NCBI RefSeq assembly: GCF_002563715.1
Contig: NZ_PDJJ01000001.1
Coordinates: 744,001-808,000, forward strand
Source of the DNA: Isoptericola jiangsuensis
Lineage (GTDB): Bacteria; Actinomycetota; Actinomycetes; Actinomycetales; Cellulomonadaceae
Direction: 5' to 3'
DNA: 64,000 bases
The translations under genes and the position numbers were made by a program. A model generated the notes under the pieces. The model was not told where the DNA came from and made no database searches. It saw only the letters and a list, made by a program, of their open reading frames with translations. Positions 1-64,000 of this stretch are shown here, one piece after another (position 1 is the first letter of the stretch; each line of letters begins with the position of its first letter).

Positions 1-1122
1 GACCTGTTCGAGGAGAAGAACCCCGGCATCACGGTCACCCCGGACTACACCGACTGGGGCGGGTACTGGGACAAGCTCGCCACCTCCGTCGCCGGCGGTG
101 ACACCCCCGACGTCATCACGCACGAGGAGCGGTACATCTCCGACTACGCCTCCCGCGGCGTGCTCGCCGACCTCGAGACGCTCGACATCGACACCAGCGA
201 GTTCCAGGACCAGGTCGTCGACTCCGGCCGCGTCGACGGCACGCTGTACGGCCTCGCCACCGGCGTCAACGCCTACGCGATCATGGCCGACCCCCAGATC
301 TTCGCGGACGCCGGGGTCGACATGCCCGACGACAAGACCTGGACGTGGGAGGACTTCGTCTCGATCTCCGGCGAGGTGTCGAAGGGCGCCGGCGACGGCG
401 TCTGGGGCACCCAGGACATCGGCTTCAACGAGGCCGGCCTGTCCATCCTCGCCCGCCAGAAGGGTCAGAACCTCTACAACGAGGACGGCTCGCTCGGCGT
501 CGACAAGGAGACCGTCGCGCAGTTCTTCCAGGTCGGTGCCGACCTCGTCGCCAACGGCGGCGCGCCCGACGGCTCCCGCACCACCGAGATCCAGGCCGCC
601 GGCCCCGAGGGGTCGCTCCTCGGCACCAGCACCGGCGCCCAGGGCGCCTGGTGGTCCAACCAGCTCGGCGCCCTCAGCTCGGCGTCCGGCCGCGAGCTCG
701 AGCTCCTGCGGTTCCCCGGCGAGTCCGAGTACGAGCGCACCGGCATGTACTTCAAGCCGGCGATGTTCTACTCCGTCTCCGCCACCACCGAGCACCCCGA
801 GGAGTCGGCCAAGTTCGTCGACTTCCTGCTCAACGACCCCGAGGTCGCCCAGCTCCAGCTCACCGACCGCGGCCTCCCGTCCAACCTGACGGTCCGCGAG
901 TCCATCCTCGACCAGCTCGAGGACGCGGACGCCAAGGTCGCCGACTTCATGACCGAGCTCGAGGCCGAGATCGTGGACGGCCCCCCCGTGCCGCCCAACG
1001 GCGCCGGCGACGTCCAGGAGATCATCACCCGCATCAACTCCGAGGTGCTCTTCGGCTCCATGACCCCGGACGAGGCCGCCGACGCGTTCCTCACCGAGGT
1101 CGCGGCAGCCACCTCCCAGTGA
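1..1122 (+). CDS. Sugar ABC transporter substrate-binding protein, 5' end missing
   Basis: Extracellular solute-binding protein of the family-1 (maltose/oligosaccharide) type, which would capture a sugar outside the membrane for an ABC importer. The reading frame is open from base 1, so the signal peptide and lipobox lie upstream of the window. The visible 373 residues show the usual pattern: a D-T-P-D-V step (near residue 35), Y-G-L-A, G-A-W-W and a late F-L-N-D-P-E segment. Two hairpins follow the stop codon, so the gene appears to be the last of its unit. The permeases expected nearby are not in the window. Substrate unknown; the neighbouring altronate dehydratase hints at uronates or their oligomers, which is inference. 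Confidence 0.85.
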   Translation, partial: DLFEEKNPGITVTPDYTDWGGYWDKLATSVAGGDTPDVITHEERYISDYASRGVLADLETLDIDTSEFQDQVVDSGRVDGTLYGLATGVNAYAIMADPQIFADAGVDMPDDKTWTWEDFVSISGEVSKGAGDGVWGTQDIGFNEAGLSILARQKGQNLYNEDGSLGVDKETVAQFFQVGADLVANGGAPDGSRTTEIQAAGPEGSLLGTSTGAQGAWWSNQLGALSSASGRELELLRFPGESEYERTGMYFKPAMFYSVSATTEHPEESAKFVDFLLNDPEVAQLQLTDRGLPSNLTVRESILDQLEDADAKVADFMTELEAEIVDGPPVPPNGAGDVQEIITRINSEVLFGSMTPDEAADAFLTEVAAATSQ

Positions 1123-1136
1123 GCCACCCCGGTACC

Positions 1137-1200
1137 GAGCTGATCGCTCAGCTCACCTGACCCGTCGGGTGCGGGGACGTCGCACGACGCCCCCGCACCC
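1137..1200. terminator. Double hairpin after the binding-protein gene
   Basis: Two inverted repeats follow the stop codon. GAGCTGA (1137-1143) pairs with TCAGCTC (1148-1154). GGGTGCGGGG (1167-1176) pairs with CCCCGCACCC (1191-1200). There is no T-run, as is common in high-GC actinobacteria. Probable transcription end separating the transporter gene from the dehydratase gene. Confidence 0.5.
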
Positions 1201-1275
1201 GGTGGACCGGCCCCGCGCCGGAACCGCCCCGCCGCACGGCGGGGCTCGCTCGTGCCCCCAGGACGGAAAGCCCCG

Positions 1276-2871
1276 ATGACGGACCTGCTCGTGCTCCGGG
1301 ACGGCGACGACGTCGCCGTCGCCACCCGCGACCTCGCCCCCGGCGACCAGGTCGCCACCCCCGACGGCGTCGTCGTCACCGCCCAGGGCCACGTGCCCCG
1401 CGGCCACAAGATCGCCCTCGCCGACGTCGCGGCCGGCGCGCCCGTGCGCAAGTACGGCCAGGTCATCGGGGTCGCGACGACGCACGTCGGCGTCGGGGAG
1501 CACGTCCACGGCCACAACCTCGCGTTCGACCCCGGCGAGCGGGACACGCCCCTCGGCGGCGTCCACACCGAGCTCGCCGTCCCCGACGGCCCACGGCCCA
1601 CCTTCCGCGGCTACCGCCGCGCCGACGGCCGCGTCGGCACCCGCAACTACGTCGCCATCCTCACCAGCGTCAACTGCTCCGCGTCCACCGCCCGGATGAT
1701 CGCCGACCAGTTCACCGGCGCGGCGCTCGACGCCTACCCGAACGTCGACGGCGTCATCGCGCTCACCCACACCTCCGGCTGCGGCCTCGTCCCCGACTCC
1801 GAGGGCGGCCAGATCCTGCTGCGCACCCTGCGCGGGTACGCCGCCCACCCCAACGTCGCCGGGCTCCTCGTGCTCGGCCTCGGCTGCGAGATGGTCCCCG
1901 GCGCCGCGCTGTCCGCCCGCAGCGGCTCCGTCACCGACCTCGGCATGCCCGGCATCGGCGCCCCCGACCCCGACGACTCCTCCGCGCTGCTCGCCGCCAT
2001 CCCCGACGACACCGTCGTGCGCACCATGACCATCCAGGACACCGGCGGCATCCGCGCCACCGTCCGCGCCGGCGTCGACGCCGTCCGCGCCATGCTCCCC
2101 GCCGTCGACGCCCGCCGGCGCGAGGAGTGCGACATCTCCGAGCTCGTCCTCGGCCTCAACTGCGGCGGCTCCGACGGCTACTCCGGCATCACCGCCAACC
2201 CCGCCCTCGGCTGGGCGTCCGACCGGATCGTCGCCCACGGCGGCACCTCCGTCCTCGCCGAGACGCCCGAGGTGTACGGCGCCGAGCACCTCCTCACCGC
2301 CCGCGCCACCCGCCCCGACGTCGCCAAGAAGCTCCTCGACCAGCTCGCCTGGTGGCGCACCTACATGGCCACCAACGGCGGCACCCTCGACAACAACCCC
2401 TCGCCCGGCAACAAGGCCGGCGGGCTCACCACCATCCTCGAGAAGTCCCTCGGCGCCGTCGCCAAGGGCGGCCAGGCCGACCTCGCCGCCGTCTACGACT
2501 ACGCCGAACCCATCACCGACCGCGGCTTCACCTTCATGGACACCCCCGGGTACGACCCCGTCTCCGTCACCGGCATCGTCGCCGGCGGCGCCAACGTCGT
2601 CGTGTTCACCACCGGCCGCGGCTCCGTGTTCGGCTGCCGCCCCACCCCGTCGATCAAGGTCGCCACCAACACCCCCATGTACGAGCGCATGAGCGAGGAC
2701 ATGGACCTCGACGCCGGCCGCATCGTCGACGGCGCCGCCACCGTCGAGGAGGTCGGGGCGGAGCTCCTCGCCAAGATCCTCGCCGTCGCGTCCGGCGAGC
2801 AGACCGTCAGCGAGGAGCTGGGCATCGGCGCCGAGGAGTTCATCCCGTGGCACCTCGGGGCGGTCACCTGA
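1276..2871 (+). CDS. uxaA: Altronate dehydratase (UxaA family), SAF + UxaA domains
   Basis: Predicted to dehydrate D-altronate to 2-keto-3-deoxygluconate in galacturonate (pectin) catabolism. The 531-residue product has an N-terminal SAF domain (about residues 5-85) followed by the long UxaA domain. Family marks are T-S-G-C-G (near 160) and G-L-N-C-G-G-S-D-G (near 295), whose cysteines are likely metal/Fe ligands. The ATG at 1276 is preferred over an in-frame start at 1252 because a purine-rich GGACGGAAAG lies just upstream. Length fits two-domain bacterial enzymes. Galactarate dehydratase (GarD) is the closest alternative. The next 300 bp hold a repeated hairpin and then a transposon end. 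Confidence 0.8.
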   Translation: MTDLLVLRDGDDVAVATRDLAPGDQVATPDGVVVTAQGHVPRGHKIALADVAAGAPVRKYGQVIGVATTHVGVGEHVHGHNLAFDPGERDTPLGGVHTELAVPDGPRPTFRGYRRADGRVGTRNYVAILTSVNCSASTARMIADQFTGAALDAYPNVDGVIALTHTSGCGLVPDSEGGQILLRTLRGYAAHPNVAGLLVLGLGCEMVPGAALSARSGSVTDLGMPGIGAPDPDDSSALLAAIPDDTVVRTMTIQDTGGIRATVRAGVDAVRAMLPAVDARRREECDISELVLGLNCGGSDGYSGITANPALGWASDRIVAHGGTSVLAETPEVYGAEHLLTARATRPDVAKKLLDQLAWWRTYMATNGGTLDNNPSPGNKAGGLTTILEKSLGAVAKGGQADLAAVYDYAEPITDRGFTFMDTPGYDPVSVTGIVAGGANVVVFTTGRGSVFGCRPTPSIKVATNTPMYERMSEDMDLDAGRIVDGAATVEEVGAELLAKILAVASGEQTVSEELGIGAEEFIPWHLGAVT

Positions 2872-2910
2872 CGTTCGTGCTCGTGCTCGTGCTCTTGCTT
2901 GCGGTCGGAC

Positions 2911-3110
2911 GGCTCGGGCGGGGGTGTGCCGCGCACGGTCGCGCTCACGGTCGCTGCGCGACCTGCGCTTCGGGTCTGACGACCGCGCGCGGCACACCCC
3001 CGCCCGGGCCTTCGTCGTCGGGTCCCGTCGCGCTCACGGTCGCTGCGCGACCTGTGCTTCCCGTCTGACGACCGCGCGCGGCACACCCCCGCCCGAGCCT
3101 TCGTCGTCCG
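2911..3110. repeat. REP-like hairpin with a tandemly duplicated arm
   Basis: A 24-nt arm at 2911-2934 is complementary to a segment near 2985-3010 (one mismatch) and perfectly to a second copy near 3073-3098. The right half is present twice as direct repeats with an 89-bp period (about 2939-3020 and 3028-3110). Each copy contains GCGCTCACGGTCGCTGCGCG and a TCTGACGACC segment. The same element type recurs once at 44572-44666. It sits just 3' of the altronate dehydratase gene and 60 bp left of the transposon end. No gene is seen between 2872 and 3207. Confidence 0.75.
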
Positions 3111-3161
3111 GGACTTCGCGCCCGGGCATCGTCGTGTCGCGTGCGTCTCGCGTGGCAGGGA

Positions 3162-3169
3162 CCTCGGGC
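3162..3169. repeat. Left target-site duplication CCTCGGGC
   Basis: The 8 bp directly left of the transposon end are repeated exactly at 12739-12746, directly right of the other end. Confidence 0.75.
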
Positions 3170-3208
3170 TGTGGAGTTGAGCAGTCGATGGCGGTCCTCT
3201 GTGATCGC
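3170..3208 (+). repeat. Left terminal inverted repeat
   Basis: Starts TGTGGAGTTGAGCAGTCG. It matches the internal end at 8678-8716 over most of about 39 positions, including the first 11 bases. It matches the right end at 12700-12738 at about 60 percent. A subterminal motif ATCGCTACGTGGCG (3203-3216) resembles ATC(A/G)CTNGTTGGCG motifs at the other two ends, probably transposase-binding repeats. The stop codon of the last resolvase gene lies at its inner edge. Confidence 0.75.
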
Positions 3209-3834
3209 TACGTGGCGTGCCGTCCGCCGCGCGGCGCCTCGGGCGGAGGCGCAACTGCCGGCAGCACCGTGCCCGTGTCCTCGACGACTGGCAGGGCGTG
3301 TCGGTTGATGGTGGATCGGGACACTCCCATGTGTTCAGCGACGCTCGTCGTCGTGGCGCCGGGCTCAGTGAGAAGGCGTCGGGCTTGCTCGATCTGTTCG
3401 GGTGTCAGGACTCGCGGCCGGCCGAGCTGGACGCCTCGGGCTCGGGCGTCATTCAGTCCGCTGATGGTGTCCTCAGCGAGGAGGGTTCGCTCGAGGTCGT
3501 CAGCGATTCCTACGGCGTGGAAGAAGATCCGGCCGTCGGGTGTGGTGGTGTCGATGGCGTCGGTCAGGCTGATCAGGTCCGCGCCGCGCTCCCGGATCGT
3601 GGTGGCGATCAGCGCGAGGTGGTGCAGGCTGCGGGCGAGGCGGTCCAGGCGGAGCACGATCAGGGCGTCGCCGTGGCGTAGCTGTAGCAGCAGGTCGTCC
3701 AGGAGCGGCTGCCGGGACTGCGTGCCAAGTTCACGTTCTTCCCAGATTCGTTCAGCTCCGGCGCCGTGGAGTGCCTGGAGTTGCGCGGTCAGGTCGGGGC
3801 CCTGGTGGCTGGGGCGGGCGTATCCGAGCCGCAT
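3208..3834 (-). CDS. Serine recombinase (resolvase), transposon-encoded
   Basis: Small serine resolvase of 208 residues that would cut and rejoin DNA through a 5'-phosphoserine intermediate to resolve cointegrates. The catalytic serine is Ser9 in Y-A-R-P-S-H. The conserved arginine helix reads R-L-D-R-L-A-R-S, and the C-terminus carries a Hin-type helix-turn-helix (T-S-V-A-E-H-M-G-V-S-R-S-T-I-N-R-H). The start at 3834 leaves 2 bp after the ATPase stop codon, so the genes are co-transcribed. The P-S-H after Y-A-R departs from the usual V-S-T. It is the second resolvase in the element; why two are present is not evident. Confidence 0.85.
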   Translation of the reverse strand: MRLGYARPSHQGPDLTAQLQALHGAGAERIWEERELGTQSRQPLLDDLLLQLRHGDALIVLRLDRLARSLHHLALIATTIRERGADLISLTDAIDTTTPDGRIFFHAVGIADDLERTLLAEDTISGLNDARARGVQLGRPRVLTPEQIEQARRLLTEPGATTTSVAEHMGVSRSTINRHALPVVEDTGTVLPAVAPPPEAPRGGRHAT

Positions 3835-3836
3835 CG

Positions 3837-4643
3837 TCAGTTTCCGATGACCAGGATGCTCGCGGCGGCTTCGACGACGTCGTCGGTGATGGATTGCAGC
3901 TGGTTGATCTTCAGCACGCGGGAGATCTGGGGGAAGAGTCGTTCCAGGAGGCGGAAGTTGCCGCGGGTGATGCGTTCGATCGTCGCGATGGCCTGGGCGT
4001 CGGTGAAGTCTTCGGGGTCGAGGCTCAGGCCCAGTTGTTTCCAGTACCGTCCGAGGACGAACAGCAGCTCCTCGCGACCGAGGGTCCGGTATTGGTGGGA
4101 GAACCCGAGTCGGGAGTACAGCTGCGGGTAGTGTGCGAACCTTTTGTCGATGCCGGGCATCCCGATGAAGAGGATCGGGACCTGTTGGCGGTCGTGGAGG
4201 TCGCGGAGGATCTCCAGGATCGTGGGGGTCAAGCGCTCGGCCTCGTCGATGATCAGCAGCTCGGTCCACCGGCGCAGGTCGCTCGTGCCCCCTTTGCCGG
4301 TCCCGCTGCCGGCGGCGCGGCGGTGTTCGTCGACGCAGACGCCGAGCCTGGTGCGCAGCAGGTCGATGTCCCGCATGATCTCGCGGTGCCGGGGCATGAC
4401 CTCGGGGGTGTAGAAGACGGTGCGCGTGCGGTTCGCGGCGGCGTAGTACTTAAGGTCGTCGTCGGTGCGGCGCCCCCACTCGGTGATGAAGGGGCCGAGG
4501 GTGTTCCAGTGGGCGTAGCGGCGTGCTGACTGGGTCTTGCCGACTCCGGCGTCGCCATGGCAGATCCCGATCGTGGCTTCCTTGCGCACGGCGGTGGCGA
4601 ACTCGCAGAAGCGGCGGTGTTCCTTGGTGGCGATGAAGCCCAT
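3837..4643 (-). CDS. tniB: TniB/IstB-like AAA ATPase, transposition protein
   Basis: ATP-dependent target-selection and transposase-activating protein, analogous to MuB, TniB and Tn552 p271. The 268 residues contain Walker A G-D-A-G-V-G-K-T (30-37) and Walker B L-L-I-I-D-E-A-E (129-136). A sensor-like G-M-P-G follows, then an all-helical C-terminus. It starts 12 bp after the transposase stop codon on the same strand and is followed 2 bp later by a resolvase, giving the compact tniA-tniB-resolvase order of Tn552/Tn402 relatives. Family knowledge: such ATPases polymerise on target DNA and give target immunity. Confidence 0.88.
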   Translation of the reverse strand: MGFIATKEHRRFCEFATAVRKEATIGICHGDAGVGKTQSARRYAHWNTLGPFITEWGRRTDDDLKYYAAANRTRTVFYTPEVMPRHREIMRDIDLLRTRLGVCVDEHRRAAGSGTGKGGTSDLRRWTELLIIDEAERLTPTILEILRDLHDRQQVPILFIGMPGIDKRFAHYPQLYSRLGFSHQYRTLGREELLFVLGRYWKQLGLSLDPEDFTDAQAIATIERITRGNFRLLERLFPQISRVLKINQLQSITDDVVEAAASILVIGN

Positions 4644-4655
4644 CAGTCTGCCCCG

Positions 4656-6059
4656 TCATTCGGTTTCGTAGGTGCGCAGCTTGACCCGGCGCGACGGCAC
4701 TTGGCGGGTGCTGGGCTCCTCGCGCATGGTCGCGACGGGGATCCGGTCGTTGATCTGGCGACGCAGGTCGCGGCGGCGAGCTCGCCGGGCGGTCTCGATC
4801 TCGCGCAGGCTGAGGCGCTGGTTGGGGTGCTGCTCGTCGATGGCGACGCACACGAACTCGTCGCGGTCGTAGACCCGGATCTCCGAGACGTCGCGCGGGT
4901 CGTACCGGATCGTGACGGGCCGCCCGACGTACGGGGCCAGAGTTGTGGACATGTATCGCAGGCCCTGGAAGTGGATGCCGTCGCGTTGCACGGTGCGGTG
5001 CTTGGGCACGGTCAGCAGCAGACCGTCGAGCTCGGTGAGGGACTCGGGCATGCGCGGTAGCCATCCCTCGCCTACCCACGCCTGTTTCGGGCTGGCTCCG
5101 ATCTCGGGGTGGGGCCGTTCGTTGTACCGGCCGACGAACGCTCCGATCTCCTGGTCCAGGGCCGGCAGGCCCAGGGTGGGCGTCGGCGTGCGTGCGCCCG
5201 GCGCGAGGTGGCCGGGCAGGGTGGCCAGCAGTTCGGTGTTGACCGTGCCGAAGAAGCGTTCGACCTTCCCGCGCCCCTGCGGGCGGGCGATGTGAGAGAA
5301 GACAAGCCGCATCTTCAGCCCGAGGGCGGTGTACTCCAGGTGCCGGCTGGTGAAGTCCGACCCGTGATCGACGTGCAGGACGTCCGGGATCCCGCACATC
5401 GCCCAGGCGGGTTCGGACTTGCGCCAGATCGCCTGCCGCAGCACCAGCGCCGTGTTGATCGCCGACGGCGGCCCGGTGAAGACCATGTACCCGCACACCG
5501 CGCGGGAGTAGTCGTCGATCACGGTGGTCAGCCACGGGCGCTGAGGCTTCCCGTCGGCGCCGAGGATCAGGATGTCGAGCTCGGTGTGGTCAGCCTGCCA
5601 GGTTGCGTTCGGCCGGGCGGCGCGGAACCGGTAGACCAGCTCGTGCTTGTCCCGGTAGGACTCCGGCCCTTCCAGGGCGAGAGTCACCAGTGCCGGGTCC
5701 AGGGCCCCAACGATGTTCCGCACGGTCGCGTACGACGGCGCGGAAACTCCCTGCCGCTCGGCCTCGGCGATCGCCTGGCGGTGCAGTGTTGCGATCGCCG
5801 GACGCGGGCAGGTCAGGGCCAGACGTTCGACGAAGGACACGATCTCGGCCCGTGTGCGCCGCACACCCGCGTCTCGGCGCCGACGGGGCGCCAGCCCAGC
5901 GACTCCTTCCGCTTGGTAGGCGTGGTGCCAGCGCTGAAGCGTCCGTAGCCCCACCCCCGAGGAGTCGGCCAGCACGGTCAGCGGGATCCCGTCCTCGACG
6001 TGCAGGCGCAGCACCCGCCACCGATCGAGCGCGTCTACCTCATGCACCGTCATCACCAC
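4656..6059 (-). CDS. tniA: DDE transposase of the Mu/TniA/Tn552 type
   Basis: Catalyses DNA strand transfer of the surrounding element. The 467-residue protein has an N-terminal helix-turn-helix (about residues 25-55, T-L-Q-R-W-H) for end binding. The RNase H-like core has D157 (Q-A-D-H-T-E), D231 (H-V-D-H-G-S-D) and E267 (G-K-V-E-R-F-F), a D-x(35)-E spacing. A Mu-type beta-barrel C-terminus follows. Length is close to the 480 residues of Tn552 p480. ATG codons at 6059 and 6053 are both possible starts, 6-12 bp after the upstream resolvase stop. All catalytic residues are present and no frameshift was seen, so it is probably active. Confidence 0.9.
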   Translation of the reverse strand: MVMTVHEVDALDRWRVLRLHVEDGIPLTVLADSSGVGLRTLQRWHHAYQAEGVAGLAPRRRRDAGVRRTRAEIVSFVERLALTCPRPAIATLHRQAIAEAERQGVSAPSYATVRNIVGALDPALVTLALEGPESYRDKHELVYRFRAARPNATWQADHTELDILILGADGKPQRPWLTTVIDDYSRAVCGYMVFTGPPSAINTALVLRQAIWRKSEPAWAMCGIPDVLHVDHGSDFTSRHLEYTALGLKMRLVFSHIARPQGRGKVERFFGTVNTELLATLPGHLAPGARTPTPTLGLPALDQEIGAFVGRYNERPHPEIGASPKQAWVGEGWLPRMPESLTELDGLLLTVPKHRTVQRDGIHFQGLRYMSTTLAPYVGRPVTIRYDPRDVSEIRVYDRDEFVCVAIDEQHPNQRLSLREIETARRARRRDLRRQINDRIPVATMREEPSTRQVPSRRVKLRTYETE

Positions 6060-6065
6060 ACGCCC

Positions 6066-6704
6066 TCACACGGCGTCGGGGAGAGGCTCGGCAAGCGACT
6101 CGGTGGGCGCCTTGATGGACGTGTCGGTCTGAGTCGCTGCTTGATGGCGGTAGAGCGTCGCCCTCGACCACCCGACCAGCCTCGCAGCGTCGGCCGCGGT
6201 ACGGCCGGCCGCGCGGGCCTCGGCGACGATCCGCAGCTTCTCCGCCACTTCAACCCGGTCGAGGGGCGGGCGGCCGAACCGGGTGCCAGCGTTCCTGGCC
6301 GCAGCGATCCCGGCGTTGACCCGCTCGGTGATCAGCTCGCGCTCGTACTCCGCCAGCGACCCCAGCAACCCGAGCAGCAACCTGCCCGTGGAGGTGGTCG
6401 GGTCGATCCCGTCCTGCAGCGACTTCACCCCGATACCCCGGGCTGCGAGGTCGTCGACCGTGGCCAGCACGTCCAGCAGCGATCGCCCGAGCCGATCAAT
6501 CCGCCACACCACTACAGTGTCGCCGTCGTGTGCGTACTCCAGCAGCCGAGCCATGCCTGGCCGTGACGGGGCCGCCTTGGCCCCGGAGGTGACATCGCCG
6601 AAGACGTCCCGGGCCTCGACCCCGGCGCCGAGCAGCGCATCAATCTGCAGTCGCGGGCCCTGCTCGGCAGTCGAGACCCGCGTGTACCCCAAGAGACGAC
6701 CCAT
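6066..6704 (-). CDS. tnpR: Serine resolvase, first gene of the transposition operon
   Basis: Canonical Tn3/Tn552-class resolvase of 212 residues that would resolve cointegrates at the adjacent res site. Ser11 lies in Y-T-R-V-S-T-A-E-Q. Further marks are the arginine motif W-R-I-D-R-L-G-R-S, the E-helix E-R-E-L-I-T-E-R, and a G-R-P-linked C-terminal helix-turn-helix (A-A-D-A-A-R-L-V-G-W-S-R-A-T-L-Y-R). A tail of about 18 residues extends beyond the usual end. It starts the minus-strand operon and its upstream region holds repeated GTGAGAC/GTCTCAC motifs, which fits autorepression by res binding. Confidence 0.9.
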   Translation of the reverse strand: MGRLLGYTRVSTAEQGPRLQIDALLGAGVEARDVFGDVTSGAKAAPSRPGMARLLEYAHDGDTVVVWRIDRLGRSLLDVLATVDDLAARGIGVKSLQDGIDPTTSTGRLLLGLLGSLAEYERELITERVNAGIAAARNAGTRFGRPPLDRVEVAEKLRIVAEARAAGRTAADAARLVGWSRATLYRHQAATQTDTSIKAPTESLAEPLPDAV

Positions 6705-6713
6705 GACCGGATT

Positions 6714-6861
6714 GTCTCACCAACCGTCAGTCGCACCTCTGTGAGACGCCCCGAGGGTGAGACGACTTTCCGAGACGGCACCGACTGGCGCGGTTCTGCG
6801 GATCCCCAACGCCTCCGCCCACCGACCGCCACCGTCTCAGAAACCTACAGCTTTACGAGAC
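6714..6861. other. Putative res recombination site
   Basis: Directly upstream of the resolvase start lie GTCTCAC (6714-6720) and GTGAGAC (6741-6747), inverted and spanning 34 bp. Then come GTGAGAC (6757-6763) and GAGAC (6772-6776), and finally GTCTC (6834-6838) with GAGAC (6857-6861), inverted and spanning exactly 28 bp. Known Tn3-type res sites have a 28-bp crossover subsite farthest from tnpR and two accessory subsites closer to it; the layout fits. The operon promoter probably lies within it. Confidence 0.55.
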
Positions 6862-7242
6862 AGGTTCCCGGGCACCTATACGAGGCTGCCCGGCCACCAC
6901 GAGGTCGACGACACCGCGCGCATCTCCGCACAGTAGGTCACAGATTGATAACGACTTCAAGAGTGCGGAAAGATCCCCTGGCCTGCCGGCAATCAACAGT
7001 ATGCAGGGACGCAGCAACACACCACAGAAGGGACGCACAGCGGCACACGCCAAGGTGCCGGATCGGAAGCGCCGACTCTCCACACCTCGACACGACCCAA
7101 CGAGACGTGGAAAGCTAATCGGCGATTTTCGTGCGGGTAATTGCCGCACACGGATCATGGGAGAAAGGCCGACCCCGCTAGACACGGGCACAGATCGCTG
7201 CTTGAACATGGCTCACCGAGTTCAAACAACAAGGAGGTTGGC
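6862..7242. other. Gene-free stretch before the metalloprotease gene
   Basis: No open frame here has a ribosome site or protein-like composition. An inverted repeat GTGCGG (7131-7136) / CCGCAC (7144-7149) sits about 95 bp before the protease start and could be an operator or transcript hairpin. A promoter for the protease operon must lie here, but I cannot place it with confidence. Confidence 0.4.
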
Positions 7243-7797
7243 TTGCTCACCAAACTGAAGACCAGACTTGCCGCGCTTGCCGCATTTGCGATCGTTGCCG
7301 CTGGGGGCCTCGTGGTTGGGGCAAGCGCCCCGGCCGAAGCCACCTACTATTCCGGCGGCGTGGGTACAAATCAATTCTCCGTGCAGATCACTGGTGTGAA
7401 CAGCACATGGAACGGCTACCTCAAGAACGGCATCACAAAATGGAGCGCCACCTACAGCGAGACTGGGACGTCGATCGCCAACTCTTCGAACTCACCACGA
7501 AAAATGACCGCCTCAAACTACAACACGACCTGGCTGGGCCTGTACACACCATCGGGAACGCGCTCAAACCGCTCTTTCACGATCAAGGCAAATGCGTCTC
7601 GGATCAATGATATGACAGGGGGGACTTTTGCGCGGTGGGCGAAGTTCACCTCCACGCACGAGCTTGGACATGCACTCTCTCTTGCAGACAACCCCAACAC
7701 GACCAGGGCATCGGTCATGAAGTATCGCGCGGCAAGCTCGGATCCGGGCAGTACGCCGTACTCCTACGACCGCGACGAAGTCGTCCGTATCTACTGA
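7243..7797 (+). CDS. Secreted small zinc metalloprotease (snapalysin/matrixin-like)
   Basis: Predicted exported protease, 184 residues. A Sec signal peptide (lysines and arginine at 4-8, hydrophobic 10-27) ends at A-P-A-E-A, residue 33, leaving about 151 mature residues. The zinc motif H-E-L-G-H-A-L-S-L-A-D (139-149) gives the HExxHxxxxxD form seen in snapalysins, with Asp as third ligand. A Met-turn-like S-V-M follows at 157-159. The TTG start is chosen because AGGAGG (7232-7237) lies 5 nt upstream and gives a clean signal peptide; an upstream ATG at 7141 would add 34 unrelated residues. First gene of a two-gene operon with the next lipoprotein. Codon usage is less GC-biased than that of the host genes. 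Confidence 0.75.
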   Translation: MLTKLKTRLAALAAFAIVAAGGLVVGASAPAEATYYSGGVGTNQFSVQITGVNSTWNGYLKNGITKWSATYSETGTSIANSSNSPRKMTASNYNTTWLGLYTPSGTRSNRSFTIKANASRINDMTGGTFARWAKFTSTHELGHALSLADNPNTTRASVMKYRAASSDPGSTPYSYDRDEVVRIY

Positions 7798-7806
7798 GGA
7801 GTGGCA

Positions 7807-8415
7807 ATGAAGAAGCACAAATTGCACCCGAGCGCCCTTGGTGCAGCGGTATTGCTTGCCGCGTCGATGTCGGCATGTGCATCAGGGGCCGAAAGTGAAG
7901 ATGTGGTCTATCACCCCACCTACGCGGAGTATGCCAGCATCACCGAACTGGAGGAGTCCTCGGACCTCGTCATTGCGGGGACTCCAGTGTCGAGCGAGGT
8001 GCGGAAGATTGACGTGTCGGCCGAGCCGCCGGTCTCGAGCGATCCAGAACTTGACCCGAACTCCGGCGACGTCGAGGGAGATGAGCTTTCTAGCACGTTT
8101 GTCTATACGGTCTATGAGGTCGTAGTAGACGATGTCATCGCGGGGAAGCCTTCAGGCGACACGATCGAAGTCGGGTTTCTCGGCGGATCAATGGACGGAG
8201 TGATCTACAGGGAGCAGGGCGGCACCGATCCGCTCTCGCTCGAAGTGCCTATCGCGCTCTATCTCGTCGATTTCGACGGAGCCGCTCCCTACCAGCCTGT
8301 AAACAGCAGCCAAGCAGTCTACGTCGAGACGTCGCCGGGTAAATTCGAGTCCGTAGCGCTGGACAACTCGATTGAGAAGGATGTCGTCACATTCCTCGAA
8401 TCTGAGGTTGGATAG
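7807..8415 (+). CDS. Putative lipoprotein paired with the metalloprotease
   Basis: Unrecognised 202-residue protein. The N-terminus is a lipoprotein signal peptide (K-K-H-K, hydrophobic 11-19) with a lipobox ending M-S-A-C at Cys24, so it should be anchored on the outer face of the membrane. The mature part is acidic (runs such as E-L-E-E-S-S-D and D-V-E-G-D-E) with alternating beta-like segments. AGGAG at 7797-7801 favours the ATG at 7807 over a GTG at 7801. The gap of 9 bp after the protease stop implies co-expression; it could restrain the protease or present its substrate, but that is only inference. A hairpin terminator follows. Confidence 0.6.
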   Translation: MKKHKLHPSALGAAVLLAASMSACASGAESEDVVYHPTYAEYASITELEESSDLVIAGTPVSSEVRKIDVSAEPPVSSDPELDPNSGDVEGDELSSTFVYTVYEVVVDDVIAGKPSGDTIEVGFLGGSMDGVIYREQGGTDPLSLEVPIALYLVDFDGAAPYQPVNSSQAVYVETSPGKFESVALDNSIEKDVVTFLESEVG

Positions 8416-8423
8416 GTGACGCG

Positions 8424-8452
8424 ACCTCCCCGACTCCCGGCCACGGGGAGGT
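8424..8452 (+). terminator. Hairpin terminator of the protease/lipoprotein operon
   Basis: ACCTCCCCG (8424-8432) pairs perfectly with CGGGGAGGT (8444-8452), 8 bp after the lipoprotein stop codon. No T-run follows. Confidence 0.5.
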
Positions 8453-8456
8453 TCTG

Positions 8457-8571
8457 GACTCTTCACAGACGAAGGTGTAGCCGGGCTGTGTAAAGTCTCA
8501 GGACTTCGTTGACAGACACGACCTGAGATATGAAACTCCGAGCCCGGCTACACCCTCGTCTGTGAAGAGCC
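8457..8571. mobile_element. 115-bp MITE with ISL3-type ends
   Basis: The 29-nt arms at 8459-8487 and 8541-8569 are inverted copies with one mismatch. The right arm read outward begins GGCTCTTCACAGACG, and GGCTCTTC is the known start of many ISL3-family ends. A nested pair TCTCAGG (8496-8502)/CCTGAGA (8522-8528) lies in the loop. No coding capacity and no 8-bp target duplication (AGGTTCTG left, GCCAATGA right). Best read as an internally deleted ISL3 derivative inside the transposon. Confidence 0.65.
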
Positions 8572-8677
8572 GCCAATGATCTCGACCCCAGAGCCGGTTT
8601 AGCGATTGACCGCCAGTCAGCGGTTCCAGGCCTGCCGCCAACCAGCGATAGTGGAGGCGGCAAGCTCGCGCCGGTGT

Positions 8678-8716
8678 CCGATCACAAGAAGCCGCCACCG
8701 AGCGATCAACTCCACA
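8678..8716 (-). repeat. Internal copy of the transposon end
   Basis: Read on the minus strand it starts TGTGGAGTTGATCGCTCG, sharing its first 11 bases with the left end and about 30 of 40 positions overall. Further inward is ATCGCTGGTTGGCG (8637-8650, minus strand), matching subterminal motifs of the other ends. The flank CGTCT is not a duplicate of the left flank, so this is not the current outer end. It may be the end of an older, shorter 5.5-kb element. Confidence 0.7.
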
Positions 8717-8742
8717 CGTCTGCTCGAGGCCTCGAGCAGACG
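8717..8742. repeat. Perfect 26-bp palindrome abutting the internal transposon end
   Basis: CGTCTGCTCGAGG followed by its exact reverse complement, starting at the first base after the internal end. Possible insertion target, recombination site or terminator. Confidence 0.7.
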
Positions 8743-9166
8743 CGAGGCGCCGAGGAGGGAAGCCGAACCTCGAGGCAGGTGCGCGCTGCTCAGTCGCTAC
8801 CGGCTCAGTCGCTACCGGACTGAATGTAACGAGTCGATAACGATCGCCGTGGATGGCGTAGTGGAAGTGCGACTGCCGGCAACTACCCCTATATACGGGC
8901 GGCGTGCGGGCGTCTTAACCGTCCGTCTACCGCTGGTTGGCGCGGCGTCGCGCAACTTCGACTGAAATGGAGGGCAGAGGCGACAAGGAGATGAACACAA
9001 TTCAATACAGGGCAAACGCTGGTCCGACCGCATGGCAGGCGATCGGTGTGCCTTTGTGTGGCCCGAACACGGATTCGCAACGCGCCGGCCCGGATTGCAT
9101 CCCTCCTGACTCTTGGTAACTTCGGCGGTGCACGATGGAAGATCCGATCCAACGAAGGGTACTGGC
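8743..9166. other. Gene-free stretch before the peptide gene, with a 15-bp tandem duplication
   Basis: GCTCAGTCGCTACCG occurs twice in tandem at 8788-8802 and 8803-8817. No convincing gene is present. The promoter of the peptide/ABC operon should lie in this region but was not identified with certainty. Confidence 0.45.
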
Positions 9167-9496
9167 ATGGACATCGCGCGATCCAGCAGGAAGGTCATCG
9201 GCCTGACCTTCGCGGCCGCCTTGGCCGCCGGAGGGCTCGTCGTCGCGTCAGACGACGCCTGGGCGGTCTCGAACTGCTCGGCGTACAAGCAGGACCACCC
9301 GTCGGATTCGAGCGCCCGCGTGGTGGCCTACAGCACCAACCTCGACGCCAACAAGAAGGCGCGCGGCGAGCTCGTGCGCTCAGCGTTCGTCCCGAACGCG
9401 TACACGTCGTGGTTCACCGACGACTCTGGCAAGAGGTACTACTCGCCCTACAGGAGCTTCGCGGTCGACACCGCGTGCGAGATCGCGAACGTCTGA
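9167..9496 (+). CDS. Secreted bacteriocin-like peptide (lactococcin 972-like layout)
   Basis: A 109-residue precursor. R-S-S-R-K followed by a hydrophobic core (11-26) and A-W-A at 31-33 give a Sec signal peptide and a mature chain of about 76 residues. Cys37 and Cys104 sit near both ends and could form a disulfide. The mature order S-A-Y, D-H-P-S-D-S-S-A-R-V-V, K-A-R-G and R-Y-Y near the end recalls lactococcin 972-type bacteriocins. The downstream ATPase plus about 790-residue permease also mirrors that family's loci. The similarity is pattern-level and could be wrong. ATG 9167 has GAAGGG 7 nt upstream and gives the signal peptide directly. Cargo of the transposon. Confidence 0.5.
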   Translation: MDIARSSRKVIGLTFAAALAAGGLVVASDDAWAVSNCSAYKQDHPSDSSARVVAYSTNLDANKKARGELVRSAFVPNAYTSWFTDDSGKRYYSPYRSFAVDTACEIANV

Positions 9497-9508
9497 CGCG
9501 GTCGGACG

Positions 9509-10240
9509 TTGAGCAACCTGAGCACAGCACCGGGCGGGGACCGTGTCGCTTCTGGCAGGTCCCCGCTCGTTGTCTGCACGAAGATGACGGTCAGTGTGGG
9601 GTCCGGAGGGACGCGCACGACTCCGTTGCGTGGACTCGACCTAGAAGTTGGCACGGGCGAGGTTGTCGCAGTTCGTGGTCCAAGCGGCAGCGGTAAGTCG
9701 ACCTTGCTGGGAGTGCTGTCCGGAGATCTTGAGCCAGACTCCGGGCAGGTGACAGTTGGGGGCGCGTCGCCGCCAGAGGCCCGACGTGATCCCGGTGTTG
9801 GATTTGTCTATCAGGATTTCCGGCTTGTGGAGTTCCTTACTGCGCTCGAAAATGTCGCGATGGCACTAGAAATATTGGGGCATCGCTCAACCGAAGCGGT
9901 AGAACGCTCACGCGCCGAGCTTTCCCTGCTGGGCGTCGAAGATATTGCGGACAGGCTCCCTGGCGAAATGTCCGGTGGCCAGCAGCAGAGGGTCGCCATC
10001 GCTCGAACGGTAGCGTGCGAACCGGCCCTAATCTTGGCAGATGAGCCGACGGCGGCCTTAGACCGAACTACTGCGGGGCATGTCGTAGACACCTTCCTCG
10101 AGGCTGCCCGACGGCATGGATCAGCAGTTGTGCTGGCGACACACGATCCGTTGGTCTCTGCGGTTGCAGAGACCGTCTTGGATCTCCAAGATGGTCACCT
10201 TGTCAACGACCTCGTTGCAATGCATGGAAGCGGCCGATGA
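9509..10240 (+). CDS. ABC transporter ATP-binding protein (MacB/LolD type)
   Basis: Nucleotide-binding subunit, 243 residues, that should energise the FtsX-type permease encoded next. Walker A is G-P-S-G-S-G-K-S-T (57-65), the Q-loop is Y-Q-D-F (101-104), and the signature is M-S-G-G-Q (154-158). Walker B is L-I-L-A-D-E-P (about 174-180), followed by A-T-H-D. Y-Q-D-F after a basic D-P-G-V-G-F stretch is typical of exporters and peptide-resistance transporters rather than importers. The TTG start at 9509 lacks a strong ribosome site and the true start may be slightly downstream. The stop overlaps the permease start by 4 bp (ATGA). Confidence 0.82.
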   Translation: MSNLSTAPGGDRVASGRSPLVVCTKMTVSVGSGGTRTTPLRGLDLEVGTGEVVAVRGPSGSGKSTLLGVLSGDLEPDSGQVTVGGASPPEARRDPGVGFVYQDFRLVEFLTALENVAMALEILGHRSTEAVERSRAELSLLGVEDIADRLPGEMSGGQQQRVAIARTVACEPALILADEPTAALDRTTAGHVVDTFLEAARRHGSAVVLATHDPLVSAVAETVLDLQDGHLVNDLVAMHGSGR

Positions 10241-12615
10241 CGGAGCAGGGCGCTCAACGTAAGATCGGGCGCCGGTTGATGACGCGCCAGTTCAGCGTCT
10301 TCGCGCTACTCGCCGCGAGCATTGCGCTATGCGTCGGTGTCGTAGTCCTGCTCGATGGGATGCGCGCATCGGGCGCACGGGCGGAGGAGCAGAGCACATC
10401 TGCGATGAACGCCGGGTACGACTACACGCTTCAGGTCAGCCACCCCGACGGCATCGAAGCGCTGACCAAGGCTCCGATCCCGCGGCTGACGACCACCATC
10501 GGCGAGATCGCCACTCAGGATTCGCTGGGCAGCGTCACAATCGTGGCCAGCACCGAAGCAGAAGTCGTTGAGACCTACGGCTTGGACGTTCGTGGTAGCG
10601 AAGCCCGCGGCACGGCTGCGGTGGCCGTGTCCGAGGCCGTGGCGCGCGACTATGAGGCCTCGATAGGGGACACGGTCGAGGTCAGCACGGACGGCTGGTC
10701 GACGACGGCCGAAGTGGGTCGCGTTTTCGTGATCCCGTCCGAACCTGACGCTCGATTCGTGATCGTCGCGGCTCCCGTCGAGGCTGGCCCGACAGGCTCG
10801 ACTCGATGGTTGCTGAACGATGTAGATTTCTCCGATCCGGAACTCAATGAGTCGCTCGATCAGTTGGGCTCCGAGTACTTCGAAGTTCGATCCTCGACCG
10901 GTCTCGCCCAGGAGAAGGTCGATGTCCTAGAATCCGGACGCTTCATGGCGTTGACGTTTGTCGGTCCGGCTGGCTTGCTGGTCGCGACCGCAGCATGGGT
11001 CGCTGTGCTGATTCTGGTGCGTCCTCGGTTGACCCGGCACATTACCGCGTTCACCGCGCTCGGCCTGACGGCGAGTCAGGCGATGAGCGTCGTGCGGCGG
11101 GCCTGCGCCACCACAGCTGTGCTAGGCGTCCTCGCCGGCGCCACTATCGGTCAACTCGGCCTCCTACTTCTCTATCGAACGCTAGGCCGAGTGGTCGACC
11201 AGGCGTGGCAGGTCGGCGCGGTCAGTCTGCTGCGTACCTCGCTGTTCCTTGTCGCAACGGTGTTGGCGATTCTTGTTGCGACTGAACTCACGATCCGCAA
11301 TCACACACGGTTCGCAGCTCAGCGGAGAGTCCCGAATCGACGCCAGCGTCTGAGATCTGCAGCAGTTGCGGCATCAGTGGGTCTCGTGAGCTGGGTGGCA
11401 GGCGTCACCGATGTGATCAACCCGTACTACGCGGCAGTCATCGTCGGTCTCGCCACCGTGGTGGCTGCCTCCGGTGCGTCCCTGCTCATCAGCGACGCAG
11501 TCGCTAGGCGTGGTCCGAGCAACCTCCTCGTGGGAGCCAAGCGGGCATCGGCATCGGGATGGATCATCGGTCTTGTCGTCGGAGTGATCACCCTGTCAGG
11601 GACACTCCTGTCGGGCATGGTCAACAATGCGCTCCACACCGAACAAAAGGCCTACATTCCCGACCAGCCGCCGATGTCCATCGTCGCCTATGAGGTCGGC
11701 GACGAGACATCCCGCCTCGTCACCTCCGCGTGGCGCAGCGCCACACCTCAGCAACCGAGTGAGCCGTGGGGTCTACCGATCGCCCGGGCAGGAGCAAACG
11801 ACCGACTCTTCGCCTCTAGCCCAGAGTTCGTCGAATGCGCCAAAGGCCAAGGTGGAATCAACAATGACGCGCGCTGCCCAGTGCCCGAGCGCATCACCGT
11901 AAACCCCACCGATGTCGCTCTCGGCGACGCGCCTCGAGGGGGCGTGCTGGCCGATCCAGATCTCATCGTAGACGGCAATGTCGGACTCCTGCGAACCACC
12001 AGTGACGGGCAGGTAGTCGGCAGCTGGATCGTCCCGGCCCAAGGAATGCAATCCTTGGGGAACTTTCTACCCGGTGTCGTCGTCGACCCGGAATCAAAGA
12101 TCGCGGCAGATCTCGACATCGCGCCCGTCGGCAATAAGCAGATTGTTCTGGACGGCTCTGCGCTCGCCGAGGACGAGTTGACCCGCATCGGCGCCTCCAT
12201 TGCAGGTTCGACACCAGCCACGCGCGTGGTGGTAGAGACAGGGTATGACGATGGCGGACTGACAGAGTTCATGGCGTTCGTCTCCCTCGGGGCAGCACTC
12301 CTGGTCGGCGTCATGGTCGTCGTTCTAGGTGCCGGGTTGATCCGATCGAGCCAACCGTTCTGCACGTTGGTCGACTCGTTAGGAGCCACGCGGTCCACTC
12401 GCTGGCGCGTCGCGTCCGCGATGCTCGTCGAACCGTTCGTCGTGCTCCTTGCTGTTCCGGTTGGGATCGCCGTGGCGATGCCACTGTGGGACTCCGCACC
12501 TGTCGACTGGGCTAGCCCTGTGACCCCGCTTCCGATCATCGTCGGTGCTGCAGGCTTGTTCTGGGTACTGGTGCACCTGGCCCTTGGCCCGAGTAGAAAC
12601 GCTCAAAGGCGTTGA
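10237..12615 (+). CDS. FtsX-like ABC permease (bacteriocin export/immunity type)
   Basis: Integral membrane protein of 792 residues. A first transmembrane helix lies at about residues 18-36, followed by a large extracytoplasmic domain. Clusters of helices lie around 230-360 and 395-470, then a second external domain with two cysteines near 545-560 and a terminal helix cluster (about 670-790). This duplicated FtsX layout is that of MacB-like and bacteriocin-associated permeases, which export or extract peptides from the membrane rather than import nutrients. Translationally coupled to the ATPase (ATGA). Likely role: release of, or self-protection against, the peptide encoded upstream. The last 120 bp to the transposon end hold only hairpins and the end repeat. 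Confidence 0.75.
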   Translation: MTEQGAQRKIGRRLMTRQFSVFALLAASIALCVGVVVLLDGMRASGARAEEQSTSAMNAGYDYTLQVSHPDGIEALTKAPIPRLTTTIGEIATQDSLGSVTIVASTEAEVVETYGLDVRGSEARGTAAVAVSEAVARDYEASIGDTVEVSTDGWSTTAEVGRVFVIPSEPDARFVIVAAPVEAGPTGSTRWLLNDVDFSDPELNESLDQLGSEYFEVRSSTGLAQEKVDVLESGRFMALTFVGPAGLLVATAAWVAVLILVRPRLTRHITAFTALGLTASQAMSVVRRACATTAVLGVLAGATIGQLGLLLLYRTLGRVVDQAWQVGAVSLLRTSLFLVATVLAILVATELTIRNHTRFAAQRRVPNRRQRLRSAAVAASVGLVSWVAGVTDVINPYYAAVIVGLATVVAASGASLLISDAVARRGPSNLLVGAKRASASGWIIGLVVGVITLSGTLLSGMVNNALHTEQKAYIPDQPPMSIVAYEVGDETSRLVTSAWRSATPQQPSEPWGLPIARAGANDRLFASSPEFVECAKGQGGINNDARCPVPERITVNPTDVALGDAPRGGVLADPDLIVDGNVGLLRTTSDGQVVGSWIVPAQGMQSLGNFLPGVVVDPESKIAADLDIAPVGNKQIVLDGSALAEDELTRIGASIAGSTPATRVVVETGYDDGGLTEFMAFVSLGAALLVGVMVVVLGAGLIRSSQPFCTLVDSLGATRSTRWRVASAMLVEPFVVLLAVPVGIAVAMPLWDSAPVDWASPVTPLPIIVGAAGLFWVLVHLALGPSRNAQRR

Positions 12616-12672
12616 GGCGTCAGGCTGAACCCCCGTGCCGAACAAGGGGGCGGTCGTCCGAGCACTCGAGCG

Positions 12673-12697
12673 GTTGGCGGGGCTACTAGCCGCCAAC
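12673..12697. terminator. Hairpin near the right transposon end
   Basis: GTTGGCG (12673-12679) pairs with CGCCAAC (12691-12697). The right arm is part of a subterminal end motif (12690-12706), so it may serve both transposase binding and termination of the permease transcript. Confidence 0.4.
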
Positions 12698-12699
12698 TA

Positions 12700-12738
12700 G
12701 TGATCGAAAGAGCGCGCCGTCCTACGATCAAAGTCACA
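12700..12738 (-). repeat. Right terminal inverted repeat
   Basis: Read on the minus strand it starts TGTGACTTTGATCG. Ungapped comparison gives 24 of 38 matches to the internal end and about 60 percent to the left end. The motif ATCACTAGTTGGCG (12692-12705, minus strand) lies at the same inward distance, about 33 bp, as its left-end counterpart. It is flanked by the 8-bp duplication. Confidence 0.7.
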
Positions 12739-12746
12739 CCTCGGGC
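12739..12746. repeat. Right target-site duplication CCTCGGGC
   Basis: Identical to 3162-3169; begins at the first base beyond the CACA end. Confidence 0.75.
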
Positions 12747-12791
12747 GACGGGGCGCGGTGACCGACGGCGGGGACCTGGCGCCCGGTCGGG

Positions 12792-13298
12792 TCAGGTGAG
12801 GGTGCGGCCGACGACGGCGCAGCGGTCGTCGTCGGGGGCGGCGCCGGTGGCCGCGTGGTGCAGGAGGCGACGCAGGTCGTCGCGCTCGGCGGGGGCGAGC
12901 GACGCCAGGAGGCCGTCCTCGGCCGCGTGGACGCGGGCGTCGAGGTCGGCGAGGACGGTGCGGCCGCGGTCGGTCGCGACGACGCGGCGGACCCGGCGGT
13001 CGGCGGGGTCCTGCCGGCGCTCGACGAGGCCCTGGGCGACGAGGTCGTCCAGGAGGTAGGTCATGACCGTGCGGTCGATGCCGAGGCGGGCGGCGAGCGC
13101 CGCCTGGGTCGGGGGTGCGTCGTGGACGGCGGCGGCGAGCACCTGGTAGCCGCGGGACCCGTGGGGGAGCTCCGCGCAGGTCGCGGTGACGGACGCCGAC
13201 CACTCTCGCAGGAGCGCGGCGAGCGACCAGCCGAGCGACCCGCCGAGGTGCGTGTCCCCGGTCGGCCCGGCCGGCGCGGTCGCGGGGGGCGTCGTCAT
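12792..13298 (-). CDS. MarR-family transcriptional regulator
   Basis: A 168-residue winged-helix regulator that likely represses the divergent oxidoreductase gene and itself, with release by a small aromatic or oxidant ligand as in the family. The winged helix occupies about residues 60-110 (Q-A-A-L-A-A-R-L-G-I-D-R-T-V-M-T-Y-L-L-D-D-L). The wing is D-R-R-V-R-R-V, and flanking helices are used for dimerisation. On its strand a -10 TAGGAT (13310-13305) lies 6 nt before the ATG, so the transcript is probably leaderless. An inverted repeat lies upstream of that -10 box. Confidence 0.85.
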   Translation of the reverse strand: MTTPPATAPAGPTGDTHLGGSLGWSLAALLREWSASVTATCAELPHGSRGYQVLAAAVHDAPPTQAALAARLGIDRTVMTYLLDDLVAQGLVERRQDPADRRVRRVVATDRGRTVLADLDARVHAAEDGLLASLAPAERDDLRRLLHHAATGAAPDDDRCAVVGRTLT

Positions 13299-13324
13299 GC
13301 CCTCATCCTAGGGGAATGCGTGGG

Positions 13325-13359
13325 TCAGCAGATAGGTTGTGTCCAACATCGTCTGCTGA
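13325..13359. promoter_or_regulatory. Putative MarR operator between divergent genes
   Basis: TCAGCAGA (13325-13332) and TCTGCTGA (13352-13359) are perfect inverted arms. They lie in the 91-bp gap between the regulator and the oxidoreductase gene and overlap the expected -35 region of the regulator promoter. Confidence 0.5.
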
Positions 13360-13389
13360 ACAGATGACAATCGGCGATCTGGAGCACCC

Positions 13390-15657
13390 ATGACGGACTA
13401 CGGCCACGACCTGGCCTTCGGCACCTTCGTCACCCCCGGCAACCGCGACCCGCACCACGCGGTCCGGCTCGCCCAGGCGGCCGAACGCGCCGGGCTGGAC
13501 CTCGTGACGTTCCAGGACCACCCGTACAACCCCGGGTTCCTCGACACCTGGACCCTCATCTCCTACGTCGCCGCCGCCACCGAGCGCGTGCACCTCGCCG
13601 GCAACGTCCTCAACGTGCCGCTGCGCCAGCCCGCCGTCCTGGCCCGCTCCGTGGCCAGCCTCGACCTGCTCACCGGGGGCCGCATCGACGTCGGGCTCGG
13701 CGCCGGCGGGTTCTGGGACGCCATCACGTCGCTCGGGGCGGAGCGGCTCACCCCCGCCGAGTCGGTCACCGCGCTGTCCGAGGCGATCGAGATCCTGCGC
13801 GGCCTCTGGGACACCACCGAGCGGCGCGCCCTGCGCGTCGACGGGGAGCACCACCGTGTCACCGGGGCCAAGCGCGGACCCGCCCCCGCCCACGACGTGC
13901 CGATCTGGGTCGGCGCGTACAAGCCGCGCATGCTGCGGCTCGTCGGCACCCAGGCCGACGGCTGGCTGCCGTCGATGGGGTACCTGAAGGACGGGGACCT
14001 CGCCCGCGGCAATGCGATCATCGACGAGGCGGCCGAGCAGGCGGGCCGTCACCCCGCGCAGGTCCGCCGCCTGCTCAACCTCCAGGGCGCCGTCAGCGCC
14101 ACCAGCGACGGGTTCCTCCAGGGCCCCGTCGAGCAGTGGGTCGACGAGCTCGCCGCCCTCGCCCTCACCGACGGCATCGGCACGTTCGTGGTGTCCACCG
14201 ACGACCCCGCCCTCACCGCCGTGCTCGGCGAGGAGATCGCGCCCGCCGTGCGCGAGCTCGTCGCCGCCGAGCGCGCCGCCGCCGGCACCGCCCCCGCCGG
14301 CACCGCGCGCGGCCGTGCCGCCCTCGCGCTGCGCCGCGACGGCATCGACTACGCTACCGTCCCCGCCTCGCTGGCCGACCGCGCCGTCGAGCCCGGCGAC
14401 CGTGCTTACGCGGGCGTGCGCCACAACTACCTCCGCTCCGGCGCGCCCGGCCTCGTCCTGCGGCCCCGCACCACCGCCGAGGTCGCCGACGCCGTCCGCT
14501 GGGCCCGCACCCAGGACGTCCCCCTCGGCATCCGCTCCGGCGGCCACGGCATCTCCGGGCGCTCCACCAACGACGGCGGGATCGTCGTCGACCTCGGCGC
14601 GCTGGACACCATCGAGGTCGTCGACGAGGCCACCCGGCGCGTCCGCCTCGGCGCGGGCGCCACCTGGCAGCAGGTCGCCGAGGCCCTCGCCCCGCGCGGC
14701 TGGGCCGTCAGCTCCGGCGACTACGGCGGCGTCGGCGTCGGCGGGCTCGCCACCGCCGGCGGCATCGGGCTGCTGGGGCGCGCGTACGGGCTCACCATCG
14801 ACCACGTGGTGGCCGCCGAGGTCGTCACGTCCGACGGGAACGTCGTGCACACCTCCGCCGACCAGCACCCCGACCTCCTGTGGGGCCTGCGCGGCGCCGG
14901 CGGCAACCTCGGCGTCGTCACCTGGGTCGAGGTCGAGGCCATGGCGGCCACCCAGGTCGTGTACTCCCAGATGGCGCTCGACGCGACCGACACCGCCGGG
15001 CTCCTGCAGCGCTGGGGCGCCGCCGTCGAGTCCGCGCCGCGCGAGCTGACGAGCTTCCTCGTCCTGTCGCCCGCACGCCGCGGACAGGGGCCCGTCGCCC
15101 AGCTCATGACGGTCTGGGCGGGCGACGACACCGACGCCGCCGTCGCCCAGCTCGAACGGCTCGCCGACGCCGGCCCGCTGCTCGGCCACCAGGCCTACCT
15201 GCTGCCGTACTCCGGCGTCGTCCAGGCCGCCGAGAAGAACCACGCGGGCGGCGGCGACCCCGCCGTGCGCTCCGCCCTCGTCGAGCACCTCGACGAACCC
15301 GTCGCCCGCGCCTTCGAGCGCGTCGCCGCCTCCGGCCGCGCGACGTTCCTCCAGGTGCGTGCCACCGGCGGGGCCGCGCACGACGTCCCCGTCGACGCCA
15401 CCGCCTACGCGCACCGCCACCAGAACTTCCTGCTGTCCGCGATGTCGGGCTCGCAGGACGACCTCGACGCCCTCTGGGACGCCGAGGTGGGTCCGTACGC
15501 CGACGGCCTCTACCTGTCGTTCGAGACCGACACCCGACCCGAGCGCCTCACCGACGCGTTCCCGCCCGCCACGCTGGAACGGCTGCGCGCGGTCAAGGCC
15601 GAGTGGGACCCGGACAACGTGTTCCGCGCGAACTTCCCGGTGACGCCCGCCGTGTGA
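13390..15657 (+). CDS. Fused luciferase-like monooxygenase and FAD-binding (BBE-type) oxidoreductase
   Basis: One 755-residue frame joins two flavoenzymes. Residues 1 to about 300 are a luciferase-like (FMN/F420 TIM-barrel) monooxygenase (F-Q-D-H-P-Y, G-A-G-G-F-W-D, P-I-W-V-G-A-Y). Residues from about 335 on are a PCMH-type FAD oxidase. It has R-S-G-G-H-G, whose histidine (near 386) is the usual covalent FAD attachment, then G-V-G-V-G-G-L-A-T-A-G-G, and a berberine-bridge C-terminus (W-D-P-D-N-V-F-R). The second cysteinyl attachment of bicovalent enzymes is absent. The linker is alanine-rich (near 305-320). The frame is continuous with no internal start of note. Substrate unknown; MarR control suggests an aromatic or xenobiotic compound. 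Confidence 0.85.
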   Translation: MTDYGHDLAFGTFVTPGNRDPHHAVRLAQAAERAGLDLVTFQDHPYNPGFLDTWTLISYVAAATERVHLAGNVLNVPLRQPAVLARSVASLDLLTGGRIDVGLGAGGFWDAITSLGAERLTPAESVTALSEAIEILRGLWDTTERRALRVDGEHHRVTGAKRGPAPAHDVPIWVGAYKPRMLRLVGTQADGWLPSMGYLKDGDLARGNAIIDEAAEQAGRHPAQVRRLLNLQGAVSATSDGFLQGPVEQWVDELAALALTDGIGTFVVSTDDPALTAVLGEEIAPAVRELVAAERAAAGTAPAGTARGRAALALRRDGIDYATVPASLADRAVEPGDRAYAGVRHNYLRSGAPGLVLRPRTTAEVADAVRWARTQDVPLGIRSGGHGISGRSTNDGGIVVDLGALDTIEVVDEATRRVRLGAGATWQQVAEALAPRGWAVSSGDYGGVGVGGLATAGGIGLLGRAYGLTIDHVVAAEVVTSDGNVVHTSADQHPDLLWGLRGAGGNLGVVTWVEVEAMAATQVVYSQMALDATDTAGLLQRWGAAVESAPRELTSFLVLSPARRGQGPVAQLMTVWAGDDTDAAVAQLERLADAGPLLGHQAYLLPYSGVVQAAEKNHAGGGDPAVRSALVEHLDEPVARAFERVAASGRATFLQVRATGGAAHDVPVDATAYAHRHQNFLLSAMSGSQDDLDALWDAEVGPYADGLYLSFETDTRPERLTDAFPPATLERLRAVKAEWDPDNVFRANFPVTPAV

Positions 15658-15663
15658 CGCCCC

Positions 15664-15688
15664 GCCTCCGGTGGGCTCAGCCGGAGGG
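15664..15688. terminator. Small hairpin between convergent genes
   Basis: CCTCCGG and CCGGAGG flank a short loop just after the oxidoreductase stop and before the end of the convergent membrane-protein gene. Confidence 0.35.
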
Positions 15689-16027
15689 GTGGGCGAGGCC
15701 CGCGATGACGCCGAACGCGACGACGGCCAGTGCGGTGAGGCCGAGCAGGGCGCCCGCGATGCCGCGCTTCACACCGGGCCGCAGGTCGCGGTCGGCGACG
15801 TGGCAGCCGACGGACCCGAGGGTCACCGCGAGGAGGGCGAGCGGGGTCGACACCCAGTCGCCGACCACGGGGACGACGGCGCACACCACCGCGGCGACCC
15901 CCAGGGCGAGGGACCACTCGACCGAGCGGGGCGGGGTGCGGCGCACGCCCCCGTCGTCGTCGTGCACCTGCTGCTCCCGTGGGTCCCCGTGGTGGCCGGA
16001 TCGGTCGATCCGTGCCGGTGCGGCCAT
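15677..16027 (-). CDS. Small membrane protein, DUF4190-like
   Basis: Unrecognised 116-residue protein. A hydrophilic, histidine/aspartate-rich N-terminus (about 35 residues) precedes three hydrophobic segments (about 38-58, 61-80 and 90-112). This layout resembles small DUF4190-type membrane proteins. Divergent from the aldo-keto reductase gene and convergent with the fused oxidoreductase. Function unknown. Confidence 0.6.
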   Translation of the reverse strand: MAAPARIDRSGHHGDPREQQVHDDDGGVRRTPPRSVEWSLALGVAAVVCAVVPVVGDWVSTPLALLAVTLGSVGCHVADRDLRPGVKRGIAGALLGLTALAVVAFGVIAGLAHPSG

Positions 16028-16116
16028 TATGCCGACCGACCCGGTGCGGAACGACCGGGCGGCCGGCCGTCGGGATCTGCGGGCCGCGGCGGTGCGGCCC
16101 GTGCCAGGATGGCAGC

Positions 16117-17178
16117 ATGCCTCTCGCCCCGCGATACCTGGCCGACGACGCCCGCTACGACACGATGACGTACCGCCGCACCGGCCGGTCCGGTCTCGAC
16201 CTGCCCGCCCTGTCGCTGGGACTGTGGCACAACTTCGGGGACACCGACCCGGTGGCGAACCAGCGGGCGATCCTGCGCCGCGCGTTCGACCTGGGGATCA
16301 CGCACTTCGACCTGGCGAACAACTACGGCCCGCCGTACGGCTCGGCGGAGGCGAACTTCGGCCGCCACCTCGCCGCGGACCTGCGCCCCTACCGTGACGA
16401 GCTGGTCATCTCCACCAAGGCGGGCTACGACATGTGGCCCGGCCCGTACGGGGACCACGGCTCGCGCAAGTACCTGCTGTCCAGCCTCGACCAGTCCCTG
16501 ACCCGGATGGGCCTCGACTACGTGGACGTCTTCTACCACCACCGGCCGGACCCGGCGACGCCGCTGACCGAGACGATGGGCGCGCTGGCGCAGGCCGTGC
16601 GGCAGGGCAAGGCCCTGTACGTGGGGGTCTCCAACTACTCCCCGGCGCGCACCCGCGAGGCGGCGCGCATCCTCGACGACCTCGGCGTGCCGCTGCTGAT
16701 CCACCAGCCGAGCTACTCGATGTTCAACCGGCACGTCGAGAACCCGCACCACGAGGACCGCTACGACGGCCACCAGTCCGAGTCCCTGCTGGACGCCGTG
16801 GAGGACCTCGGCGTCGGGACCATCGTGTTCTCCCCGCTGCAGCAGGGTCTGCTCACCGGGCGGTACCTCGGCGGGTCCGCGCCCGCCGGGTCGCGGGCCG
16901 CACGCAGCGACTCCCCGTTCCTGTCCGGCGACGCGCTCAGCGAGGACTACCTGACGCGCGCCCGGGCGCTGAACGAGATCGCCGAGCAGCGCGGCCAGAC
17001 GCTCGCCCAGCTCGCGCTCGCCTGGGTGCTGCGCGACCCGCGCGTCACGTCCGCGCTCGTCGGGGCGTCGTCCGTCGGTCAGCTGGAGGACAACGTCGCG
17101 GCGCTCGCCGCCGGCCCGCTGAGCGAGGACGAGATCGCCGCCATCGAGCCGTACGCGGTCGACGGCACCGGCCGCTGA
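16117..17178 (+). CDS. Aldo/keto reductase (YghZ-like, L-glyceraldehyde 3-phosphate reductase type)
   Basis: NADPH-dependent TIM-barrel reductase of 353 residues. The tetrad is visible: Asp in F-D-L-A-N-N-Y-G, Tyr in the same segment, Lys in S-T-K-A-G-Y-D-M-W and His in F-Y-H-H-R-P-D. The P-G-P-Y-G-D-H-G-S-R-K-Y motif and late S-A-L-V-G-A-S-S are typical of the AKR14/YghZ group, which reduces methylglyoxal and L-glyceraldehyde 3-phosphate. ATG 16117 gives the family's normal N-terminus. Its stop overlaps the following kinase start (TGATG), forming a three-gene unit with two kinases. Confidence 0.88.
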   Translation: MPLAPRYLADDARYDTMTYRRTGRSGLDLPALSLGLWHNFGDTDPVANQRAILRRAFDLGITHFDLANNYGPPYGSAEANFGRHLAADLRPYRDELVISTKAGYDMWPGPYGDHGSRKYLLSSLDQSLTRMGLDYVDVFYHHRPDPATPLTETMGALAQAVRQGKALYVGVSNYSPARTREAARILDDLGVPLLIHQPSYSMFNRHVENPHHEDRYDGHQSESLLDAVEDLGVGTIVFSPLQQGLLTGRYLGGSAPAGSRAARSDSPFLSGDALSEDYLTRARALNEIAEQRGQTLAQLALAWVLRDPRVTSALVGASSVGQLEDNVAALAAGPLSEDEIAAIEPYAVDGTGR

Positions 17179-18134
17179 TGGCGACCTGCTGGTTCGTCGG
17201 GCTGACGACGCTCGACGTCGTCCACCGCGCCGCCGGGCGGCCGGGGGCGGACCAGAAGGTCACCGCGTCCCGGCAGGACGTCGCCGCGGGCGGCCCGGCG
17301 GCCAACGCCGCCGTGACCGCGGCGGCGCTCGGCGTCCGCGCCGTGCTCGTCACCGCGCTGGGGGACAGCCCGGTGGCCCGCGCCGCCCGTGCCGACCTGG
17401 AGGCCTGCGGCGTCGAGGTACACGACGTCGTCGAGCCCGGCACAAGGTTCCCGCTGGCCGTGTCCGCGGTGCTCGTCGACGACGCCACGGGGGAGCGGTC
17501 CGTCGTGTCCGCGGACGCGGCGCTCGCCGCGGCGCCCGCGCCGACGTTCCTCGACGACCTGCCCACGCCCGACGTCGTCCTGCTCGACGGCCACCACCCG
17601 GCCGTCGCGCGGGCGGTCGTGGCGCACCTCGCCGCGGTGACGCCCCGACCCCGCGTCGTCCTCGACGCCGGCCGCTGGCGTCCGCTGTTCGCCGACCTCC
17701 TGCCGCACGCCGACGTCGCCGCGCCCAGCGCCGACTTCACCGTGCCCGCCGAGGCGCTCGGCGGAGTCGCACCGACGGGCACCTCGGTCGGCGGCGGCGG
17801 GGCGACCGGGCCGGGACACCCGGACCCCACCGCGGCCGCCGTGCAGGCCCTCGGCGCGCGGGCCGTCGTCGTCACCCACGGCGGCGACCCCGTCACCTGG
17901 ACGGCCGCGGACGGCACGGACGGCACCGTGGACGTCCCCCGGGTCGCCGTGCGCGACACCCTCGGCGCGGGCGACGCGTTCCACGGCGCGCTCGCCGCGG
18001 CGCTCGCCGGCACCGGGCCGGGCGGCGTCCCGGGCGACGCCCTCCGGGCCGCCGTCACCGCCGCCGTGCGGGTGGCGAGCGCCCGCGTCACCCATGTGGG
18101 GCCCCGCTCCTGGTTGGCCGAGGTGTCGCCGTGA
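17178..18134 (+). CDS. PfkB-family carbohydrate kinase
   Basis: Ribokinase-like sugar or nucleoside kinase of 318 residues. N-terminal G-G-P-A-A-N-A-A (near 38-45) binds substrate. C-terminal D-T-L-G-A-G-D-A-F-H-G (near 265-275) carries the catalytic aspartate and anion hole. The start overlaps the reductase stop by 1 bp and the end overlaps the next kinase by 4 bp (GTGA). Substrate not determinable; a sulfofructose or ketohexokinase-type role would fit its neighbours but is speculative. Confidence 0.85.
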   Translation: MATCWFVGLTTLDVVHRAAGRPGADQKVTASRQDVAAGGPAANAAVTAAALGVRAVLVTALGDSPVARAARADLEACGVEVHDVVEPGTRFPLAVSAVLVDDATGERSVVSADAALAAAPAPTFLDDLPTPDVVLLDGHHPAVARAVVAHLAAVTPRPRVVLDAGRWRPLFADLLPHADVAAPSADFTVPAEALGGVAPTGTSVGGGGATGPGHPDPTAAAVQALGARAVVVTHGGDPVTWTAADGTDGTVDVPRVAVRDTLGAGDAFHGALAAALAGTGPGGVPGDALRAAVTAAVRVASARVTHVGPRSWLAEVSP

Positions 18135-18799
18135 CCACGACCGCCGAGCTGGTGGACCGGGCCCGGGCGCTCGCCGTGCCCGGCCGCCGGACGGTCCTGG
18201 GGATCACCGGCCCGCCGGGTGCGGGCAAGTCGACGCTCGCGGACGCGATCGTCGCCGCGCTGGGACCTGACCTCGCCGTCGGGGTGGGCATGGACGGTTT
18301 CCACCTGTCGCAGGCCGTGCTCACTGCGCACGGCAGCGCGGACCGCAAGGGCGCGATCGACACGTTCGACGACGTCGGGTACGCCGCGCTGATCGGCCGC
18401 CTCGCGGACGCCCGGCCCGGCGACCCGCCCGTGTACGCGCCGGTGTTCCGCCGCGACATCGAGGAGCCCGTCGCCGCCGGCGTCGAGGTGCCCGCCGACG
18501 TGCCGCTGGTCGTGACGGAGGGGAACTACCTCCTGGCCGACGTCGGCGCCTGGCCCGCGGCCCGCGCCCGCATGGCGGAGGTCTGGTATGTCGACGTGCC
18601 CGACGACCGCCGCCTCGCCCGGCTCGTGGACCGGCACCACGCGTTCGGCAAGGCCCGCGACGATGCCGAGCGGTGGGCGCACGGGTCCGACGAGGTCAAC
18701 GCGGCCGTCGTCCGTGCGACCCGGGACGCGGCCGACCTGGTCGTCCGCCTGACTGGCTCCGTGCCGGGCCTTCTCACGGATCAGGGCTGTGACGGCTGA
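18131..18799 (+). CDS. P-loop nucleoside/sugar kinase (FrcK/uridine kinase-like)
   Basis: A 222-residue kinase of the phosphoribulokinase/uridine kinase/PanK superfamily. Walker A is G-P-P-G-A-G-K-S-T (27-35), the substrate-loop motif is G-M-D-G-F-H-L-S (near 55-62), and E-G-N-Y-L-L follows (near 137-142). This set is that of the YggC/FrcK group often annotated as nucleoside/nucleotide kinase. GTG start overlaps the preceding stop (GTGA). Two kinases plus a reductase in one unit suggests a small sugar-use pathway. Confidence 0.8.
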   Translation: MTTTAELVDRARALAVPGRRTVLGITGPPGAGKSTLADAIVAALGPDLAVGVGMDGFHLSQAVLTAHGSADRKGAIDTFDDVGYAALIGRLADARPGDPPVYAPVFRRDIEEPVAAGVEVPADVPLVVTEGNYLLADVGAWPAARARMAEVWYVDVPDDRRLARLVDRHHAFGKARDDAERWAHGSDEVNAAVVRATRDAADLVVRLTGSVPGLLTDQGCDG

Positions 18800-18820
18800 G
18801 GAACGACGCGCCGGAAGGAG

Positions 18821-19011
18821 TCAGACGACCTCGATCGTGCAGCGGGCCCCGTTCGTCCCACCTCCACGCCCATGACGGCGTGATGCCGGTCGCCAAAGTC
18901 CCACTCCCGCGGCTCGTCGCTGAAGTGGTGGATGTCCCAGCAAGCGACGTCGTCGACGCGAAGGCCGACCAGTCCTTCGGTCTTCCGGTCGAAGTCGTCC
19001 CTCGCGCTCAC
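18821..19011 (-). pseudogene. Possible decayed gene fragment
   Basis: Minus strand from 19011 reads a protein-like stretch (M-S-A-R-D-D-F-D-R-K-T-E, then C-W-D-I-H-H-F and W-D-F-G-D-R-H-H-A-V-M-G-V-E). After that the natural continuation (G-T-N-G-A-R-C-T-I-E-V-V, stop at 18821) lies in another frame. This looks like a frameshifted remnant of an unknown gene. A 9-bp tandem repeat lies just upstream. Weak evidence. Confidence 0.25.
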
Positions 19012-19043
19012 GATGCGAACGATGCGAACGATGCGAACGATGC
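19012..19043. repeat. Short tandem repeat GATGCGAAC x3.5
   Basis: Three complete copies of GATGCGAAC (19012-19038) and a partial fourth, between the kinase and ATPase genes. Confidence 0.8.
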
Positions 19044-19075
19044 CTCATGCTGGCGCGCGAGTGGGGAGACACGCC

Positions 19076-20329
19076 CTAGGGCCCGAGCAGCGCCGCAGGG
19101 ATGACGGCGATCCCGTCCGGACGACGATAGGCGTGCGACCCTGTGGTGATCACGGCGGCGTCCGCCAGGTCGTCACCCAGCCTGTCCTGGAGCCAGCGCA
19201 GATGCTTGACGTCGCCGTCGGACACGGAGGCGGCGAGCTTGACCTCCAGCGCGACGACGCGTCCGTCGGGGCCCTCGACCACGAGGTCGACCTCGTGGTC
19301 TCCGTTCCGTGTGCGCAGGTGGTGGACGCGTGCCCGCGAGGCCTCCGCGTAGACGAGGACGCTGAGCGCGACCAGGTGCTCGAAGAACGGACCGAGCAGA
19401 CCGGCGTGCCGCCGACCGAGGAGCAACGAACGCTCGGTGGCGCCGCACAGTCGTGCGGCGAGCGCGGGATCGGCGAGCTGGTGCTTCGGTGCCGAGACGA
19501 GCCGGTCGAACACGTTGCGGCTGGGGCTCCAGGCGGGCAGCGGGTCGAGCAGCCAGAGGCCTTCGAGAGCGTCGCGGTAGGTGATCGTCGTCGTGACCGC
19601 AGGCTTGTTCGCCTGGCCCGGAGACGACGCGTCGAGGATCCGGTGGTAGCTCGTGGTGGTCGACGTCGCGGCGGCATAGGCGGTGAGCCAGGCCCGGAGC
19701 GTCTGCGGTTTGCGAACCGGGTAGCCCTGCTCGGGGAACTCGCGCTGGACGATGTTGTCCACGTAGGCGTCGAGGAGGTCGAGCCGGTCCTCGGGTTCTC
19801 TGCCACGGATGCCGGGAAGTCCTGAGGCGACGATCTCCCGCACATAGTCGGCCAGGCCGACATCGGTCGCGCCGCCGACGTCCGGGGCCTCCCCGTCGAG
19901 CAGGGCCGCCAGGCTGGTGGTCGGCGTCTCGACCCCACGTTCGGCGAGGCTCAGCGGACGCATGCGGAAAGGGACGATCCGTCCGGCACCGGAATGGACC
20001 GTCGCGCCGCGTGGTGCGGAGCTGCCCGCCAGGATGACCTGGCCGGGAGCGAGCCCGTCGTCGACCGCGGTGCGGACCCGGTCCCAGGACTCGGGCCATC
20101 GTTGCCACTCGTCGACGAGGACGGGGGCATCGGCGGTGCTGAGCACCGTCGGGTCGGCGGCGAACCGTTCACGGACGTCGGCGAACTGGAGCGGCAGCAC
20201 CGTGCGGGCGCGCCGCGTTGCCGTCGCGGTCTTCCCGACACCCTTCGGGCCCTGGAGCGCGATGGCGGCGAGCCGAGGCTGTCGGGCGTCGAGCCGGTCG
20301 TCGATGAGTCGGCGCGCATAGTCTGCCAC
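19076..20329 (-). CDS. AAA ATPase with DUF4143 (nuclease-like C-terminus)
   Basis: A 417-residue protein of the DUF4143 ATPase family. Walker A is G-P-K-G-V-G-K-T-A (26-34), Walker B is V-L-V-D-E-W (near 70-75), and a sensor is L-A-G-S-S-A (near 100). A helical middle follows. The C-terminus has D-H-E-V-D-L-V-V and A-L-E-V-K-L, the E-V-D ... E-x-K signature of a PD-(D/E)XK-like fold. Members are widespread single genes of uncertain role, sometimes on mobile DNA. Stands alone between the possible pseudogene and a 100-bp A/T-richer gap. Confidence 0.85.
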   Translation of the reverse strand: MADYARRLIDDRLDARQPRLAAIALQGPKGVGKTATATRRARTVLPLQFADVRERFAADPTVLSTADAPVLVDEWQRWPESWDRVRTAVDDGLAPGQVILAGSSAPRGATVHSGAGRIVPFRMRPLSLAERGVETPTTSLAALLDGEAPDVGGATDVGLADYVREIVASGLPGIRGREPEDRLDLLDAYVDNIVQREFPEQGYPVRKPQTLRAWLTAYAAATSTTTSYHRILDASSPGQANKPAVTTTITYRDALEGLWLLDPLPAWSPSRNVFDRLVSAPKHQLADPALAARLCGATERSLLLGRRHAGLLGPFFEHLVALSVLVYAEASRARVHHLRTRNGDHEVDLVVEGPDGRVVALEVKLAASVSDGDVKHLRWLQDRLGDDLADAAVITTGSHAYRRPDGIAVIPAALLGP

Positions 20330-20435
20330 CTGCCTAAACTAACATCAGCAGGTCTTCTGGACTAGCGTTAGCACGAACTGGACGCTCGTGACAGCAGGGT
20401 GACCGGCCACCGCCAGTGCACGACCGACTGACGGG

Positions 20436-20909
20436 TCAGAGGTCGCGGCGGATCTTCTCCACCAGCGGCTGGAGCCGGTAGGGGATGAGCTCGCCCATGG
20501 CCAGCGACGTCTCGGTGCGCTCCACGCCGTCGACGTGCAGGATCGCGGCGTCGATGCGGAACAGGTGGTCGGTGTCCCGGCAGACGACGTGCACGCGCAG
20601 GTCGGCGGCGCCGCTGTGACCGTACGCCTGGACGACCTCGGGTATCAGGGCGAGCTGCTCGACGATGCGGGCGAGGTCGCGCTGGCGCACGGTCACTTCG
20701 ACGAACGCGAGCAGGGGGTGCCCGAGCACGGCGGGGTCGATGCGGCGGTCGAAGGGGAGGAACGCCCCGGCGTCCTCGAGGCGGGCGAGGCGCGCGGCGA
20801 CGGTGTTGCGGGAGATGCGCAGCCGTTGCGCGAGCGCGACGGTGGTCGCGCGTGGGTCGCCGGCGAGCGCCCGCAGCAGGGCCAGGTCCACGGCGTCGAT
20901 GCTGTGCAC
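20436..20909 (-). CDS. bkdR: Lrp/AsnC-family regulator (BkdR-like)
   Basis: A 157-residue feast/famine regulator. Helix-turn-helix at about residues 20-45 (T-V-A-L-A-Q-R-L-R-I-S-R-N-T-V-A-A-R-L), then the RAM ligand-binding domain. Divergent from the branched-chain keto acid dehydrogenase operon, the position held by BkdR-type activators that sense branched-chain amino acids. On its strand the -10 box TAGGGT (20921-20916) lies 6 nt before the GTG, so the mRNA is probably leaderless. Confidence 0.8.
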   Translation of the reverse strand: MHSIDAVDLALLRALAGDPRATTVALAQRLRISRNTVAARLARLEDAGAFLPFDRRIDPAVLGHPLLAFVEVTVRQRDLARIVEQLALIPEVVQAYGHSGAADLRVHVVCRDTDHLFRIDAAILHVDGVERTETSLAMGELIPYRLQPLVEKIRRDL

Positions 20910-21094
20910 GGCTCCACCCTAGCCATCTTCACGAGGTCGTTCGCGTTGCGCAGTCCGCACTGTCGACGGGACGCGTGGTGAGCAGGGTGCACGGCGTGTC
21001 GGGGGTCGGTGGTGCGGGGTGTGTGACCGGCGTTACGTTCGCGGCATCGGCGCTCGACGAGGAGCGTCGACCTTGATGCGAGGTGAGGCCACCC

Positions 21095-22372
21095 ATGCCC
21101 AGCACCACGGATCCGAGGACGTTGCAGGACCTGTCACGAGCGGGCCGGCACGACGCCTCGGTGGACAGCGCCCACGGCGGCGCCCGGGACCGGACCTCGA
21201 CGGCGACGCCGTCGGGCGGCACGGCGCAGGTGATCGCGCCGGACGGTTCCCGGCACGCGCACCCGGAGCTCGACCCCTGGCTGGAGGACGTCGACGACGC
21301 CCTGCTGCGCCAGCTCTACACGGACATGGCGGTGGCCCGGCGGGTCGACGCCGAGTCGACGGCCCTGCAGCGGCAGGGGCAGATCGGCCTGTGGCCGCCG
21401 CTGCTGGGGCAGGAGGCGGCGCAGGTGGGGTCGGCGCACGCGCTGCGCGGCGACGACTTCGTGTTCTCGTCCTACCGGGAGCACGCGGTGGCGCTGGTGC
21501 GCGGCATCGCGCCGGCGGACCTGCTGCGGGTGTGGCGGGGCGTCGTGGGGTCCGGCTGGGACCCGTACGCGGCGCGGATGGCGCCGATGCAGGTCATCAT
21601 CGGCGCGCAGACGCTCCACGCGACGGGGTACGCCGTCGGGCTGCTGGTGGAGCGGGCGACGGGGCCCGGCGGCTCGCCCGCGTGGGGCGGCCCGCCGTCC
21701 GACGGCGTGGAGCGGACGTCGGCGGTGGTGTCGTACTTCGGTGACGGTGCGACCAGCCAGGGTGACGTGCACGAGGCGATGACGTTCGCGGCGACGTGGT
21801 CGGCACCGGTGGTGTTCTTCTGCCAGAACAACCAGTGGGCGATCTCGGAGCCGGTGGCGCTGCAGTCGAAGGTGCCGCTGGTGGAGCGGGCGCGCGGGTA
21901 CGGGATGCCGGGCGTGCGCGTGGACGGCAACGACGTCCTCGCGGTGCTGGCCGCGACGCGGCAGGCGCTGCACCGGGCCCGCACGGGCGGGGGCCCGACG
22001 CTGATCGAGGCGGTGACCTACCGCATGGGGCCGCACACCACGGCCGACGACCCGACCCGGTACCGCACGTCCGCGGACGTCGACGCGTGGCGGGCCCTGG
22101 ACCCGGTGGACCGGTTCGCCGCGCACCTGCGCGGGCTGGGCGTGCTGGACGACGCCGCGGAGCAGGCCGCGCAGGACACGTGCGACGCGGTCGCGGCGGC
22201 GCTGCGCTCCGGGATCTCGGGGACGCCGGACCCGTCGTGGGAGGCGGTGTTCGAGCACGTGTACGCGGAGCCGCACGCGACGGTGGCCGCCGAGCGCGAC
22301 GCGTACGCGCGCTACCTGGACGGGTTCGCCGACGGTGCTGACGGTGCGGAGCAGAGGGAGGGACGACGGTGA
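21095..22372 (+). CDS. bkdA: Branched-chain 2-oxo acid dehydrogenase E1 alpha
   Basis: Thiamine diphosphate-dependent decarboxylase subunit, 425 residues. The TPP motif runs from G-D-G-A-T-S-Q-G-D to C-Q-N-N-Q, and the early Y-R-E-H and G-Q-E-A-A motifs are typical. Its extended N-terminus (about 55 residues) is like actinobacterial BkdA. ATG 21095 is preferred since AGGTGAGG lies 6 nt upstream. First of eight consecutive plus-strand genes; its stop overlaps the E1 beta start (GTGA). A pyruvate substrate is possible on sequence alone; the leucine-pathway neighbours and the BkdR-like regulator favour branched-chain keto acids. Confidence 0.88.
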   Translation: MPSTTDPRTLQDLSRAGRHDASVDSAHGGARDRTSTATPSGGTAQVIAPDGSRHAHPELDPWLEDVDDALLRQLYTDMAVARRVDAESTALQRQGQIGLWPPLLGQEAAQVGSAHALRGDDFVFSSYREHAVALVRGIAPADLLRVWRGVVGSGWDPYAARMAPMQVIIGAQTLHATGYAVGLLVERATGPGGSPAWGGPPSDGVERTSAVVSYFGDGATSQGDVHEAMTFAATWSAPVVFFCQNNQWAISEPVALQSKVPLVERARGYGMPGVRVDGNDVLAVLAATRQALHRARTGGGPTLIEAVTYRMGPHTTADDPTRYRTSADVDAWRALDPVDRFAAHLRGLGVLDDAAEQAAQDTCDAVAAALRSGISGTPDPSWEAVFEHVYAEPHATVAAERDAYARYLDGFADGADGAEQREGRR

Positions 22373-23523
22373 GCGGGACGACGTTCGCGGGTGCGCTGAA
22401 CACGGGGCTGCGCCGGGCGCTGGCCGACGACGAGAAGGTGGTGCTGCTGGGCGAGGACATCGGCCGCCTCGGCGGGGTGTTCCGGGTGACGGACCGCCTC
22501 CAGCGCGAGTTCGGGCCGTACCGGGTGATCGACACCCCGCTGGCGGAGTCGGGGATCCTGGGCACGGCCGTCGGGATGGCGTGGCGGGGCCTGCGCCCGG
22601 TGGTGGAGATCCAGTTCGACGGGTTCGTGCAGCCCGCGTTCGACCAGATCGTCAACCAGGTCGCCAAGATGCACGCCCGCACCGGCGGGCGGGTGCGGAT
22701 GCCGCTGACGGTCCGCATCCCCGTCGCGGGCGGGATCGGCGCGGCCGAGCACCACTCGGAGTCGCCCGAGGCGTACTTCGTGCACACGGCGGGCCTGCGC
22801 GTGGTGTCGGTGTCGAACCCGCAGGACGCCTGCACGATGCTGCGGCAGGCGATCGCGTGCGACGACCCGGTGATCTTCTTCGAGCCGAAGCGGCTCTACC
22901 ACGTCAAGGGCGAGGTGGAGCTGGAGGACCTCGCCACGGCGGCGCCGATGTCGGCGGCGCGCGTCGTGCGGCCGGGCGACGACGTGTCCGTGGTGACGTG
23001 GGGGTCGCACGTCGCCACCGCGCTGGACGCCGCCGAGGCGCTGGCCGACGACGGCGTGTCCGTCGAGGTCGTGGACCTGCGGTCGCTGTCCCCGTGGGAC
23101 GTCGAGGCCGTCACCGCGTCGGTGCGCCGCACGGGCCGGCTGGTCGTCGTGCACGAGGGCGCCCGCCAGGGCGGCGTCGGGGCCGAGATCTGCGCGACCG
23201 TCACCGAGACGTGCTTCGCGGACCTCGCGGCCCCGCCGCTGCGCGTCACCGGGCACGACGTGCCGTACCCGCCCGCGAAGCTGGAACGCCACCAGCTGCC
23301 CGACCTGGACCGGGTGTGCCACGGCGTGGACCAGGTGCTGGGCCGGGCACCGCTCGACCCGCGTGCCGTCGCGGTGTCCGCGGCGACGCACCAGGGGCAG
23401 GGGTCCCCGGCGGGCGCGGCGCCCTCGGGGGCGACGAGCGACGGGACCGCGGCCGACGCCGAGGACGACGGCGTCACGCACCGCGCGGTCGCGGTGCACG
23501 ACGGGCAGGAGGTGGCCGCGTGA
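22369..23523 (+). CDS. bkdB: Branched-chain 2-oxo acid dehydrogenase E1 beta
   Basis: Partner subunit forming the alpha2beta2 E1 decarboxylase, 384 residues. Characteristic stretches are [11 protein letters not shown] (28-38), D-T-P-L-A-E-S-G-I (near 55-63), and the [11 protein letters not shown] active-site loop. The transketolase C-domain reads [12 protein letters not shown] low-complexity tail of about 45 residues follows the last conserved helix. GTG start overlaps the E1 alpha stop and its own stop overlaps the E2 start (GTGA), so the three subunits are translationally coupled. Confidence 0.9.
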
Positions 23524-24938
23524 GCGCGCAGGAGGTGTTCCGGCTGCCGGACCTCGGAGAGGGACTCACCGAGTCCGAGGTCGTGGAGTGGCGGGTCGCC
23601 GTGGGGGACGTCGTCACGCTCAACCAGGTGATCGCGGAGGTGGAGACCGCCAAGGCGATGGTGGAGCTGCCGTCGCCGGTCGCGGGCCGCATCACGGCGC
23701 TGCACGCCGAGGAGGGCGACGTCGTCCAGGTGGGCGAGCCGCTGGTCACGTTCACGACCGGGGACGACGACGGCACGGACGACGACGGCGTGGCCCCCGT
23801 CGAGCAGCCCGCCGCAGGCGCGACGGGTGCCGACCCCGCGTCCGCCGCCACGCCGTCCGGCCGGTCGTCCGACCTGGCCGCACCGTCGGCGGCCTCGGCG
23901 GAGCGTGCCGCCACGGGTCGTTCGTCCGCGGGCGCGGCGTCCGACGGAGCCGCGCCGAACGGCTCCTCGTCGTCCTCCGCGAACGGGACGTCGTCGTCGG
24001 ACGGGGCGCAGCCGAACCTCGTGGGGTACGGCGCGCGCCCGGCCCGGGCGGGCCGTGCGACGCGCCGTCCGCGCCGGCCCGTCGAGATGCCGCCCGACCC
24101 GTTCGGGCGCCACCGGGCGCCGGCCGCCGGGCGCGCGTCCGAGGGGGCGGGTCGTGCCGGGGCGGGCGAGATGCGGGAGCCGGTGCGCGGCGTCCGGCGC
24201 CACACGGCCGCGGCGATGGTCGCGAGCGCCACGATCCCGCAGGCCACGGTCCACCTGACGTGCGACGTCACCGACGTCCTCGACCTGCTGGACCGGCTGC
24301 GTGCGCACCCGCGCGCCGCGGGGACGCGCCTGACCGTGCTCACCCTGGTGGCGCGCGCCGTGTGCGGGCTCGCCCCGCAGCACCCGGCGCTGCTGACCCG
24401 GTGGGTCGAGTCCGACGACGGCCCGGAGCTGGTGCGCACCGGGCACGTCGACCTCGGGATCGCCGTCGCCACGGACCGCGGTCTGGTGGTGCCGCACGTC
24501 GTCGAGGCCGACACCCTGTCGCTGGTCGGCCTGGGCCGCGCCCTCGCGGACCTCACGGCCACGGCCCGCGCGGGCCGCAGCACCCCGCAGAGCCTGCGCC
24601 CCGGCCACCTCACCCTCACCAACGTCGGCGTGTTCGGCGTGGACGCGGGCACCCCGCTGCTCAACCCCGGCGAGACTGCGATCCTCGGCATCGGGCAGAC
24701 GGTGCGCCGCCCCTGGGAGCACGACGGCGACGTCGCGCTGCGCCGTGTCATGACGCTCTCCCTGACGTTCGACCACCGCGTGGTCGACGGCGAGCAGGGC
24801 GCCCTGTTCCTGCGGGACCTCGGGGCGCTGCTCGGCGACCCGGGTCTCGCGCTGCTGCTCGGCGGCACCGACGACCCGCCGCCCGCCCCGCCGTCGCCCC
24901 GGTTCGACGTGGCGAGTCCCGCGGCGGTGACGCGATGA
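23520..24938 (+). CDS. bkdC: Branched-chain 2-oxo acid dehydrogenase E2 (dihydrolipoyl acyltransferase), no visible PSBD
   Basis: Core acyltransferase of the complex, 472 residues. Lipoyl domain 1-80 with lipoyl-lysine K45 in E-T-A-K-A-M. A Ser/Ala/Gly-rich linker (about 85-215) follows. The catalytic domain (about 220-450) has D-H-R-V-V-D-G with His near 419 and Asp near 423. The peripheral subunit-binding domain expected between linker and catalytic domain is not visible; only an Arg/Pro/Gly-rich segment stands there. No E3 gene is in the operon. GTG start overlaps the E1 beta stop; its end overlaps the carboxylase start (ATGA). Confidence 0.87.
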
Positions 24939-26542
24939 GCGTCCTGACGTCGGCCGTCGACCCGGACGCCGCCGCCACCCGCACCAACGGGGACGGCCAG
25001 CGGGCGCTCGCCGACCGGCTGCGGGAGCGCACGGCCGCCGCCGCCCGCGGCGGCCCGGACGCCTCCCGGGAACGGCACGTGGGCCGCGGCAAGCTGCTGC
25101 CCCGCGACCGGGTGGAGCGGCTGCTCGACCCGGGCAGCCCGTTCCTGGAGATCGGGGCGCTCGCCGCGGGCGACCAGGACGACGGCGCCTGGCCGGGCGC
25201 GGGCGTCGTGGCCGGGATCGGGCGGGTGTCGGGGCGGCTGGTCATGGTCGTCGCGAACGACCCGACCGTGAAGGGCGGCACCTACCACCCCCTCACGGTG
25301 AAGAAGCACCTGCGGGCGCAGGAGGTCGCGCTGGAGAACCGGCTGCCGTGCGTCTACCTCGTGGACTCGGGCGGGGCGTTCCTTCCCCGCCAGGACGAGG
25401 TGTTCCCCGACCGCGACCACTTCGGGCGGATCTTCTACCACCAGGCGCGGCTGTCCGCGGCGGGGGTCCCGCAGCTGTCGGCCGTGCTGGGCTCGTGCAC
25501 GGCAGGTGGCGCGTACGTCCCCGCGATGAGCGACGAGACGGTGATCGTGCGCGACCAGGGGACGATCTTCCTCGGCGGCCCGCCGCTGGTGAAGGCCGCC
25601 ATCGGCGAGGAGGTCACGGCCGAGGAGCTGGGCGGCGGGGTGCTGCACGCCCGCCGCTCCGGCGTCGTGGACCACCTGGCCGACGACGACGAGCACGCCC
25701 TGGACCTGCTGCGCGGCATCGTCGCGACCCTGCCTCCCGACCCGCCGCCCGTGTGGGAGGTGACGCCGTCGCGCCCGCCGCTGCTGGACGCGGCCGGGCT
25801 CTACGACGCCGTCCCGGTGGACGTGACGCAGCCGTACGACCCGCGCGAGGTGATCGCGCGGCTCGTCGACGGCAGCGAGCTCGCCGAGTTCAAGGCGGAG
25901 TACGGCACGACGCTGGTGTGCGGGTTCGCGCGCCTGCACGGCCACCGGGTGGGGGTGCTGGCGAACCACGGCGTGCTGCTGCGGGAGTCGGCCCTCAAGG
26001 GGGCGCACTTCGTGGAGCTGTGCGACCAGCGGGGGATCCCGCTGCTGTTCCTGCAGAACATCTCCGGGTTCATGGTCGGCACCGACGCGGAGGCGGGCGG
26101 CATCGCCAAGGACGGCGCGAAGATGGTCACCGCGGTCGCGACGACGCGCGTGCCGAAGCTGACGGTGATCGTCGGCGGGTCGTTCGGCGCGGGGAACTAC
26201 GCGATGTGCGGGCGTGCCTACGGGCCGCGCTTCCTGTTCTCCTGGCCGGGCAGCCGCATCTCCGTCATGGGTGGCGAGCAGGCCGCCTCGGTGCTGGCGA
26301 CGGTCAAGCGCGACCAGCTCGCCGGCCGCGGCGAGGAGTGGGACCCGGACGCCGCGTCGACGTTCCGCACGTCCATCCACGACGCCTACGAGGCCGCGGG
26401 CGACCCGTACCACGCGACGTCGCGGCTGTGGGACGACGGCATCGTCGACCCGGTCGACACGCGCCGCGTCCTCGGCCTCGCCCTGGCGGTGTGCGCGCGC
26501 ACCCCGCTCCCCGACCCGGGCTTCGGCCTGTTCAGGATGTGA
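24935..26542 (+). CDS. accD1: Acyl-CoA carboxylase beta subunit (methylcrotonyl-CoA carboxylase type)
   Basis: Carboxyltransferase subunit, 535 residues, transferring CO2 from biotin to 3-methylcrotonyl-CoA in leucine breakdown. The N- and C-terminal crotonase-like lobes are complete. The first has [13 protein letters not shown] (near 188-200) and the second has [14 protein letters not shown]. The G-R-A-Y-x-P-R-F-L-F-S-W-P motif is typical of the MCC beta branch rather than propionyl-CoA carboxylase. Overlaps the E2 stop by 4 bp. Best counterpart by context: mycobacterial AccD1. Confidence 0.9.
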
Positions 26543-26547
26543 GGGCG

Positions 26548-28599
26548 ATGTTCACGACAGTCCTCGTCGCCAACCGCGGGGAGATCGCGTGCCGCGTGAT
26601 CGCCACGCTGCGCCGCCTCGGCATCCGGTCGGTCGCCGTGGCCACCGACCCCGACGCCGGGGCGAGGCACGTCCGCGAGGCCGACGTCACCGTCCCGCTC
26701 GGGCCCGCCCGCGCCTACCTCGACCCCGACGCGATCGTTGCCGCCGCGCTCGCCACGGGCGCGCAGGCCGTGCACCCCGGCTACGGGTTCCTGTCCGAGA
26801 ACCCGGCCCTCGCCCGGGCCTGCGCGGCCGCCGGGCTCGTGCTCGTCGGGCCGCCCGTCGAGGCCGTCGAGACCATGGCCGACAAGGTCGCCGCGAAACG
26901 GCTCGTCGCGAAGCACGACGTGCCCGTGCTGCCCGGCACCCTCGACGCCGGGCTCGACGACGACGCCCTGCTCGCCGCCGGCGCCGACGTCGGGTTCCCG
27001 CTGCTCGTCAAGCCCGTCGCGGGGGGCGGCGGCAAGGGCATGGAGGTCGTCCGCGCGGCCGCCGACCTGCCCGCCGCGCTGGCCTCGGCCCGGCGCGTCG
27101 CCGCGTCCGCGTTCGGCGACGACGGCCTCCTGCTGGAACGCCTCGTGGACACGCCCCGGCACGTCGAGGTCCAGGTGCTCGCCGACGCCCACGGCGCCGT
27201 CGTGCACCTGGGGGAGCGCGAGTGCACCCTCCAGCGCCGCCACCAGAAGATCGTCGAGGAGGCGCCGTCCCCGGCGCTGGACGACGCCACCCGCGCCCGG
27301 CTCGGCGCCGCGGCGCGCGAGGTCGCGCGGTCCGTCGGGTACGTCGGCGTGGGCACCGTCGAGTTCCTCGTCCCCGCCGCCGACCCGGCCGACTTCGCGT
27401 TCATCGAGATGAACACCCGCCTTCAGGTCGAGCACCCCGTCACCGAGATGGTCACGGGCGTCGACCTCGTCGAGGCGCAGCTGCGCGTCGCGGCCGGGGA
27501 ACCCCTGTGGTTCGCCCAGGAGGACGTCCGCGTGACCGGGCACGCCGTCGAGGCCCGCGTGTACGCCGAGGCGCCGGACCGCGGGTTCCTGCCGTCCGCC
27601 GGCCGCGTGCTGCTGCTCGACGCCGCCGGCGCCGCCGCCGGGCCGCAGGCCGGACCCGTCCGCCTGGACGCCGGGGTGTCCACCGGCGACGTCGTCACCG
27701 GTGACTACGACCCGATGCTCGCCAAGGCCGTCGCGCACGGCACCGACCGCGCGCAGGCCCTCGCCCGCCTCGACGGCCTGCTGTCCCGCGTCGCCGTGCT
27801 CGGCGTGGAGACCAACACCGGGTTCCTGCGGGACCTGCTCGCCGACGACGACGTGCGGGCCGGGCGGCTCGACACCGGTCTCGTGGACCGGTTCGTCGCC
27901 GCCCGCTCGGCCTCGCCCGCCGACGGGACGGCCCACCTCGTCGCGGCGGCACTGCTGGCCACCGGGGCGCTCGACACCGCCGGCGTGTCCGCCGGGCCCT
28001 CCCTCGACCCCTGGGCCGGGGACGGCTGGCGACTCAACGGCCCGCCCGCCGCGCAGGTCGTGGGGCTGCGCCCGCCCGGCGGGGACGCCGTCGAGGTGCG
28101 GGTCACCGCCGACGGCGACGGTCACGTCGTCGCGCCCGACGGCACCGAGCCGGTGCGCGTCACCGCGCGGTCCCTGACGGGGGCACGGTGGTCGCTGGCC
28201 CTCGCCGTCGACCGGCCCGTGGCCGTGCCCGTGACGGCGGTGCGCGACGCCGACGTCGCCTGGGTGGCCGTCGACGGCCGGGCCACGCCCTGGACCGTGC
28301 TCGACCGGACCGCCCTCGCCGCCCGTCGCCGTGCCGCCCGCGCCACGACGGCCGCGGGCGCTACGCACGCGGGACCCGTGGAGGTCCGCGCCCAGATGCA
28401 GGGGCGGGTCGCCGCGACCCCGCACCCCGACGGCCACCCGGTCACGACGGGCACCCCCGTCGTGGTCGTGGAGGCCATGAAGATGGAGCACCCGCTCCTC
28501 GCGCCGACCGCAGGGACCCTGCGGCTCGTCGTCCGCCCGGGCGACCAGGTCCGCCTCGACCAGGTGGTCGCCGTCGTCGAACCCGAAGGAGCGTCATGA
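26548..28599 (+). CDS. accA1: Acyl-CoA carboxylase alpha subunit (biotin carboxylase + BCCP)
   Basis: A 683-residue protein carrying biotin carboxylase and biotin carrier domains. ATP-grasp features are the N-terminal L-V-A-N-R-G-E-I-A, the glycine-rich loop G-G-G-G-K-G-M (near 160-167) and E-M-N-T-R-L-Q-V-E-H. A BT-like middle region follows, then the C-terminal biotinyl domain E-A-M-K-M-E-H-P with Lys near 645. ATG at 26548 lies 5 bp after the beta-subunit stop; the stop codon overlaps the dehydrogenase start (ATGA). Pairs with the preceding beta subunit as methylcrotonyl-CoA carboxylase. Confidence 0.92.
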   Translation: MFTTVLVANRGEIACRVIATLRRLGIRSVAVATDPDAGARHVREADVTVPLGPARAYLDPDAIVAAALATGAQAVHPGYGFLSENPALARACAAAGLVLVGPPVEAVETMADKVAAKRLVAKHDVPVLPGTLDAGLDDDALLAAGADVGFPLLVKPVAGGGGKGMEVVRAAADLPAALASARRVAASAFGDDGLLLERLVDTPRHVEVQVLADAHGAVVHLGERECTLQRRHQKIVEEAPSPALDDATRARLGAAAREVARSVGYVGVGTVEFLVPAADPADFAFIEMNTRLQVEHPVTEMVTGVDLVEAQLRVAAGEPLWFAQEDVRVTGHAVEARVYAEAPDRGFLPSAGRVLLLDAAGAAAGPQAGPVRLDAGVSTGDVVTGDYDPMLAKAVAHGTDRAQALARLDGLLSRVAVLGVETNTGFLRDLLADDDVRAGRLDTGLVDRFVAARSASPADGTAHLVAAALLATGALDTAGVSAGPSLDPWAGDGWRLNGPPAAQVVGLRPPGGDAVEVRVTADGDGHVVAPDGTEPVRVTARSLTGARWSLALAVDRPVAVPVTAVRDADVAWVAVDGRATPWTVLDRTALAARRRAARATTAAGATHAGPVEVRAQMQGRVAATPHPDGHPVTTGTPVVVVEAMKMEHPLLAPTAGTLRLVVRPGDQVRLDQVVAVVEPEGAS

Positions 28600-29792
28600 T
28601 CGCCGACACCTCAGCCACCGTCCTCACCGACGACCAGCGCAAGCTCAGCGCGACCGTCCGCGAGTTCGCCGACGAGGTCGTGGCGCCCGCCGCGTACCGG
28701 TACGACACGGAACGGCGGCTGCCGCTGGAGATCATCGCGCAGATGGGCGACCTCGGGCTGTTCGGGCTGCCGTTCCCGCACGAGGTCGGCGGGCAGGGGC
28801 AGGACTACGTGTCCCTGTGCCTGGCCGTGGAGGCCCTGGCCCGCGTCGACCAGTCGATCGCCGTCACCCTGGAGGCCGGGGTGGGGCTCGGGATCATGCC
28901 GATCTTCCGCCACGGCACGCCCGAGCAGAAGGAGCGGTGGCTGCCGGACCTGGTGGCCGGGCGGGCGCTCGCCGCGTTCGGCCTCACCGAGGCCGGCGCC
29001 GGGTCCGACGCGGGCGCGACCCGCACCACCGCCCGGCTGGAGGGCGGCACCGGTCCTGGCGGCGGCGAGTGGGTGATCGACGGCTCGAAGCAGTTCATCA
29101 CCAACTCCGGCACCCCCATCACGTCGGTCGTCACCATCACCGCCGTCACCGACCGCCGGTCCGACGGCACGCCCGAGCTGTCCTCCATCCTCGTGCCCGC
29201 CGGCACCCCCGGGCTCACCGTCGGGGAGCCGTACGACAAGGTCGGCTGGCACACCTCCGACACCCACCCCCTCACCCTGGAGGGCGTCCGCGTCCCCGCC
29301 GCGAACCTGCTCGGCGAGCGCGGCCGCGGCTACGCGAACTTCCTGCGGGCGCTCGACGAGGGCCGCATCGCGTTCGCGGCGCTCGCCACCGGCGCCGCCC
29401 AGGGCTGCCTCGAGGAGGCGGTGCGCTACGCCCGCGAGCGCGAGGTGTTCGGCCACGCCATCGGGCAGAACCAGCACGTCGCGTTCATGATCGCCCGCAT
29501 GCAGGCGCGGGTGCACGCGGCGCGCCTCTGCTGGCTCGACGCCGCGCTCAAGCAGACGCACGGGCAGCCGTTCAAGGCCGAGGCGTCGGTCGCGAAGCTC
29601 ACCGCCGGGGAGGCGGCCATGGCGAACGCCCGCGACGCCTCCCAGATCTTCGGCGGCTACGGGTTCCTCAACGAGAACCCCGTGGCCCGCCACTACCGCG
29701 ACGCCAAGGTGCTGGAGGTCGGGGAGGGCACCACCGAGGTGCAGCTCATGATCCTGGCCCGCGACCTGCTCGGCGCGAAGGTCGGGGGGTGA
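28596..29792 (+). CDS. Acyl-CoA dehydrogenase, branched-chain (FadE19-like)
   Basis: FAD-dependent dehydrogenase of 398 residues that should oxidise isovaleryl-CoA, or another branched short acyl-CoA made by the E1/E2 complex. FAD/substrate motifs are A-F-G-L-T-E-A-G-A-G-S-D-A-G and F-I-T-N-S-G. The catalytic base appears to be Glu377 in V-G-E-G-T-T-E, the position used by short/medium-chain and 2-methyl branched-chain enzymes. Classical isovaleryl-CoA dehydrogenase uses a glutamate on another helix. The exact substrate is therefore open. Overlaps both neighbours by 4 bp. Confidence 0.88.
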   Translation: MIADTSATVLTDDQRKLSATVREFADEVVAPAAYRYDTERRLPLEIIAQMGDLGLFGLPFPHEVGGQGQDYVSLCLAVEALARVDQSIAVTLEAGVGLGIMPIFRHGTPEQKERWLPDLVAGRALAAFGLTEAGAGSDAGATRTTARLEGGTGPGGGEWVIDGSKQFITNSGTPITSVVTITAVTDRRSDGTPELSSILVPAGTPGLTVGEPYDKVGWHTSDTHPLTLEGVRVPAANLLGERGRGYANFLRALDEGRIAFAALATGAAQGCLEEAVRYAREREVFGHAIGQNQHVAFMIARMQARVHAARLCWLDAALKQTHGQPFKAEASVAKLTAGEAAMANARDASQIFGGYGFLNENPVARHYRDAKVLEVGEGTTEVQLMILARDLLGAKVGG

Positions 29793-30328
29793 GCACCGTG
29801 GGCGGCAGCGACGACGCCGGCACCGGACCCGTCGAGGAGGTCGTGCAGCGCGGCCTCTGGTACGACGAGCTGCGCGAGGGCGTCCGCTACGTGCACCGGC
29901 CCGGCCGGACGATCACCGAGGCGGACGACACCCTGTTCACCGCGGTGACGATGAACCCGCAGGCCCTGCACCTCGACCACGCGTGGGCGGCCACCCAGCC
30001 GTTCGGGCGCCCCCTGGTCAACTCCATGCTGACCCTCGCCACCCTCGTCGGGCTGTCCGTCGCGCACCTGACCCGCGACACCATCGTCGCCAACCTCGGG
30101 TTCACCGACGTCCGGTTCCCCGCCCCCGTGTTCCACGGCGACACCCTCTACGGCGCCACCACCGTCGAGGCCCTGCGCCCGTCGGCGTCCCGGCCCGGCA
30201 CCGGCGTCGTCACCCTCGAGCACGTCGGGACCAACCAGGACGGCGTCGTCGTCGCCGTCGCCCGCCGCTCCGTCCTCGTGTGGACGCGCGCCGGTTACGA
30301 GGCCCGCAGCAGGGAGCAGGAACCGTGA
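29789..30328 (+). CDS. MaoC-family hot-dog hydratase (methylglutaconyl/itaconyl-CoA hydratase type)
   Basis: A 179-residue hot-dog protein with the MaoC hydratase motif region E-A-D-D-T-L-F-T ... M-N-P-Q-A-L-H-L-D. In the leucine pathway it would hydrate 3-methylglutaconyl-CoA to HMG-CoA. The mycobacterial counterpart by position (Rv2499c) works with the CitE-like lyase next door and is also linked to itaconyl-CoA hydration. GTG start overlaps the dehydrogenase stop; a second in-frame GTG lies three codons later. The end overlaps the lyase start. Confidence 0.8.
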   Translation: MSTVGGSDDAGTGPVEEVVQRGLWYDELREGVRYVHRPGRTITEADDTLFTAVTMNPQALHLDHAWAATQPFGRPLVNSMLTLATLVGLSVAHLTRDTIVANLGFTDVRFPAPVFHGDTLYGATTVEALRPSASRPGTGVVTLEHVGTNQDGVVVAVARRSVLVWTRAGYEARSREQEP

Positions 30329-31167
30329 CCGTCCCCGCGTTCACCGGCGGCCCCGCCGTCCTGTTCTGCCCCGCCGACCGCCCCGACCGGTACGCGCGCG
30401 CCGCCGCGAGCGCCGACGTCGTCGTCCTCGACCTGGAGGACGGCGTCGGCGCCGACGACAAGGACGGCGCCCGCCGCTCCCTGCGCGCCAACCCGCTCGA
30501 CCCCGCCCGCACCGTCGTCCGCGTCAACCCCGCCGGCAGCCCCCACCACGGCGCCGACCTCGACGCCCTCGCCGACACCGACTACACGTGCGTCATGCTG
30601 CCCAAGGCGGACGGCCGGTTCGTCGGCCCCCTGCTGCGCCACGACGGCGTCCCCTACGCCGTGGTCGCGCTGTGCGAGACCGCCACCGGCGTGCTCGCCG
30701 CCCCGGCGCTCGCGGCCCGGCCCGACGTGGTCGCGCTGGCGTGGGGCGCGGAGGACCTGTTCGCGTCCCTCGGCGGGACGTCCAGCCGCGGCGCGGACGG
30801 CCGGTACCGGGACGTGGCGCGGCACGCCCGGTCCGCGGTGCTGCTCGCGGGCCGGGCCGCGGGCAAGCCGGTGCTCGACGCCGTGCACCTGGCCCTGGAC
30901 GACGCGGACGGGCTGCGCGAGGAGGCGGAGGACGCCGCCGCCTGCGGGTTCGCGGGCACGCTGTGCGTCCACCCCGCCCAGGTGCCGGTGGTACGGGCGG
31001 CGTTCGCCCCGTCGGAGGTGGAGGTCGAGCAGGCGCGCGCCCTCCTCGCCGCGGCCGAGCGCACGTCGTCGGGTGTGCTGCGCCACGACGGCCGCATGAT
31101 CGACGCGCCGCTGCTCGCCCACGCCCGGGCGGTCCTGGCCCGCGCGGGCCTCGACCGCGCGGTGTGA
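30325..31167 (+). CDS. CitE-like CoA-ester lyase (beta-HMG-CoA / citramalyl-CoA lyase type)
   Basis: HpcH/HpaI-fold lyase of 280 residues. Marks are V-V-V-L-D-L-E-D-G-V (32-41), R-V-N-P-A-G (near 66-71), L-C-E-T-A-T-G-V (Mg-binding Glu) and A-W-G-A-E-D-L (second metal ligand). It is too short and stand-alone for citrate lyase. At this position M. tuberculosis Rv2498c cleaves beta-HMG-CoA to acetoacetate and acetyl-CoA and also serves itaconate dissimilation; I infer the same last step here. The GTG start overlaps the MaoC stop; the stop codon lies inside the first unit of a 17-bp tandem repeat. Confidence 0.82.
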   Translation: MTVPAFTGGPAVLFCPADRPDRYARAAASADVVVLDLEDGVGADDKDGARRSLRANPLDPARTVVRVNPAGSPHHGADLDALADTDYTCVMLPKADGRFVGPLLRHDGVPYAVVALCETATGVLAAPALAARPDVVALAWGAEDLFASLGGTSSRGADGRYRDVARHARSAVLLAGRAAGKPVLDAVHLALDDADGLREEAEDAAACGFAGTLCVHPAQVPVVRAAFAPSEVEVEQARALLAAAERTSSGVLRHDGRMIDAPLLAHARAVLARAGLDRAV

Positions 31168-31232
31168 CCGAGGGCGCGGTGTGACCGACCGCGCGGTGTG
31201 ACCGACCGCGCGGTGTGACCGACCGCGCGGCG
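31153..31232. repeat. 17-bp tandem repeat over the operon's last stop codon
   Basis: Units GACCGCGCGGTGTGACC start at 31153, 31170 (variant), 31187, 31204 and 31221 (partial). The first unit holds the lyase stop codon TGA (31165-31167). A short hairpin CGGCAC/GTGCCG follows. It may have grown from the gene end and may act in termination. Confidence 0.8.
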
Positions 31233-31263
31233 GCACCGTGCCGCCGGGGTGACCGGGCGGGCT

Positions 31264-31269
31264 TAGGGT
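31264..31269 (+). promoter_or_regulatory. -10 box TAGGGT of the thymidine kinase gene
   Basis: TAGGGT lies 46 bp before the GTG start, giving a short leader that contains the GGAGGAG ribosome site. Confidence 0.45.
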
Positions 31270-31315
31270 GCTGTGCGGCGGGCGCCCGGCCCGCCGGGAA
31301 CGGAGGAGACGCCCG

Positions 31316-31930
31316 GTGGAGCTGTCGCTGGTGCTCGGCCCGATGAAGTCCGGCAAGTCGTTGGACCTCATCGCGCAGGTCGCGCCCCTGGCGTACTCGC
31401 GGCTCACCTGCGCCGTCGTGCAGTCCGCCCGGCACGTGCGCGACGCCCGCATCGTGTCCCGCACGGGAGCGTCCGTGCCGACCATCAAGCTCGACACCCT
31501 CGAACCGCTGCTGCACACCGACGAGGACGTCGTCGCCATCGACGAGGTGCACATGTTCACCCCCGCCGACGTGCGGGTCGTCGAGGAGCTGGTGCTGCGC
31601 GGCACCCGCGTGCTCGCGTGCGGCATCGACCTCGACCACCGCGGCGAGCTGTTCGCCACGATCCGTGCGCTGCTGGAGCTCGGCCCCAGCGAGGTGCGCT
31701 ACCGCCGCGCCGTCTGCGACCGCTGCCAGGACCTGCACGCCGCGTTCACGCAGGTTCTCGCCGGCGGCCTGCCGTTCCTCGAACCGCTCGGCGCGTCCGA
31801 GCCGCTGCCCGACGACGGCACCTTCACCTACGAGGCGCTGTGCCGCCGCTGCTTCGTGCTGCCCGAGACCGCCATCGTCACCGGGTCGCCCGGCGTGCCG
31901 CGGGCCACCGTCCGCCCGCGGGACGCCTGA
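31316..31930 (+). CDS. tdk: Thymidine kinase (type II)
   Basis: Phosphorylates thymidine with ATP in the salvage pathway. 204 residues. Walker A is G-P-M-K-S-G-K-S (9-16), Walker B is V-A-I-D-E-V-H-M-F (near 77-85). Zinc-lasso cysteines are C-D-R-C and C-R-R-C in the C-terminal third. The lid and thymidine loop (F-T-Y-E-A-L) are present. GTG 31316 is chosen because GGAGGAG (31302-31308) sits 7 nt upstream and the product then begins at the normal family position. Stands alone and converges with the AIM24 gene across a repeat array. Confidence 0.85.
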   Translation: MELSLVLGPMKSGKSLDLIAQVAPLAYSRLTCAVVQSARHVRDARIVSRTGASVPTIKLDTLEPLLHTDEDVVAIDEVHMFTPADVRVVEELVLRGTRVLACGIDLDHRGELFATIRALLELGPSEVRYRRAVCDRCQDLHAAFTQVLAGGLPFLEPLGASEPLPDDGTFTYEALCRRCFVLPETAIVTGSPGVPRATVRPRDA

Positions 31931-31940
31931 CCGACCTCCC

Positions 31941-32055
31941 GCGAGTCAGCGCAGCCTCCCGCGAGTCAGCGCAGTTCCCCGCGAGTCAGCGCAGTTCCCC
32001 GCGAGTCAGCGCAGTTCCCCGTGACTCAGCGCGGTCTCCCGTGAGTCAGCGCAGT
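31941..32055. repeat. 20-bp tandem repeat array, six units
   Basis: Units begin at 31941, 31961, 31981, 32001, 32021 and 32041 with core GCGAGTCAGCGCAG followed by TTCCCC or a variant; units 3 and 4 are identical. It fills the gap between convergent genes. Same family at 44690-44820 and 54646-54767. There are no unique spacers, so it is not CRISPR. Confidence 0.85.
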
Positions 32056-32115
32056 GAGGAGACGCGGCCGCCGTGTCGTCGACCGCAGGGCCGCCGACCC
32101 GGCGGCCGCGGCCGG

Positions 32116-32790
32116 TCAGCCGTTGTGGTTCGGCAACGGGTGGCCCTCGGAGGCCTGCACGACGACGAAGCCGGGCCCGTGGAGCCCGAGCTGGAACGCC
32201 TCGCCGGAGCCGCGGCCGATCATCGAACCCATGGTGGCGGTGCGACGCACCGTGCTGTGCAGCGACGTCGACCACAGGACGGCGGACTGCATGTCGACGT
32301 ACGTCGGCTCGTCCACGTCGAGCACGATCGGTGTGCCGTACGCGGTGACGGCGAGCGCGCCGGTGCCGGTGAACGTGGTGTTGAACAGGCCGCCGGTCAG
32401 CACGGACGCGCCCTCGACGCGGCGGATGTCCCAGGCGAGCGTGCTCTCGAACGCGAGGATGTTGTCCCCGCTGACCGTCACGGACTCGTTCTCCAGGTGG
32501 AGGATGAACACCTCGTCGGCGTCCTGCGCGAGGAACACGTCCCCGCGGCCCGACACCTTCATCAGGGACATGCCCTCGCCGGTGAACGCCTTCTTGAGGA
32601 ACTTCGAGACGCCGCCCGACCCCTCGTAGGCGAAGTCGACGGCGCCCTGGTAGGCGACCATCGAGCCCTGCTTCGCGTAGAAGAACCCGCCGGAGCCGGT
32701 GAGGTCGACCTTGAGCATGTGCTTGTTCGCGAGCATGAACGAGCCGGGCTCGCCCTCGGGCTCGGTGTGGTGGAAGAGGCTGGAGCGCAT
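32116..32790 (-). CDS. AIM24-family protein
   Basis: Beta-helical TIM24/AIM24 domain protein of 224 residues with repeating glycine-rich strands (G-S-G-G-F-F-Y-A-K-Q-G-S, D-N-I-L-A-F-E-S) and C-terminal G-L-H-G-P-G-F-V-V-V-Q-A-S. Bacterial members are common in actinobacteria; their function is not settled. ATG 32790 is preferred over GTG 32796 because AGGA lies 7 nt before it on this strand. Its stop lies just beyond the repeat array that separates it from tdk. Confidence 0.8.
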   Translation of the reverse strand: MRSSLFHHTEPEGEPGSFMLANKHMLKVDLTGSGGFFYAKQGSMVAYQGAVDFAYEGSGGVSKFLKKAFTGEGMSLMKVSGRGDVFLAQDADEVFILHLENESVTVSGDNILAFESTLAWDIRRVEGASVLTGGLFNTTFTGTGALAVTAYGTPIVLDVDEPTYVDMQSAVLWSTSLHSTVRRTATMGSMIGRGSGEAFQLGLHGPGFVVVQASEGHPLPNHNG

Positions 32791-32936
32791 GGGCACATCC
32801 TGGCTGGTCGGCGGCGTGCCGTCACGGGACCACGTGGGCGGCCCGGGGCCGGTCGGCAGACCCCTGAACCACCCCTGAACAACTTCGGTCGACGGGGCAT
32901 GGTGCGGAGTGTGACGCAGGCCCTACTGTGTCGGGC

Positions 32937-34190
32937 GTGCTCATCGTCGCCCGTGCCCCGCAGGACGCCGTCGTGGCCGCCCTCGGGCCCGTGGACGCGG
33001 ACGTGGGCCCCACCTCGGCCGCCGGCCTGACCGCCGTCTGGTCCAGCGGCCACGCGCCCGTCCGCGCCCTGTCCGGCGTCGACCTGGTCGCCGTGTGGGA
33101 CGAGCCCGACGCCGGGCACGTCGTCCTGCACGTCCGCCACGACGGCGACGAGCGCGACCTCGTCTGGCCCGCCGGGGAGGCCACGCCTCCGCCCGGGGAG
33201 CCGCTGCCCACCACCGCCGACCTCGTCGCCGCGGCGCGGACCGTCCTGGGCGACCCCACCGCCGACCACCCCGACCTCACCGGCCTGCGGTGGGCCCACG
33301 ACCTCACCACCGTGCTCGAGCAGACCTTCGCCCTCCCCGTCCTCGACCCCGTGCGTCGGCGCGCCGTCACGCTCTACCGGGGCCGGCACGCCGACGCCCG
33401 CATCGTCGGACGGCTCGCGGCCGGCACCGACGGCGTCGCCGTGACCGACGTCGGGAACCGGTGGAGCGTCCTGCACGTCGACGAGCCCGAGGCGCAACAG
33501 GTCGTGACCCTCGCCGCGGCCGCCGCGGGGAGCCGCCGCTCCCTCGTCCTGCAGCTGTGGCGCGGTGACGGCGGCGCCGCCGGGTTCGACCTCGTCCAGC
33601 GCGACCACACCGTCGCGCAGGTCGGCTGGGACGACGGCTGGCGCCGCCCCGTCGACGAGGGCTGGGAGTCGCGGGACGAGATCGCGGCCGTCCTTGCCCA
33701 TCACGTCGACGGCGACGTCGACCTGCCCGCCCTGCGGGCGCTGCTGCGCTCCCGCAGCCGTTCCGGCGACCCGCTCGCCCGCCTCGTCGAGCTCCTCGGC
33801 GTCCCCGCGTCGGCCCTCGACGTGCTCGACCGCGCCGCCACGGCCCCGGCCGCCGACCAGGTCGCGGGCGCCCGCTGGTGGCGCGTCGTGTGGGAGGAGT
33901 CCCGCGCCGAGGCCGAGGCGCGGTTCCCCCGCGGCATCGGCCCGCGCTGGTTCCAGCTGACCGTCACCCTGGCCGCCGCCCTGCTGTCCACCGTCGTGCT
34001 GCTCTTCGCCCTCGCCGTCGTGGTCACCGACGGCGCGCTCCTCGACCAGTCCGGCGTGACCGTCGTCGACTGGCTGCTCCTGCCGCTCGCGGTCGGCGGC
34101 ATCGCCACCGGCACGCTCGGCCACCGGCAGGTCCGCCGTCGGCGCCTCGCCGAGGTCGATCAGGAGGCCGCGCCGGGGAACCCGGCCTGA
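32937..34190 (+). CDS. Hypothetical protein with two C-terminal transmembrane helices
   Basis: Unrecognised 417-residue protein. A long Ala/Asp-rich soluble part (1 to about 345) has no known motif. It is followed by two hydrophobic helices (about 348-370 and 383-402) and a short basic tail. A -10 box TACTGT (32924-32929) ends 7 nt before the GTG at 32937, so a leaderless start there is favoured over the in-frame GTG at 32928. The 3' end overlaps the convergent trmL gene by about 30 bp. Confidence 0.65.
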   Translation: MLIVARAPQDAVVAALGPVDADVGPTSAAGLTAVWSSGHAPVRALSGVDLVAVWDEPDAGHVVLHVRHDGDERDLVWPAGEATPPPGEPLPTTADLVAAARTVLGDPTADHPDLTGLRWAHDLTTVLEQTFALPVLDPVRRRAVTLYRGRHADARIVGRLAAGTDGVAVTDVGNRWSVLHVDEPEAQQVVTLAAAAAGSRRSLVLQLWRGDGGAAGFDLVQRDHTVAQVGWDDGWRRPVDEGWESRDEIAAVLAHHVDGDVDLPALRALLRSRSRSGDPLARLVELLGVPASALDVLDRAATAPAADQVAGARWWRVVWEESRAEAEARFPRGIGPRWFQLTVTLAAALLSTVVLLFALAVVVTDGALLDQSGVTVVDWLLLPLAVGGIATGTLGHRQVRRRRLAEVDQEAAPGNPA

Positions 34191-34693
34191 CGCCACGCCT
34201 CGTAGACCACGATCGACGCCGCGTTGGTGAGGTTGAGCGAACGGCGCCCCGGCAGCATGGGGATCCTCACGCGGTCCGTGACGCGCGGGTGGTGGAGGAC
34301 GTCGTCGGGCAGGCCCGTCGGCTCCGGCCCGAACAGCAGCACGTCGCCGGGGCGGTAGTCGACGTCGGTGTACGTCACGTCGGCGTGCGCGGTGAACGCG
34401 AGGACCCGCGCACCGGGCGCCCCGGGGGCGGCAGCGCCCACGGCGTCCAGCGCGGCGTCGAAGTCCGGGTGCACGTCCATCACGGCGAGGTCGTGGTAGT
34501 CCAGGCCCGCCCGCTTCAGCTTCGCCTCCGACAGGTCGAACCCCAGCGGCTCCACCAGGTGCAGCCGGGCACCCGTCACCGCGGCGAGCCGGATCGCCGA
34601 CCCCGTGTTCCCGGGGATGCGGGGCTCGTAGTAGACGACGTGGACGAACGGGTCCGACGGCGGGGCGGGCGGGGTCACGGGCTGGGACGACAC
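34160..34693 (-). CDS. trmL: tRNA (cytidine/uridine-34 2'-O)-methyltransferase
   Basis: SPOUT-class methyltransferase modifying the wobble ribose of tRNA-Leu. 177 residues with the three knot motifs: Y-Y-E-P-R-I-P-G-N-T-G-S-A-I-R-L (near 18-33), L-L-F-G-P-E-P-T-G-L and I-P-M-L-P-G-R-R-S-L-N-L-T-N-A-A-S-I. GTG 34693 gives an N-terminal extension of about 20 residues compared with E. coli TrmL; the frame stays open further upstream but those residues are not conserved-looking. Converges with the preceding membrane-protein gene. Confidence 0.85.
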   Translation of the reverse strand: MSSQPVTPPAPPSDPFVHVVYYEPRIPGNTGSAIRLAAVTGARLHLVEPLGFDLSEAKLKRAGLDYHDLAVMDVHPDFDAALDAVGAAAPGAPGARVLAFTAHADVTYTDVDYRPGDVLLFGPEPTGLPDDVLHHPRVTDRVRIPMLPGRRSLNLTNAASIVVYEAWRQAGFPGAAS

Positions 34694-34774
34694 GGCGTCG
34701 ATTCTCCCACCCGGGTGCCGTGTCCGGGTGCGGGCACCGGGTCGGACGTCTGGCGCCCGTTCGACCGGGCGGTC

Positions 34775-34780
34775 TACCCT
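34775..34780 (+). promoter_or_regulatory. -10 box TACCCT of the trp leader transcript
   Basis: TACCCT ends 7 nt before the leader-peptide ATG at 34788, so the transcript probably begins at or next to that ATG (leaderless leader peptide). No clear -35 box. Confidence 0.5.
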
Positions 34781-34787
34781 GGCTCGC

Positions 34788-34832
34788 ATGACGAGGCGTA
34801 CCGACTGGTGGCGGCTGCAGCAGCAGCCGTGA
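34788..34832 (+). CDS. Tryptophan leader peptide (14 aa) upstream of trpS
   Basis: Fourteen codons, M-T-R-R-T-D-W-W-R-L-Q-Q-Q-P, with adjacent Trp codons at 34806-34811 and stop at 34830-34832. It lies 112 bp before a tryptophanyl-tRNA synthetase gene and is followed by a strong hairpin, the arrangement of ribosome-mediated attenuation. When charged tRNA-Trp is scarce the ribosome would stall at the tandem Trp codons and let trpS be expressed. Streptomyces coelicolor's auxiliary, indolmycin-resistant trpRS1 is known to be controlled this way. Confidence 0.75.
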   Translation: MTRRTDWWRLQQQP

Positions 34833-34859
34833 CCTGACGCGCCCCGAGCCACGAGTCCC

Positions 34860-34890
34860 GAGCTGCCCGCCGCAGCCCGGGACTTCGTCG
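34860..34890 (+). promoter_or_regulatory. Attenuator hairpin before trpS
   Basis: AGTCCCG and GCTGC pair with GCAGC and CGGGACT around a CCGCC loop, with one internal mismatch, about 28 nt after the leader stop codon. The GGCTGC inside the leader can instead pair with GCAGCC of the right arm, giving an antiterminator-like alternative. No T-run follows. Confidence 0.55.
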
Positions 34891-34944
34891 TCTCCACCCA
34901 CGTCGTCGGGCACCGGCGGGCGCTCCCCACCGAAGGAGCCCCTC

Positions 34945-36099
34945 ATGAGCACCACCGTCCAGCCCGTCCCCACCGTCCCCGACCTCGACGCGAGCGCCGT
35001 CCCTCCGGCAGGCGTCGACCCCCACCCCGGCGAGACGGCGTCCGTCCGCACCGCCCGCGCCCGCTCCGCGGAGGTCGAGGCGCTCATCGCGTGCGACCCG
35101 CGCCGGTTCCGCGTCCTCACGGGCGACCGCCCCACGGGTGCCCTGCACCTCGGCCACCTCGTGGGCACCCTGGAGAACCGGGTGCGGCTCCAGGACGCGG
35201 GGGTGGACGTCGTCGTGGTGGTCGCGGACTACCAGGTGATCGCCGACCGGGACGATGCCGGCGACCTGCCCGCCGTCGTCCGCGAGGTGGTCCTCGACCA
35301 GCTCGCGGCGGGCCTCGACCCGGCGCGGAGCACGATCTTCGCGCACTCCGCCGTCCCGGCGCTGCACCAGCTCCTCCTGCCGTTCCTCGCGCTGGTCACG
35401 GTCAGCGAGCTGGAGCGCAACCCGACGGTCAAGGCGGAGGCGGTGGACGCCGCCCGACGGCAGGGCCGCGGCATGTCCGGGCTGCTGCTCACCTACCCGG
35501 TGCACCAGGCGGCGGACATCCTGGCCGTGCACGGCAACCTCGTGCCCGTCGGCACCGACCAGCTCCCGCACCTGGAGACCACCCGCACGGTGGCACGTCG
35601 TTTCAACCAGCGGTTCACGGCCGCGCAGCCGTACTTCGCGGAGCCCGACGCGCTGCTCACCGACACCCCCACGGTGCTCGGCGACGACGGGGAGAAGATG
35701 TCGAAGTCGCGCGGCAACGTCCTCGAGCTGCGGGCGTCCGAGGACGAGACGGCCGCGTACTTCCGCAGGGCCCGCACCGACGGCGACCGGCACATCACGT
35801 TCGACCCCGAGACACGTCCCGAGGTGGCGAACCTCCTGCGGATCGGGGCGCACTTCGCCGGCACGACGCCGCAGGCGCTCGCGCAGTCCGTGGGTCCCGC
35901 GGGGGCGGGACGGCTCAAGGAGCTCGTCACCGACGCGGTCGTGGAGGGGCTGCGCCCGTTGCGCGCCCGGCGGCGTGACCTCGCCGCCGAGGGTCCGGCC
36001 GTCGTCGCGGACGCCCTCGCCCGGGGCGCCGCCCGGGTGGACGCGATCGCGGAGGCGACCCTCCAGGACGTCCGCGAGCTCATGCGGACGGTCTACTGA
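34945..36099 (+). CDS. trpS: Tryptophanyl-tRNA synthetase (leader-regulated)
   Basis: Charges tRNA-Trp. 384 residues including an unusual 55-residue N-terminal extension before the Rossmann core. Class I signatures are G-D-R-P-T-G-A-L-H-L-G-H-L (HIGH region, near 60-73) and K-M-S-K-S (near 250). G-T-D-Q-L-P-H-L-E lies in the Trp-binding region. GAAGGAG precedes the ATG by 7 nt. The Trp-rich leader peptide upstream suggests this is a regulated, possibly antibiotic-resistant second synthetase; a housekeeping copy elsewhere would support that. A long hairpin terminator follows. Confidence 0.92.
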   Translation: MSTTVQPVPTVPDLDASAVPPAGVDPHPGETASVRTARARSAEVEALIACDPRRFRVLTGDRPTGALHLGHLVGTLENRVRLQDAGVDVVVVVADYQVIADRDDAGDLPAVVREVVLDQLAAGLDPARSTIFAHSAVPALHQLLLPFLALVTVSELERNPTVKAEAVDAARRQGRGMSGLLLTYPVHQAADILAVHGNLVPVGTDQLPHLETTRTVARRFNQRFTAAQPYFAEPDALLTDTPTVLGDDGEKMSKSRGNVLELRASEDETAAYFRRARTDGDRHITFDPETRPEVANLLRIGAHFAGTTPQALAQSVGPAGAGRLKELVTDAVVEGLRPLRARRRDLAAEGPAVVADALARGAARVDAIAEATLQDVRELMRTVY

Positions 36100-36126
36100 C
36101 CGCCACGACCGGCCCCCGGGACGCGA

Positions 36127-36184
36127 CGAGCGTGCTGGCTTCGAACCTCAAGGAGCCGGATGAGGTCCGAAGCCAGCACGCTCG
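36127..36184. terminator. Long bidirectional terminator hairpin
   Basis: The 17-nt arms at 36127-36143 and 36168-36184 are perfectly complementary. An inner ACCTCA (36145-36150)/TGAGGT (36161-36166) pair extends the stem to 23 of 24 positions. It lies between convergent trpS and the alpha/beta hydrolase gene. Confidence 0.8.
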
Positions 36185-36231
36185 ATGCACGCAGGGGGGG
36201 TGACCCGGGGGACCGGGCCACCCCGGCGCGG

Positions 36232-37053
36232 TCAGTCGCGGACGAACGCCACGAGGTCCTTGGTGAACTCCTCCTCGTAGGCGCCGACGAGCCCGTGCGG
36301 GGCACCCGGGTACACGTGCAGGGTGGCGTCCGCGAGGATCTCCGCGGACCGCAGCCCGGCGGCCTCGATGGGGACGATCTGGTCGTCGTCGCCGTGCGCC
36401 ACGAGGACGGGCACGTCGATCGTGCGCAGGTCGTCGGTGTAGTCGACCTCGGAGAACTGCTCGACGCAGTCGTAGGCCGGCTTCAGCCCGGCCTGCATGG
36501 ACAGCCGCCAGAACTGGTCGAGCGTGCCCTGGGAGACGGTCGCGCCGTCGCGGTTCGCGCCGTAGAACGGCACGGCGAGGTCGCGGTAGAACTGCGACCG
36601 GTCGGCGAGCACGCCCGCCCGGATGTCGTCGAACGCGGCCTTCGGGGTGCCGGCCGGGTTGTCCGGGGTCTGCACCATGAGGGGCGGGACGGCGCCCAGC
36701 AGCACGGCCTTGCGCACCCGCGCGGACCCGTGGCGGCCCAGGTAGTGCGCCACCTCGCCGCCGCCGGTCGAGTGCCCGACGAGGACGACGTCCGTGAGGT
36801 CGAGGTGGTCCAGCAGCGCGGCGAGGTCGTCGGCGTACTGGTCCATGTGGTTGCCGTCCGCGGTCTGCGTGGACCGGCCGTGGCCGCGCCGGTCGTGGGC
36901 GACGGCCCGGAACCCGGCGTCGACCACGGCGAACATCTGGCGGTCCCAGGCGTCCGCGTTGAGCGGCCAGCCGTGGGAGAACACGACGGGGGAGCCGGTG
37001 CCCCAGTCCTTGTAGAAGAGGTCGGTCCCGTCGGGGGTGGTGAGGAACGGCAT
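36232..37053 (-). CDS. Alpha/beta hydrolase, non-heme chloroperoxidase/perhydrolase type
   Basis: A 273-residue hydrolase. Oxyanion region is H-G-W-P-L-N-A-D-A-W-D (near 26-36), nucleophile elbow is G-H-S-T-G-G (Ser near 95). Acid is Asp in H-G-D-D-D-Q-I-V-P and base His in G-A-P-H-G near the end. This combination is the cofactor-free haloperoxidase/arylesterase group, which esterifies acids and can perhydrolyse with peroxide; natural substrate unknown. It ends 3 bp after the next-upstream hydrolase region and both are likely transcribed together, downstream of a large LuxR-type regulator. Confidence 0.85.
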   Translation of the reverse strand: MPFLTTPDGTDLFYKDWGTGSPVVFSHGWPLNADAWDRQMFAVVDAGFRAVAHDRRGHGRSTQTADGNHMDQYADDLAALLDHLDLTDVVLVGHSTGGGEVAHYLGRHGSARVRKAVLLGAVPPLMVQTPDNPAGTPKAAFDDIRAGVLADRSQFYRDLAVPFYGANRDGATVSQGTLDQFWRLSMQAGLKPAYDCVEQFSEVDYTDDLRTIDVPVLVAHGDDDQIVPIEAAGLRSAEILADATLHVYPGAPHGLVGAYEEEFTKDLVAFVRD

Positions 37054-37056
37054 GGT

Positions 37057-37866
37057 CTACAGACCCTTCTCCTTGAGCCACGCGAGGGTGGCGTCGGCGA
37101 CCTCGGCCCAGCCGTGGTCGATGGTGAGCGAGTGCCCGCGGTCGGGCAGCTCGATCAGGTCGGTCACCGCGGGGGAGTGCTTGCGGTAGAGCTTCGCGGC
37201 GGTCCGGGTGAGCGACGGCGGGACCGTGTGGTCCATGCCGCCGGCGACGAGGAGCAGCGGGCCCCGGTCGGCGTGGGTGTCGACGCGGGCGGGGGAACCG
37301 GGCAGGAGGTTCGCGGCGGCGTCCTCGAACAGGGGGCGACCGGGGGACGGGATCGTCCACTGGTCGTACAGGGCGGCCGCCTCGTCGTCGGCGAGCTCGT
37401 TGGCGAACCCGTACCGGAACTCGTCGGGGGTGAGGGCGACGGCGCCGGAGAAGTGCGCGGGGTTGCGCAGCGCGACGGATGCCACCTTGAGCGAGCTCGG
37501 CGGCAGCAGGATGTTGCCGCGCATGGGGGCCGGGTCGATGGCGACGGCGGCGGCCGCGTGCCCCTCGGCGAGCAGGCGCTGCGCGATCAGCCCGCCGAAC
37601 GAGTGCCCGACGACGACCGGCGGGGCGGCCAGGCCCGCGATGATCTCGACGTGGTGCGCCACGACGTCGTCGATGCCGTGACCGCCCACCCGGTCGGGGT
37701 GCTCGCGGGTCTCCTCCACGGTGGGGGAGTCGCCCGGCCAGCCCGGGTTGGTGGGGGCGTAGCCGGCCTCGGCGTACCGGTCGACCCACGGCGTCCACGA
37801 GTCGGCGTGGAGCCACAGGCCGTGGACGAACACCACGGGTCGACGGGGGGTGCTGGACTCGGTCAT
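37057..37866 (-). CDS. Alpha/beta hydrolase
   Basis: A 269-residue hydrolase. Marks are V-F-V-H-G-L-W-L-H-A (near 12-21), nucleophile elbow G-H-S-F-G-G (Ser near 90), acid in G-G-M-D-H-T-V-P (near 210-217) and His in D-R-G-H-S-L-T (near 243). Starts with ATG 37866 behind AGGGAG on its strand; the following hydrolase gene begins 3 bp after its stop, so the two form an operon. Substrate unknown; small esters or lactones are plausible for this group. Confidence 0.82.
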   Translation of the reverse strand: MTESSTPRRPVVFVHGLWLHADSWTPWVDRYAEAGYAPTNPGWPGDSPTVEETREHPDRVGGHGIDDVVAHHVEIIAGLAAPPVVVGHSFGGLIAQRLLAEGHAAAAVAIDPAPMRGNILLPPSSLKVASVALRNPAHFSGAVALTPDEFRYGFANELADDEAAALYDQWTIPSPGRPLFEDAAANLLPGSPARVDTHADRGPLLLVAGGMDHTVPPSLTRTAAKLYRKHSPAVTDLIELPDRGHSLTIDHGWAEVADATLAWLKEKGL

Positions 37867-37966
37867 GACGGCTCCCTGCTCGGCGGGACGGGGACGTCAC
37901 CACCCTCGCCGCCGGGACGCCGTCCGCGCTTCCGTCAGATGACTGGTCGTGGGTCGGGCCGTGGCC

Positions 37967-40774
37967 TCATGCCGGGTCGACGACGTCGCGGAGCTGGGCG
38001 CGGGACGTCACCCCGAGCAGCGGGAACACCCGGTACAGGTGGAATCCCACGGTGCGCGGCGACAGGAAGAGCTGTTCGGCGATCTCCCGGTTGGTGCGGC
38101 CCTGCGCGGCGAGCCGCACGATGCGCTGCTGCTGCGCCGTGAGGTCCGCCAGGGGGTCGGCGGTGCGGTCCGCGACGCGCACCCCCGCCGCCCGCAGCTC
38201 GGCCGTCGCGCGTTCCACGAACGGCCGCGCCCCGAGGCGCACGAACGTCTCCAGGGCCGCGCTGAGCTCGGTGCGGGCCTCGCTGACCCGCCGGTCGCGA
38301 CGCAGCCGCTCCCCGAGATGGAGCCGCACCAGCGCGCGCTCGAACGGCCAGGTCGCCGCCGCCGGGTCGGCCAGCGCGGCGCGCAGGTGCTGCTCGGCGG
38401 TGGGTGCGCCGCCGCTCCCGCCGTCGACGGCCGCCCCGCCGTCCACCGGGTCGTCACCGGCGAGCAGGCCGTGCGCCTGGTGCAGCAGCGCGGCCACGCG
38501 CGGCCCCGGCTCCGACCCGACGTGCTCCGCCACGGCGGCCAGCACGCCGCGGGCGTCCGCGGTGCGACCGGCCGCGACGGCCGCCTCGGCCAGCGGCACC
38601 AGCAGGTGGACCGAGGCGTGGCGGTGCACCGGCCCGCCGGCGGTGGTGAACCCGCGCCGCAGGACGTCGTGCGCGGCCTCGGGCCGCCCGTCCACGAGCT
38701 CGGCCAGGCCGAGCACGAGCCGGGCCCGGACCCCCACGGTCCGGGTGACGTCCGGGTCGACGGCGGCCAGCACCCGCCGCGCCAGCGCCCGGGCGGTGCC
38801 GACCTGCCCGCGCAGCACCGCCACGTGCGCCGTGGTCAGCGTGGCCGTGAGCTCCACCAGCGGCATGCCGGTCTCCTGCGCCAGCCGGGTCGCGTCGTCC
38901 GCGCACGCCTGCGCGGCGTCCCACCGGCCGAGCTCCAGGCGCGTGGCCGCCAGGGTCGACGACACCAGCGCGTTCGTGCCCGCCGTGGGGCCGTCGGCGA
39001 ACAGGTCGACCAGCCGGGCGAGCAGGCGTTCCGCGAGACGCGTCTCGTCCAGCACCCAGGCGGCACCGCCCAGCACGTCCAGCTCGCGGATGCCGAGGTC
39101 GGCGTGCGTGGCCACCGCCCGGTCGAGCGCGGCGCGGGACGCCGCCGCGAACGGCGCGACCGCGCCCCGCACCCAGGCGTCGACCGGGTCGTCGTCCTCG
39201 GGTGCGACGACGGCCAGGGCCGCCCCGACCTCGTCGAGCAGGTGCTCCTCCCCGCCGTTGTACGCGGCGACCGCCGCCGGGGCGAGGGCGGCCACGGCCA
39301 GGTCGGGGTCGTCGTCGCGGGTCGCCCGGGCGAGCGCCGTCAGCCGTCGCACGGCGTCCTCGTGGCGGGCGGTCTGGGCCAGCGCCCACCCGGAGAAGAG
39401 GTCGGCCTCGTGCCGGCTCGCGGCGTCCGGGGCCAGGCTCCGCGCGCGGGCCGCGACCCTCTCCACCCAGTCGGTGCGGCCGGTGAACATCGCGGCGGGT
39501 GCCGCGAGCAGCAGCCGCCGCGTGGCGTCCGCCGGGTCGGGCGACAGCTCGCCCGCGCGCTCCAGGGCGCGAGCAGCGGCCGCCCACCCGCCGCGCAGCC
39601 GGGCCCGCTCCGCCGTGTCCTCCAGCGCCTGCGCGGCGTCCGCGTCCGGCCCGACGGCGGCCGCCGCCAGGTGCCATGCCCGGCGGTCGGGGTCCGTGGA
39701 CGCCTCGGCGAGGGCGAGGTGCGCGCCCCGGCGTTCGGCCAGCGGCGCGACGTCGCGCACGGCCGTGCGCACCAGCGGGTGCCGGAACCGCACCCGCCCG
39801 TCGTCCAGGTGCACGAGCCCCGCCGCCTCGGCGGGCGCCCACGCGGCCAGGGTCGCGTCGTCCCACGGGCCGGGTGCGGGACCGTCCGGAGCGCCGGTCG
39901 CGGCGGCGCCCGGGTCGGTCGCCCGGCCGGCCGCCGTGACGACCACCGCCAGGTCGTCCGAGTCCGCGACGGCGGCGAGCAGCAGCACGCGTCGCGTCAC
40001 CCCGGGGAGGTCCGCCAGCCGGTCGGCCCACAACCGGTCCAGGCGGTCCGACGACGCCTCCGGGCCGTCCGTCACGATGTCGGGCAGCTCGACGAGGGCC
40101 AGCGGGTTGCCGCCCGCCCGGCCCAGCACCCGCCGCCGTGCGGCCGCGTCCAGCCCGGCCCGCGCCTCGTCCAGCACCCGCGCGGCGGCGTCGTCGTCCA
40201 GCGGGGACAGGACGACGTGGGGCAGCGTGGTGTCCGGTGCCGGCGGACGCGTGGCCACCAGGAGCCCGGGGCCGCCAGGGACGTCCGGCAGGCGGCGGGC
40301 GCAGAACAGCACGACGTCACGGCTGGCGTCGTCGAACCAGTGGAGGTCGTCGACGACGACGAGCGTGCCCGGCCCGTCGTCGTCGCCGGGCGCGCCGTGC
40401 GACCCGTCGTCGCCGGGTTCCCCGAGGAGGGTCAGGGCGCCCGCGGCGAGGTGCAGGCGGTCCGGGACGGCGGTGGCCTCGGTGAGGCCGAGGGCGGCGC
40501 CCAGGGCCCGCCGCTGCGGGCCGGGCAGGCGGTCGAGGTGGTCGAGGCGCGGCAGGAGGAGCTGGTGCAGCGCCGCGAACGCGAGGTCCCGCTCGGCAGG
40601 GTCGCCGCAGGCGGTGAGCACCGCCCGGCCCGCCCGCCGAGCGCGCTCGGCGGCGTGGTCCAGCAGCGTCGTCTTGCCGAGCCCCGGGTCGCCGACGACG
40701 AGCAGGGCGCCCGACGCGCCGGGGGCGGCGAGCCGATCCACCCGGGCGAGCTCGGCGTCGCGGCCGTGGATCAC
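37967..40774 (-). CDS. Large LuxR-family regulator with AAA domain (LAL type)
   Basis: A 935-residue MalT/LAL-like regulator. N-terminal STAND-type ATPase with Walker A G-D-P-G-L-G-K-T-T (near 26-34) and Walker B V-V-V-D-D-L-H-W-F (near 148-156). A long helical, TPR-like alanine-rich middle follows. The C-terminal LuxR helix-turn-helix is Q-Q-Q-R-I-V-R-L-A-A-Q-G-R-T-N-R-E-I-A-E-Q-L-F-L-S-P-R-T-V split over about residues 873-905. Encoded just upstream of the two hydrolase genes on the same strand and thus their likely activator. Ligand unknown. Confidence 0.88.
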   Translation of the reverse strand: MIHGRDAELARVDRLAAPGASGALLVVGDPGLGKTTLLDHAAERARRAGRAVLTACGDPAERDLAFAALHQLLLPRLDHLDRLPGPQRRALGAALGLTEATAVPDRLHLAAGALTLLGEPGDDGSHGAPGDDDGPGTLVVVDDLHWFDDASRDVVLFCARRLPDVPGGPGLLVATRPPAPDTTLPHVVLSPLDDDAAARVLDEARAGLDAAARRRVLGRAGGNPLALVELPDIVTDGPEASSDRLDRLWADRLADLPGVTRRVLLLAAVADSDDLAVVVTAAGRATDPGAAATGAPDGPAPGPWDDATLAAWAPAEAAGLVHLDDGRVRFRHPLVRTAVRDVAPLAERRGAHLALAEASTDPDRRAWHLAAAAVGPDADAAQALEDTAERARLRGGWAAAARALERAGELSPDPADATRRLLLAAPAAMFTGRTDWVERVAARARSLAPDAASRHEADLFSGWALAQTARHEDAVRRLTALARATRDDDPDLAVAALAPAAVAAYNGGEEHLLDEVGAALAVVAPEDDDPVDAWVRGAVAPFAAASRAALDRAVATHADLGIRELDVLGGAAWVLDETRLAERLLARLVDLFADGPTAGTNALVSSTLAATRLELGRWDAAQACADDATRLAQETGMPLVELTATLTTAHVAVLRGQVGTARALARRVLAAVDPDVTRTVGVRARLVLGLAELVDGRPEAAHDVLRRGFTTAGGPVHRHASVHLLVPLAEAAVAAGRTADARGVLAAVAEHVGSEPGPRVAALLHQAHGLLAGDDPVDGGAAVDGGSGGAPTAEQHLRAALADPAAATWPFERALVRLHLGERLRRDRRVSEARTELSAALETFVRLGARPFVERATAELRAAGVRVADRTADPLADLTAQQQRIVRLAAQGRTNREIAEQLFLSPRTVGFHLYRVFPLLGVTSRAQLRDVVDPA

Positions 40775-40906
40775 GCCAGGTCAGGGGTGGTCGGGCGGGG
40801 TCCCACGCGTGCCTCCCGGTGGTCGAGGACGGGAGGCCACTGTATCCGCGCAGGTGGCGGGGCTGCGCGCGGGGGAGGGGCGACGGGTGGTCGCGGAGGG
40901 GACGAC

Positions 40907-40996
40907 GACGGGGCCGTCGCACGGTGGTGCGACGGCCCCGTCCGGCGCGCGGCGCCGGGGAGGTGCGGGCCCGCCGGTGCCTCTCCGGCGGGCCCG
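40907..40996. terminator. Two strong hairpins after pckG
   Basis: GACGGGGCCGTCGCAC (40907-40922) pairs with 40927-40942 around GGTG. CGGGCCCGCCGG (40966-40977) pairs with 40985-40996. Both lie within 110 bp downstream of the PEP carboxykinase stop (minus strand). Confidence 0.75.
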
Positions 40997-41008
40997 GGTC
41001 GGGGTGGC

Positions 41009-42922
41009 TCAGCCGAGGCGGCCGCGGAGCCGGGCGAGCTGTTCGCGCAGGGCCGCCGGGACCTTCGTGCCGAACGAGTCGAAGAACTCCTCGGTGAGGT
41101 CGGCCTCGGCCCGCCAGGCGTCCGCGGGGACGTCGAACAGGGCGTCCATCGCGGCGTCGGTGACGTCCAGGCCCGTCAGGTCGAGCGCGCCGGGCGCGGG
41201 GAGCAGCCCCACGGGGGACGCGACGGCGCCGCTGTCCGTGCGGGTGCCGCGCGACCGGTCGACCTGCTCGGCGATCCACTTGACGACGCGGGAGTTCTCA
41301 CCGAACCCGGGCCACAGGAACGAGCCGTCGGCGTCCCGGCGGAACCAGTTCACGCCGAACACCTTGGGGCGGCGGGTCGGGTCGAGGGACGCCCCGACCC
41401 GGAGCCAGTGGGACCAGTGGTCGGCCATGTTGTAGCCGCAGAACGGCAGCATCGCGAACGGGTCGCGGCGCAGCTCGCCGAGCGCGCCCTCCGCCGCGGC
41501 GGTGCGCTCGGAGCTGATGGTGGCGCCCAGGAACACGCCGTGCTCCCAGCTCGTGGCCTGCGCGACCAGCGGCACGTTGGAGGCGCGGCGACCACCGAAC
41601 ACGATCGCGTCCACGGGCACGCCCGCCGGGTCCTCCCACACGTCCGCGATGGACGGGCACTGCTCCGCCGCGACGGTGAACCGGGAGTTCGGGTGCGCGG
41701 CGGGGCGCCCGCTGTCCGGCGTCCAGTCGTTCCCCTGCCAGTCGATCAGGTGTGCGGGCGCCTCGGGCGTCAGGCCTTCCCACCAGACGTCGCCGTCGTC
41801 CGTCATCGCCACGTTGGTGAAGATGACGTCGTGGGTGAGGGTGTCGATGGCGGTCGGGTTGGTCTCGACGCCGGTGCCGGGCGCGACGCCGAAGAACCCG
41901 GCCTCCGGGTTGATGGCGCGCAGCGAGCCGTCGGGGCCGGGACGCATCCACACGATGTCGTCGCCGAGCGTCTCGACGGTCCAGCCCGGGATCGTGGGCT
42001 GGAGCATCGCGAGGTTGGTCTTGCCGCAGGCGCTGGGGAACGCGGCGGCCAGGTGGTACTGGCGCTGCTCCGGGGACGTGACACGGATGAGCAGCATGTG
42101 CTCGGCCAGCCACCCCTCGTCCCGGGCCATCGCCGACGCGATGCGCAGCGCGAAGCACTTCTTGCCGAGCAGCGCGTTGCCGCCGTAGCCCGACCCGTAC
42201 GACCAGATCTCCCGCGACTCCGGGTAGTGGACGATGTACTTCGTGTCGCTGCACGGCCAGGCGACGTCCTCGACGCGCTCCCCGGCGTCGTCGACCAGCG
42301 GCGCACCCACGGAGTGCACCGCCGGCACCCACTGCTGCCCGGCGTCGATGAGCCGCAGCACCTCCGCGGACACGCGCGTCATGACGTGCATCGACACGAC
42401 GACGTAGGGGGAGTCCGTGATCTCGACGCCGACCTGCGAGATCGGTCCGCCGACCGGACCCATCGAGAACGGCACCACGTACATCGTGCGGCCCCGCATG
42501 GAGCCCGTGAAGACGCCGTCGAGCTCGGCCCGCATCTCGGCGGGGTCGCGCCAGTTGTTCGTCGGGCCGGCGTCGACCTCGCGCTGCGAGCAGATGAACG
42601 TCCGCGACTCGACGCGGGCGACGTCGGACGGGTTCGACCGGGCGAGGTAGGAGCCGGGGCGCTTGTCCTGCGCCAGCGGGATCAGCGTGCCCGCCTCGAC
42701 CATGCCGTCGACCAGACGCTGCTTCTCCGCGGCCGACCCGTCGCACCACACGATGTCGTCGGGCTGGGTGAGGGCGGCGATCTCCGCGACCCACGCCCGC
42801 ACGTCGAGGGGCGTGGCCGGCCGCGCGCCCGCCGACCCGGTCGCGGTGAACGGCGTCAGCGCGTCGGGGGCGAGCTCGGCGAGGGCCAGCCGCGTGCGGC
42901 GGGGGTTCGCGAGGAAGGTCAT
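41009..42922 (-). CDS. pckG: Phosphoenolpyruvate carboxykinase (GTP)
   Basis: Converts oxaloacetate to PEP with GTP, the entry to gluconeogenesis from acetate, fatty acids or leucine products. 637 residues, normal for GTP enzymes. P-loop/hyper-reactive Cys segment is [12 protein letters not shown] (near 300). Substrate loop is [15 protein letters not shown], and the R-R-x-x-x-V-P-L-V region and F-G-V-N-W-F-R-R are present. ATG 42922 is the family start; the open frame extends 18 codons further upstream without support. Divergent from a RamB-like regulator, the expected controller. Confidence 0.95.
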
Positions 42923-43030
42923 GACTGCTCCGTCCGTTGTCCGGCCACGTCCTGGGGCGACGGGTCCTGGTTCCACCCTGCGCCCGCACAGGGCGTCATT
43001 TCCAGCCAGATCGCTGTCAAGAATCGCGAA

Positions 43031-43049
43031 TCTTCACGTACGGTGAAGA
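43031..43049. promoter_or_regulatory. Inverted repeat over the ramB -10 box
   Basis: TCTTCAC (43031-43037) and GTGAAGA (43043-43049) are perfect arms around GTACG. A -10 box TACGGT (43039-43044) lies inside and ends 6 nt before the ATG, pointing to a leaderless, autoregulated transcript. A second near-palindrome AAGAATCG/CGAATCTT precedes it at about 43019-43034. Confidence 0.5.
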
Positions 43050-43050
43050 C

Positions 43051-44523
43051 ATGACGGACGGACCGACGTCGGACGCCCCCGACCTCATCACCCTCGGCCG
43101 CCGCGTGCGCCACGCCCGCACCGCCCGCGGCCTCACCCTCGAAGCCCTCGGGCGGCAGGTCGACGCCGCCCCCAGCCTCCTGTCGCTCGTCGAGAACGGC
43201 CGCCGCGAACCCCGCCTCTCCCTGCTGCGCGCCCTGGCCGACGCCCTCGGCGTCCCCCTCGCCGACCTCCTCGCCGACGAACCGCCCTCGCGTCGCGCCG
43301 CCCTCGAGATCGCCCTCGAACGCGCCCAGCGCGCCCCCCGGTTCGCCGCCCTCGGCCTCCCCGCCGTCAGACCCAGCCAGAAGCTCCCCGTGCCCGTCCT
43401 CGAACAGCTCGTCGGCCTCCACGACGAGCTCGTCCGCCGCGACGAGGAAGCCATCGCCACCCCCGAGGAGGCGCGCCGCGCCAACACCGTGCTGCGCCGC
43501 GAACGCGAGGAACGGGACAACCACCTCCCGCACATCGAGGAGCTCGCCGAGGAGATGACCCGCCGCGCCGGCTACACCGGCGGGGCGCTCACCCACCACA
43601 CCGTCGCCCGCATCGCCGGCGACCTCGGGCTCACCATCCTCCACGTCGACGACCTGCCCCGCTCCGCCCGCTCCGTCACCGACTGGAAGAACGGCCGCAT
43701 CTACCTGCCGCCCGCCTCCACCCCCGGCGGCCACGGACTGCGCTCCCTCGCCCTCCAGGCCGTCGCCCACCGCGTCCTCGGCCACGAACGCCCCCGCTCC
43801 TACGCCGAGTTCCTGCGCCAGCGCGTCGAGATCACCTACTTCGCCGCCGCCTGCCTCATCCCGCAGGACGCCGCCGTCACGTTCCTCGACCAGCGCAAGA
43901 AGGCCAAGGACCTCGCCGTCGAGGACTTCCGCGACGCGTTCGGCGTCACCCACGAGGCCGCCGCCATGCGCCTCACCAACCTCGCCACCGTCCACCTCGG
44001 CATCCCGCTGCACTTCCTGCGCGTCGGCGACGACGGCGCGCTGTTCCGCGGGTACGCCAACGACGGCCTGCCGCTGCCGCAGGACGTCACCGGCGCCATC
44101 GAGGGCCAGCTCGTCTGCCGCCGCTGGCCCGCCCGCGAGGCGTTCACCCGCCGCGACCGCGCCGCCGAGTCCTACCAGTACACCGACACCCCCGCCGGCA
44201 CCTTCTGGGACTCCACCCAGACCGGCTCCACCGGTGACGGCCGCCGGTTCTCCGTCACCGTCGGCGTCCCCTACGCGCACGCGAAGTGGTTCCGCGGCCG
44301 CGACACCCAGGTGCGCCACGCCTCCACCTGCCCCGACCCCGCCTGCTGCCGCCGCCCCCCGACGGACCTCGCGCAGCGCTGGGAAGGGGCGTCGTGGCCC
44401 AGCGCCCGCATGCACCAGCAGATCCTCGCCGCCCTGCCCCGGGGCGTGTTCCCCGGCGTCGACGACACCGACGTCTACCGGTTCCTCGAACGGCACGCCC
44501 CTGCGGACGACCCGGCCACCTGA
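43051..44523 (+). CDS. ramB: RamB-like XRE/ImmA regulator of acetate and central carbon metabolism
   Basis: A 490-residue regulator. N-terminal XRE helix-turn-helix at about 14-70 (L-E-A-L-G-R-Q-V-D-A-A-P-S-L-L-S-L-V-E-N-G). Central IrrE/ImmA-like domain (about 170-300), whose H-E-x-x-H is replaced by A-H-R-V-L-G-H-E. A C-terminal short-chain-fatty-acyl (ScfR/DUF2083) domain has clustered cysteines C-P-D-P-A-C-C. This is the architecture of Corynebacterium RamB, which controls acetate activation and glyoxylate genes. Divergence from pckG supports a gluconeogenic role. ATG 43051 follows a -10 box by 6 nt. A repeat hairpin follows the stop. Confidence 0.82.
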   Translation: MTDGPTSDAPDLITLGRRVRHARTARGLTLEALGRQVDAAPSLLSLVENGRREPRLSLLRALADALGVPLADLLADEPPSRRAALEIALERAQRAPRFAALGLPAVRPSQKLPVPVLEQLVGLHDELVRRDEEAIATPEEARRANTVLRREREERDNHLPHIEELAEEMTRRAGYTGGALTHHTVARIAGDLGLTILHVDDLPRSARSVTDWKNGRIYLPPASTPGGHGLRSLALQAVAHRVLGHERPRSYAEFLRQRVEITYFAAACLIPQDAAVTFLDQRKKAKDLAVEDFRDAFGVTHEAAAMRLTNLATVHLGIPLHFLRVGDDGALFRGYANDGLPLPQDVTGAIEGQLVCRRWPAREAFTRRDRAAESYQYTDTPAGTFWDSTQTGSTGDGRRFSVTVGVPYAHAKWFRGRDTQVRHASTCPDPACCRRPPTDLAQRWEGASWPSARMHQQILAALPRGVFPGVDDTDVYRFLERHAPADDPAT

Positions 44524-44571
44524 CGGGGTCGATGCGGGTCTGGTTCTTCGGGTCGGGTCGGGTCGTGTTCC

Positions 44572-44666
44572 GGTCGGCGGAGGGTGCCGCGCGTCGTCGC
44601 GTTCACGGGCCCCAGGGGGCCCTCCACTTCGGGTCCGACGACGACGCGCGGCACCCTCCGCCGACC
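44572..44666. repeat. REP-like hairpin, 28-bp perfect stem
   Basis: Arms 44572-44599 and 44639-44666 are exact reverse complements. The 39-nt loop holds a nested GGGCCC...GGGCCC pair. The right half (CTTCGGGTCCGACGACG then CGCGGCAC) matches the element at 2911-3110 (CTTCGGGTCTGACGACC then CGCGGCAC), defining a dispersed family. Confidence 0.85.
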
Positions 44667-44689
44667 TTCGACGCTGCGGCCCGCATCCC

Positions 44690-44820
44690 GCGAGTCAGCG
44701 CAGTTCCCCGCGAGTCAGCGCAGTTCCCCACGAGTCAGCGCTCGTGTCGCTGAGTCAGCGCAGGCTCTCGCGAGTCAGCGCGGGTCTCCGCCGGTCAGCG
44801 CGGCTCCGGCGGGTCAGCGG
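44690..44820. repeat. 20-bp tandem repeat array, seven decaying units
   Basis: Units begin at 44690, 44710, 44730, 44750, 44770, 44790 and 44810. The first two are identical to units of the array at 31941-32055; later ones diverge. The last unit contains the stop codon (44814-44816) of the minus-strand CorC gene. The array sits between convergent genes. Confidence 0.85.
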
Positions 44821-46118
44821 GCGTCGACGTCGGACGGCGCGTCGGCGTCCTGGACGGCGGCGTCGAGACGGACCGCGCGGATGCGCTGCTTCTCGACGTC
44901 GGTCACCGTGAGGGTGCGGTCCTCGATCTCGACGACGTCACCCACTTCGGCGAGGCGTCCCAGCTGCGCCAGCACGTAGCCCGCGACCGTCTCGTACGGG
45001 CCCTCGGGGAGCTCGACGCCCGTGGTGCGGGCGAAGTCCTCGATGGTGAGGCCGGCCTCGACCTCGCCCGTGGCCAGGGTCTCCTCGCCGGGGTCGTGCT
45101 CGTCGCGGATGTCGCCGACGAGCTCCTCCAGGAGGTCCTCCAGCGTGACGATGCCGTCGGTGCCGCCGTACTCGTCGCGCACGACCGCCATGTGCGTCTG
45201 CTCGCGCTGCATCGCGGACAGCGACGGCAGCAGCCGGTTGGTGCCCGGCAGCTCGAGCACGGGACGGGCGACGTCGCGCAGGGTGCGCTCGTCCGAGGGC
45301 GTGGCCGCCCCTCGCACGAGGTCGCGCACGTGCACGAACCCCACGACGTCGTCGAAGTCGTCGCCCATGACGGGATAGCGGGAGTACGGGCCGTCCTTCG
45401 TCCGCTCGATCGCGTCCGCGACGGTCGTGCCGGCCTCGAGGAAGACGACGTCGCCGCGGGGGCGCATCGCCTCGGCGAGGGTGCGCTCGGTGGCGAGGAA
45501 CACGTCGGTGAGGATGCGGCGCTCCTCCTCGTCGAGGCCCGGGTGGGCGGAGACGAGGTCACGCAGCTCGGTCTCGGAGATCTCCTCCGAGCGGGCGTCC
45601 GGGTCGCCGCCGAGCAGTCGCACGACGGCGTCCGTCGAGCGGGACAGCAGCCAGATCACGGGCCGCATGAGCACGGAGAACCGTTCCAGCGGCGGCCCGA
45701 CGACCAGCGCGAACTGGGTGGAGCGCTGCAGCGCGATGCGCTTCGGCACGAGCTCGCCCAGCACCAGGGAGGCGTACGCGATGATCAGCGTCATCGTGAT
45801 GAGGGCGACGTTCGCGGCGAGCGCCGGCGCGAGTCCCGCGGACTCCAGCAGCGGGGCGACGTCGGGCGCGATCGTCGACGCACCGTACGCGGCGGAGAAG
45901 AACCCGGCGACGGTCACGCCGATCTGGACGGCGGCGAGGAACCGGTTGGGGTCCCGGGCGACCGCTGCGACGCGGCGGCCGCGCGACCCGCGCTGCTCCA
46001 GCTGGTCGATCTGGCTCTCGCGCAGCGACACCAGGGCGAACTCGGTGCCGGCGAACACACCTCCCAGCAGCACGAATCCCAGTACCAGCGCGATGTTCCA
46101 CCAGGTGTCGGCGTCCAC
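44814..46118 (-). CDS. CorC/HlyC-type CNNM membrane protein
   Basis: Hemolysin-III/CorC-like protein of 434 residues, probably a divalent cation (Mg/Co) transporter or modulator. Four hydrophobic segments of a DUF21 domain lie at about 8-30, 60-85, 95-125 and 130-160. A CBS-domain pair follows (about 195-320, with A-M-R-P-R-G-D-V-V and D-E-Y-G-G-T-D-G-I-V-T-L-E-D), then a C-terminal CorC_HlyC domain. GTG 46118 is chosen: GGAGGG lies 5 nt upstream and it places the first membrane helix at the usual distance. The stop codon is part of a repeat unit. Confidence 0.88.
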   Translation of the reverse strand: MDADTWWNIALVLGFVLLGGVFAGTEFALVSLRESQIDQLEQRGSRGRRVAAVARDPNRFLAAVQIGVTVAGFFSAAYGASTIAPDVAPLLESAGLAPALAANVALITMTLIIAYASLVLGELVPKRIALQRSTQFALVVGPPLERFSVLMRPVIWLLSRSTDAVVRLLGGDPDARSEEISETELRDLVSAHPGLDEEERRILTDVFLATERTLAEAMRPRGDVVFLEAGTTVADAIERTKDGPYSRYPVMGDDFDDVVGFVHVRDLVRGAATPSDERTLRDVARPVLELPGTNRLLPSLSAMQREQTHMAVVRDEYGGTDGIVTLEDLLEELVGDIRDEHDPGEETLATGEVEAGLTIEDFARTTGVELPEGPYETVAGYVLAQLGRLAEVGDVVEIEDRTLTVTDVEKQRIRAVRLDAAVQDADAPSDVDAR

Positions 46119-46213
46119 GATCTCCCTCCAGGTCCGTCCCCACCCTGGTGGCAGGGACGCGACTGTGCAACGGGAGGGTGGCGGCAAAGGTTCCGCGCCG
46201 CTCGCGTGGGACG

Positions 46214-47029
46214 ATGCCGGACATGAGCCCTGCCTCGACGTCGGACCGTGCGGCGCTGCTCGCCGCCTACGACGACCAGCTGCGGACCGACGCCGAGACG
46301 GCGGGTGCCGGCGCGGTCGGGCGGCACGGGCCGCTGCACCTGGCGACCTTCCCGGGCGGCCACGGGCACGTCACCTACCGGGACCTGGCGGGCGTGGACG
46401 CGGCGGGCGTCCGCGAGCTCGTCGGGGCGGCGGTCGAGCACTTCCGGGGTGATCCGGCGGTGAGGGTGGTCGAGTGGAAGACGCGCGGCCACGACGTCGC
46501 GCCGGGTCTGCACGAGGCGCTGGTCGCGGGCGGGTTCGTGGCCCAGGAGCCGGAGTCGGTCATGGTCGGGGAGGCGACGGCGCTGGCCGTCGACGTCGAC
46601 CTGCCGGCCGGGGTGCGCCTGCGTCGCGTGACCTCCGAGGCGGACGTGCGGGCGATGACGGCCATGGTCGACGAGGTCTTCGGCGACGACCCGGTCACGT
46701 CCGGTCACACGGAGCAGATGCTCCAGCGGCAGGAGGCGTTCCCCGGGATGGAGCTCTGGGTCGCGGAGTCGGGCGGGCAGGTCGTGAGCGCGGGGCGGCT
46801 GGAGCCGGTCGCGGGCACGGACTTCGCGGGCCTGTGGGGCGGTGCGACACGTCCGGGGTGGCGCGGGCAGGGGATCTACCGGGCGTTGACGGCGGCGCGG
46901 GCGAGGTCGGCGCTCGACCGAGGGCGGCGGTACCTGCACAGCGACTCCACGGAGCTCTCCCGTCCCATCCTGGAACGCTCCGGCCTGGTGAAGGTGTCGA
47001 CGACGACGCCGTACCTGTGGACCCGCTGA
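46214..47029 (+). CDS. GNAT-family N-acetyltransferase
   Basis: A 271-residue acetyltransferase. The N-terminal half is a degenerate GNAT-like region; the C-terminal half holds the acetyl-CoA site (G-G-A-T-R-P-G-W-R-G-Q-G-I-Y-R-A-L, near 208-224). ATG codons at 46214 and 46223 are both possible; neither has a strong ribosome site. Acceptor substrate unknown. Divergent from the CorC gene. Confidence 0.8.
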   Translation: MPDMSPASTSDRAALLAAYDDQLRTDAETAGAGAVGRHGPLHLATFPGGHGHVTYRDLAGVDAAGVRELVGAAVEHFRGDPAVRVVEWKTRGHDVAPGLHEALVAGGFVAQEPESVMVGEATALAVDVDLPAGVRLRRVTSEADVRAMTAMVDEVFGDDPVTSGHTEQMLQRQEAFPGMELWVAESGGQVVSAGRLEPVAGTDFAGLWGGATRPGWRGQGIYRALTAARARSALDRGRRYLHSDSTELSRPILERSGLVKVSTTTPYLWTR

Positions 47030-47063
47030 CGGGCGCCGTCGGGTCGGGCGGGGCAGCGATCCT

Positions 47064-47069
47064 TAGGAT
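47064..47069 (+). promoter_or_regulatory. -10 box TAGGAT, leaderless gntR transcript
   Basis: TAGGAT ends 6 nt before the GTG at 47076, the spacing of leaderless actinobacterial genes. Confidence 0.55.
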
Positions 47070-47075
47070 CGGGGC

Positions 47076-47804
47076 GTGATGACGACCCCTGCTCCCGCGG
47101 ACGGCGAGCGCCGTTCGCTGCGCGAGACGGCCTACGAGACGCTGAAGGCGCGCATCATCGGCCTCGACCTGCACCCGGGGCAGCGGCTGGTCGAACGGGA
47201 CATCGCCGCCGAGCTCGGGGTGTCCCGGGTGCCGTTGCGGGAGGCGCTGCACCAGCTGGAGAGCGAGGGCCTGGTGGTGCTGGTCCCGCGCCAGGGCGCC
47301 CTGGTGGCGCCGTTCACGCGGGCCGACGTCGAGCAGCTGTTCGAGGTGCGCGAGAGCGTGGAGGTGCTGGCGTTCCGGCTGGCGGCGCTCAAGCGGTCGG
47401 ACGCCGATCTCGCGGCGATGGCGGACGCCGTCGACGCCGCCCGCGACGCGCTGGCGCGGCACGACGACGCCGCGACGGCCGCGGCGAACGCCGGGTTCCA
47501 CGCCGCCGTGGTGCAGGCGTGCGGGAACCCGTTGCTGCGCTCCATGCTGGCGCCGCTGGACGCGCGGGTGCGCTGGCTGTTCCACCTGACCAAGCAGCGC
47601 GACACGCACGAGCAGTGCGAGGAGCACGCCGCCATGCTGGCGGCGATCCGGGAGCGGGACGCCGACGCCGTCGCGGCGCTCGCGCACCGGCACGTGACGT
47701 CCGGTCGGGAGCCGTCGCTGGCGCTCGCGGCGTCGTGGGCGTCGGCGCCCATCGACCCGGTCGAGGTGACGCGGACCCGGAACCGCCAGCGGTCGGGCGC
47801 CTGA
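47076..47804 (+). CDS. GntR-family regulator, FCD subfamily
   Basis: A 242-residue regulator. Winged helix at about 12-75 (R-L-V-E-R-D-I-A-A-E-L-G-V-S-R-V-P-L-R-E-A-L). An all-helical FCD effector domain follows with metal ligands (near D97/H145-type positions, F-H-A-A-V-V and H-R-H near the end). The next gene region begins with a 24-bp palindrome of the GGTATACC type typical of FCD regulators, so it probably controls the nucleoside importer operon. Start GTG 47076 or ATG 47079; the -10 spacing favours GTG. Confidence 0.87.
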   Translation: MMTTPAPADGERRSLRETAYETLKARIIGLDLHPGQRLVERDIAAELGVSRVPLREALHQLESEGLVVLVPRQGALVAPFTRADVEQLFEVRESVEVLAFRLAALKRSDADLAAMADAVDAARDALARHDDAATAAANAGFHAAVVQACGNPLLRSMLAPLDARVRWLFHLTKQRDTHEQCEEHAAMLAAIRERDADAVAALAHRHVTSGREPSLALAASWASAPIDPVEVTRTRNRQRSGA

Positions 47805-47983
47805 CCGGCCGGGGCTCCTGCCGGCCGACCGACCGTTGAGCCGGACCGCCGCTGCGGGGCGGCGCGCTGCGCCGGGGGAGCGTGCCGCGGCCCTCGTCGA
47901 TCGACGGCCGGGCGGCCCTCGGCAGCGGTCACGCAGCATTTACGGCCGATTGACGTGATGGAAACAACGGGTCAGCAGACTCC

Positions 47984-48007
47984 GAGTTAGTGGTATACCG
48001 CTAACTC
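47984..48007. promoter_or_regulatory. GntR operator palindrome before the BMP operon
   Basis: GAGTTAG (47984-47990) and CTAACTC (48001-48007) flank a central GGTATACC; only one base pair breaks the 24-bp palindrome. FCD-type GntR proteins commonly bind a (T)GGTATACC(A) core. It ends 15 bp before the start codon of the lipoprotein gene and would block transcription there. Confidence 0.7.
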
Positions 48008-48022
48008 GACCTGGAGGACCCC

Positions 48023-49078
48023 ATGCGCAGCACCCGTCCCGCCGCCGTCCCGTCCCGCCCCACCGCCCTGCGCCACCGTGGCCGCCGCGCCGCCGTCGGC
48101 GCCCTCCTCGCGGGCGGCCTCGTCGTCCTGACCGCCTGCAGCACGACCGCCGAGGCCGAGGACGACGCGCCCGCCGACGGCGCCGAGCCCCTGACCGTCG
48201 GGGTGTTCCTGCCCGGCTCGACCTCGGACACCGGCTTCATGGAGTCCGCCTACCTCGGGTACGAGCGGGCCGCGGAGGAGCACGGCGACGCCGTCGAGCT
48301 GTCGTTCGTCGAGGAGGTCGCCGCCGCCGACTACGAGCAGACCCTCCAGCGGTTCGCCAGCACGTCCGACCTCGTCATCTCCGTCGGCGGGCAGACCGAC
48401 GCCGACCTGCGCAAGGTCGCCCCCCAGTTCCCCGACGTGAAGTTCGTCGAGATCGGCGGTCCCGCCGACGCCGAGCCGCTGGACAACCTCGCCTACTACG
48501 ACCCCCAGCAGGCGGAGGCCGAGTACCTGTCGGGCGCCGTCGCGGCGCTGTCGTCCGAGTCGGGCAAGGTCGGGTTCATCGGCGGCGTGGAGCTGCCCGC
48601 CATCGTCAACGCGTCCGTCGCGTTCGCGAACGGCGCCGAGGCCGCGGTGCCGGGCACCGAGGTCGTCACCCCGCAGTACATCGGCGACTTCAACGACCCG
48701 GCGAAGGCCAAGCAGGCCGCGGCCGCGAACTACGGCGTCGGGGTCGACGTCGTCGGGCAGATCGTCAACCTGGGCAAGCAGGGCATCGAGCAGGCCGCCC
48801 AGGACGCGGGCGCGTCGATGATCGGCGGCCCCGTCCCCGGCGAGTGCCCCGCCGACGGCCCGTACGTCGGGTACGTCCGCACCGACATCGGCACCGAGGT
48901 CGAGCACGCCGTGCAGTCCGTGCTGGACGGCACGTGGGAGGCCGCGCAGGTGCCGTTCGGCCTGACGTCCGACCTCGGCGGCACGGAGTTCGTGCTCTGC
49001 ACGGACGACGCCGACACGGCCGCCACGCTCGACGAGCTGACGGCCGCGCTGGCCGCCGGCGAGGTCGCCGCGTACTGA
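48023..49078 (+). CDS. BMP-family nucleoside-binding lipoprotein
   Basis: ABC-importer receptor of the Bmp/PnrA/Med family, members of which bind purine nucleosides. 351 residues; Arg-rich N-terminus, hydrophobic core and lipobox L-T-A-C (Cys near 40) for membrane anchoring. Mature part shows G-S-T-S-D-T-G-F-M, F-V-E-E-V and G-F-I-G-G-V-E, then A-N-Y-G-V-G-V-D-V-V. TGGAGG lies 8 nt before the ATG. First gene of a six-gene operon; an inter-gene hairpin just after it may raise its level relative to the membrane subunits. Confidence 0.88.
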   Translation: MRSTRPAAVPSRPTALRHRGRRAAVGALLAGGLVVLTACSTTAEAEDDAPADGAEPLTVGVFLPGSTSDTGFMESAYLGYERAAEEHGDAVELSFVEEVAAADYEQTLQRFASTSDLVISVGGQTDADLRKVAPQFPDVKFVEIGGPADAEPLDNLAYYDPQQAEAEYLSGAVAALSSESGKVGFIGGVELPAIVNASVAFANGAEAAVPGTEVVTPQYIGDFNDPAKAKQAAAANYGVGVDVVGQIVNLGKQGIEQAAQDAGASMIGGPVPGECPADGPYVGYVRTDIGTEVEHAVQSVLDGTWEAAQVPFGLTSDLGGTEFVLCTDDADTAATLDELTAALAAGEVAAY

Positions 49079-49084
49079 CCCGCC

Positions 49085-49117
49085 CCGCCCGGCCCGGCCT
49101 CGTGCCGGGCCGGGCGG
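49085..49117 (+). terminator. Intercistronic hairpin after the receptor gene
   Basis: CCGCCCGGCCCGGC (49085-49098) pairs perfectly with 49104-49117. Located in the 62-bp gap before the ATPase gene; likely a partial terminator or 3' stabiliser. Confidence 0.6.
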
Positions 49118-49140
49118 TCCCCGTCGAGAGGAGACCCAGG

Positions 49141-50859
49141 ATGTCGACCACCCTCCCGCCGCTCCTGGCGGCCCGCGCCGGGCACGACGACGCCGTGGCC
49201 CGTCCGGCGCTGAGCCTGCACGGCGTGACCCGGGTGTTCGGCGCCCACACGGCCCTCGACACGGTCGACCTGGAGGTCGCCGCGGGGGAGGTGCACTGCG
49301 TGCTCGGCGAGAACGGCGCCGGGAAGTCGACGCTGTGCAACATCGTGTTCGGGTCGCTGCCCCCGACGCGAGGCGAGGTCCGGCTCGGCGGGGAACCGTA
49401 CGCGCCGACGTCGCCCGCGGACGCCCTCGCCCGGGGCGTCGCGATGGTGCACCAGCACTTCTCGCTCGTGCCGACGCTCACCGTCGAGGAGAACCTGCTG
49501 CTCGGCCGGGGCGTGCGGCGGCTGCGCCCGGACCGCGCGGGCCTGGCCCGACGGCTCGCCGCCATCGAGGAGACCCTCGGCCTGCACGTCGACCCCGCCG
49601 CGACCGCCGGGTCGCTCAGCGTGGGGGCGCGCCAGCGCGTCGAGATCGTCAAGGCGCTCCTCGACCGGCCCCGGCTGCTGCTGCTCGACGAGCCGACCGG
49701 CGTCCTCGGGCCCGACGAGATCGACGGGCTGCTCGACACGTGCCGTCGCGTCGCCGCGTCCGGCACCGCCGTCGTGCTGGTGACGCACAAGCTCGCCGAG
49801 GTGATGCGCGTCGGCGACCGCGCGACCGTCCTGCGCGGCGGACGCGTCGTCGGGGGCGGTCCGCTGGCCCGCGACGGCGCCACCGGGCTCACCGCGCCCG
49901 ACCTCGTGGGCCTCATGGTCGGCCGCGACTCGTCCACGCTGGACCCCGTCCTCGCGGCGAGCGTCGGCGTCCTGGACCCCCGGTCCGACGGCGCCGGCCC
50001 GGGCGGGACCGGCGGCTCGCCCGCGGCGGCCCCGCCCACCTCGACCCAGAGGGCCGGCACGTCGGCGTCCCCCGGGCCGACCGCCACCGCCGAGGACGCC
50101 ACGGCCACGGCACCCGTGCTCGCCGTCCGCGGCCTGGTGGTGGTCGACGACGCCGGGGCGCGCCGCGTCGACGGTGTGGACCTGGAGGTCCGGCCCGGCG
50201 AGATCGTCGGGATCGCGGGCGTCGAGGGCAACGGGCAGAGCGAGCTCGTGGCCGCGCTGTCCGGCGCCGTCCGGCCCACGGAGGGTCGGGTGCTCCTCGC
50301 CGGCGCCGACGTCACCGCCGCGGCCCCCCGCCGTCGCACCGCGCTCGGGCTGGGGGTGGTGCCGGAGGACCGCCACCACGAGGCCGTCGTCGCCTCGCTG
50401 AGCGTCACCACCAACCTGCTGCTCGGCCGCCTGCACCGGTTCCGGCGGCTCGGCCTGCTCGACCGGCGGGCGATGCGGGACACCGCCGCCGACCTCGCCC
50501 ACCGGTTCGACGTGCGCGCCGCGAGCCTCGACGCCCCGATGTCGTCGCTGTCCGGCGGCAACCAGCAGAAGGCGGTGCTCGCCCGCGAGCTCAGCCTCGA
50601 CCCGCTGCGCTGCGTCGTCGCCGCCCAGCCGACGCGCGGCCTCGACCTCGGCGCCGTGGACGCCGTCGTCGGGCACCTGCGGGCCGCCGCGGACGCCGGG
50701 GTGGGGGTGCTCGTCGTGTCCAGCGAGCTGTCCGAGCTCCTCGCGCTGTGCGACCGCGTGCACGTCGCCTACCGGGGCGCCCTGAGCGACCCCGTCCCCA
50801 CCGCCGACCCGGACGCGCGCGACCGCGTCGCCCACCTCATGACGGGAGCCCGCTCATGA
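49141..50859 (+). CDS. Nucleoside ABC importer ATPase, two NBDs
   Basis: A 572-residue fused ATPase. First domain: Walker A G-E-N-G-A-G-K-S-T (near 56-64), signature L-S-V-G, Walker B L-L-L-L-D-E-P-T. Second domain: degenerate Walker A G-V-E-G-N-G-Q-S-E (near 360-368), signature L-S-G-G-N-Q-Q-K, Walker B-like V-V-A-A-Q-P-T-R-G-L-D-L-G. The asymmetric second site is normal for the YufO/BMP-associated class. A proline/alanine-rich insert of about 45 residues separates the domains. ATG overlaps the following permease by 4 bp. Confidence 0.9.
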   Translation: MSTTLPPLLAARAGHDDAVARPALSLHGVTRVFGAHTALDTVDLEVAAGEVHCVLGENGAGKSTLCNIVFGSLPPTRGEVRLGGEPYAPTSPADALARGVAMVHQHFSLVPTLTVEENLLLGRGVRRLRPDRAGLARRLAAIEETLGLHVDPAATAGSLSVGARQRVEIVKALLDRPRLLLLDEPTGVLGPDEIDGLLDTCRRVAASGTAVVLVTHKLAEVMRVGDRATVLRGGRVVGGGPLARDGATGLTAPDLVGLMVGRDSSTLDPVLAASVGVLDPRSDGAGPGGTGGSPAAAPPTSTQRAGTSASPGPTATAEDATATAPVLAVRGLVVVDDAGARRVDGVDLEVRPGEIVGIAGVEGNGQSELVAALSGAVRPTEGRVLLAGADVTAAAPRRRTALGLGVVPEDRHHEAVVASLSVTTNLLLGRLHRFRRLGLLDRRAMRDTAADLAHRFDVRAASLDAPMSSLSGGNQQKAVLARELSLDPLRCVVAAQPTRGLDLGAVDAVVGHLRAAADAGVGVLVVSSELSELLALCDRVHVAYRGALSDPVPTADPDARDRVAHLMTGARS

Positions 50860-52103
50860 CCGTCCCCACCTCGACGGACCCGGTCGTCACCGACCCCGGC
50901 CCCTCGGACGCGGCACCGACCGCCGAGGCGCCGCCCGGCGGGACCGCCCCGGGTCCCACACCGCCCGCCGGCGCGTCCCCTCGTCCCGCCCGGACGGTCC
51001 GGGACCGGGTGCTCGACGCCCGACCCGTGCTCGTGCCGCTCGCCGCCGTCGTCGGCGCCCTGACCGTCAGCACGGCGCTCGCCGCGCTCGCCGGTGCGAC
51101 ACCCGTCGAGGCGGCGGTGGCGCTGGGGGAGGGCATGATCGGCACGCCGTACGCGATCGGCTCGTCCCTCAACGTGGCCGCGGTGCTGCTGCTGGTGGCC
51201 ACCGGTTTCCTCGTGGCGCACCGGGCGGGCCTCGTCAACGTCGGCGGCGAGGGGCAGATCTGCGTCGGGGCGGTCGCCGCGACCGCGGTCGGCACCACGC
51301 TGCCCGAGGGCGTCCCGCCCGTCGTGGCGCTGCCGCTGCTGCTGCTCGCCGCGGCGGCCGGCGGTGCCGCGTGGGCCGCGATCGCGGCCTGGCTGGCCGT
51401 GCGCCGCGGCGTCAGCGAGGTCATCACCACCCTGCTGCTGAACTTCGTCGGCGCGGCCGTGCTCGTGCTGAGCGTCCACGAGGAGGCGCTGCTGCGCCAG
51501 CCCGTGACCAGCTCGGAGACGCTGCCGCAGTCCGCGCCGCTCGTCGAGGCCACCCACCTGCCGCTGCTCGGCCTGCCCGGCTCGCCCGCGACCGTCGCCG
51601 TCGTCCTCGCCCTCGCGGGCGCCGCCGTCGCCGCGACCGTGCTGCGTCGCACCGCCACCGGCGTGCGGCTCGCCGCCGTCGGGCGGTCCCGGGCCGCCTC
51701 CCTGCGGCTCGGCCTGCCCGTGGACCGCCTGCGGTTCTCCTCGCTCACCACCGCGGGCGCCGCCGCCGGCGTCGCCGGGGGCGTGCTCGTCGCGTCCGCG
51801 CCCCACGTGCTCGACGACGGGCTGTCCTCCGGCTACGGGTTCTCCGGCCTCGTCGTCGGGCTCCTCGCCCGCGGGTCGTTCACCGCGGCGGTCGGCATCG
51901 CGACCGTCCTCGGGTTCCTCGTCTCCGGCGGCATCAACCTCCAGCTCGCCGCGGGCGTGCCCGCCTCCATCACGCAGATCCTCGAGAGCCTCCTCATCCT
52001 CGGCGTCGCCGGCACCGCCATCTGGGCCGTGCGCCGCACGCCCCGACGACCTCGACGCGCGCACGCCCGCCGCCCCCGCACCGGAACGGAGGTCACGCGA
52101 TGA
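50856..52103 (+). CDS. Nucleoside ABC importer permease 1
   Basis: BPD_transp_2 (YufP-type) permease of 415 residues. A proline-rich 45-residue cytoplasmic lead precedes about eight hydrophobic helices. Conserved segments are G-L-V-N-V-G-G-E-G-Q (near 128-137) and E-V-I-T-T-L-L-L-N (near 190-198), the pair that identifies this class. Start overlaps the ATPase stop and end overlaps permease 2 (ATGA at both). Confidence 0.9.
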   Translation: MTVPTSTDPVVTDPGPSDAAPTAEAPPGGTAPGPTPPAGASPRPARTVRDRVLDARPVLVPLAAVVGALTVSTALAALAGATPVEAAVALGEGMIGTPYAIGSSLNVAAVLLLVATGFLVAHRAGLVNVGGEGQICVGAVAATAVGTTLPEGVPPVVALPLLLLAAAAGGAAWAAIAAWLAVRRGVSEVITTLLLNFVGAAVLVLSVHEEALLRQPVTSSETLPQSAPLVEATHLPLLGLPGSPATVAVVLALAGAAVAATVLRRTATGVRLAAVGRSRAASLRLGLPVDRLRFSSLTTAGAAAGVAGGVLVASAPHVLDDGLSSGYGFSGLVVGLLARGSFTAAVGIATVLGFLVSGGINLQLAAGVPASITQILESLLILGVAGTAIWAVRRTPRRPRRAHARRPRTGTEVTR

Positions 52104-53026
52104 TCCCCACACTCACCGACCTGCTCGTCGCCAGCATCGCCCTCGCGATCCCCGTGCTCGTCGCCGCCAGCGGCGAGCTCGTGGGGGAGCGCGCCGGCGT
52201 CCTCACCATGAGCGTCGAGGGCATGATGCTCACCGGCGCGTTCGCCGCCGTCGTCGGCGCCACCGCCAGCGGCTCCGCGCTCACCGGCGTCGCGTGCGGG
52301 GCCCTCGCCGGGATCGCCGTGGGCGCGCTCCAGGCCGCCCTGTCCGTCTGGCTGCGCGCCGACCAGATCGTCACCGGGCTCGCCGTCAACGCGCTCGCGC
52401 TCGCCGGGACCACGTTCGGCGCCCGCCTCGTGCTGGAGCGGGGCACCCCCGTGCCCGGGTTCTCCCGCGTCGAGGTCCCGTTCCTCGCGGAGATCCCCGT
52501 CCTCGGCCCCGCGCTGTTCCGCCAGACCGGCCTCGGGTACGCGCTCATCGCCGTCGTCGTCGTGCTCGCCGCCCTCACGACCCGCCGCACCGGCTGGGGC
52601 CTGGCCCTCGACGCCGTCGGGGAGGACGCCGCCAGCGCCGACCGGTCCGGCATCCCCGTGCTGCGCGTCCGGTCCGCCGCCGTGCTCGTCGTCGGGCTGC
52701 TCGCCGGGCTCGCCGGCACCCAGCTCGCCCTGTCCGAGGTGCACACCTTCACCGACAACATGACCGCCGGCACCGGCTACCTCGCCGTCGTCGCCGTCAT
52801 CGCCGGCAGCTGGCGGCCCGTCGGCGTCGCCGTCGCCGCCCTCGTGTTCGGCGTCGCGCAGGCCCTCCAGTTCACGCTCCCCGCCCTCGGGCTCGACGTG
52901 CCCTTCGCCCTGCTCGTCATGCTGCCGTACGTCCTCGCGCTGCTCGCCGTCGCGGGCCTCGTCACCCACAGCCGCCCGCCCGCCGGGCTCACCACCTCGT
53001 TCGTCCGCCAGGGGCGGCTCGCATGA
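52100..53026 (+). CDS. Nucleoside ABC importer permease 2
   Basis: YufQ-type permease of 308 residues with about eight membrane helices. Marks are E-L-V-G-E-R-A-G-V-L-T-M-S-V-E-G (near 26-41), A-D-Q-I-V-T-G-L-A-V-N and T-G-Y-L-A-V-V-A-V-I-A-G. Forms the heterodimeric channel with permease 1. Starts on ATGA overlap and ends overlapping the cyclodeaminase-like gene. Confidence 0.9.
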   Translation: MIPTLTDLLVASIALAIPVLVAASGELVGERAGVLTMSVEGMMLTGAFAAVVGATASGSALTGVACGALAGIAVGALQAALSVWLRADQIVTGLAVNALALAGTTFGARLVLERGTPVPGFSRVEVPFLAEIPVLGPALFRQTGLGYALIAVVVVLAALTTRRTGWGLALDAVGEDAASADRSGIPVLRVRSAAVLVVGLLAGLAGTQLALSEVHTFTDNMTAGTGYLAVVAVIAGSWRPVGVAVAALVFGVAQALQFTLPALGLDVPFALLVMLPYVLALLAVAGLVTHSRPPAGLTTSFVRQGRLA

Positions 53027-54090
53027 CCCCGACCCCGACCCGCCCCTCGTCCGGCCCCGCGCCGGCCACCCTCGCGACCCGCCCGACCGCTGGAGGCCCC
53101 GTGCCGCTCGTCCTCACCCGCACCGACCTCACCGGGCTCGTCACGCCCGCCGACGTCGTCGCCGTCGTCGAGCAGGCGTTCGCCGACCTCGCGGACGGCA
53201 CCGCCGCGCAGGCCCCGCTGAGCGTCGCCGCGCTCGACGACGCCGCGCACTTCCTGCCCATGACGGCCGTGTCGGGCCGCGCCGGGCTCGCCGGGTCCAA
53301 GCTGCTCGCCGACGTCCCGGGCAACCGGCAGCGAGGGCTCCCCGCCCAGCGGTCCGTGCTCGTCCTCGCCGACGCCCACGACGGCGCCCCCGTCGCGATC
53401 CTCGACGGCGGCCTGCCCACCCGGCTGCGCACCGCCGCCGCCAGCGCCGTCGCCACCCGCTGGCTCGCCCCCGACGACGCCCGCGTCGTCGGGCTCGTCG
53501 GCGCCGGCGGGCTCGCGCTGGAGCACGTCAGCGCGCTCGCCGCGGTGCGGCCCGTCGAGCACGTCGTGTTCTGGACCCGGTCGGACGCGACCGCCGCCAC
53601 GCTCGCCGCGCAGGTCGGCGCCCGCCACCCCGACCTCAAGGTGACCCGCGTCGACACCCCGGCCGCCGCCGTCGGGTCCGCCGACGTCCTGTGCACCCTC
53701 ACGCCGTCGCGCGAGCCCGTCGTGCGCGGCGAGTGGTTCCACCCCGGGCTGCACGTCAACGTCGTCGGCGCCCCGCCCCGCCCCGACCACCGGGAGGTCG
53801 ACGGGGAGGCCATGCGCCGCTCCCGGATCGTCGTCGACTCCGTGTCCACGGCCCTGCACGAGTCCGGGGACGCGCTGCTCGCCGTCGCCGAGGGCGCCAT
53901 CGACGCCGACGCCTGCCGCACGGAACTCGGGGACGTCGTCACCGGGCGGGCCGCGGGGCGCAGGTCCGCCGACGAGGTCACCCTGTTCGACTCCGTCGGG
54001 CTCGGGCTGCTCGACGTCGCGATCGGACGCCTGCTCGTCGACGCCGCCCGAGCCGCCGGCCGCGGCCTGCCCGTGGACCTGTCCGCGTGA
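53023..54090 (+). CDS. Ornithine cyclodeaminase / mu-crystallin family protein
   Basis: NAD(P)-binding enzyme of 355 residues. Marks are K-L-L-A-D-V-P-G-N (near 93-101), R-T-A-A-A-S-A-V-A-T-R (substrate arginine region, near 135-145) and Rossmann loop G-L-V-G-A-G-G-L-A. N-V-V-G-A-P-P and a late S-V-G-L-G-L-L-D follow. The family includes ornithine cyclodeaminase, alanine dehydrogenase and ketimine reductases, so the reaction here is open. Its translational coupling to a nucleoside importer is unusual. The first 30 residues are a low-complexity extension, and an in-frame GTG at 53101 could be the true start. Confidence 0.82.
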   Translation: MTPTPTRPSSGPAPATLATRPTAGGPVPLVLTRTDLTGLVTPADVVAVVEQAFADLADGTAAQAPLSVAALDDAAHFLPMTAVSGRAGLAGSKLLADVPGNRQRGLPAQRSVLVLADAHDGAPVAILDGGLPTRLRTAAASAVATRWLAPDDARVVGLVGAGGLALEHVSALAAVRPVEHVVFWTRSDATAATLAAQVGARHPDLKVTRVDTPAAAVGSADVLCTLTPSREPVVRGEWFHPGLHVNVVGAPPRPDHREVDGEAMRRSRIVVDSVSTALHESGDALLAVAEGAIDADACRTELGDVVTGRAAGRRSADEVTLFDSVGLGLLDVAIGRLLVDAARAAGRGLPVDLSA

Positions 54091-54140
54091 GCGCGCCCCA
54101 CGGCGGCGCCGGTGGCGGGCGACCCGGCCCCGGAGGCACG

Positions 54141-54632
54141 ATGACGAGCGTGACCACCGACCCGACCGACCTCGACCGGACCCGTCTCGACGCCGCGCTG
54201 CGGCTCGCGCACGACACCCTCGCGGCCGGGAACAAGCCGTTCGGCGCCGTGCTCGTCGCCGCCGACGGACGCGTCCTCGCCACCGGCCGCAACACCGTCG
54301 CGCAGACCGGCGACCCGACGTCCCACGCCGAGCTCGAGGCCGTCCGCGCCGTCACCACCGCCGACCGCCCCGACGTCGTCGGCGCCACCATGTACGCGTC
54401 CGGCGAGCCCTGCCCCATGTGCGCCGCCGCCCTCGTCTGGTCCGGCGTCGCCCGCATCGTCTTCGGCACCGCCGCCGCCGACATCCGCGCCGTCGCCCCC
54501 GGCCCGCCCGGCTTCACGCTGCGCTGCGCCGACGTCGCCGCCGCCGCCGCGGAGGCGACGGTCGACGTCGTCGGCCCGCTGCTCGGCGACGAGGGCCTGG
54601 AGCCGTTCCGTCGCCACCGCGCCGAGCACTGA
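54141..54632 (+). CDS. Nucleoside/nucleobase deaminase (CDA/TadA-like)
   Basis: Zinc-dependent deaminase of 163 residues with H-A-E-L-E-A (catalytic Glu, near 56-61) and P-C-P-M-C-A-A-A-L (near 86-94). The N-terminal A-G-N-K-P-F-G-A-V-L and absence of a TadA-type R-C-A tail suggest a guanine or cytosine/nucleoside deaminase rather than the tRNA enzyme. ATG 54141 is chosen over a GTG at 54087 because CGGAGG lies 6 nt upstream. Last gene of the importer operon, consistent with deaminating the imported base or nucleoside. Confidence 0.82.
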   Translation: MTSVTTDPTDLDRTRLDAALRLAHDTLAAGNKPFGAVLVAADGRVLATGRNTVAQTGDPTSHAELEAVRAVTTADRPDVVGATMYASGEPCPMCAAALVWSGVARIVFGTAAADIRAVAPGPPGFTLRCADVAAAAAEATVDVVGPLLGDEGLEPFRRHRAEH

Positions 54633-54645
54633 CGGACGCGACCCC

Positions 54646-54767
54646 GCGCTGACTCGCCGAAACCAGCGCTGACTCGCGCAGAACTGCGCTGACTCGCGGG
54701 ATCCTGCGCTGACTCGCGAGTCAGCGCAGGATCCCGCGAGTCAGCGCGGTCGCCGCCGAGTCAGCGC
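54646..54767. repeat. 20-bp repeat array folded into a 62-bp perfect palindrome
   Basis: Four reverse-oriented units (GCGCTGACTCGC at 54646, 54666, 54686, 54706) meet three forward units (54716, 54736, 54756). Bases 54686-54747 form an exact 62-bp palindrome. The last forward unit includes the stop codon (54761-54763) of the minus-strand peptidase gene. It lies between convergent genes and would form a strong cruciform or bidirectional terminator. Confidence 0.88.
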
Positions 54768-56539
54768 TTGCCGTGCTCCCACGCGTCGAGGCGGACGGTC
54801 CACGGGGTCGGGAAGACCGCGCGGAGGTCGTCGGCGAGGCGTTCGCCGTCGGCCAGGTGGGCCGACGCGACGTCGGGGGAGTCCCAGCCGACCTCGTGGT
54901 CGAAGTGGTCCTGGAAGGTGGCCGCCCAGGTTCGCAGGCGTTCGCGCAGGTCGTCGTCGATGCGACGCTCGACGTGGGTGGGGAGCTTGCCCCACAGGGG
55001 CCATCCGGCACCGTAGTCGTTCATGAGGCGCACCGAGTACCGGGCCCACGGGGAGGCGGGCTCATCGCGCCCTTCGTCCGCGTCCGCGTCGCTCCCGCCC
55101 GTCCGGACCCGGGGAGTGTGCTGCTCAGGTCCGGACTCGTCGGAGTCCTGGTCGGCGCCCGGGACGAACACCTGCCCTGAAAGCGGGGCGTACGCGAACC
55201 AGCCGTGGGACGAACGCGGGCGGTCCCGGTCGGGGAGGGCGCCGCCGCGGGCGTCCATGCGGTCGAGGAGGCGGTCGAGGACGTCTCCGGCGCGCAGGCC
55301 GTCGTGCTCGAACTCGTTGGTGACCCAGGTGCGGGCGCCGGGGACCCGCGCGGCGGTGTCGAGGGAGAGGTCGGCGTCGACGAACATGTCGTCGAAGTAG
55401 ACGGCGGCCTCCAGCGGGACCTCGTTGGCGGCGAGGACGTCGAGGTCGTAGAGGGCGCCCCAGTCGTCGCGGGCGGCGAGCGCGTGCGCGGCGTCGCGGA
55501 AGGGGCGCAGCGCGGCGACCTGGTCGAACATCCAGGGGTAGATCATCTCGCCGGTGAACAGCAGAGGGCGGGCTCCGGGCGCGAACGCGGGGTCGGTGTC
55601 GCGCACCTGCTGCGCGGCCCAGGCCGTCGGGGCGCCGCCGTGGGCGTAGATGGACTCGTGCAGGACGGCGTACATCGGGTTGGTGGCGAACGACGTGGCG
55701 GCCTCGACCTCGGCGAGGAACGTGTCGGTGAGGTCGTCGGTGGGGTCGCCGGCGGCGTCGAGGTCGAACGCCTCGTCGACGATCCAGTGGACCTTCTCGA
55801 AGCCGGGTCCCATGCCGAACGCCATGCCGAGCGACTGGAAGCGTTCGACGCTCAGCAGGTCGCCGCCGGGGAGGCGGACGTCGCCGACGGCGATGCGGTC
55901 GGCGATGCGCGCGATCGTCGCGACGTCGTCGGGGTACCGCTCGCGGTAGCGGGCGTTCTTCGCGACGACGCGCGCCTGGGTGCGTCGGTACACCTCGCTC
56001 GCGTCGGCGGTGAGGCCGGCGAGCCCGCCGGTGACGTAGCACGCGGCGAGGCCCTCGGGGGCGATCGACAGGTAGGTGAGGGTGATGAACCCGCCGTAGG
56101 ACTGGCCCAGCGACGACCAGCGGCGTCCGCCGTACACGGTGGTGCGGACGTGCTCGGCGTCGCGCACGATGGAGTCGGCGCGGAAGCGCGCGAGGTGGGC
56201 GGCCTGCGTGTCGCCGTCGCCGAGCGCGGCGAGGGCGGCGGCCCGCACGGCGGACGAGCGACCGGTGCCGCGCTGGTCGAGCAGGACGACGCGGAACCGC
56301 TGGAGCGCGGTGCCGAGCCAGCCGTCGGGGCCCGTGGGGCGGGGTCCCTTGCCGCCGGGGCCGCCCTGGAGGAACACGAGCAGGGGGAGGTCGTCGTCGC
56401 GGCGGGCCGGGTCGACGAGCTCGCGGACGAACAGGGTGAGGGTGCGAGGGTCGTCGGGGTTCGACCAGTCGAGCGGGACCGGGAGGGTGCGGTCGGTGAC
56501 GTGGACGCCGGGGAGGGTGTACGAGGCGGGGCTGCTCAC
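54761..56539 (-). CDS. Proline iminopeptidase (S33) with extra C-terminal domain
   Basis: A 592-residue protein. Residues 1 to about 440 are an S33 prolyl aminopeptidase-like alpha/beta hydrolase: F-L-Q-G-G-P-G-G (near 58-65), D-Q-R-G-T-G-R-S (near 90-97), nucleophile L-G-Q-S-Y-G-G (Ser near 155), and a late E-F-E-H-D-G-L-R with the base His. After an acidic linker (D-Q-D-S-D-E-S-G, then D-A-D-A-D-E-G) comes about 100 residues (S-V-R-L-M-N-D-Y-G-A-G-W-P-L-W, then F-D-H-E-V-G-W-D-S) that look like a separate small actinobacterial protein. GTG 56539 matches the family start. The usual length is about 430, so this is a fusion. Confidence 0.82.
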   Translation of the reverse strand: MSSPASYTLPGVHVTDRTLPVPLDWSNPDDPRTLTLFVRELVDPARRDDDLPLLVFLQGGPGGKGPRPTGPDGWLGTALQRFRVVLLDQRGTGRSSAVRAAALAALGDGDTQAAHLARFRADSIVRDAEHVRTTVYGGRRWSSLGQSYGGFITLTYLSIAPEGLAACYVTGGLAGLTADASEVYRRTQARVVAKNARYRERYPDDVATIARIADRIAVGDVRLPGGDLLSVERFQSLGMAFGMGPGFEKVHWIVDEAFDLDAAGDPTDDLTDTFLAEVEAATSFATNPMYAVLHESIYAHGGAPTAWAAQQVRDTDPAFAPGARPLLFTGEMIYPWMFDQVAALRPFRDAAHALAARDDWGALYDLDVLAANEVPLEAAVYFDDMFVDADLSLDTAARVPGARTWVTNEFEHDGLRAGDVLDRLLDRMDARGGALPDRDRPRSSHGWFAYAPLSGQVFVPGADQDSDESGPEQHTPRVRTGGSDADADEGRDEPASPWARYSVRLMNDYGAGWPLWGKLPTHVERRIDDDLRERLRTWAATFQDHFDHEVGWDSPDVASAHLADGERLADDLRAVFPTPWTVRLDAWEHGKR

Positions 56540-56592
56540 CGGTCCAGCGTACGAGGGGTCCCGCCGCAGATCGCAGCGGTAAGCAATCAAAG

Positions 56593-56609
56593 TTTTGACT
56601 GGATCAAAA
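56593..56609. promoter_or_regulatory. Fur-family operator overlapping the -35 box
   Basis: TTTTGA (56593-56598) and TCAAAA (56604-56609) are perfect arms around CTGGA in an A/T-rich patch. The -35 box TTGACT (56595-56600) lies inside. Expected autoregulatory site of the downstream Fur-family gene. Confidence 0.65.
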
Positions 56610-56623
56610 AAGGAGCCTAGGGT
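56595..56623 (+). promoter_or_regulatory. fur promoter (-35 TTGACT, 17 bp, -10 TAGGGT), leaderless
   Basis: TTGACT (56595-56600) and TAGGGT (56618-56623) are 17 bp apart. The ATG at 56631 lies 7 nt after the -10 box, so transcription and translation probably start together. An AGGAG at 56611-56615 is too far upstream to act as ribosome site for this ATG. Confidence 0.7.
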
Positions 56624-56630
56624 GGTACCC

Positions 56631-57086
56631 ATGAACGACACCTCGCACGCAGCCTCCGACCGGGCGGACGTCCTCCGGGAGCACGGGCTGCGCGCGACCG
56701 CCGGACGGGTCGCGGCCCTCGCGTACATCGACCGGCACCCGCACGTCACCGCGTCCGACGTCTACCAGGGGCTCCGCCAGGAGCTCCCCTCGACGTCGCC
56801 CCAGGCGGTCCACAACATCGTCCAGGACCTGCACACCCGCGGCCTGCTGCGACGGACCGACCTGCCGGACTCCAGCGGTGCCCAGTACGAGACCCGGACC
56901 GGCGACAACCACCACCACGTGCAGTGCGTGGTGTGCGGCCGTGTCGAGGACGTCGATTGCGTGGTCGGGCACTCCCCGTGCCTGACACCGTCCGACGACC
57001 ACGGCATGCGCGTGTTCGCCGCCGACGTCACGTTCCGCGGGATCTGCCGCACCTGCGAGCAGGACCGCGCCGACCAGCCGGTCTGA
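56631..57086 (+). CDS. furA: Fur-family regulator (FurA/PerR-like)
   Basis: Metal- or peroxide-sensing repressor of 151 residues. Winged helix at about 15-80 (S-P-Q-A-V-H-N-I-V-Q-D-L), metal region H-H-H-V-Q-C-V-V-C-G, and C-terminal structural cysteines C-R-T-C. In actinobacteria FurA/CatR usually sits before katG; here no catalase follows, only a small unknown gene. The palindrome over its promoter implies autorepression. Peroxide or iron sensing cannot be settled from sequence alone. Confidence 0.85.
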   Translation: MNDTSHAASDRADVLREHGLRATAGRVAALAYIDRHPHVTASDVYQGLRQELPSTSPQAVHNIVQDLHTRGLLRRTDLPDSSGAQYETRTGDNHHHVQCVVCGRVEDVDCVVGHSPCLTPSDDHGMRVFAADVTFRGICRTCEQDRADQPV

Positions 57087-57200
57087 GCGAGAAGGCTCCG
57101 ACCCCCGCCCCACCCTGCCCGACCGCCCGTCCTCGCGACGCGGCGGCCCCGGACGACCCCTGACGCCCCGGCCTCCCCGGCCCCACGAGAGGACACCCCT

Positions 57201-57569
57201 GTGCCCACGCCGACCGCCACCCGCCCCCGCACCGCCACCGCCGAGCACGCCTACCCGGACGTCACCCGCGAGCAGCTCGTCGTGGGTGCCACGACGACGG
57301 CGCAGGTCCGCGCCCTGCACGAGCTCCCCGCGCTCGGCACGGCCGAGTTCGCCGCGATCCTGGGCACGTCCTGCCCGGGCGCCCCGCTGGCCGTCGTGGG
57401 CCGCCGCACCGACGGCCGCGCCTACGACCACCTGACGATCGACTACCGCGCCGACGGCGCCGTCGAGCGCCAGACCTGGACCCTGGCCGCGGACCGCGGC
57501 GCGGAGGTCACGTACCGCCTCGCGCAGGACACGGGCGCCCGCGGCGGCTTCGCCCCGCTCCCGCGCTGA
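57201..57569 (+). CDS. Hypothetical protein downstream of furA
   Basis: Unrecognised 122-residue soluble protein without membrane segments or known motif; mixed alpha/beta composition (for example D-H-L-T-I-D-Y-R-A-D-G-A-V-E-R). GTG start with GAGAGGA 8 nt upstream. The 114-bp gap after furA has no clear terminator, so co-transcription is possible. A strong terminator follows its stop. Confidence 0.6.
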   Translation: MPTPTATRPRTATAEHAYPDVTREQLVVGATTTAQVRALHELPALGTAEFAAILGTSCPGAPLAVVGRRTDGRAYDHLTIDYRADGAVERQTWTLAADRGAEVTYRLAQDTGARGGFAPLPR

Positions 57570-57590
57570 CCCGCCCGCCCCACCTCCGGC

Positions 57591-57633
57591 ACGACGAGGG
57601 GGCCGCCCACCATGTGGGCGGCCCCCTCGTCGT
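57591..57633. terminator. 20-bp-stem bidirectional terminator
   Basis: Arms 57591-57610 and 57614-57633 are perfectly complementary around a CAT loop, between the hypothetical gene and convergent glpK. Confidence 0.85.
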
Positions 57634-57681
57634 TCGTGTCTCCCGCGCTCCGCCAGGAGGAACCGGAGGACGGCGGCGGGA

Positions 57682-59196
<1,515 letters not shown>

Positions 59197-59249
59197 GGTG
59201 AGTCTGTTCCTTCACGGCAGTGTGCGGATGGTGGTCGGGTGGGTTCGGG

Positions 59250-59981
59250 TCAGAAGGCGACGGCGGGGGCGAGGAGCCCGGCGAGGACGCCGCCGACGAT
59301 GGGGCCGAGGACGGGGACCCAGGAGTAGGCCCAGTCGCTGGAGCCCTTGCCCTTGATGGGCAGCAGGGCGTGCGCGATGCGCGGCCCGAGGTCACGGGCG
59401 GGGTTGATGGCGTACCCGGTGGGTCCACCGAGGCTGGCGCCGATGCCGACCACGAGGAGCGCGACGGCGAGCGGGCCCATGTCGCCGGGCCAGTTGCCGA
59501 ACGACAGGACGACGAACACGAGGACGAACGTGCCGACGACCTCGGTGAAGAAGTTCCAGCCGTAGGAGCGGATCTCGGGGCCGGTGGAGAACACGGCGAG
59601 CTTGGTGGCGGCCGGTGCCTCGAGGTCGAAGTGCTTCTTGTAGGTGAGGAACGCCAGGGTGGCGCCGACGGCGGCGCCGACGATCTGGGCGGAGATGTAG
59701 ATGGCGCCGTTGGCGAAGGTGACCGGGATGCCCGGCCCGAACTCCGAGGCGCCGCTGGCCCAGATGCCGAAGGTCACGGCGGGGTTGATGTGCGCGCCGG
59801 TCTTGAAGGCCACGAACACGCCGGCGAAGACCGCGAGGCCCCATCCGAAGTTGATGAGCAGCCAGCCTCCGTCGAACCCCTTGCTGCGCGGCAGGATGAC
59901 GTTCGCCACCACGCCGGCACCTCCGAGGAGCAGGATCATCGTCCCGAGGAACTCGGTGATGAAGATTTCTGATCCGGACAT
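59250..59981 (-). CDS. glpF: Glycerol facilitator (aquaglyceroporin)
   Basis: MIP-family channel of 243 residues with six membrane helices and both half-helix motifs: N-P-A in H-I-N-P-A-V-T-F (near 65-72) and in Y-A-I-N-P-A-R-D-L-G-P-R (near 192-203). The Asp after the second N-P-A-R marks a glycerol-conducting rather than water-only channel. Lies between glpD and glpK on the same strand. Confidence 0.93.
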   Translation of the reverse strand: MSGSEIFITEFLGTMILLLGGAGVVANVILPRSKGFDGGWLLINFGWGLAVFAGVFVAFKTGAHINPAVTFGIWASGASEFGPGIPVTFANGAIYISAQIVGAAVGATLAFLTYKKHFDLEAPAATKLAVFSTGPEIRSYGWNFFTEVVGTFVLVFVVLSFGNWPGDMGPLAVALLVVGIGASLGGPTGYAINPARDLGPRIAHALLPIKGKGSSDWAYSWVPVLGPIVGGVLAGLLAPAVAF

Positions 59982-60062
59982 CGTCGTTCTCGCCTTCTCT
60001 GGGACTTCGTTGTCGGACCCGGCGGACCGGGGTGGTGCGTCTCGTACCGCGGCGCTCCGCGG

Positions 60063-61808
60063 TCAGGTGGTGCGCAGCGGCTGCATGGGAGCGACGTCGG
60101 GTGCCTGGGCGCGGGCCTGTCCGGCGGAGTCGTCGTCGGGCTGCTGCGCGGCGGCGTCCTCGGCGTCGGCGCGCGCGAGGTACGCGTCGATCTCGTCCTG
60201 CTTGGCGGCGTCGTCCCAGCCGAGGACGCCGGCGGCGACGTCGGCGATCTCGGGGACGGCGGCGCGGCCCTTGTCGGGGACCTCGTAGACGAGGCGGGTG
60301 CGTCGCATCATGAGGTCCTCGAGGTGCAGGGCGCCCTCGTGGCTGACACCGTAGTGGATCTCGGCGCGCAGGTAGGCGGGGGCGTGCTCGAGGGGGCGGG
60401 CGAGCGTCGGGTCCTCCTCGCAGAGGGTGACGAGCTCGCGCAGCATGGAGCCGTACCGGTGCAGCAGGTGGTCGACCATGGCGGGGCTCCACCCGTACCG
60501 CTGCGCCCACGTGCGGGCCTGACGGCGGACGGCGGCGAGGCCGACGGCGCCGATGAGGGGGATCTGGTGGGTGACGGACGCCAGGGCGGCGGCGCGCTGC
60601 CCTATGGCGAAGTCGACGGCGTCCTTGGCCATGACCCGGTAGGTGGTGAGCTTGCCGCCGGCGATGACGGTGAGCCCGGGGGCGGGGGAGGCGACGGTGT
60701 GCTCGCGCGACACCTTGGCGGAGCTGGTGCCCTCCTTGGTGCCGGGCTGCAGCAGGGGCCGCAGGCCCGCGTAGGTGCCGATGACGTCGTCGCGGGACAG
60801 CGGGTGGGCGAGCACGGCGTTGGCGTGCTCGAGCACGTAGTCGATGTCCGCGGCGGTGGCCACGGGGTGCACGGGGTCGAGCTCCCACGGGGTGTCGGTG
60901 GTGCCGATGATCCAGTAGCGCGACCACGGGATGATGAACAGCACGGACTTCTCGGTCTGCAGGATGAGGCCGACCTTGCCCTTGATGCGTTCGCGCGGCA
61001 CGACGATGTGGATGCCCTTGGACGCGAGGACGCGCAGGCCGCCCTCGTCGCCGGCGAGCGCCTCGGTGTCCTCCGTCCACACGCCGGTGGCGTTGATGAC
61101 GTGGCGGGCGCGCACGGTGATCTCGCGGCCGGTCTCGAGGTCGACGACGACGGCGCCGTTGACGGCCCCGGTGGCGCTCTTGGTGAGCGCGACGACCTGG
61201 GTGCGGGCGGCGGCGTGCGCGCCGTAGTCCACCGCGGTGCGCACGATGGTGGACACGAGGCGGGAGTCGTCGACGGACGCGTCCCAGTACTGGACGGCGC
61301 CGATGGCGGCCTCGTGCGCGAGGTCGGGGAACTTGCGGGCGATCTGCCGGCGGGTGAGGTGCCGGTGGATCGGCATGGCGCGGCGCCCGGGGGCGACGGC
61401 TGCGAGCGTGTCGTAGAGCGCGATGCCGGCGCCGACGTAGGCCCGCTCCCAGACGCGGTGCTCCAGCGGGTAGAGGAACGGGACGGGCTTGACCAGGTGG
61501 GGCGCGATCTCCTTGAGCAGGAGGTCTCGTTCGGTGAGGGCCTCGTGCACCAGGGAGAAGTCGAGCATCTGGAGGTAGCGCAGGCCGCCGTGGACGAGCT
61601 TGCTCGACCAGCTGGACGTGCCGGCCGACCAGTCCTGGGCCTCGACGATCGCCGTCGACAGGCCGCGGGTGACGGCGTCGAGCGCGATGCCGGCGCCGGT
61701 GACGCCACCTCCGATGACCAGGACGTCGAGCTCGCTGGCCGAGTCCTGTGAGCTTTCGAGCGCGGCGAGCGCGCGGGTACGTGATTCTGCGGTGATCCGG
61801 GACGCCAT
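60063..61808 (-). CDS. glpD: Glycerol-3-phosphate dehydrogenase (FAD, respiratory)
   Basis: Membrane-associated flavoenzyme oxidising glycerol 3-phosphate to dihydroxyacetone phosphate. 581 residues. Dinucleotide fold is V-I-G-G-G-V-T-G-A-G (near 31-40), then G-T-S-S-W-S-S-K-L-V-H-G-G-L-R-Y-L (near 61-77) and late G-G-K-L-T-T-Y-R. The C-terminal alpha-glycerophosphate oxidase domain is complete. First gene of the glycerol unit; a divergent SorC-type regulator lies 108 bp upstream. Confidence 0.95.
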   Translation of the reverse strand: MASRITAESRTRALAALESSQDSASELDVLVIGGGVTGAGIALDAVTRGLSTAIVEAQDWSAGTSSWSSKLVHGGLRYLQMLDFSLVHEALTERDLLLKEIAPHLVKPVPFLYPLEHRVWERAYVGAGIALYDTLAAVAPGRRAMPIHRHLTRRQIARKFPDLAHEAAIGAVQYWDASVDDSRLVSTIVRTAVDYGAHAAARTQVVALTKSATGAVNGAVVVDLETGREITVRARHVINATGVWTEDTEALAGDEGGLRVLASKGIHIVVPRERIKGKVGLILQTEKSVLFIIPWSRYWIIGTTDTPWELDPVHPVATAADIDYVLEHANAVLAHPLSRDDVIGTYAGLRPLLQPGTKEGTSSAKVSREHTVASPAPGLTVIAGGKLTTYRVMAKDAVDFAIGQRAAALASVTHQIPLIGAVGLAAVRRQARTWAQRYGWSPAMVDHLLHRYGSMLRELVTLCEEDPTLARPLEHAPAYLRAEIHYGVSHEGALHLEDLMMRRTRLVYEVPDKGRAAVPEIADVAAGVLGWDDAAKQDEIDAYLARADAEDAAAQQPDDDSAGQARAQAPDVAPMQPLRTT

Positions 61809-61852
61809 CGGCGGTCTCCTCTCGCGGTTCGTCCCCTAGCGGACCACCGCCC

Positions 61853-61886
61853 GAACGTTCTCGCAACGCAACTGCACGAACGTGCA
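61853..61886. promoter_or_regulatory. Putative operators between glpD and its regulator
   Basis: GAACGTTC (61853-61860) is a perfect palindrome. TGCAC (61873-61877) and GTGCA (61882-61886) are inverted around GAAC. Both contain CGAACGT, 25 bp apart. Likely binding sites for the adjacent regulator. Confidence 0.5.
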
Positions 61887-61916
61887 CGGGCGCTCGGGGC
61901 GGTGCATCGTGGGGGC

Positions 61917-62870
61917 ATGACGATCTCCCGCGAACGCGACGTCGTGATGGCCGCGACCATGTACTACCTGCAGGACATGACGATGGAGGCCATCGCCCGG
62001 CACCTGCGCACCTCCCGCTCGACCGTGTCCCGCATGCTGCGACGCGCCCGCGACACCGGGATCGTGGAGATCACCCTGCGGCCGGCGCACTCCCAGGCGC
62101 CGGGCCTCGGCCGCGAGCTCGCCACCCGGTACGGCATCGAGGCGTACGTCGTCCCGGTGCCCGACGACGCCGACCCGGCGGACCGGCTCACCCAGGTGGC
62201 CCTGACGTCCGCCCGGCTCGTCTCCCGCATGGTCGACTCCGACATGGTGCTCGGCATCGCGTGGGGCACCACCGTGGGCGCCGTCGCCGAGCACCTCACC
62301 GCCAAGCCCACCCGCGGCGCCCACGTCGTCCAGCTCAACGGCGCCGCCAACACCCGTACCTCCGGCTTCGGGTACGTCGGCGCGCTGCTCGACCGGTTCG
62401 CCGCCGCGTTCGAGGCGCAACCCCACTACTTCCCCGTGCCCGCGTTCTTCGACTACGCCGAGACGCGGGCCGCGATGTGGCGCGAACGATCCGTGCGCCG
62501 CGTGCTCGACGTCCAGGCACGCACCGACGTCGCGCTGTTCTCCGTCGGCGCCCTGGAGTCCGTCGTGCCGTCCCACGTGTACGCCGCCGGGTACCTCGAC
62601 CCCGAGGACCGGGCCGCGCTGCGGGACGCCGGGGCCGTGGGCGACGTCTGCACCGTGTTCCTCCGGCCCGACGGCACCTTCCGCGACCTCGCCATCAACG
62701 CCCGCGCCACCGGCCCCACCCCGGACCAGCTCGCCCGCTACCCGCGACGGCTCTGCGTCGCCGCGGGGGACGGCAAGGTCGCGCCCCTGCGCGCGGCGCT
62801 CGCGGCCGGCGCGGTCACGGACCTCGTGGTGGACGAGATCACCGCGACCCTGCTCGTCGAGCATCCCTGA
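61917..62870 (+). CDS. SorC/DeoR-type sugar-binding regulator of the glycerol genes
   Basis: A 317-residue regulator. N-terminal helix-turn-helix at about 18-45 (T-M-E-A-I-A-R-H-L-R-T-S-R-S-T-V-S-R-M-L). A SorC-type sugar-phosphate-binding domain follows (G-I-A-W-G-T-T-V-G-A-V near 108-118; V-V-Q-L-N-G-A near 137; F-S-V-G-A-L-E-S near 205). Divergent from glpD-glpF-glpK, so glycerol 3-phosphate or a related triose phosphate is the probable effector. ATG 61917 follows GTGGGGG. Confidence 0.83.
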   Translation: MTISRERDVVMAATMYYLQDMTMEAIARHLRTSRSTVSRMLRRARDTGIVEITLRPAHSQAPGLGRELATRYGIEAYVVPVPDDADPADRLTQVALTSARLVSRMVDSDMVLGIAWGTTVGAVAEHLTAKPTRGAHVVQLNGAANTRTSGFGYVGALLDRFAAAFEAQPHYFPVPAFFDYAETRAAMWRERSVRRVLDVQARTDVALFSVGALESVVPSHVYAAGYLDPEDRAALRDAGAVGDVCTVFLRPDGTFRDLAINARATGPTPDQLARYPRRLCVAAGDGKVAPLRAALAAGAVTDLVVDEITATLLVEHP

Positions 62871-62895
62871 CGGGCCCGCGCCCCGCGCGCGCACG

Positions 62896-62901
62896 TAGGG
62901 T
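62896..62901 (+). promoter_or_regulatory. -10 box TAGGGT, leaderless argA-like gene
   Basis: TAGGGT ends 6 nt before the GTG start at 62908. Confidence 0.5.
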
Positions 62902-62907
62902 GAGGCC

Positions 62908-63426
62908 GTGCCCGACCTCACCACGGCCCCGTTCGACGTCCGTCCCGCGCTGCCCGCGGACGTCCGCGCCGTGCACGACCTGGTGGAGCCGTACGCGGCG
63001 GACCGCATCCTGCTCGCCAAGGAGTGGGTGGCCTACTACGAGGCCGTGCAGGAGTTCGTCGTCGCGGACGCCGGGGAGCTGGGCGTGGTGGGCTGCGGCG
63101 CCCTGCACGTCATGTGGAGCGACCTGGCGGAGATCCGCACCCTCGCCGTCGACCAGGCCTGGACGGGCCGCGGCGTCGGGCACGCCCTCGTCGACGAGCT
63201 GGTGCGCCGGGCGCGCGCCCTGGGGCTGCGCCGCATCTTCTGCCTGACGTTCGAGGTCGAGTTCTTCACGCGGCACGGGTTCCGCGAGATCGACGGCACC
63301 CCGGTGACCACGGAGGTGTACGCGGAGCTGCTGCGCTCGCACGACGACGGCGTCGCGGAGTTCCTCGACCTCGCGCGCGTGAAGCCCAACACCCTGGGCA
63401 ACACGCGGATGCTGCTGGAGCTCTGA
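62908..63426 (+). CDS. argA: Amino-acid (glutamate) N-acetyltransferase, short ArgA type
   Basis: GNAT enzyme of 172 residues matching the short actinobacterial N-acetylglutamate synthase group. R-T-L-A-V-D-Q-A-W-T-G-R-G-V-G-H-A-L is the acetyl-CoA loop (near 72-89), F-F-T-R-H-G-F-R-E-I follows near 112-121, and the C-terminal P-N-T-L-G-N-T-R-M region is also typical. It would commit glutamate to arginine synthesis. GTG start 6 nt after a -10 box; converges with mutY. Confidence 0.78.
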   Translation: MPDLTTAPFDVRPALPADVRAVHDLVEPYAADRILLAKEWVAYYEAVQEFVVADAGELGVVGCGALHVMWSDLAEIRTLAVDQAWTGRGVGHALVDELVRRARALGLRRIFCLTFEVEFFTRHGFREIDGTPVTTEVYAELLRSHDDGVAEFLDLARVKPNTLGNTRMLLEL

Positions 63427-63437
63427 GGGCTCCCGCG

Positions 63438-64000
63438 TCAGGCGGGCAGCAGGTAGCGGCCGGCGTCGTCGGTCTCGGCCAGGCCGTCCTCCACGAGCCC
63501 GGCCAGGCAGCGGTCGAGCTGGGGCTGCGGTCCGGCGTCGGCGAGCAGCACGCGGGGCACGGGCTCGTCCGCGCTGCGCAGGGCGGCCATGACACGGCCC
63601 CGCACCTGCCGGTCGGTGCCCTCCCAGGACTGGGTGCGGCGCTTGTCGGCGTGCGCGTCGGGCGGGAACCCGGCGAGCCGCCACGCGCAGGACTCCCGCA
63701 GGGGGCAGGTGCCGCAGCGCGGGACCCGCGCCGTGCACAGGAGCGCGCCGAGCTCCATGGACGCCGCGGCCCACCGGGCGGCGTCCGCGTCGTCGTCCGG
63801 CACGAGGGAGGCGGCGAGGCGTCGTTCGGCCGCCGTGTAGGTCGGGGCGGGCAGGGCGACACCCGTGACGGCCCGGGCCTGCACCCGGCGCACGTTGGTG
63901 TCCACCACGACGGAGCGGCGCCCGAACGCGAACGCGCGCACGGCGGCCGCGGTGTACTCCCCGACGCCGGGCAGCGCGCGCAGCGCCTCCTCGTCGTCCG
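63438..64000 (-). CDS. mutY: Adenine DNA glycosylase MutY, N-terminus beyond window
   Basis: C-terminal 187 or so residues of the A/G mismatch glycosylase that removes adenine opposite 8-oxoguanine. The frame is open to the window edge and shows the helix-hairpin-helix L-P-G-V-G-E-Y-T-A-A-A-V, the catalytic-Asp segment V-V-D-T-N-V-R-R-V, and the iron-sulfur loop C-T-A-R-V-P-R-C-G-T-C-P-L-R-E-S-C (C-x6-C-x2-C-x5-C). The C-terminal NUDIX-like 8-oxoG domain of longer MutY proteins appears short or replaced by a winged-helix-like end. Confidence 0.9.
   Translation of the reverse strand, partial: DDEEALRALPGVGEYTAAAVRAFAFGRRSVVVDTNVRRVQARAVTGVALPAPTYTAAERRLAASLVPDDDADAARWAAASMELGALLCTARVPRCGTCPLRESCAWRLAGFPPDAHADKRRTQSWEGTDRQVRGRVMAALRSADEPVPRVLLADAGPQPQLDRCLAGLVEDGLAETDDAGRYLLPA

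Follow-up and report, generated by a model that had tools for sequence, protein, structure and literature searches.

Where does a transposon end when its own kind of end occurs three times along the same DNA? This question is raised by a locus in Isoptericola jiangsuensis that we studied within a 64,000-nucleotide stretch of DNA, called the window here. A preliminary description had seen in it a plain Tn552-like transposon with two ends and an 8-bp target duplication. The core consists of four minus-strand genes, which encode a second serine recombinase (3208..3835), the AAA ATPase TnpB (3837..4643), the DDE transposase TnpA with a Mu-type C-terminal domain (4656..6059) and, upstream of tnpA, a serine resolvase (6066..6704). 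This gene order bore out the resolvase-DDE transposase-ATPase-resolvase core that had been described, as did the result for TniQ, which had no match among the nine proteins scanned. TnpA carries rve and Mu-transpos_C domains and is closer to proteins of the Tn552 type than to those of the TniQ type, being 42% identical to a protein of S. equorum, 53% to one of Dinoroseobacter and 26% to a TniQ-type protein of P. putida; this assignment rests on identity, and the tree has long branches. Relatives of TnpA with solved structures are found among TnsB proteins, and the ATPase gave a weak match to TnsC. One copy of the transposase was reported in the 4.04-Mb single-contig genome. In this superfamily, TnpA joins both transposon ends to a target that is cut with a stagger; choosing this target is the task of the ATPase, and a cointegrate is taken apart by the resolvase.

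The ends were read against related elements. As a guide to the boundaries we used two near-identical Rhodococcus copies in different surroundings (L083 and L084, plasmid relatives with 75% transposase identity), in which the common DNA reaches as far as TGTGGACTTGATCGC on one side and GCGCTCAAACCCACA on the other. A 60-bp matrix, built from 35 ends of relatives and none from the window, located three ends: an ATPase-side end at 3170..3229 on the plus strand (score, 47.2), an inner end at 8657..8716 on the minus strand (44.9) and a more diverged outer end at 12679..12738, also on the minus strand (26.0). The next best place in the window scored −2.6, and the top score in 60 simulated 64-kb sequences was 5.5. 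The end at 12738 is the weakest of the three, and in a smaller test with four outside ends only it scored 14.3, within the simulated range (best of 20 simulations, 15.1). The end at 3170 agrees with that at 12738 at 26 of 45 positions and with that at 8716 at 30 of 45. TGTG begins at 3170, CACA finishes at 12738, and the end at 8716 has the full TGTG tip together with subterminal repeats, so that the window ends fit the Tn552-type format of TG...CA with repeated subterminal sites. A common subterminal motif is present, as had been claimed, but the letters quoted for it were slightly wrong: it reads ATCGCTACGTGGCG at the 3170 end and ATCACTAGTTGGCG at the 12738 end.

An exact 8-bp copy of CCTCGGGC abuts each outer tip, at 3162..3169 and at 12739..12746 (neither copy is assigned a strand). 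The two outer ends and their flanking duplication had been reported before and could be read directly. Since CCTCGGGC is frequent in the window (20 occurrences on the two strands together, where 11.6 were expected; a count of 20 was reached in 2 of 100 shuffles), the weight of the match comes mainly from the fact that both copies sit exactly at recognizable tips, the chance of finding the octamer at one named place being about 1e-4. The duplication pairs 3170 with 12738, and a search for one between 3170 and 8716 found none shared, which argues that a 9.6-kb unit moved and that the inner end was skipped. The earlier reading of a Tn552-like element of 9.6 kb between duplication-bearing ends therefore stands, but a third end, stronger than the outer one, had been missed. 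What the window contains is therefore a Tn552-type transposon of 5.5 kb (3170-8716) and, next to it, a segment of 4.0 kb that is closed by the diverged end at 12738. Because the duplication is exact and the frames are open, the insertion does appear to be recent, as proposed. Immediately beyond the inner end lies a perfect 26-bp palindrome (8717..8742, no strand); when up to two mismatches were allowed, it occurred only in the window among 297 genomes of the order.

We then looked for skipped ends in relatives. A scan of genome contigs retained the best 80 of 124 relatives; the 86 sources examined comprised 85 loci and the window. An end pair and enough flank were present in 57 of them, and the remaining 29, in which two ends plus 10 bases of flank on both sides were not available, fell outside the duplication test. 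A Janibacter locus (L157) holds a 4.24-kb element whose own ends are flanked by a 9-bp duplication. Two Cellulomonas loci (L156 and L159) contain this 4.24 kb at 99.6% identity, inner end included, plus an extra 3.0 to 3.2 kb that is closed by another end of the family, and their duplications (6 and 5 bp, respectively) lie at the outer end. L156 has a CadD-family gene in the core and merA with a MerR-family gene in the added part, and L159 matches L156 through the merA/MerR-family segment. In L117, a 6-bp duplication lies at the outer of two equal ends 138 bp apart. Two inverted copies in Agreia pratensis (contig positions 2411-19601, obtained by arithmetic and kept outside the count of 36 duplication sites given below) share GCCGAAGGG beyond their outer ends. 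In L109 the duplication lies at the weaker, inner end, so use of the outer end is not the rule. The window fits with the cases in which the outer end was used, and 3170-8716 would be the older transposon and 8717-12738 the added segment.

Each of the two parts has its own cargo. The first encodes a secreted protein of 184 amino acids with the motif HELGHALSLAD (7243..7797, plus strand), which by this motif is a putative zincin-like zinc protease, and a protein that by eye is lipoprotein-like (7807..8415, plus strand). The second, also on the plus strand, encodes a small secreted peptide of 109 amino acids, recognized by eye (9167..9496), an ABC transporter ATPase (9509..10240) and a 792-amino-acid putative ABC permease (10237..12615), so called from gene order and by eye, with no family match. 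Gene order suggests that the exporter may carry the peptide. The protease-like protein, the lipoprotein, the peptide and the permease belonged to no Pfam, NCBIfam, PHROGs or PADLOC family, giving only weak matches below curated cutoffs. The protease-like protein had no sequence match in the PDB and none in 395 genomes of the phylum, the peptide none in 393 genomes of the class, and the permease one weak match in 296 other genomes of the order; neither the protease-like protein nor the permease had a plasmid match. GC content is 0.67 to 0.71 in the core, about 0.58 in the first cargo, 0.63 to 0.64 in the second and mostly 0.70 to 0.78 in the host. Inside the core transposon, an inverted repeat at 8459-8569 (29-nt arms, 97% complementary, 53 nt between them) looks like a small nonautonomous insertion element with ISL3-like tips. 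Scanning the window for Rfam families and tRNAs gave no match.

The element sits between two convergent genes, one of the galactarate/altronate-dehydratase family and one of the MarR family. When 18 genomes of the genus were searched with each flank, two (G001 and G006) had these neighbors side by side without the island; their spacer does not align with that of the window, and a base-exact empty site was not found. A 23-base pattern of the joined flanks gave 15 matches, with 2 to 3 mismatches, in 61 genomes of the family (four of the genus, own genome included), against 11 for the backward pattern. The element was seen in one strain, and no second strain was found. The left flank contains an extragenic repeat (2912-3080): a query from this flank had at least 36 matches in the own genome and at least 30 in G003, and among the matches listed most fell in 2912-3080.

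We consider it very probable that a transposon spanning 3170-8716 moved as a 9.6-kb unit by way of the outer end at 12738. A Tn552-type transposon with TnpA, the TnpB ATPase and a resolvase, and without TniQ, would first have ended at 3170 and 8716 and adjoined DNA that was closed 4 kb further on by an end of the same family. The transposase would then have paired 3170 with 12738 and carried everything between them into the chromosome, where insertion between the two convergent genes would have produced the 8-bp duplication, leaving the end at 8716 inside as a scar. This order of events, the action of the element's own TnpA and TnpB and the resolution of a cointegrate by the resolvases are what we infer; from the anatomy, the open frames and the intact ends, TnpA should pair 3170 with 12738. 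The history draws on the three ends found with a window-free matrix, on the duplication, which pairs 3170 with 12738 rather than with 8716, on L156 and L159 being the L157 element plus a segment whose outer end bears the duplication, on L117 and the Agreia pratensis pair, and on the differences in GC between segments. Against it we counted L109, the 20 of 57 two-ended sources that have no duplication, the weak third end and the lack of a base-exact empty site. Among the relatives examined, none showed a donor arrangement in which the core, flanked by a duplication of its own, adjoins the added segment.

The same duplication would pair the outermost ends if the element were a plain two-ended 9.6-kb Tn552-like transposon and 8716 only an internal binding site for the transposase. 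That 8716 outscores 12738 (44.9 versus 26.0) and has the full tip and repeats, and that L157 uses such inner ends as true ends with a duplication, makes this very unlikely. Two other histories were weighed. In one, the element ending at 12738 arrived before the core, which then inserted and deleted the left part of its predecessor; nested res-hunting elements are indeed known among relatives of the kind, the available part of PMC7765201 describing Tn5053 in carrier transposons. Yet the left copy of CCTCGGGC, at 3162, immediately adjoins the core's own end, so the deletion would have had to stop exactly there, and we regard such a double insertion as very unlikely. In the other, the 5.5-kb transposon, which is a complete element, inserted alone, 8717-12746 is unrelated island DNA, and it is by coincidence that CCTCGGGC matches and that an end lies at 12738. 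The abundance of the octamer in the window speaks for this, but an exact 8-mer at two tips together with an end scoring 26.0 against a simulated maximum of 5.5, and the absence of a common duplication at 3170 and 8716, leave it highly improbable.

The preliminary description had also held that a duplication of 8 bp sets the element apart. Across the 57 sources, 68 end pairs yielded 36 distinct sites with a duplication, the window included, with lengths of 5 bp (1 site), 6 bp (5), 7 bp (8), 8 bp (5), 9 bp (15) and 10 bp (2). The clade thus ranges from 5 to 10 bp with a mode of 9, and for Tn552 itself the portion of PMC3276174 at hand gives 6 bp, plus 10 bp in two plasmid groups, so the claim is not supported; the 8 bp of the window lies inside the relatives' range yet is neither length printed there for Tn552. 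In addition to the 20 sources without a duplication, one more repeats another (L144 is the same as L143 and is outside the 36). As a control, flanks of different sources agreed over at least 6 bp in 5 of 4,534 mismatched pairs. Three copies that are 99.94% identical over 6,702 bp (L133, L150 and L166) have duplications of 9, 7 and 7 bp, and four that are 99.3 to 99.7% identical (L124, L125, L127 and L128) have 9, 9, 9 and 8 bp; length therefore varies between insertions of one element. Its difference by target type was not significant (mean of 7.5 bp at 14 recombinase-adjacent sites and 8.2 bp at 22 others; p = 0.13). Palindromic targets did not prove to be a general rule: of the 36 sites, 16 reached 8 of 11 paired positions and 2 reached 9, and 707 and 161 of 2,160 random places did so.

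Two further observations were made. The 6,702-bp element of Micropruina glycogenica recurs at 99.94% identity in both Micropruina sp. KQZ13P-5 and Isoptericola sp. QY 916, which points to its recent transfer between distant genera. Two contigs of a single Isoptericola genome (L079/L080; G009 C1 and C3) share, at 100% identity, a 19.4-kb block that holds one transposon of the clade; this is either a large duplication or an assembly artifact. By title or abstract opening, in a search that covered mostly journals other than subscription ones, we found no paper on a TniQ-less actinobacterial Tn552 clade; Tn7-like transposons include an uncharacterized clade dominated by Actinobacteria, according to the part of PMC8649781 that was available.

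Twenty of the 57 elements had an outside serine recombinase gene with its 5′ end facing the element within 400 bp, at 66 to 158 bp in 19 of the 20. The 3′ end of such a gene was in that position in none of the 57, and random positions in the same loci gave 46 of 11,000. For this count we used only the window's two resolvases as queries and all 57 elements; where the duplication left the end pair undecided, it was chosen by hand (in L097, the inner one). An earlier run gave 19 of 48 against 31 of 9,400 random positions, with 8 of the 57 sources left out by hand, one more dropped for short flanks and four of six recombinase queries taken from adjacent genes. The nearest end was the cargo-side one in 12 cases and the ATPase-side one in 9, one element having both. 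The DNA upstream of the 5′ end of a recombinase gene is where a res site is expected, and the excess over random positions suggests that the TniQ-less clade hunts res sites, which are predicted here from gene position. The window copy is not beside a recombinase gene. Of the 57 elements, it alone contains a second internal recombinase; this second resolvase may, at a guess, be a captured target recombinase.

Taken jointly, these results allow a reading of the TniQ-less Actinomycetota Tn552 clade that we find possible and put forward tentatively: an elastic stagger (5 to 10 bp, mode 9, differing between copies more than 99% identical), res finding without TniQ and with either end, and stepwise growth of cargo by end skipping. 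In several actinobacterial genera, elements of the clade are carriers of metal resistance, and the comparison gives a simple, checkable route of cargo addition, in which an outer end is used and the inner one is left behind like a scar. The same comparison points to a DDE transposase of variable stagger and to res-site targeting without TniQ. Two questions can now be tested, namely by what means a resolvase site is located by the ATPase and why the spacing of the cuts is not fixed; it is the variability of the stagger and the route of growth that merit further work.

The window element is a previously undescribed Tn552-type transposon with a skipped inner end, although the kind itself is known. 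It resembles Tn552 of Staphylococcus in the type of its TnpA (42 to 45% identical to staphylococcal plasmid proteins, which we take to be Tn552-type and whose records say only Mu transposase C-terminal domain), in its ATPase and serine resolvase and in having no TniQ. Insertion at res sites, a trait of Tn552, is suggested for the clade by the recombinase genes next to 20 of the 57 elements, although the window copy is not at one; the duplication of 6 or 10 bp that PMC3276174 gives for Tn552 differs from the window's 8 bp. Unlike Tn552, the element belongs to an actinobacterial clade whose end sequences and cargo are its own, and it has a second resolvase and the skipped inner end. With the Tn5053/Tn402 family (TniABQ-R) it has in common a DDE transposase, an ATPase and a resolvase, and its clade appears to share res-site hunting with that family. 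That family has TniQ, 5-bp duplications and a preferred orientation, as far as the available parts of PMC7765201 and PMC11406308 describe it, whereas the window's clade has no TniQ, duplications of 5 to 10 bp (5 bp at 1 of 36 sites and not at the window) and elements of which either end may face the recombinase; the window TnpA is only 26 to 27% identical. The architecture is also like that of the Janibacter and Cellulomonas cadmium and mercury elements (L157, L156 and L159), which are of the same family and, in L156 and L159, likewise consist of a core and an added segment, the duplication lying at the outer end; unlike the window element, they carry metal resistance cargo and no second resolvase.
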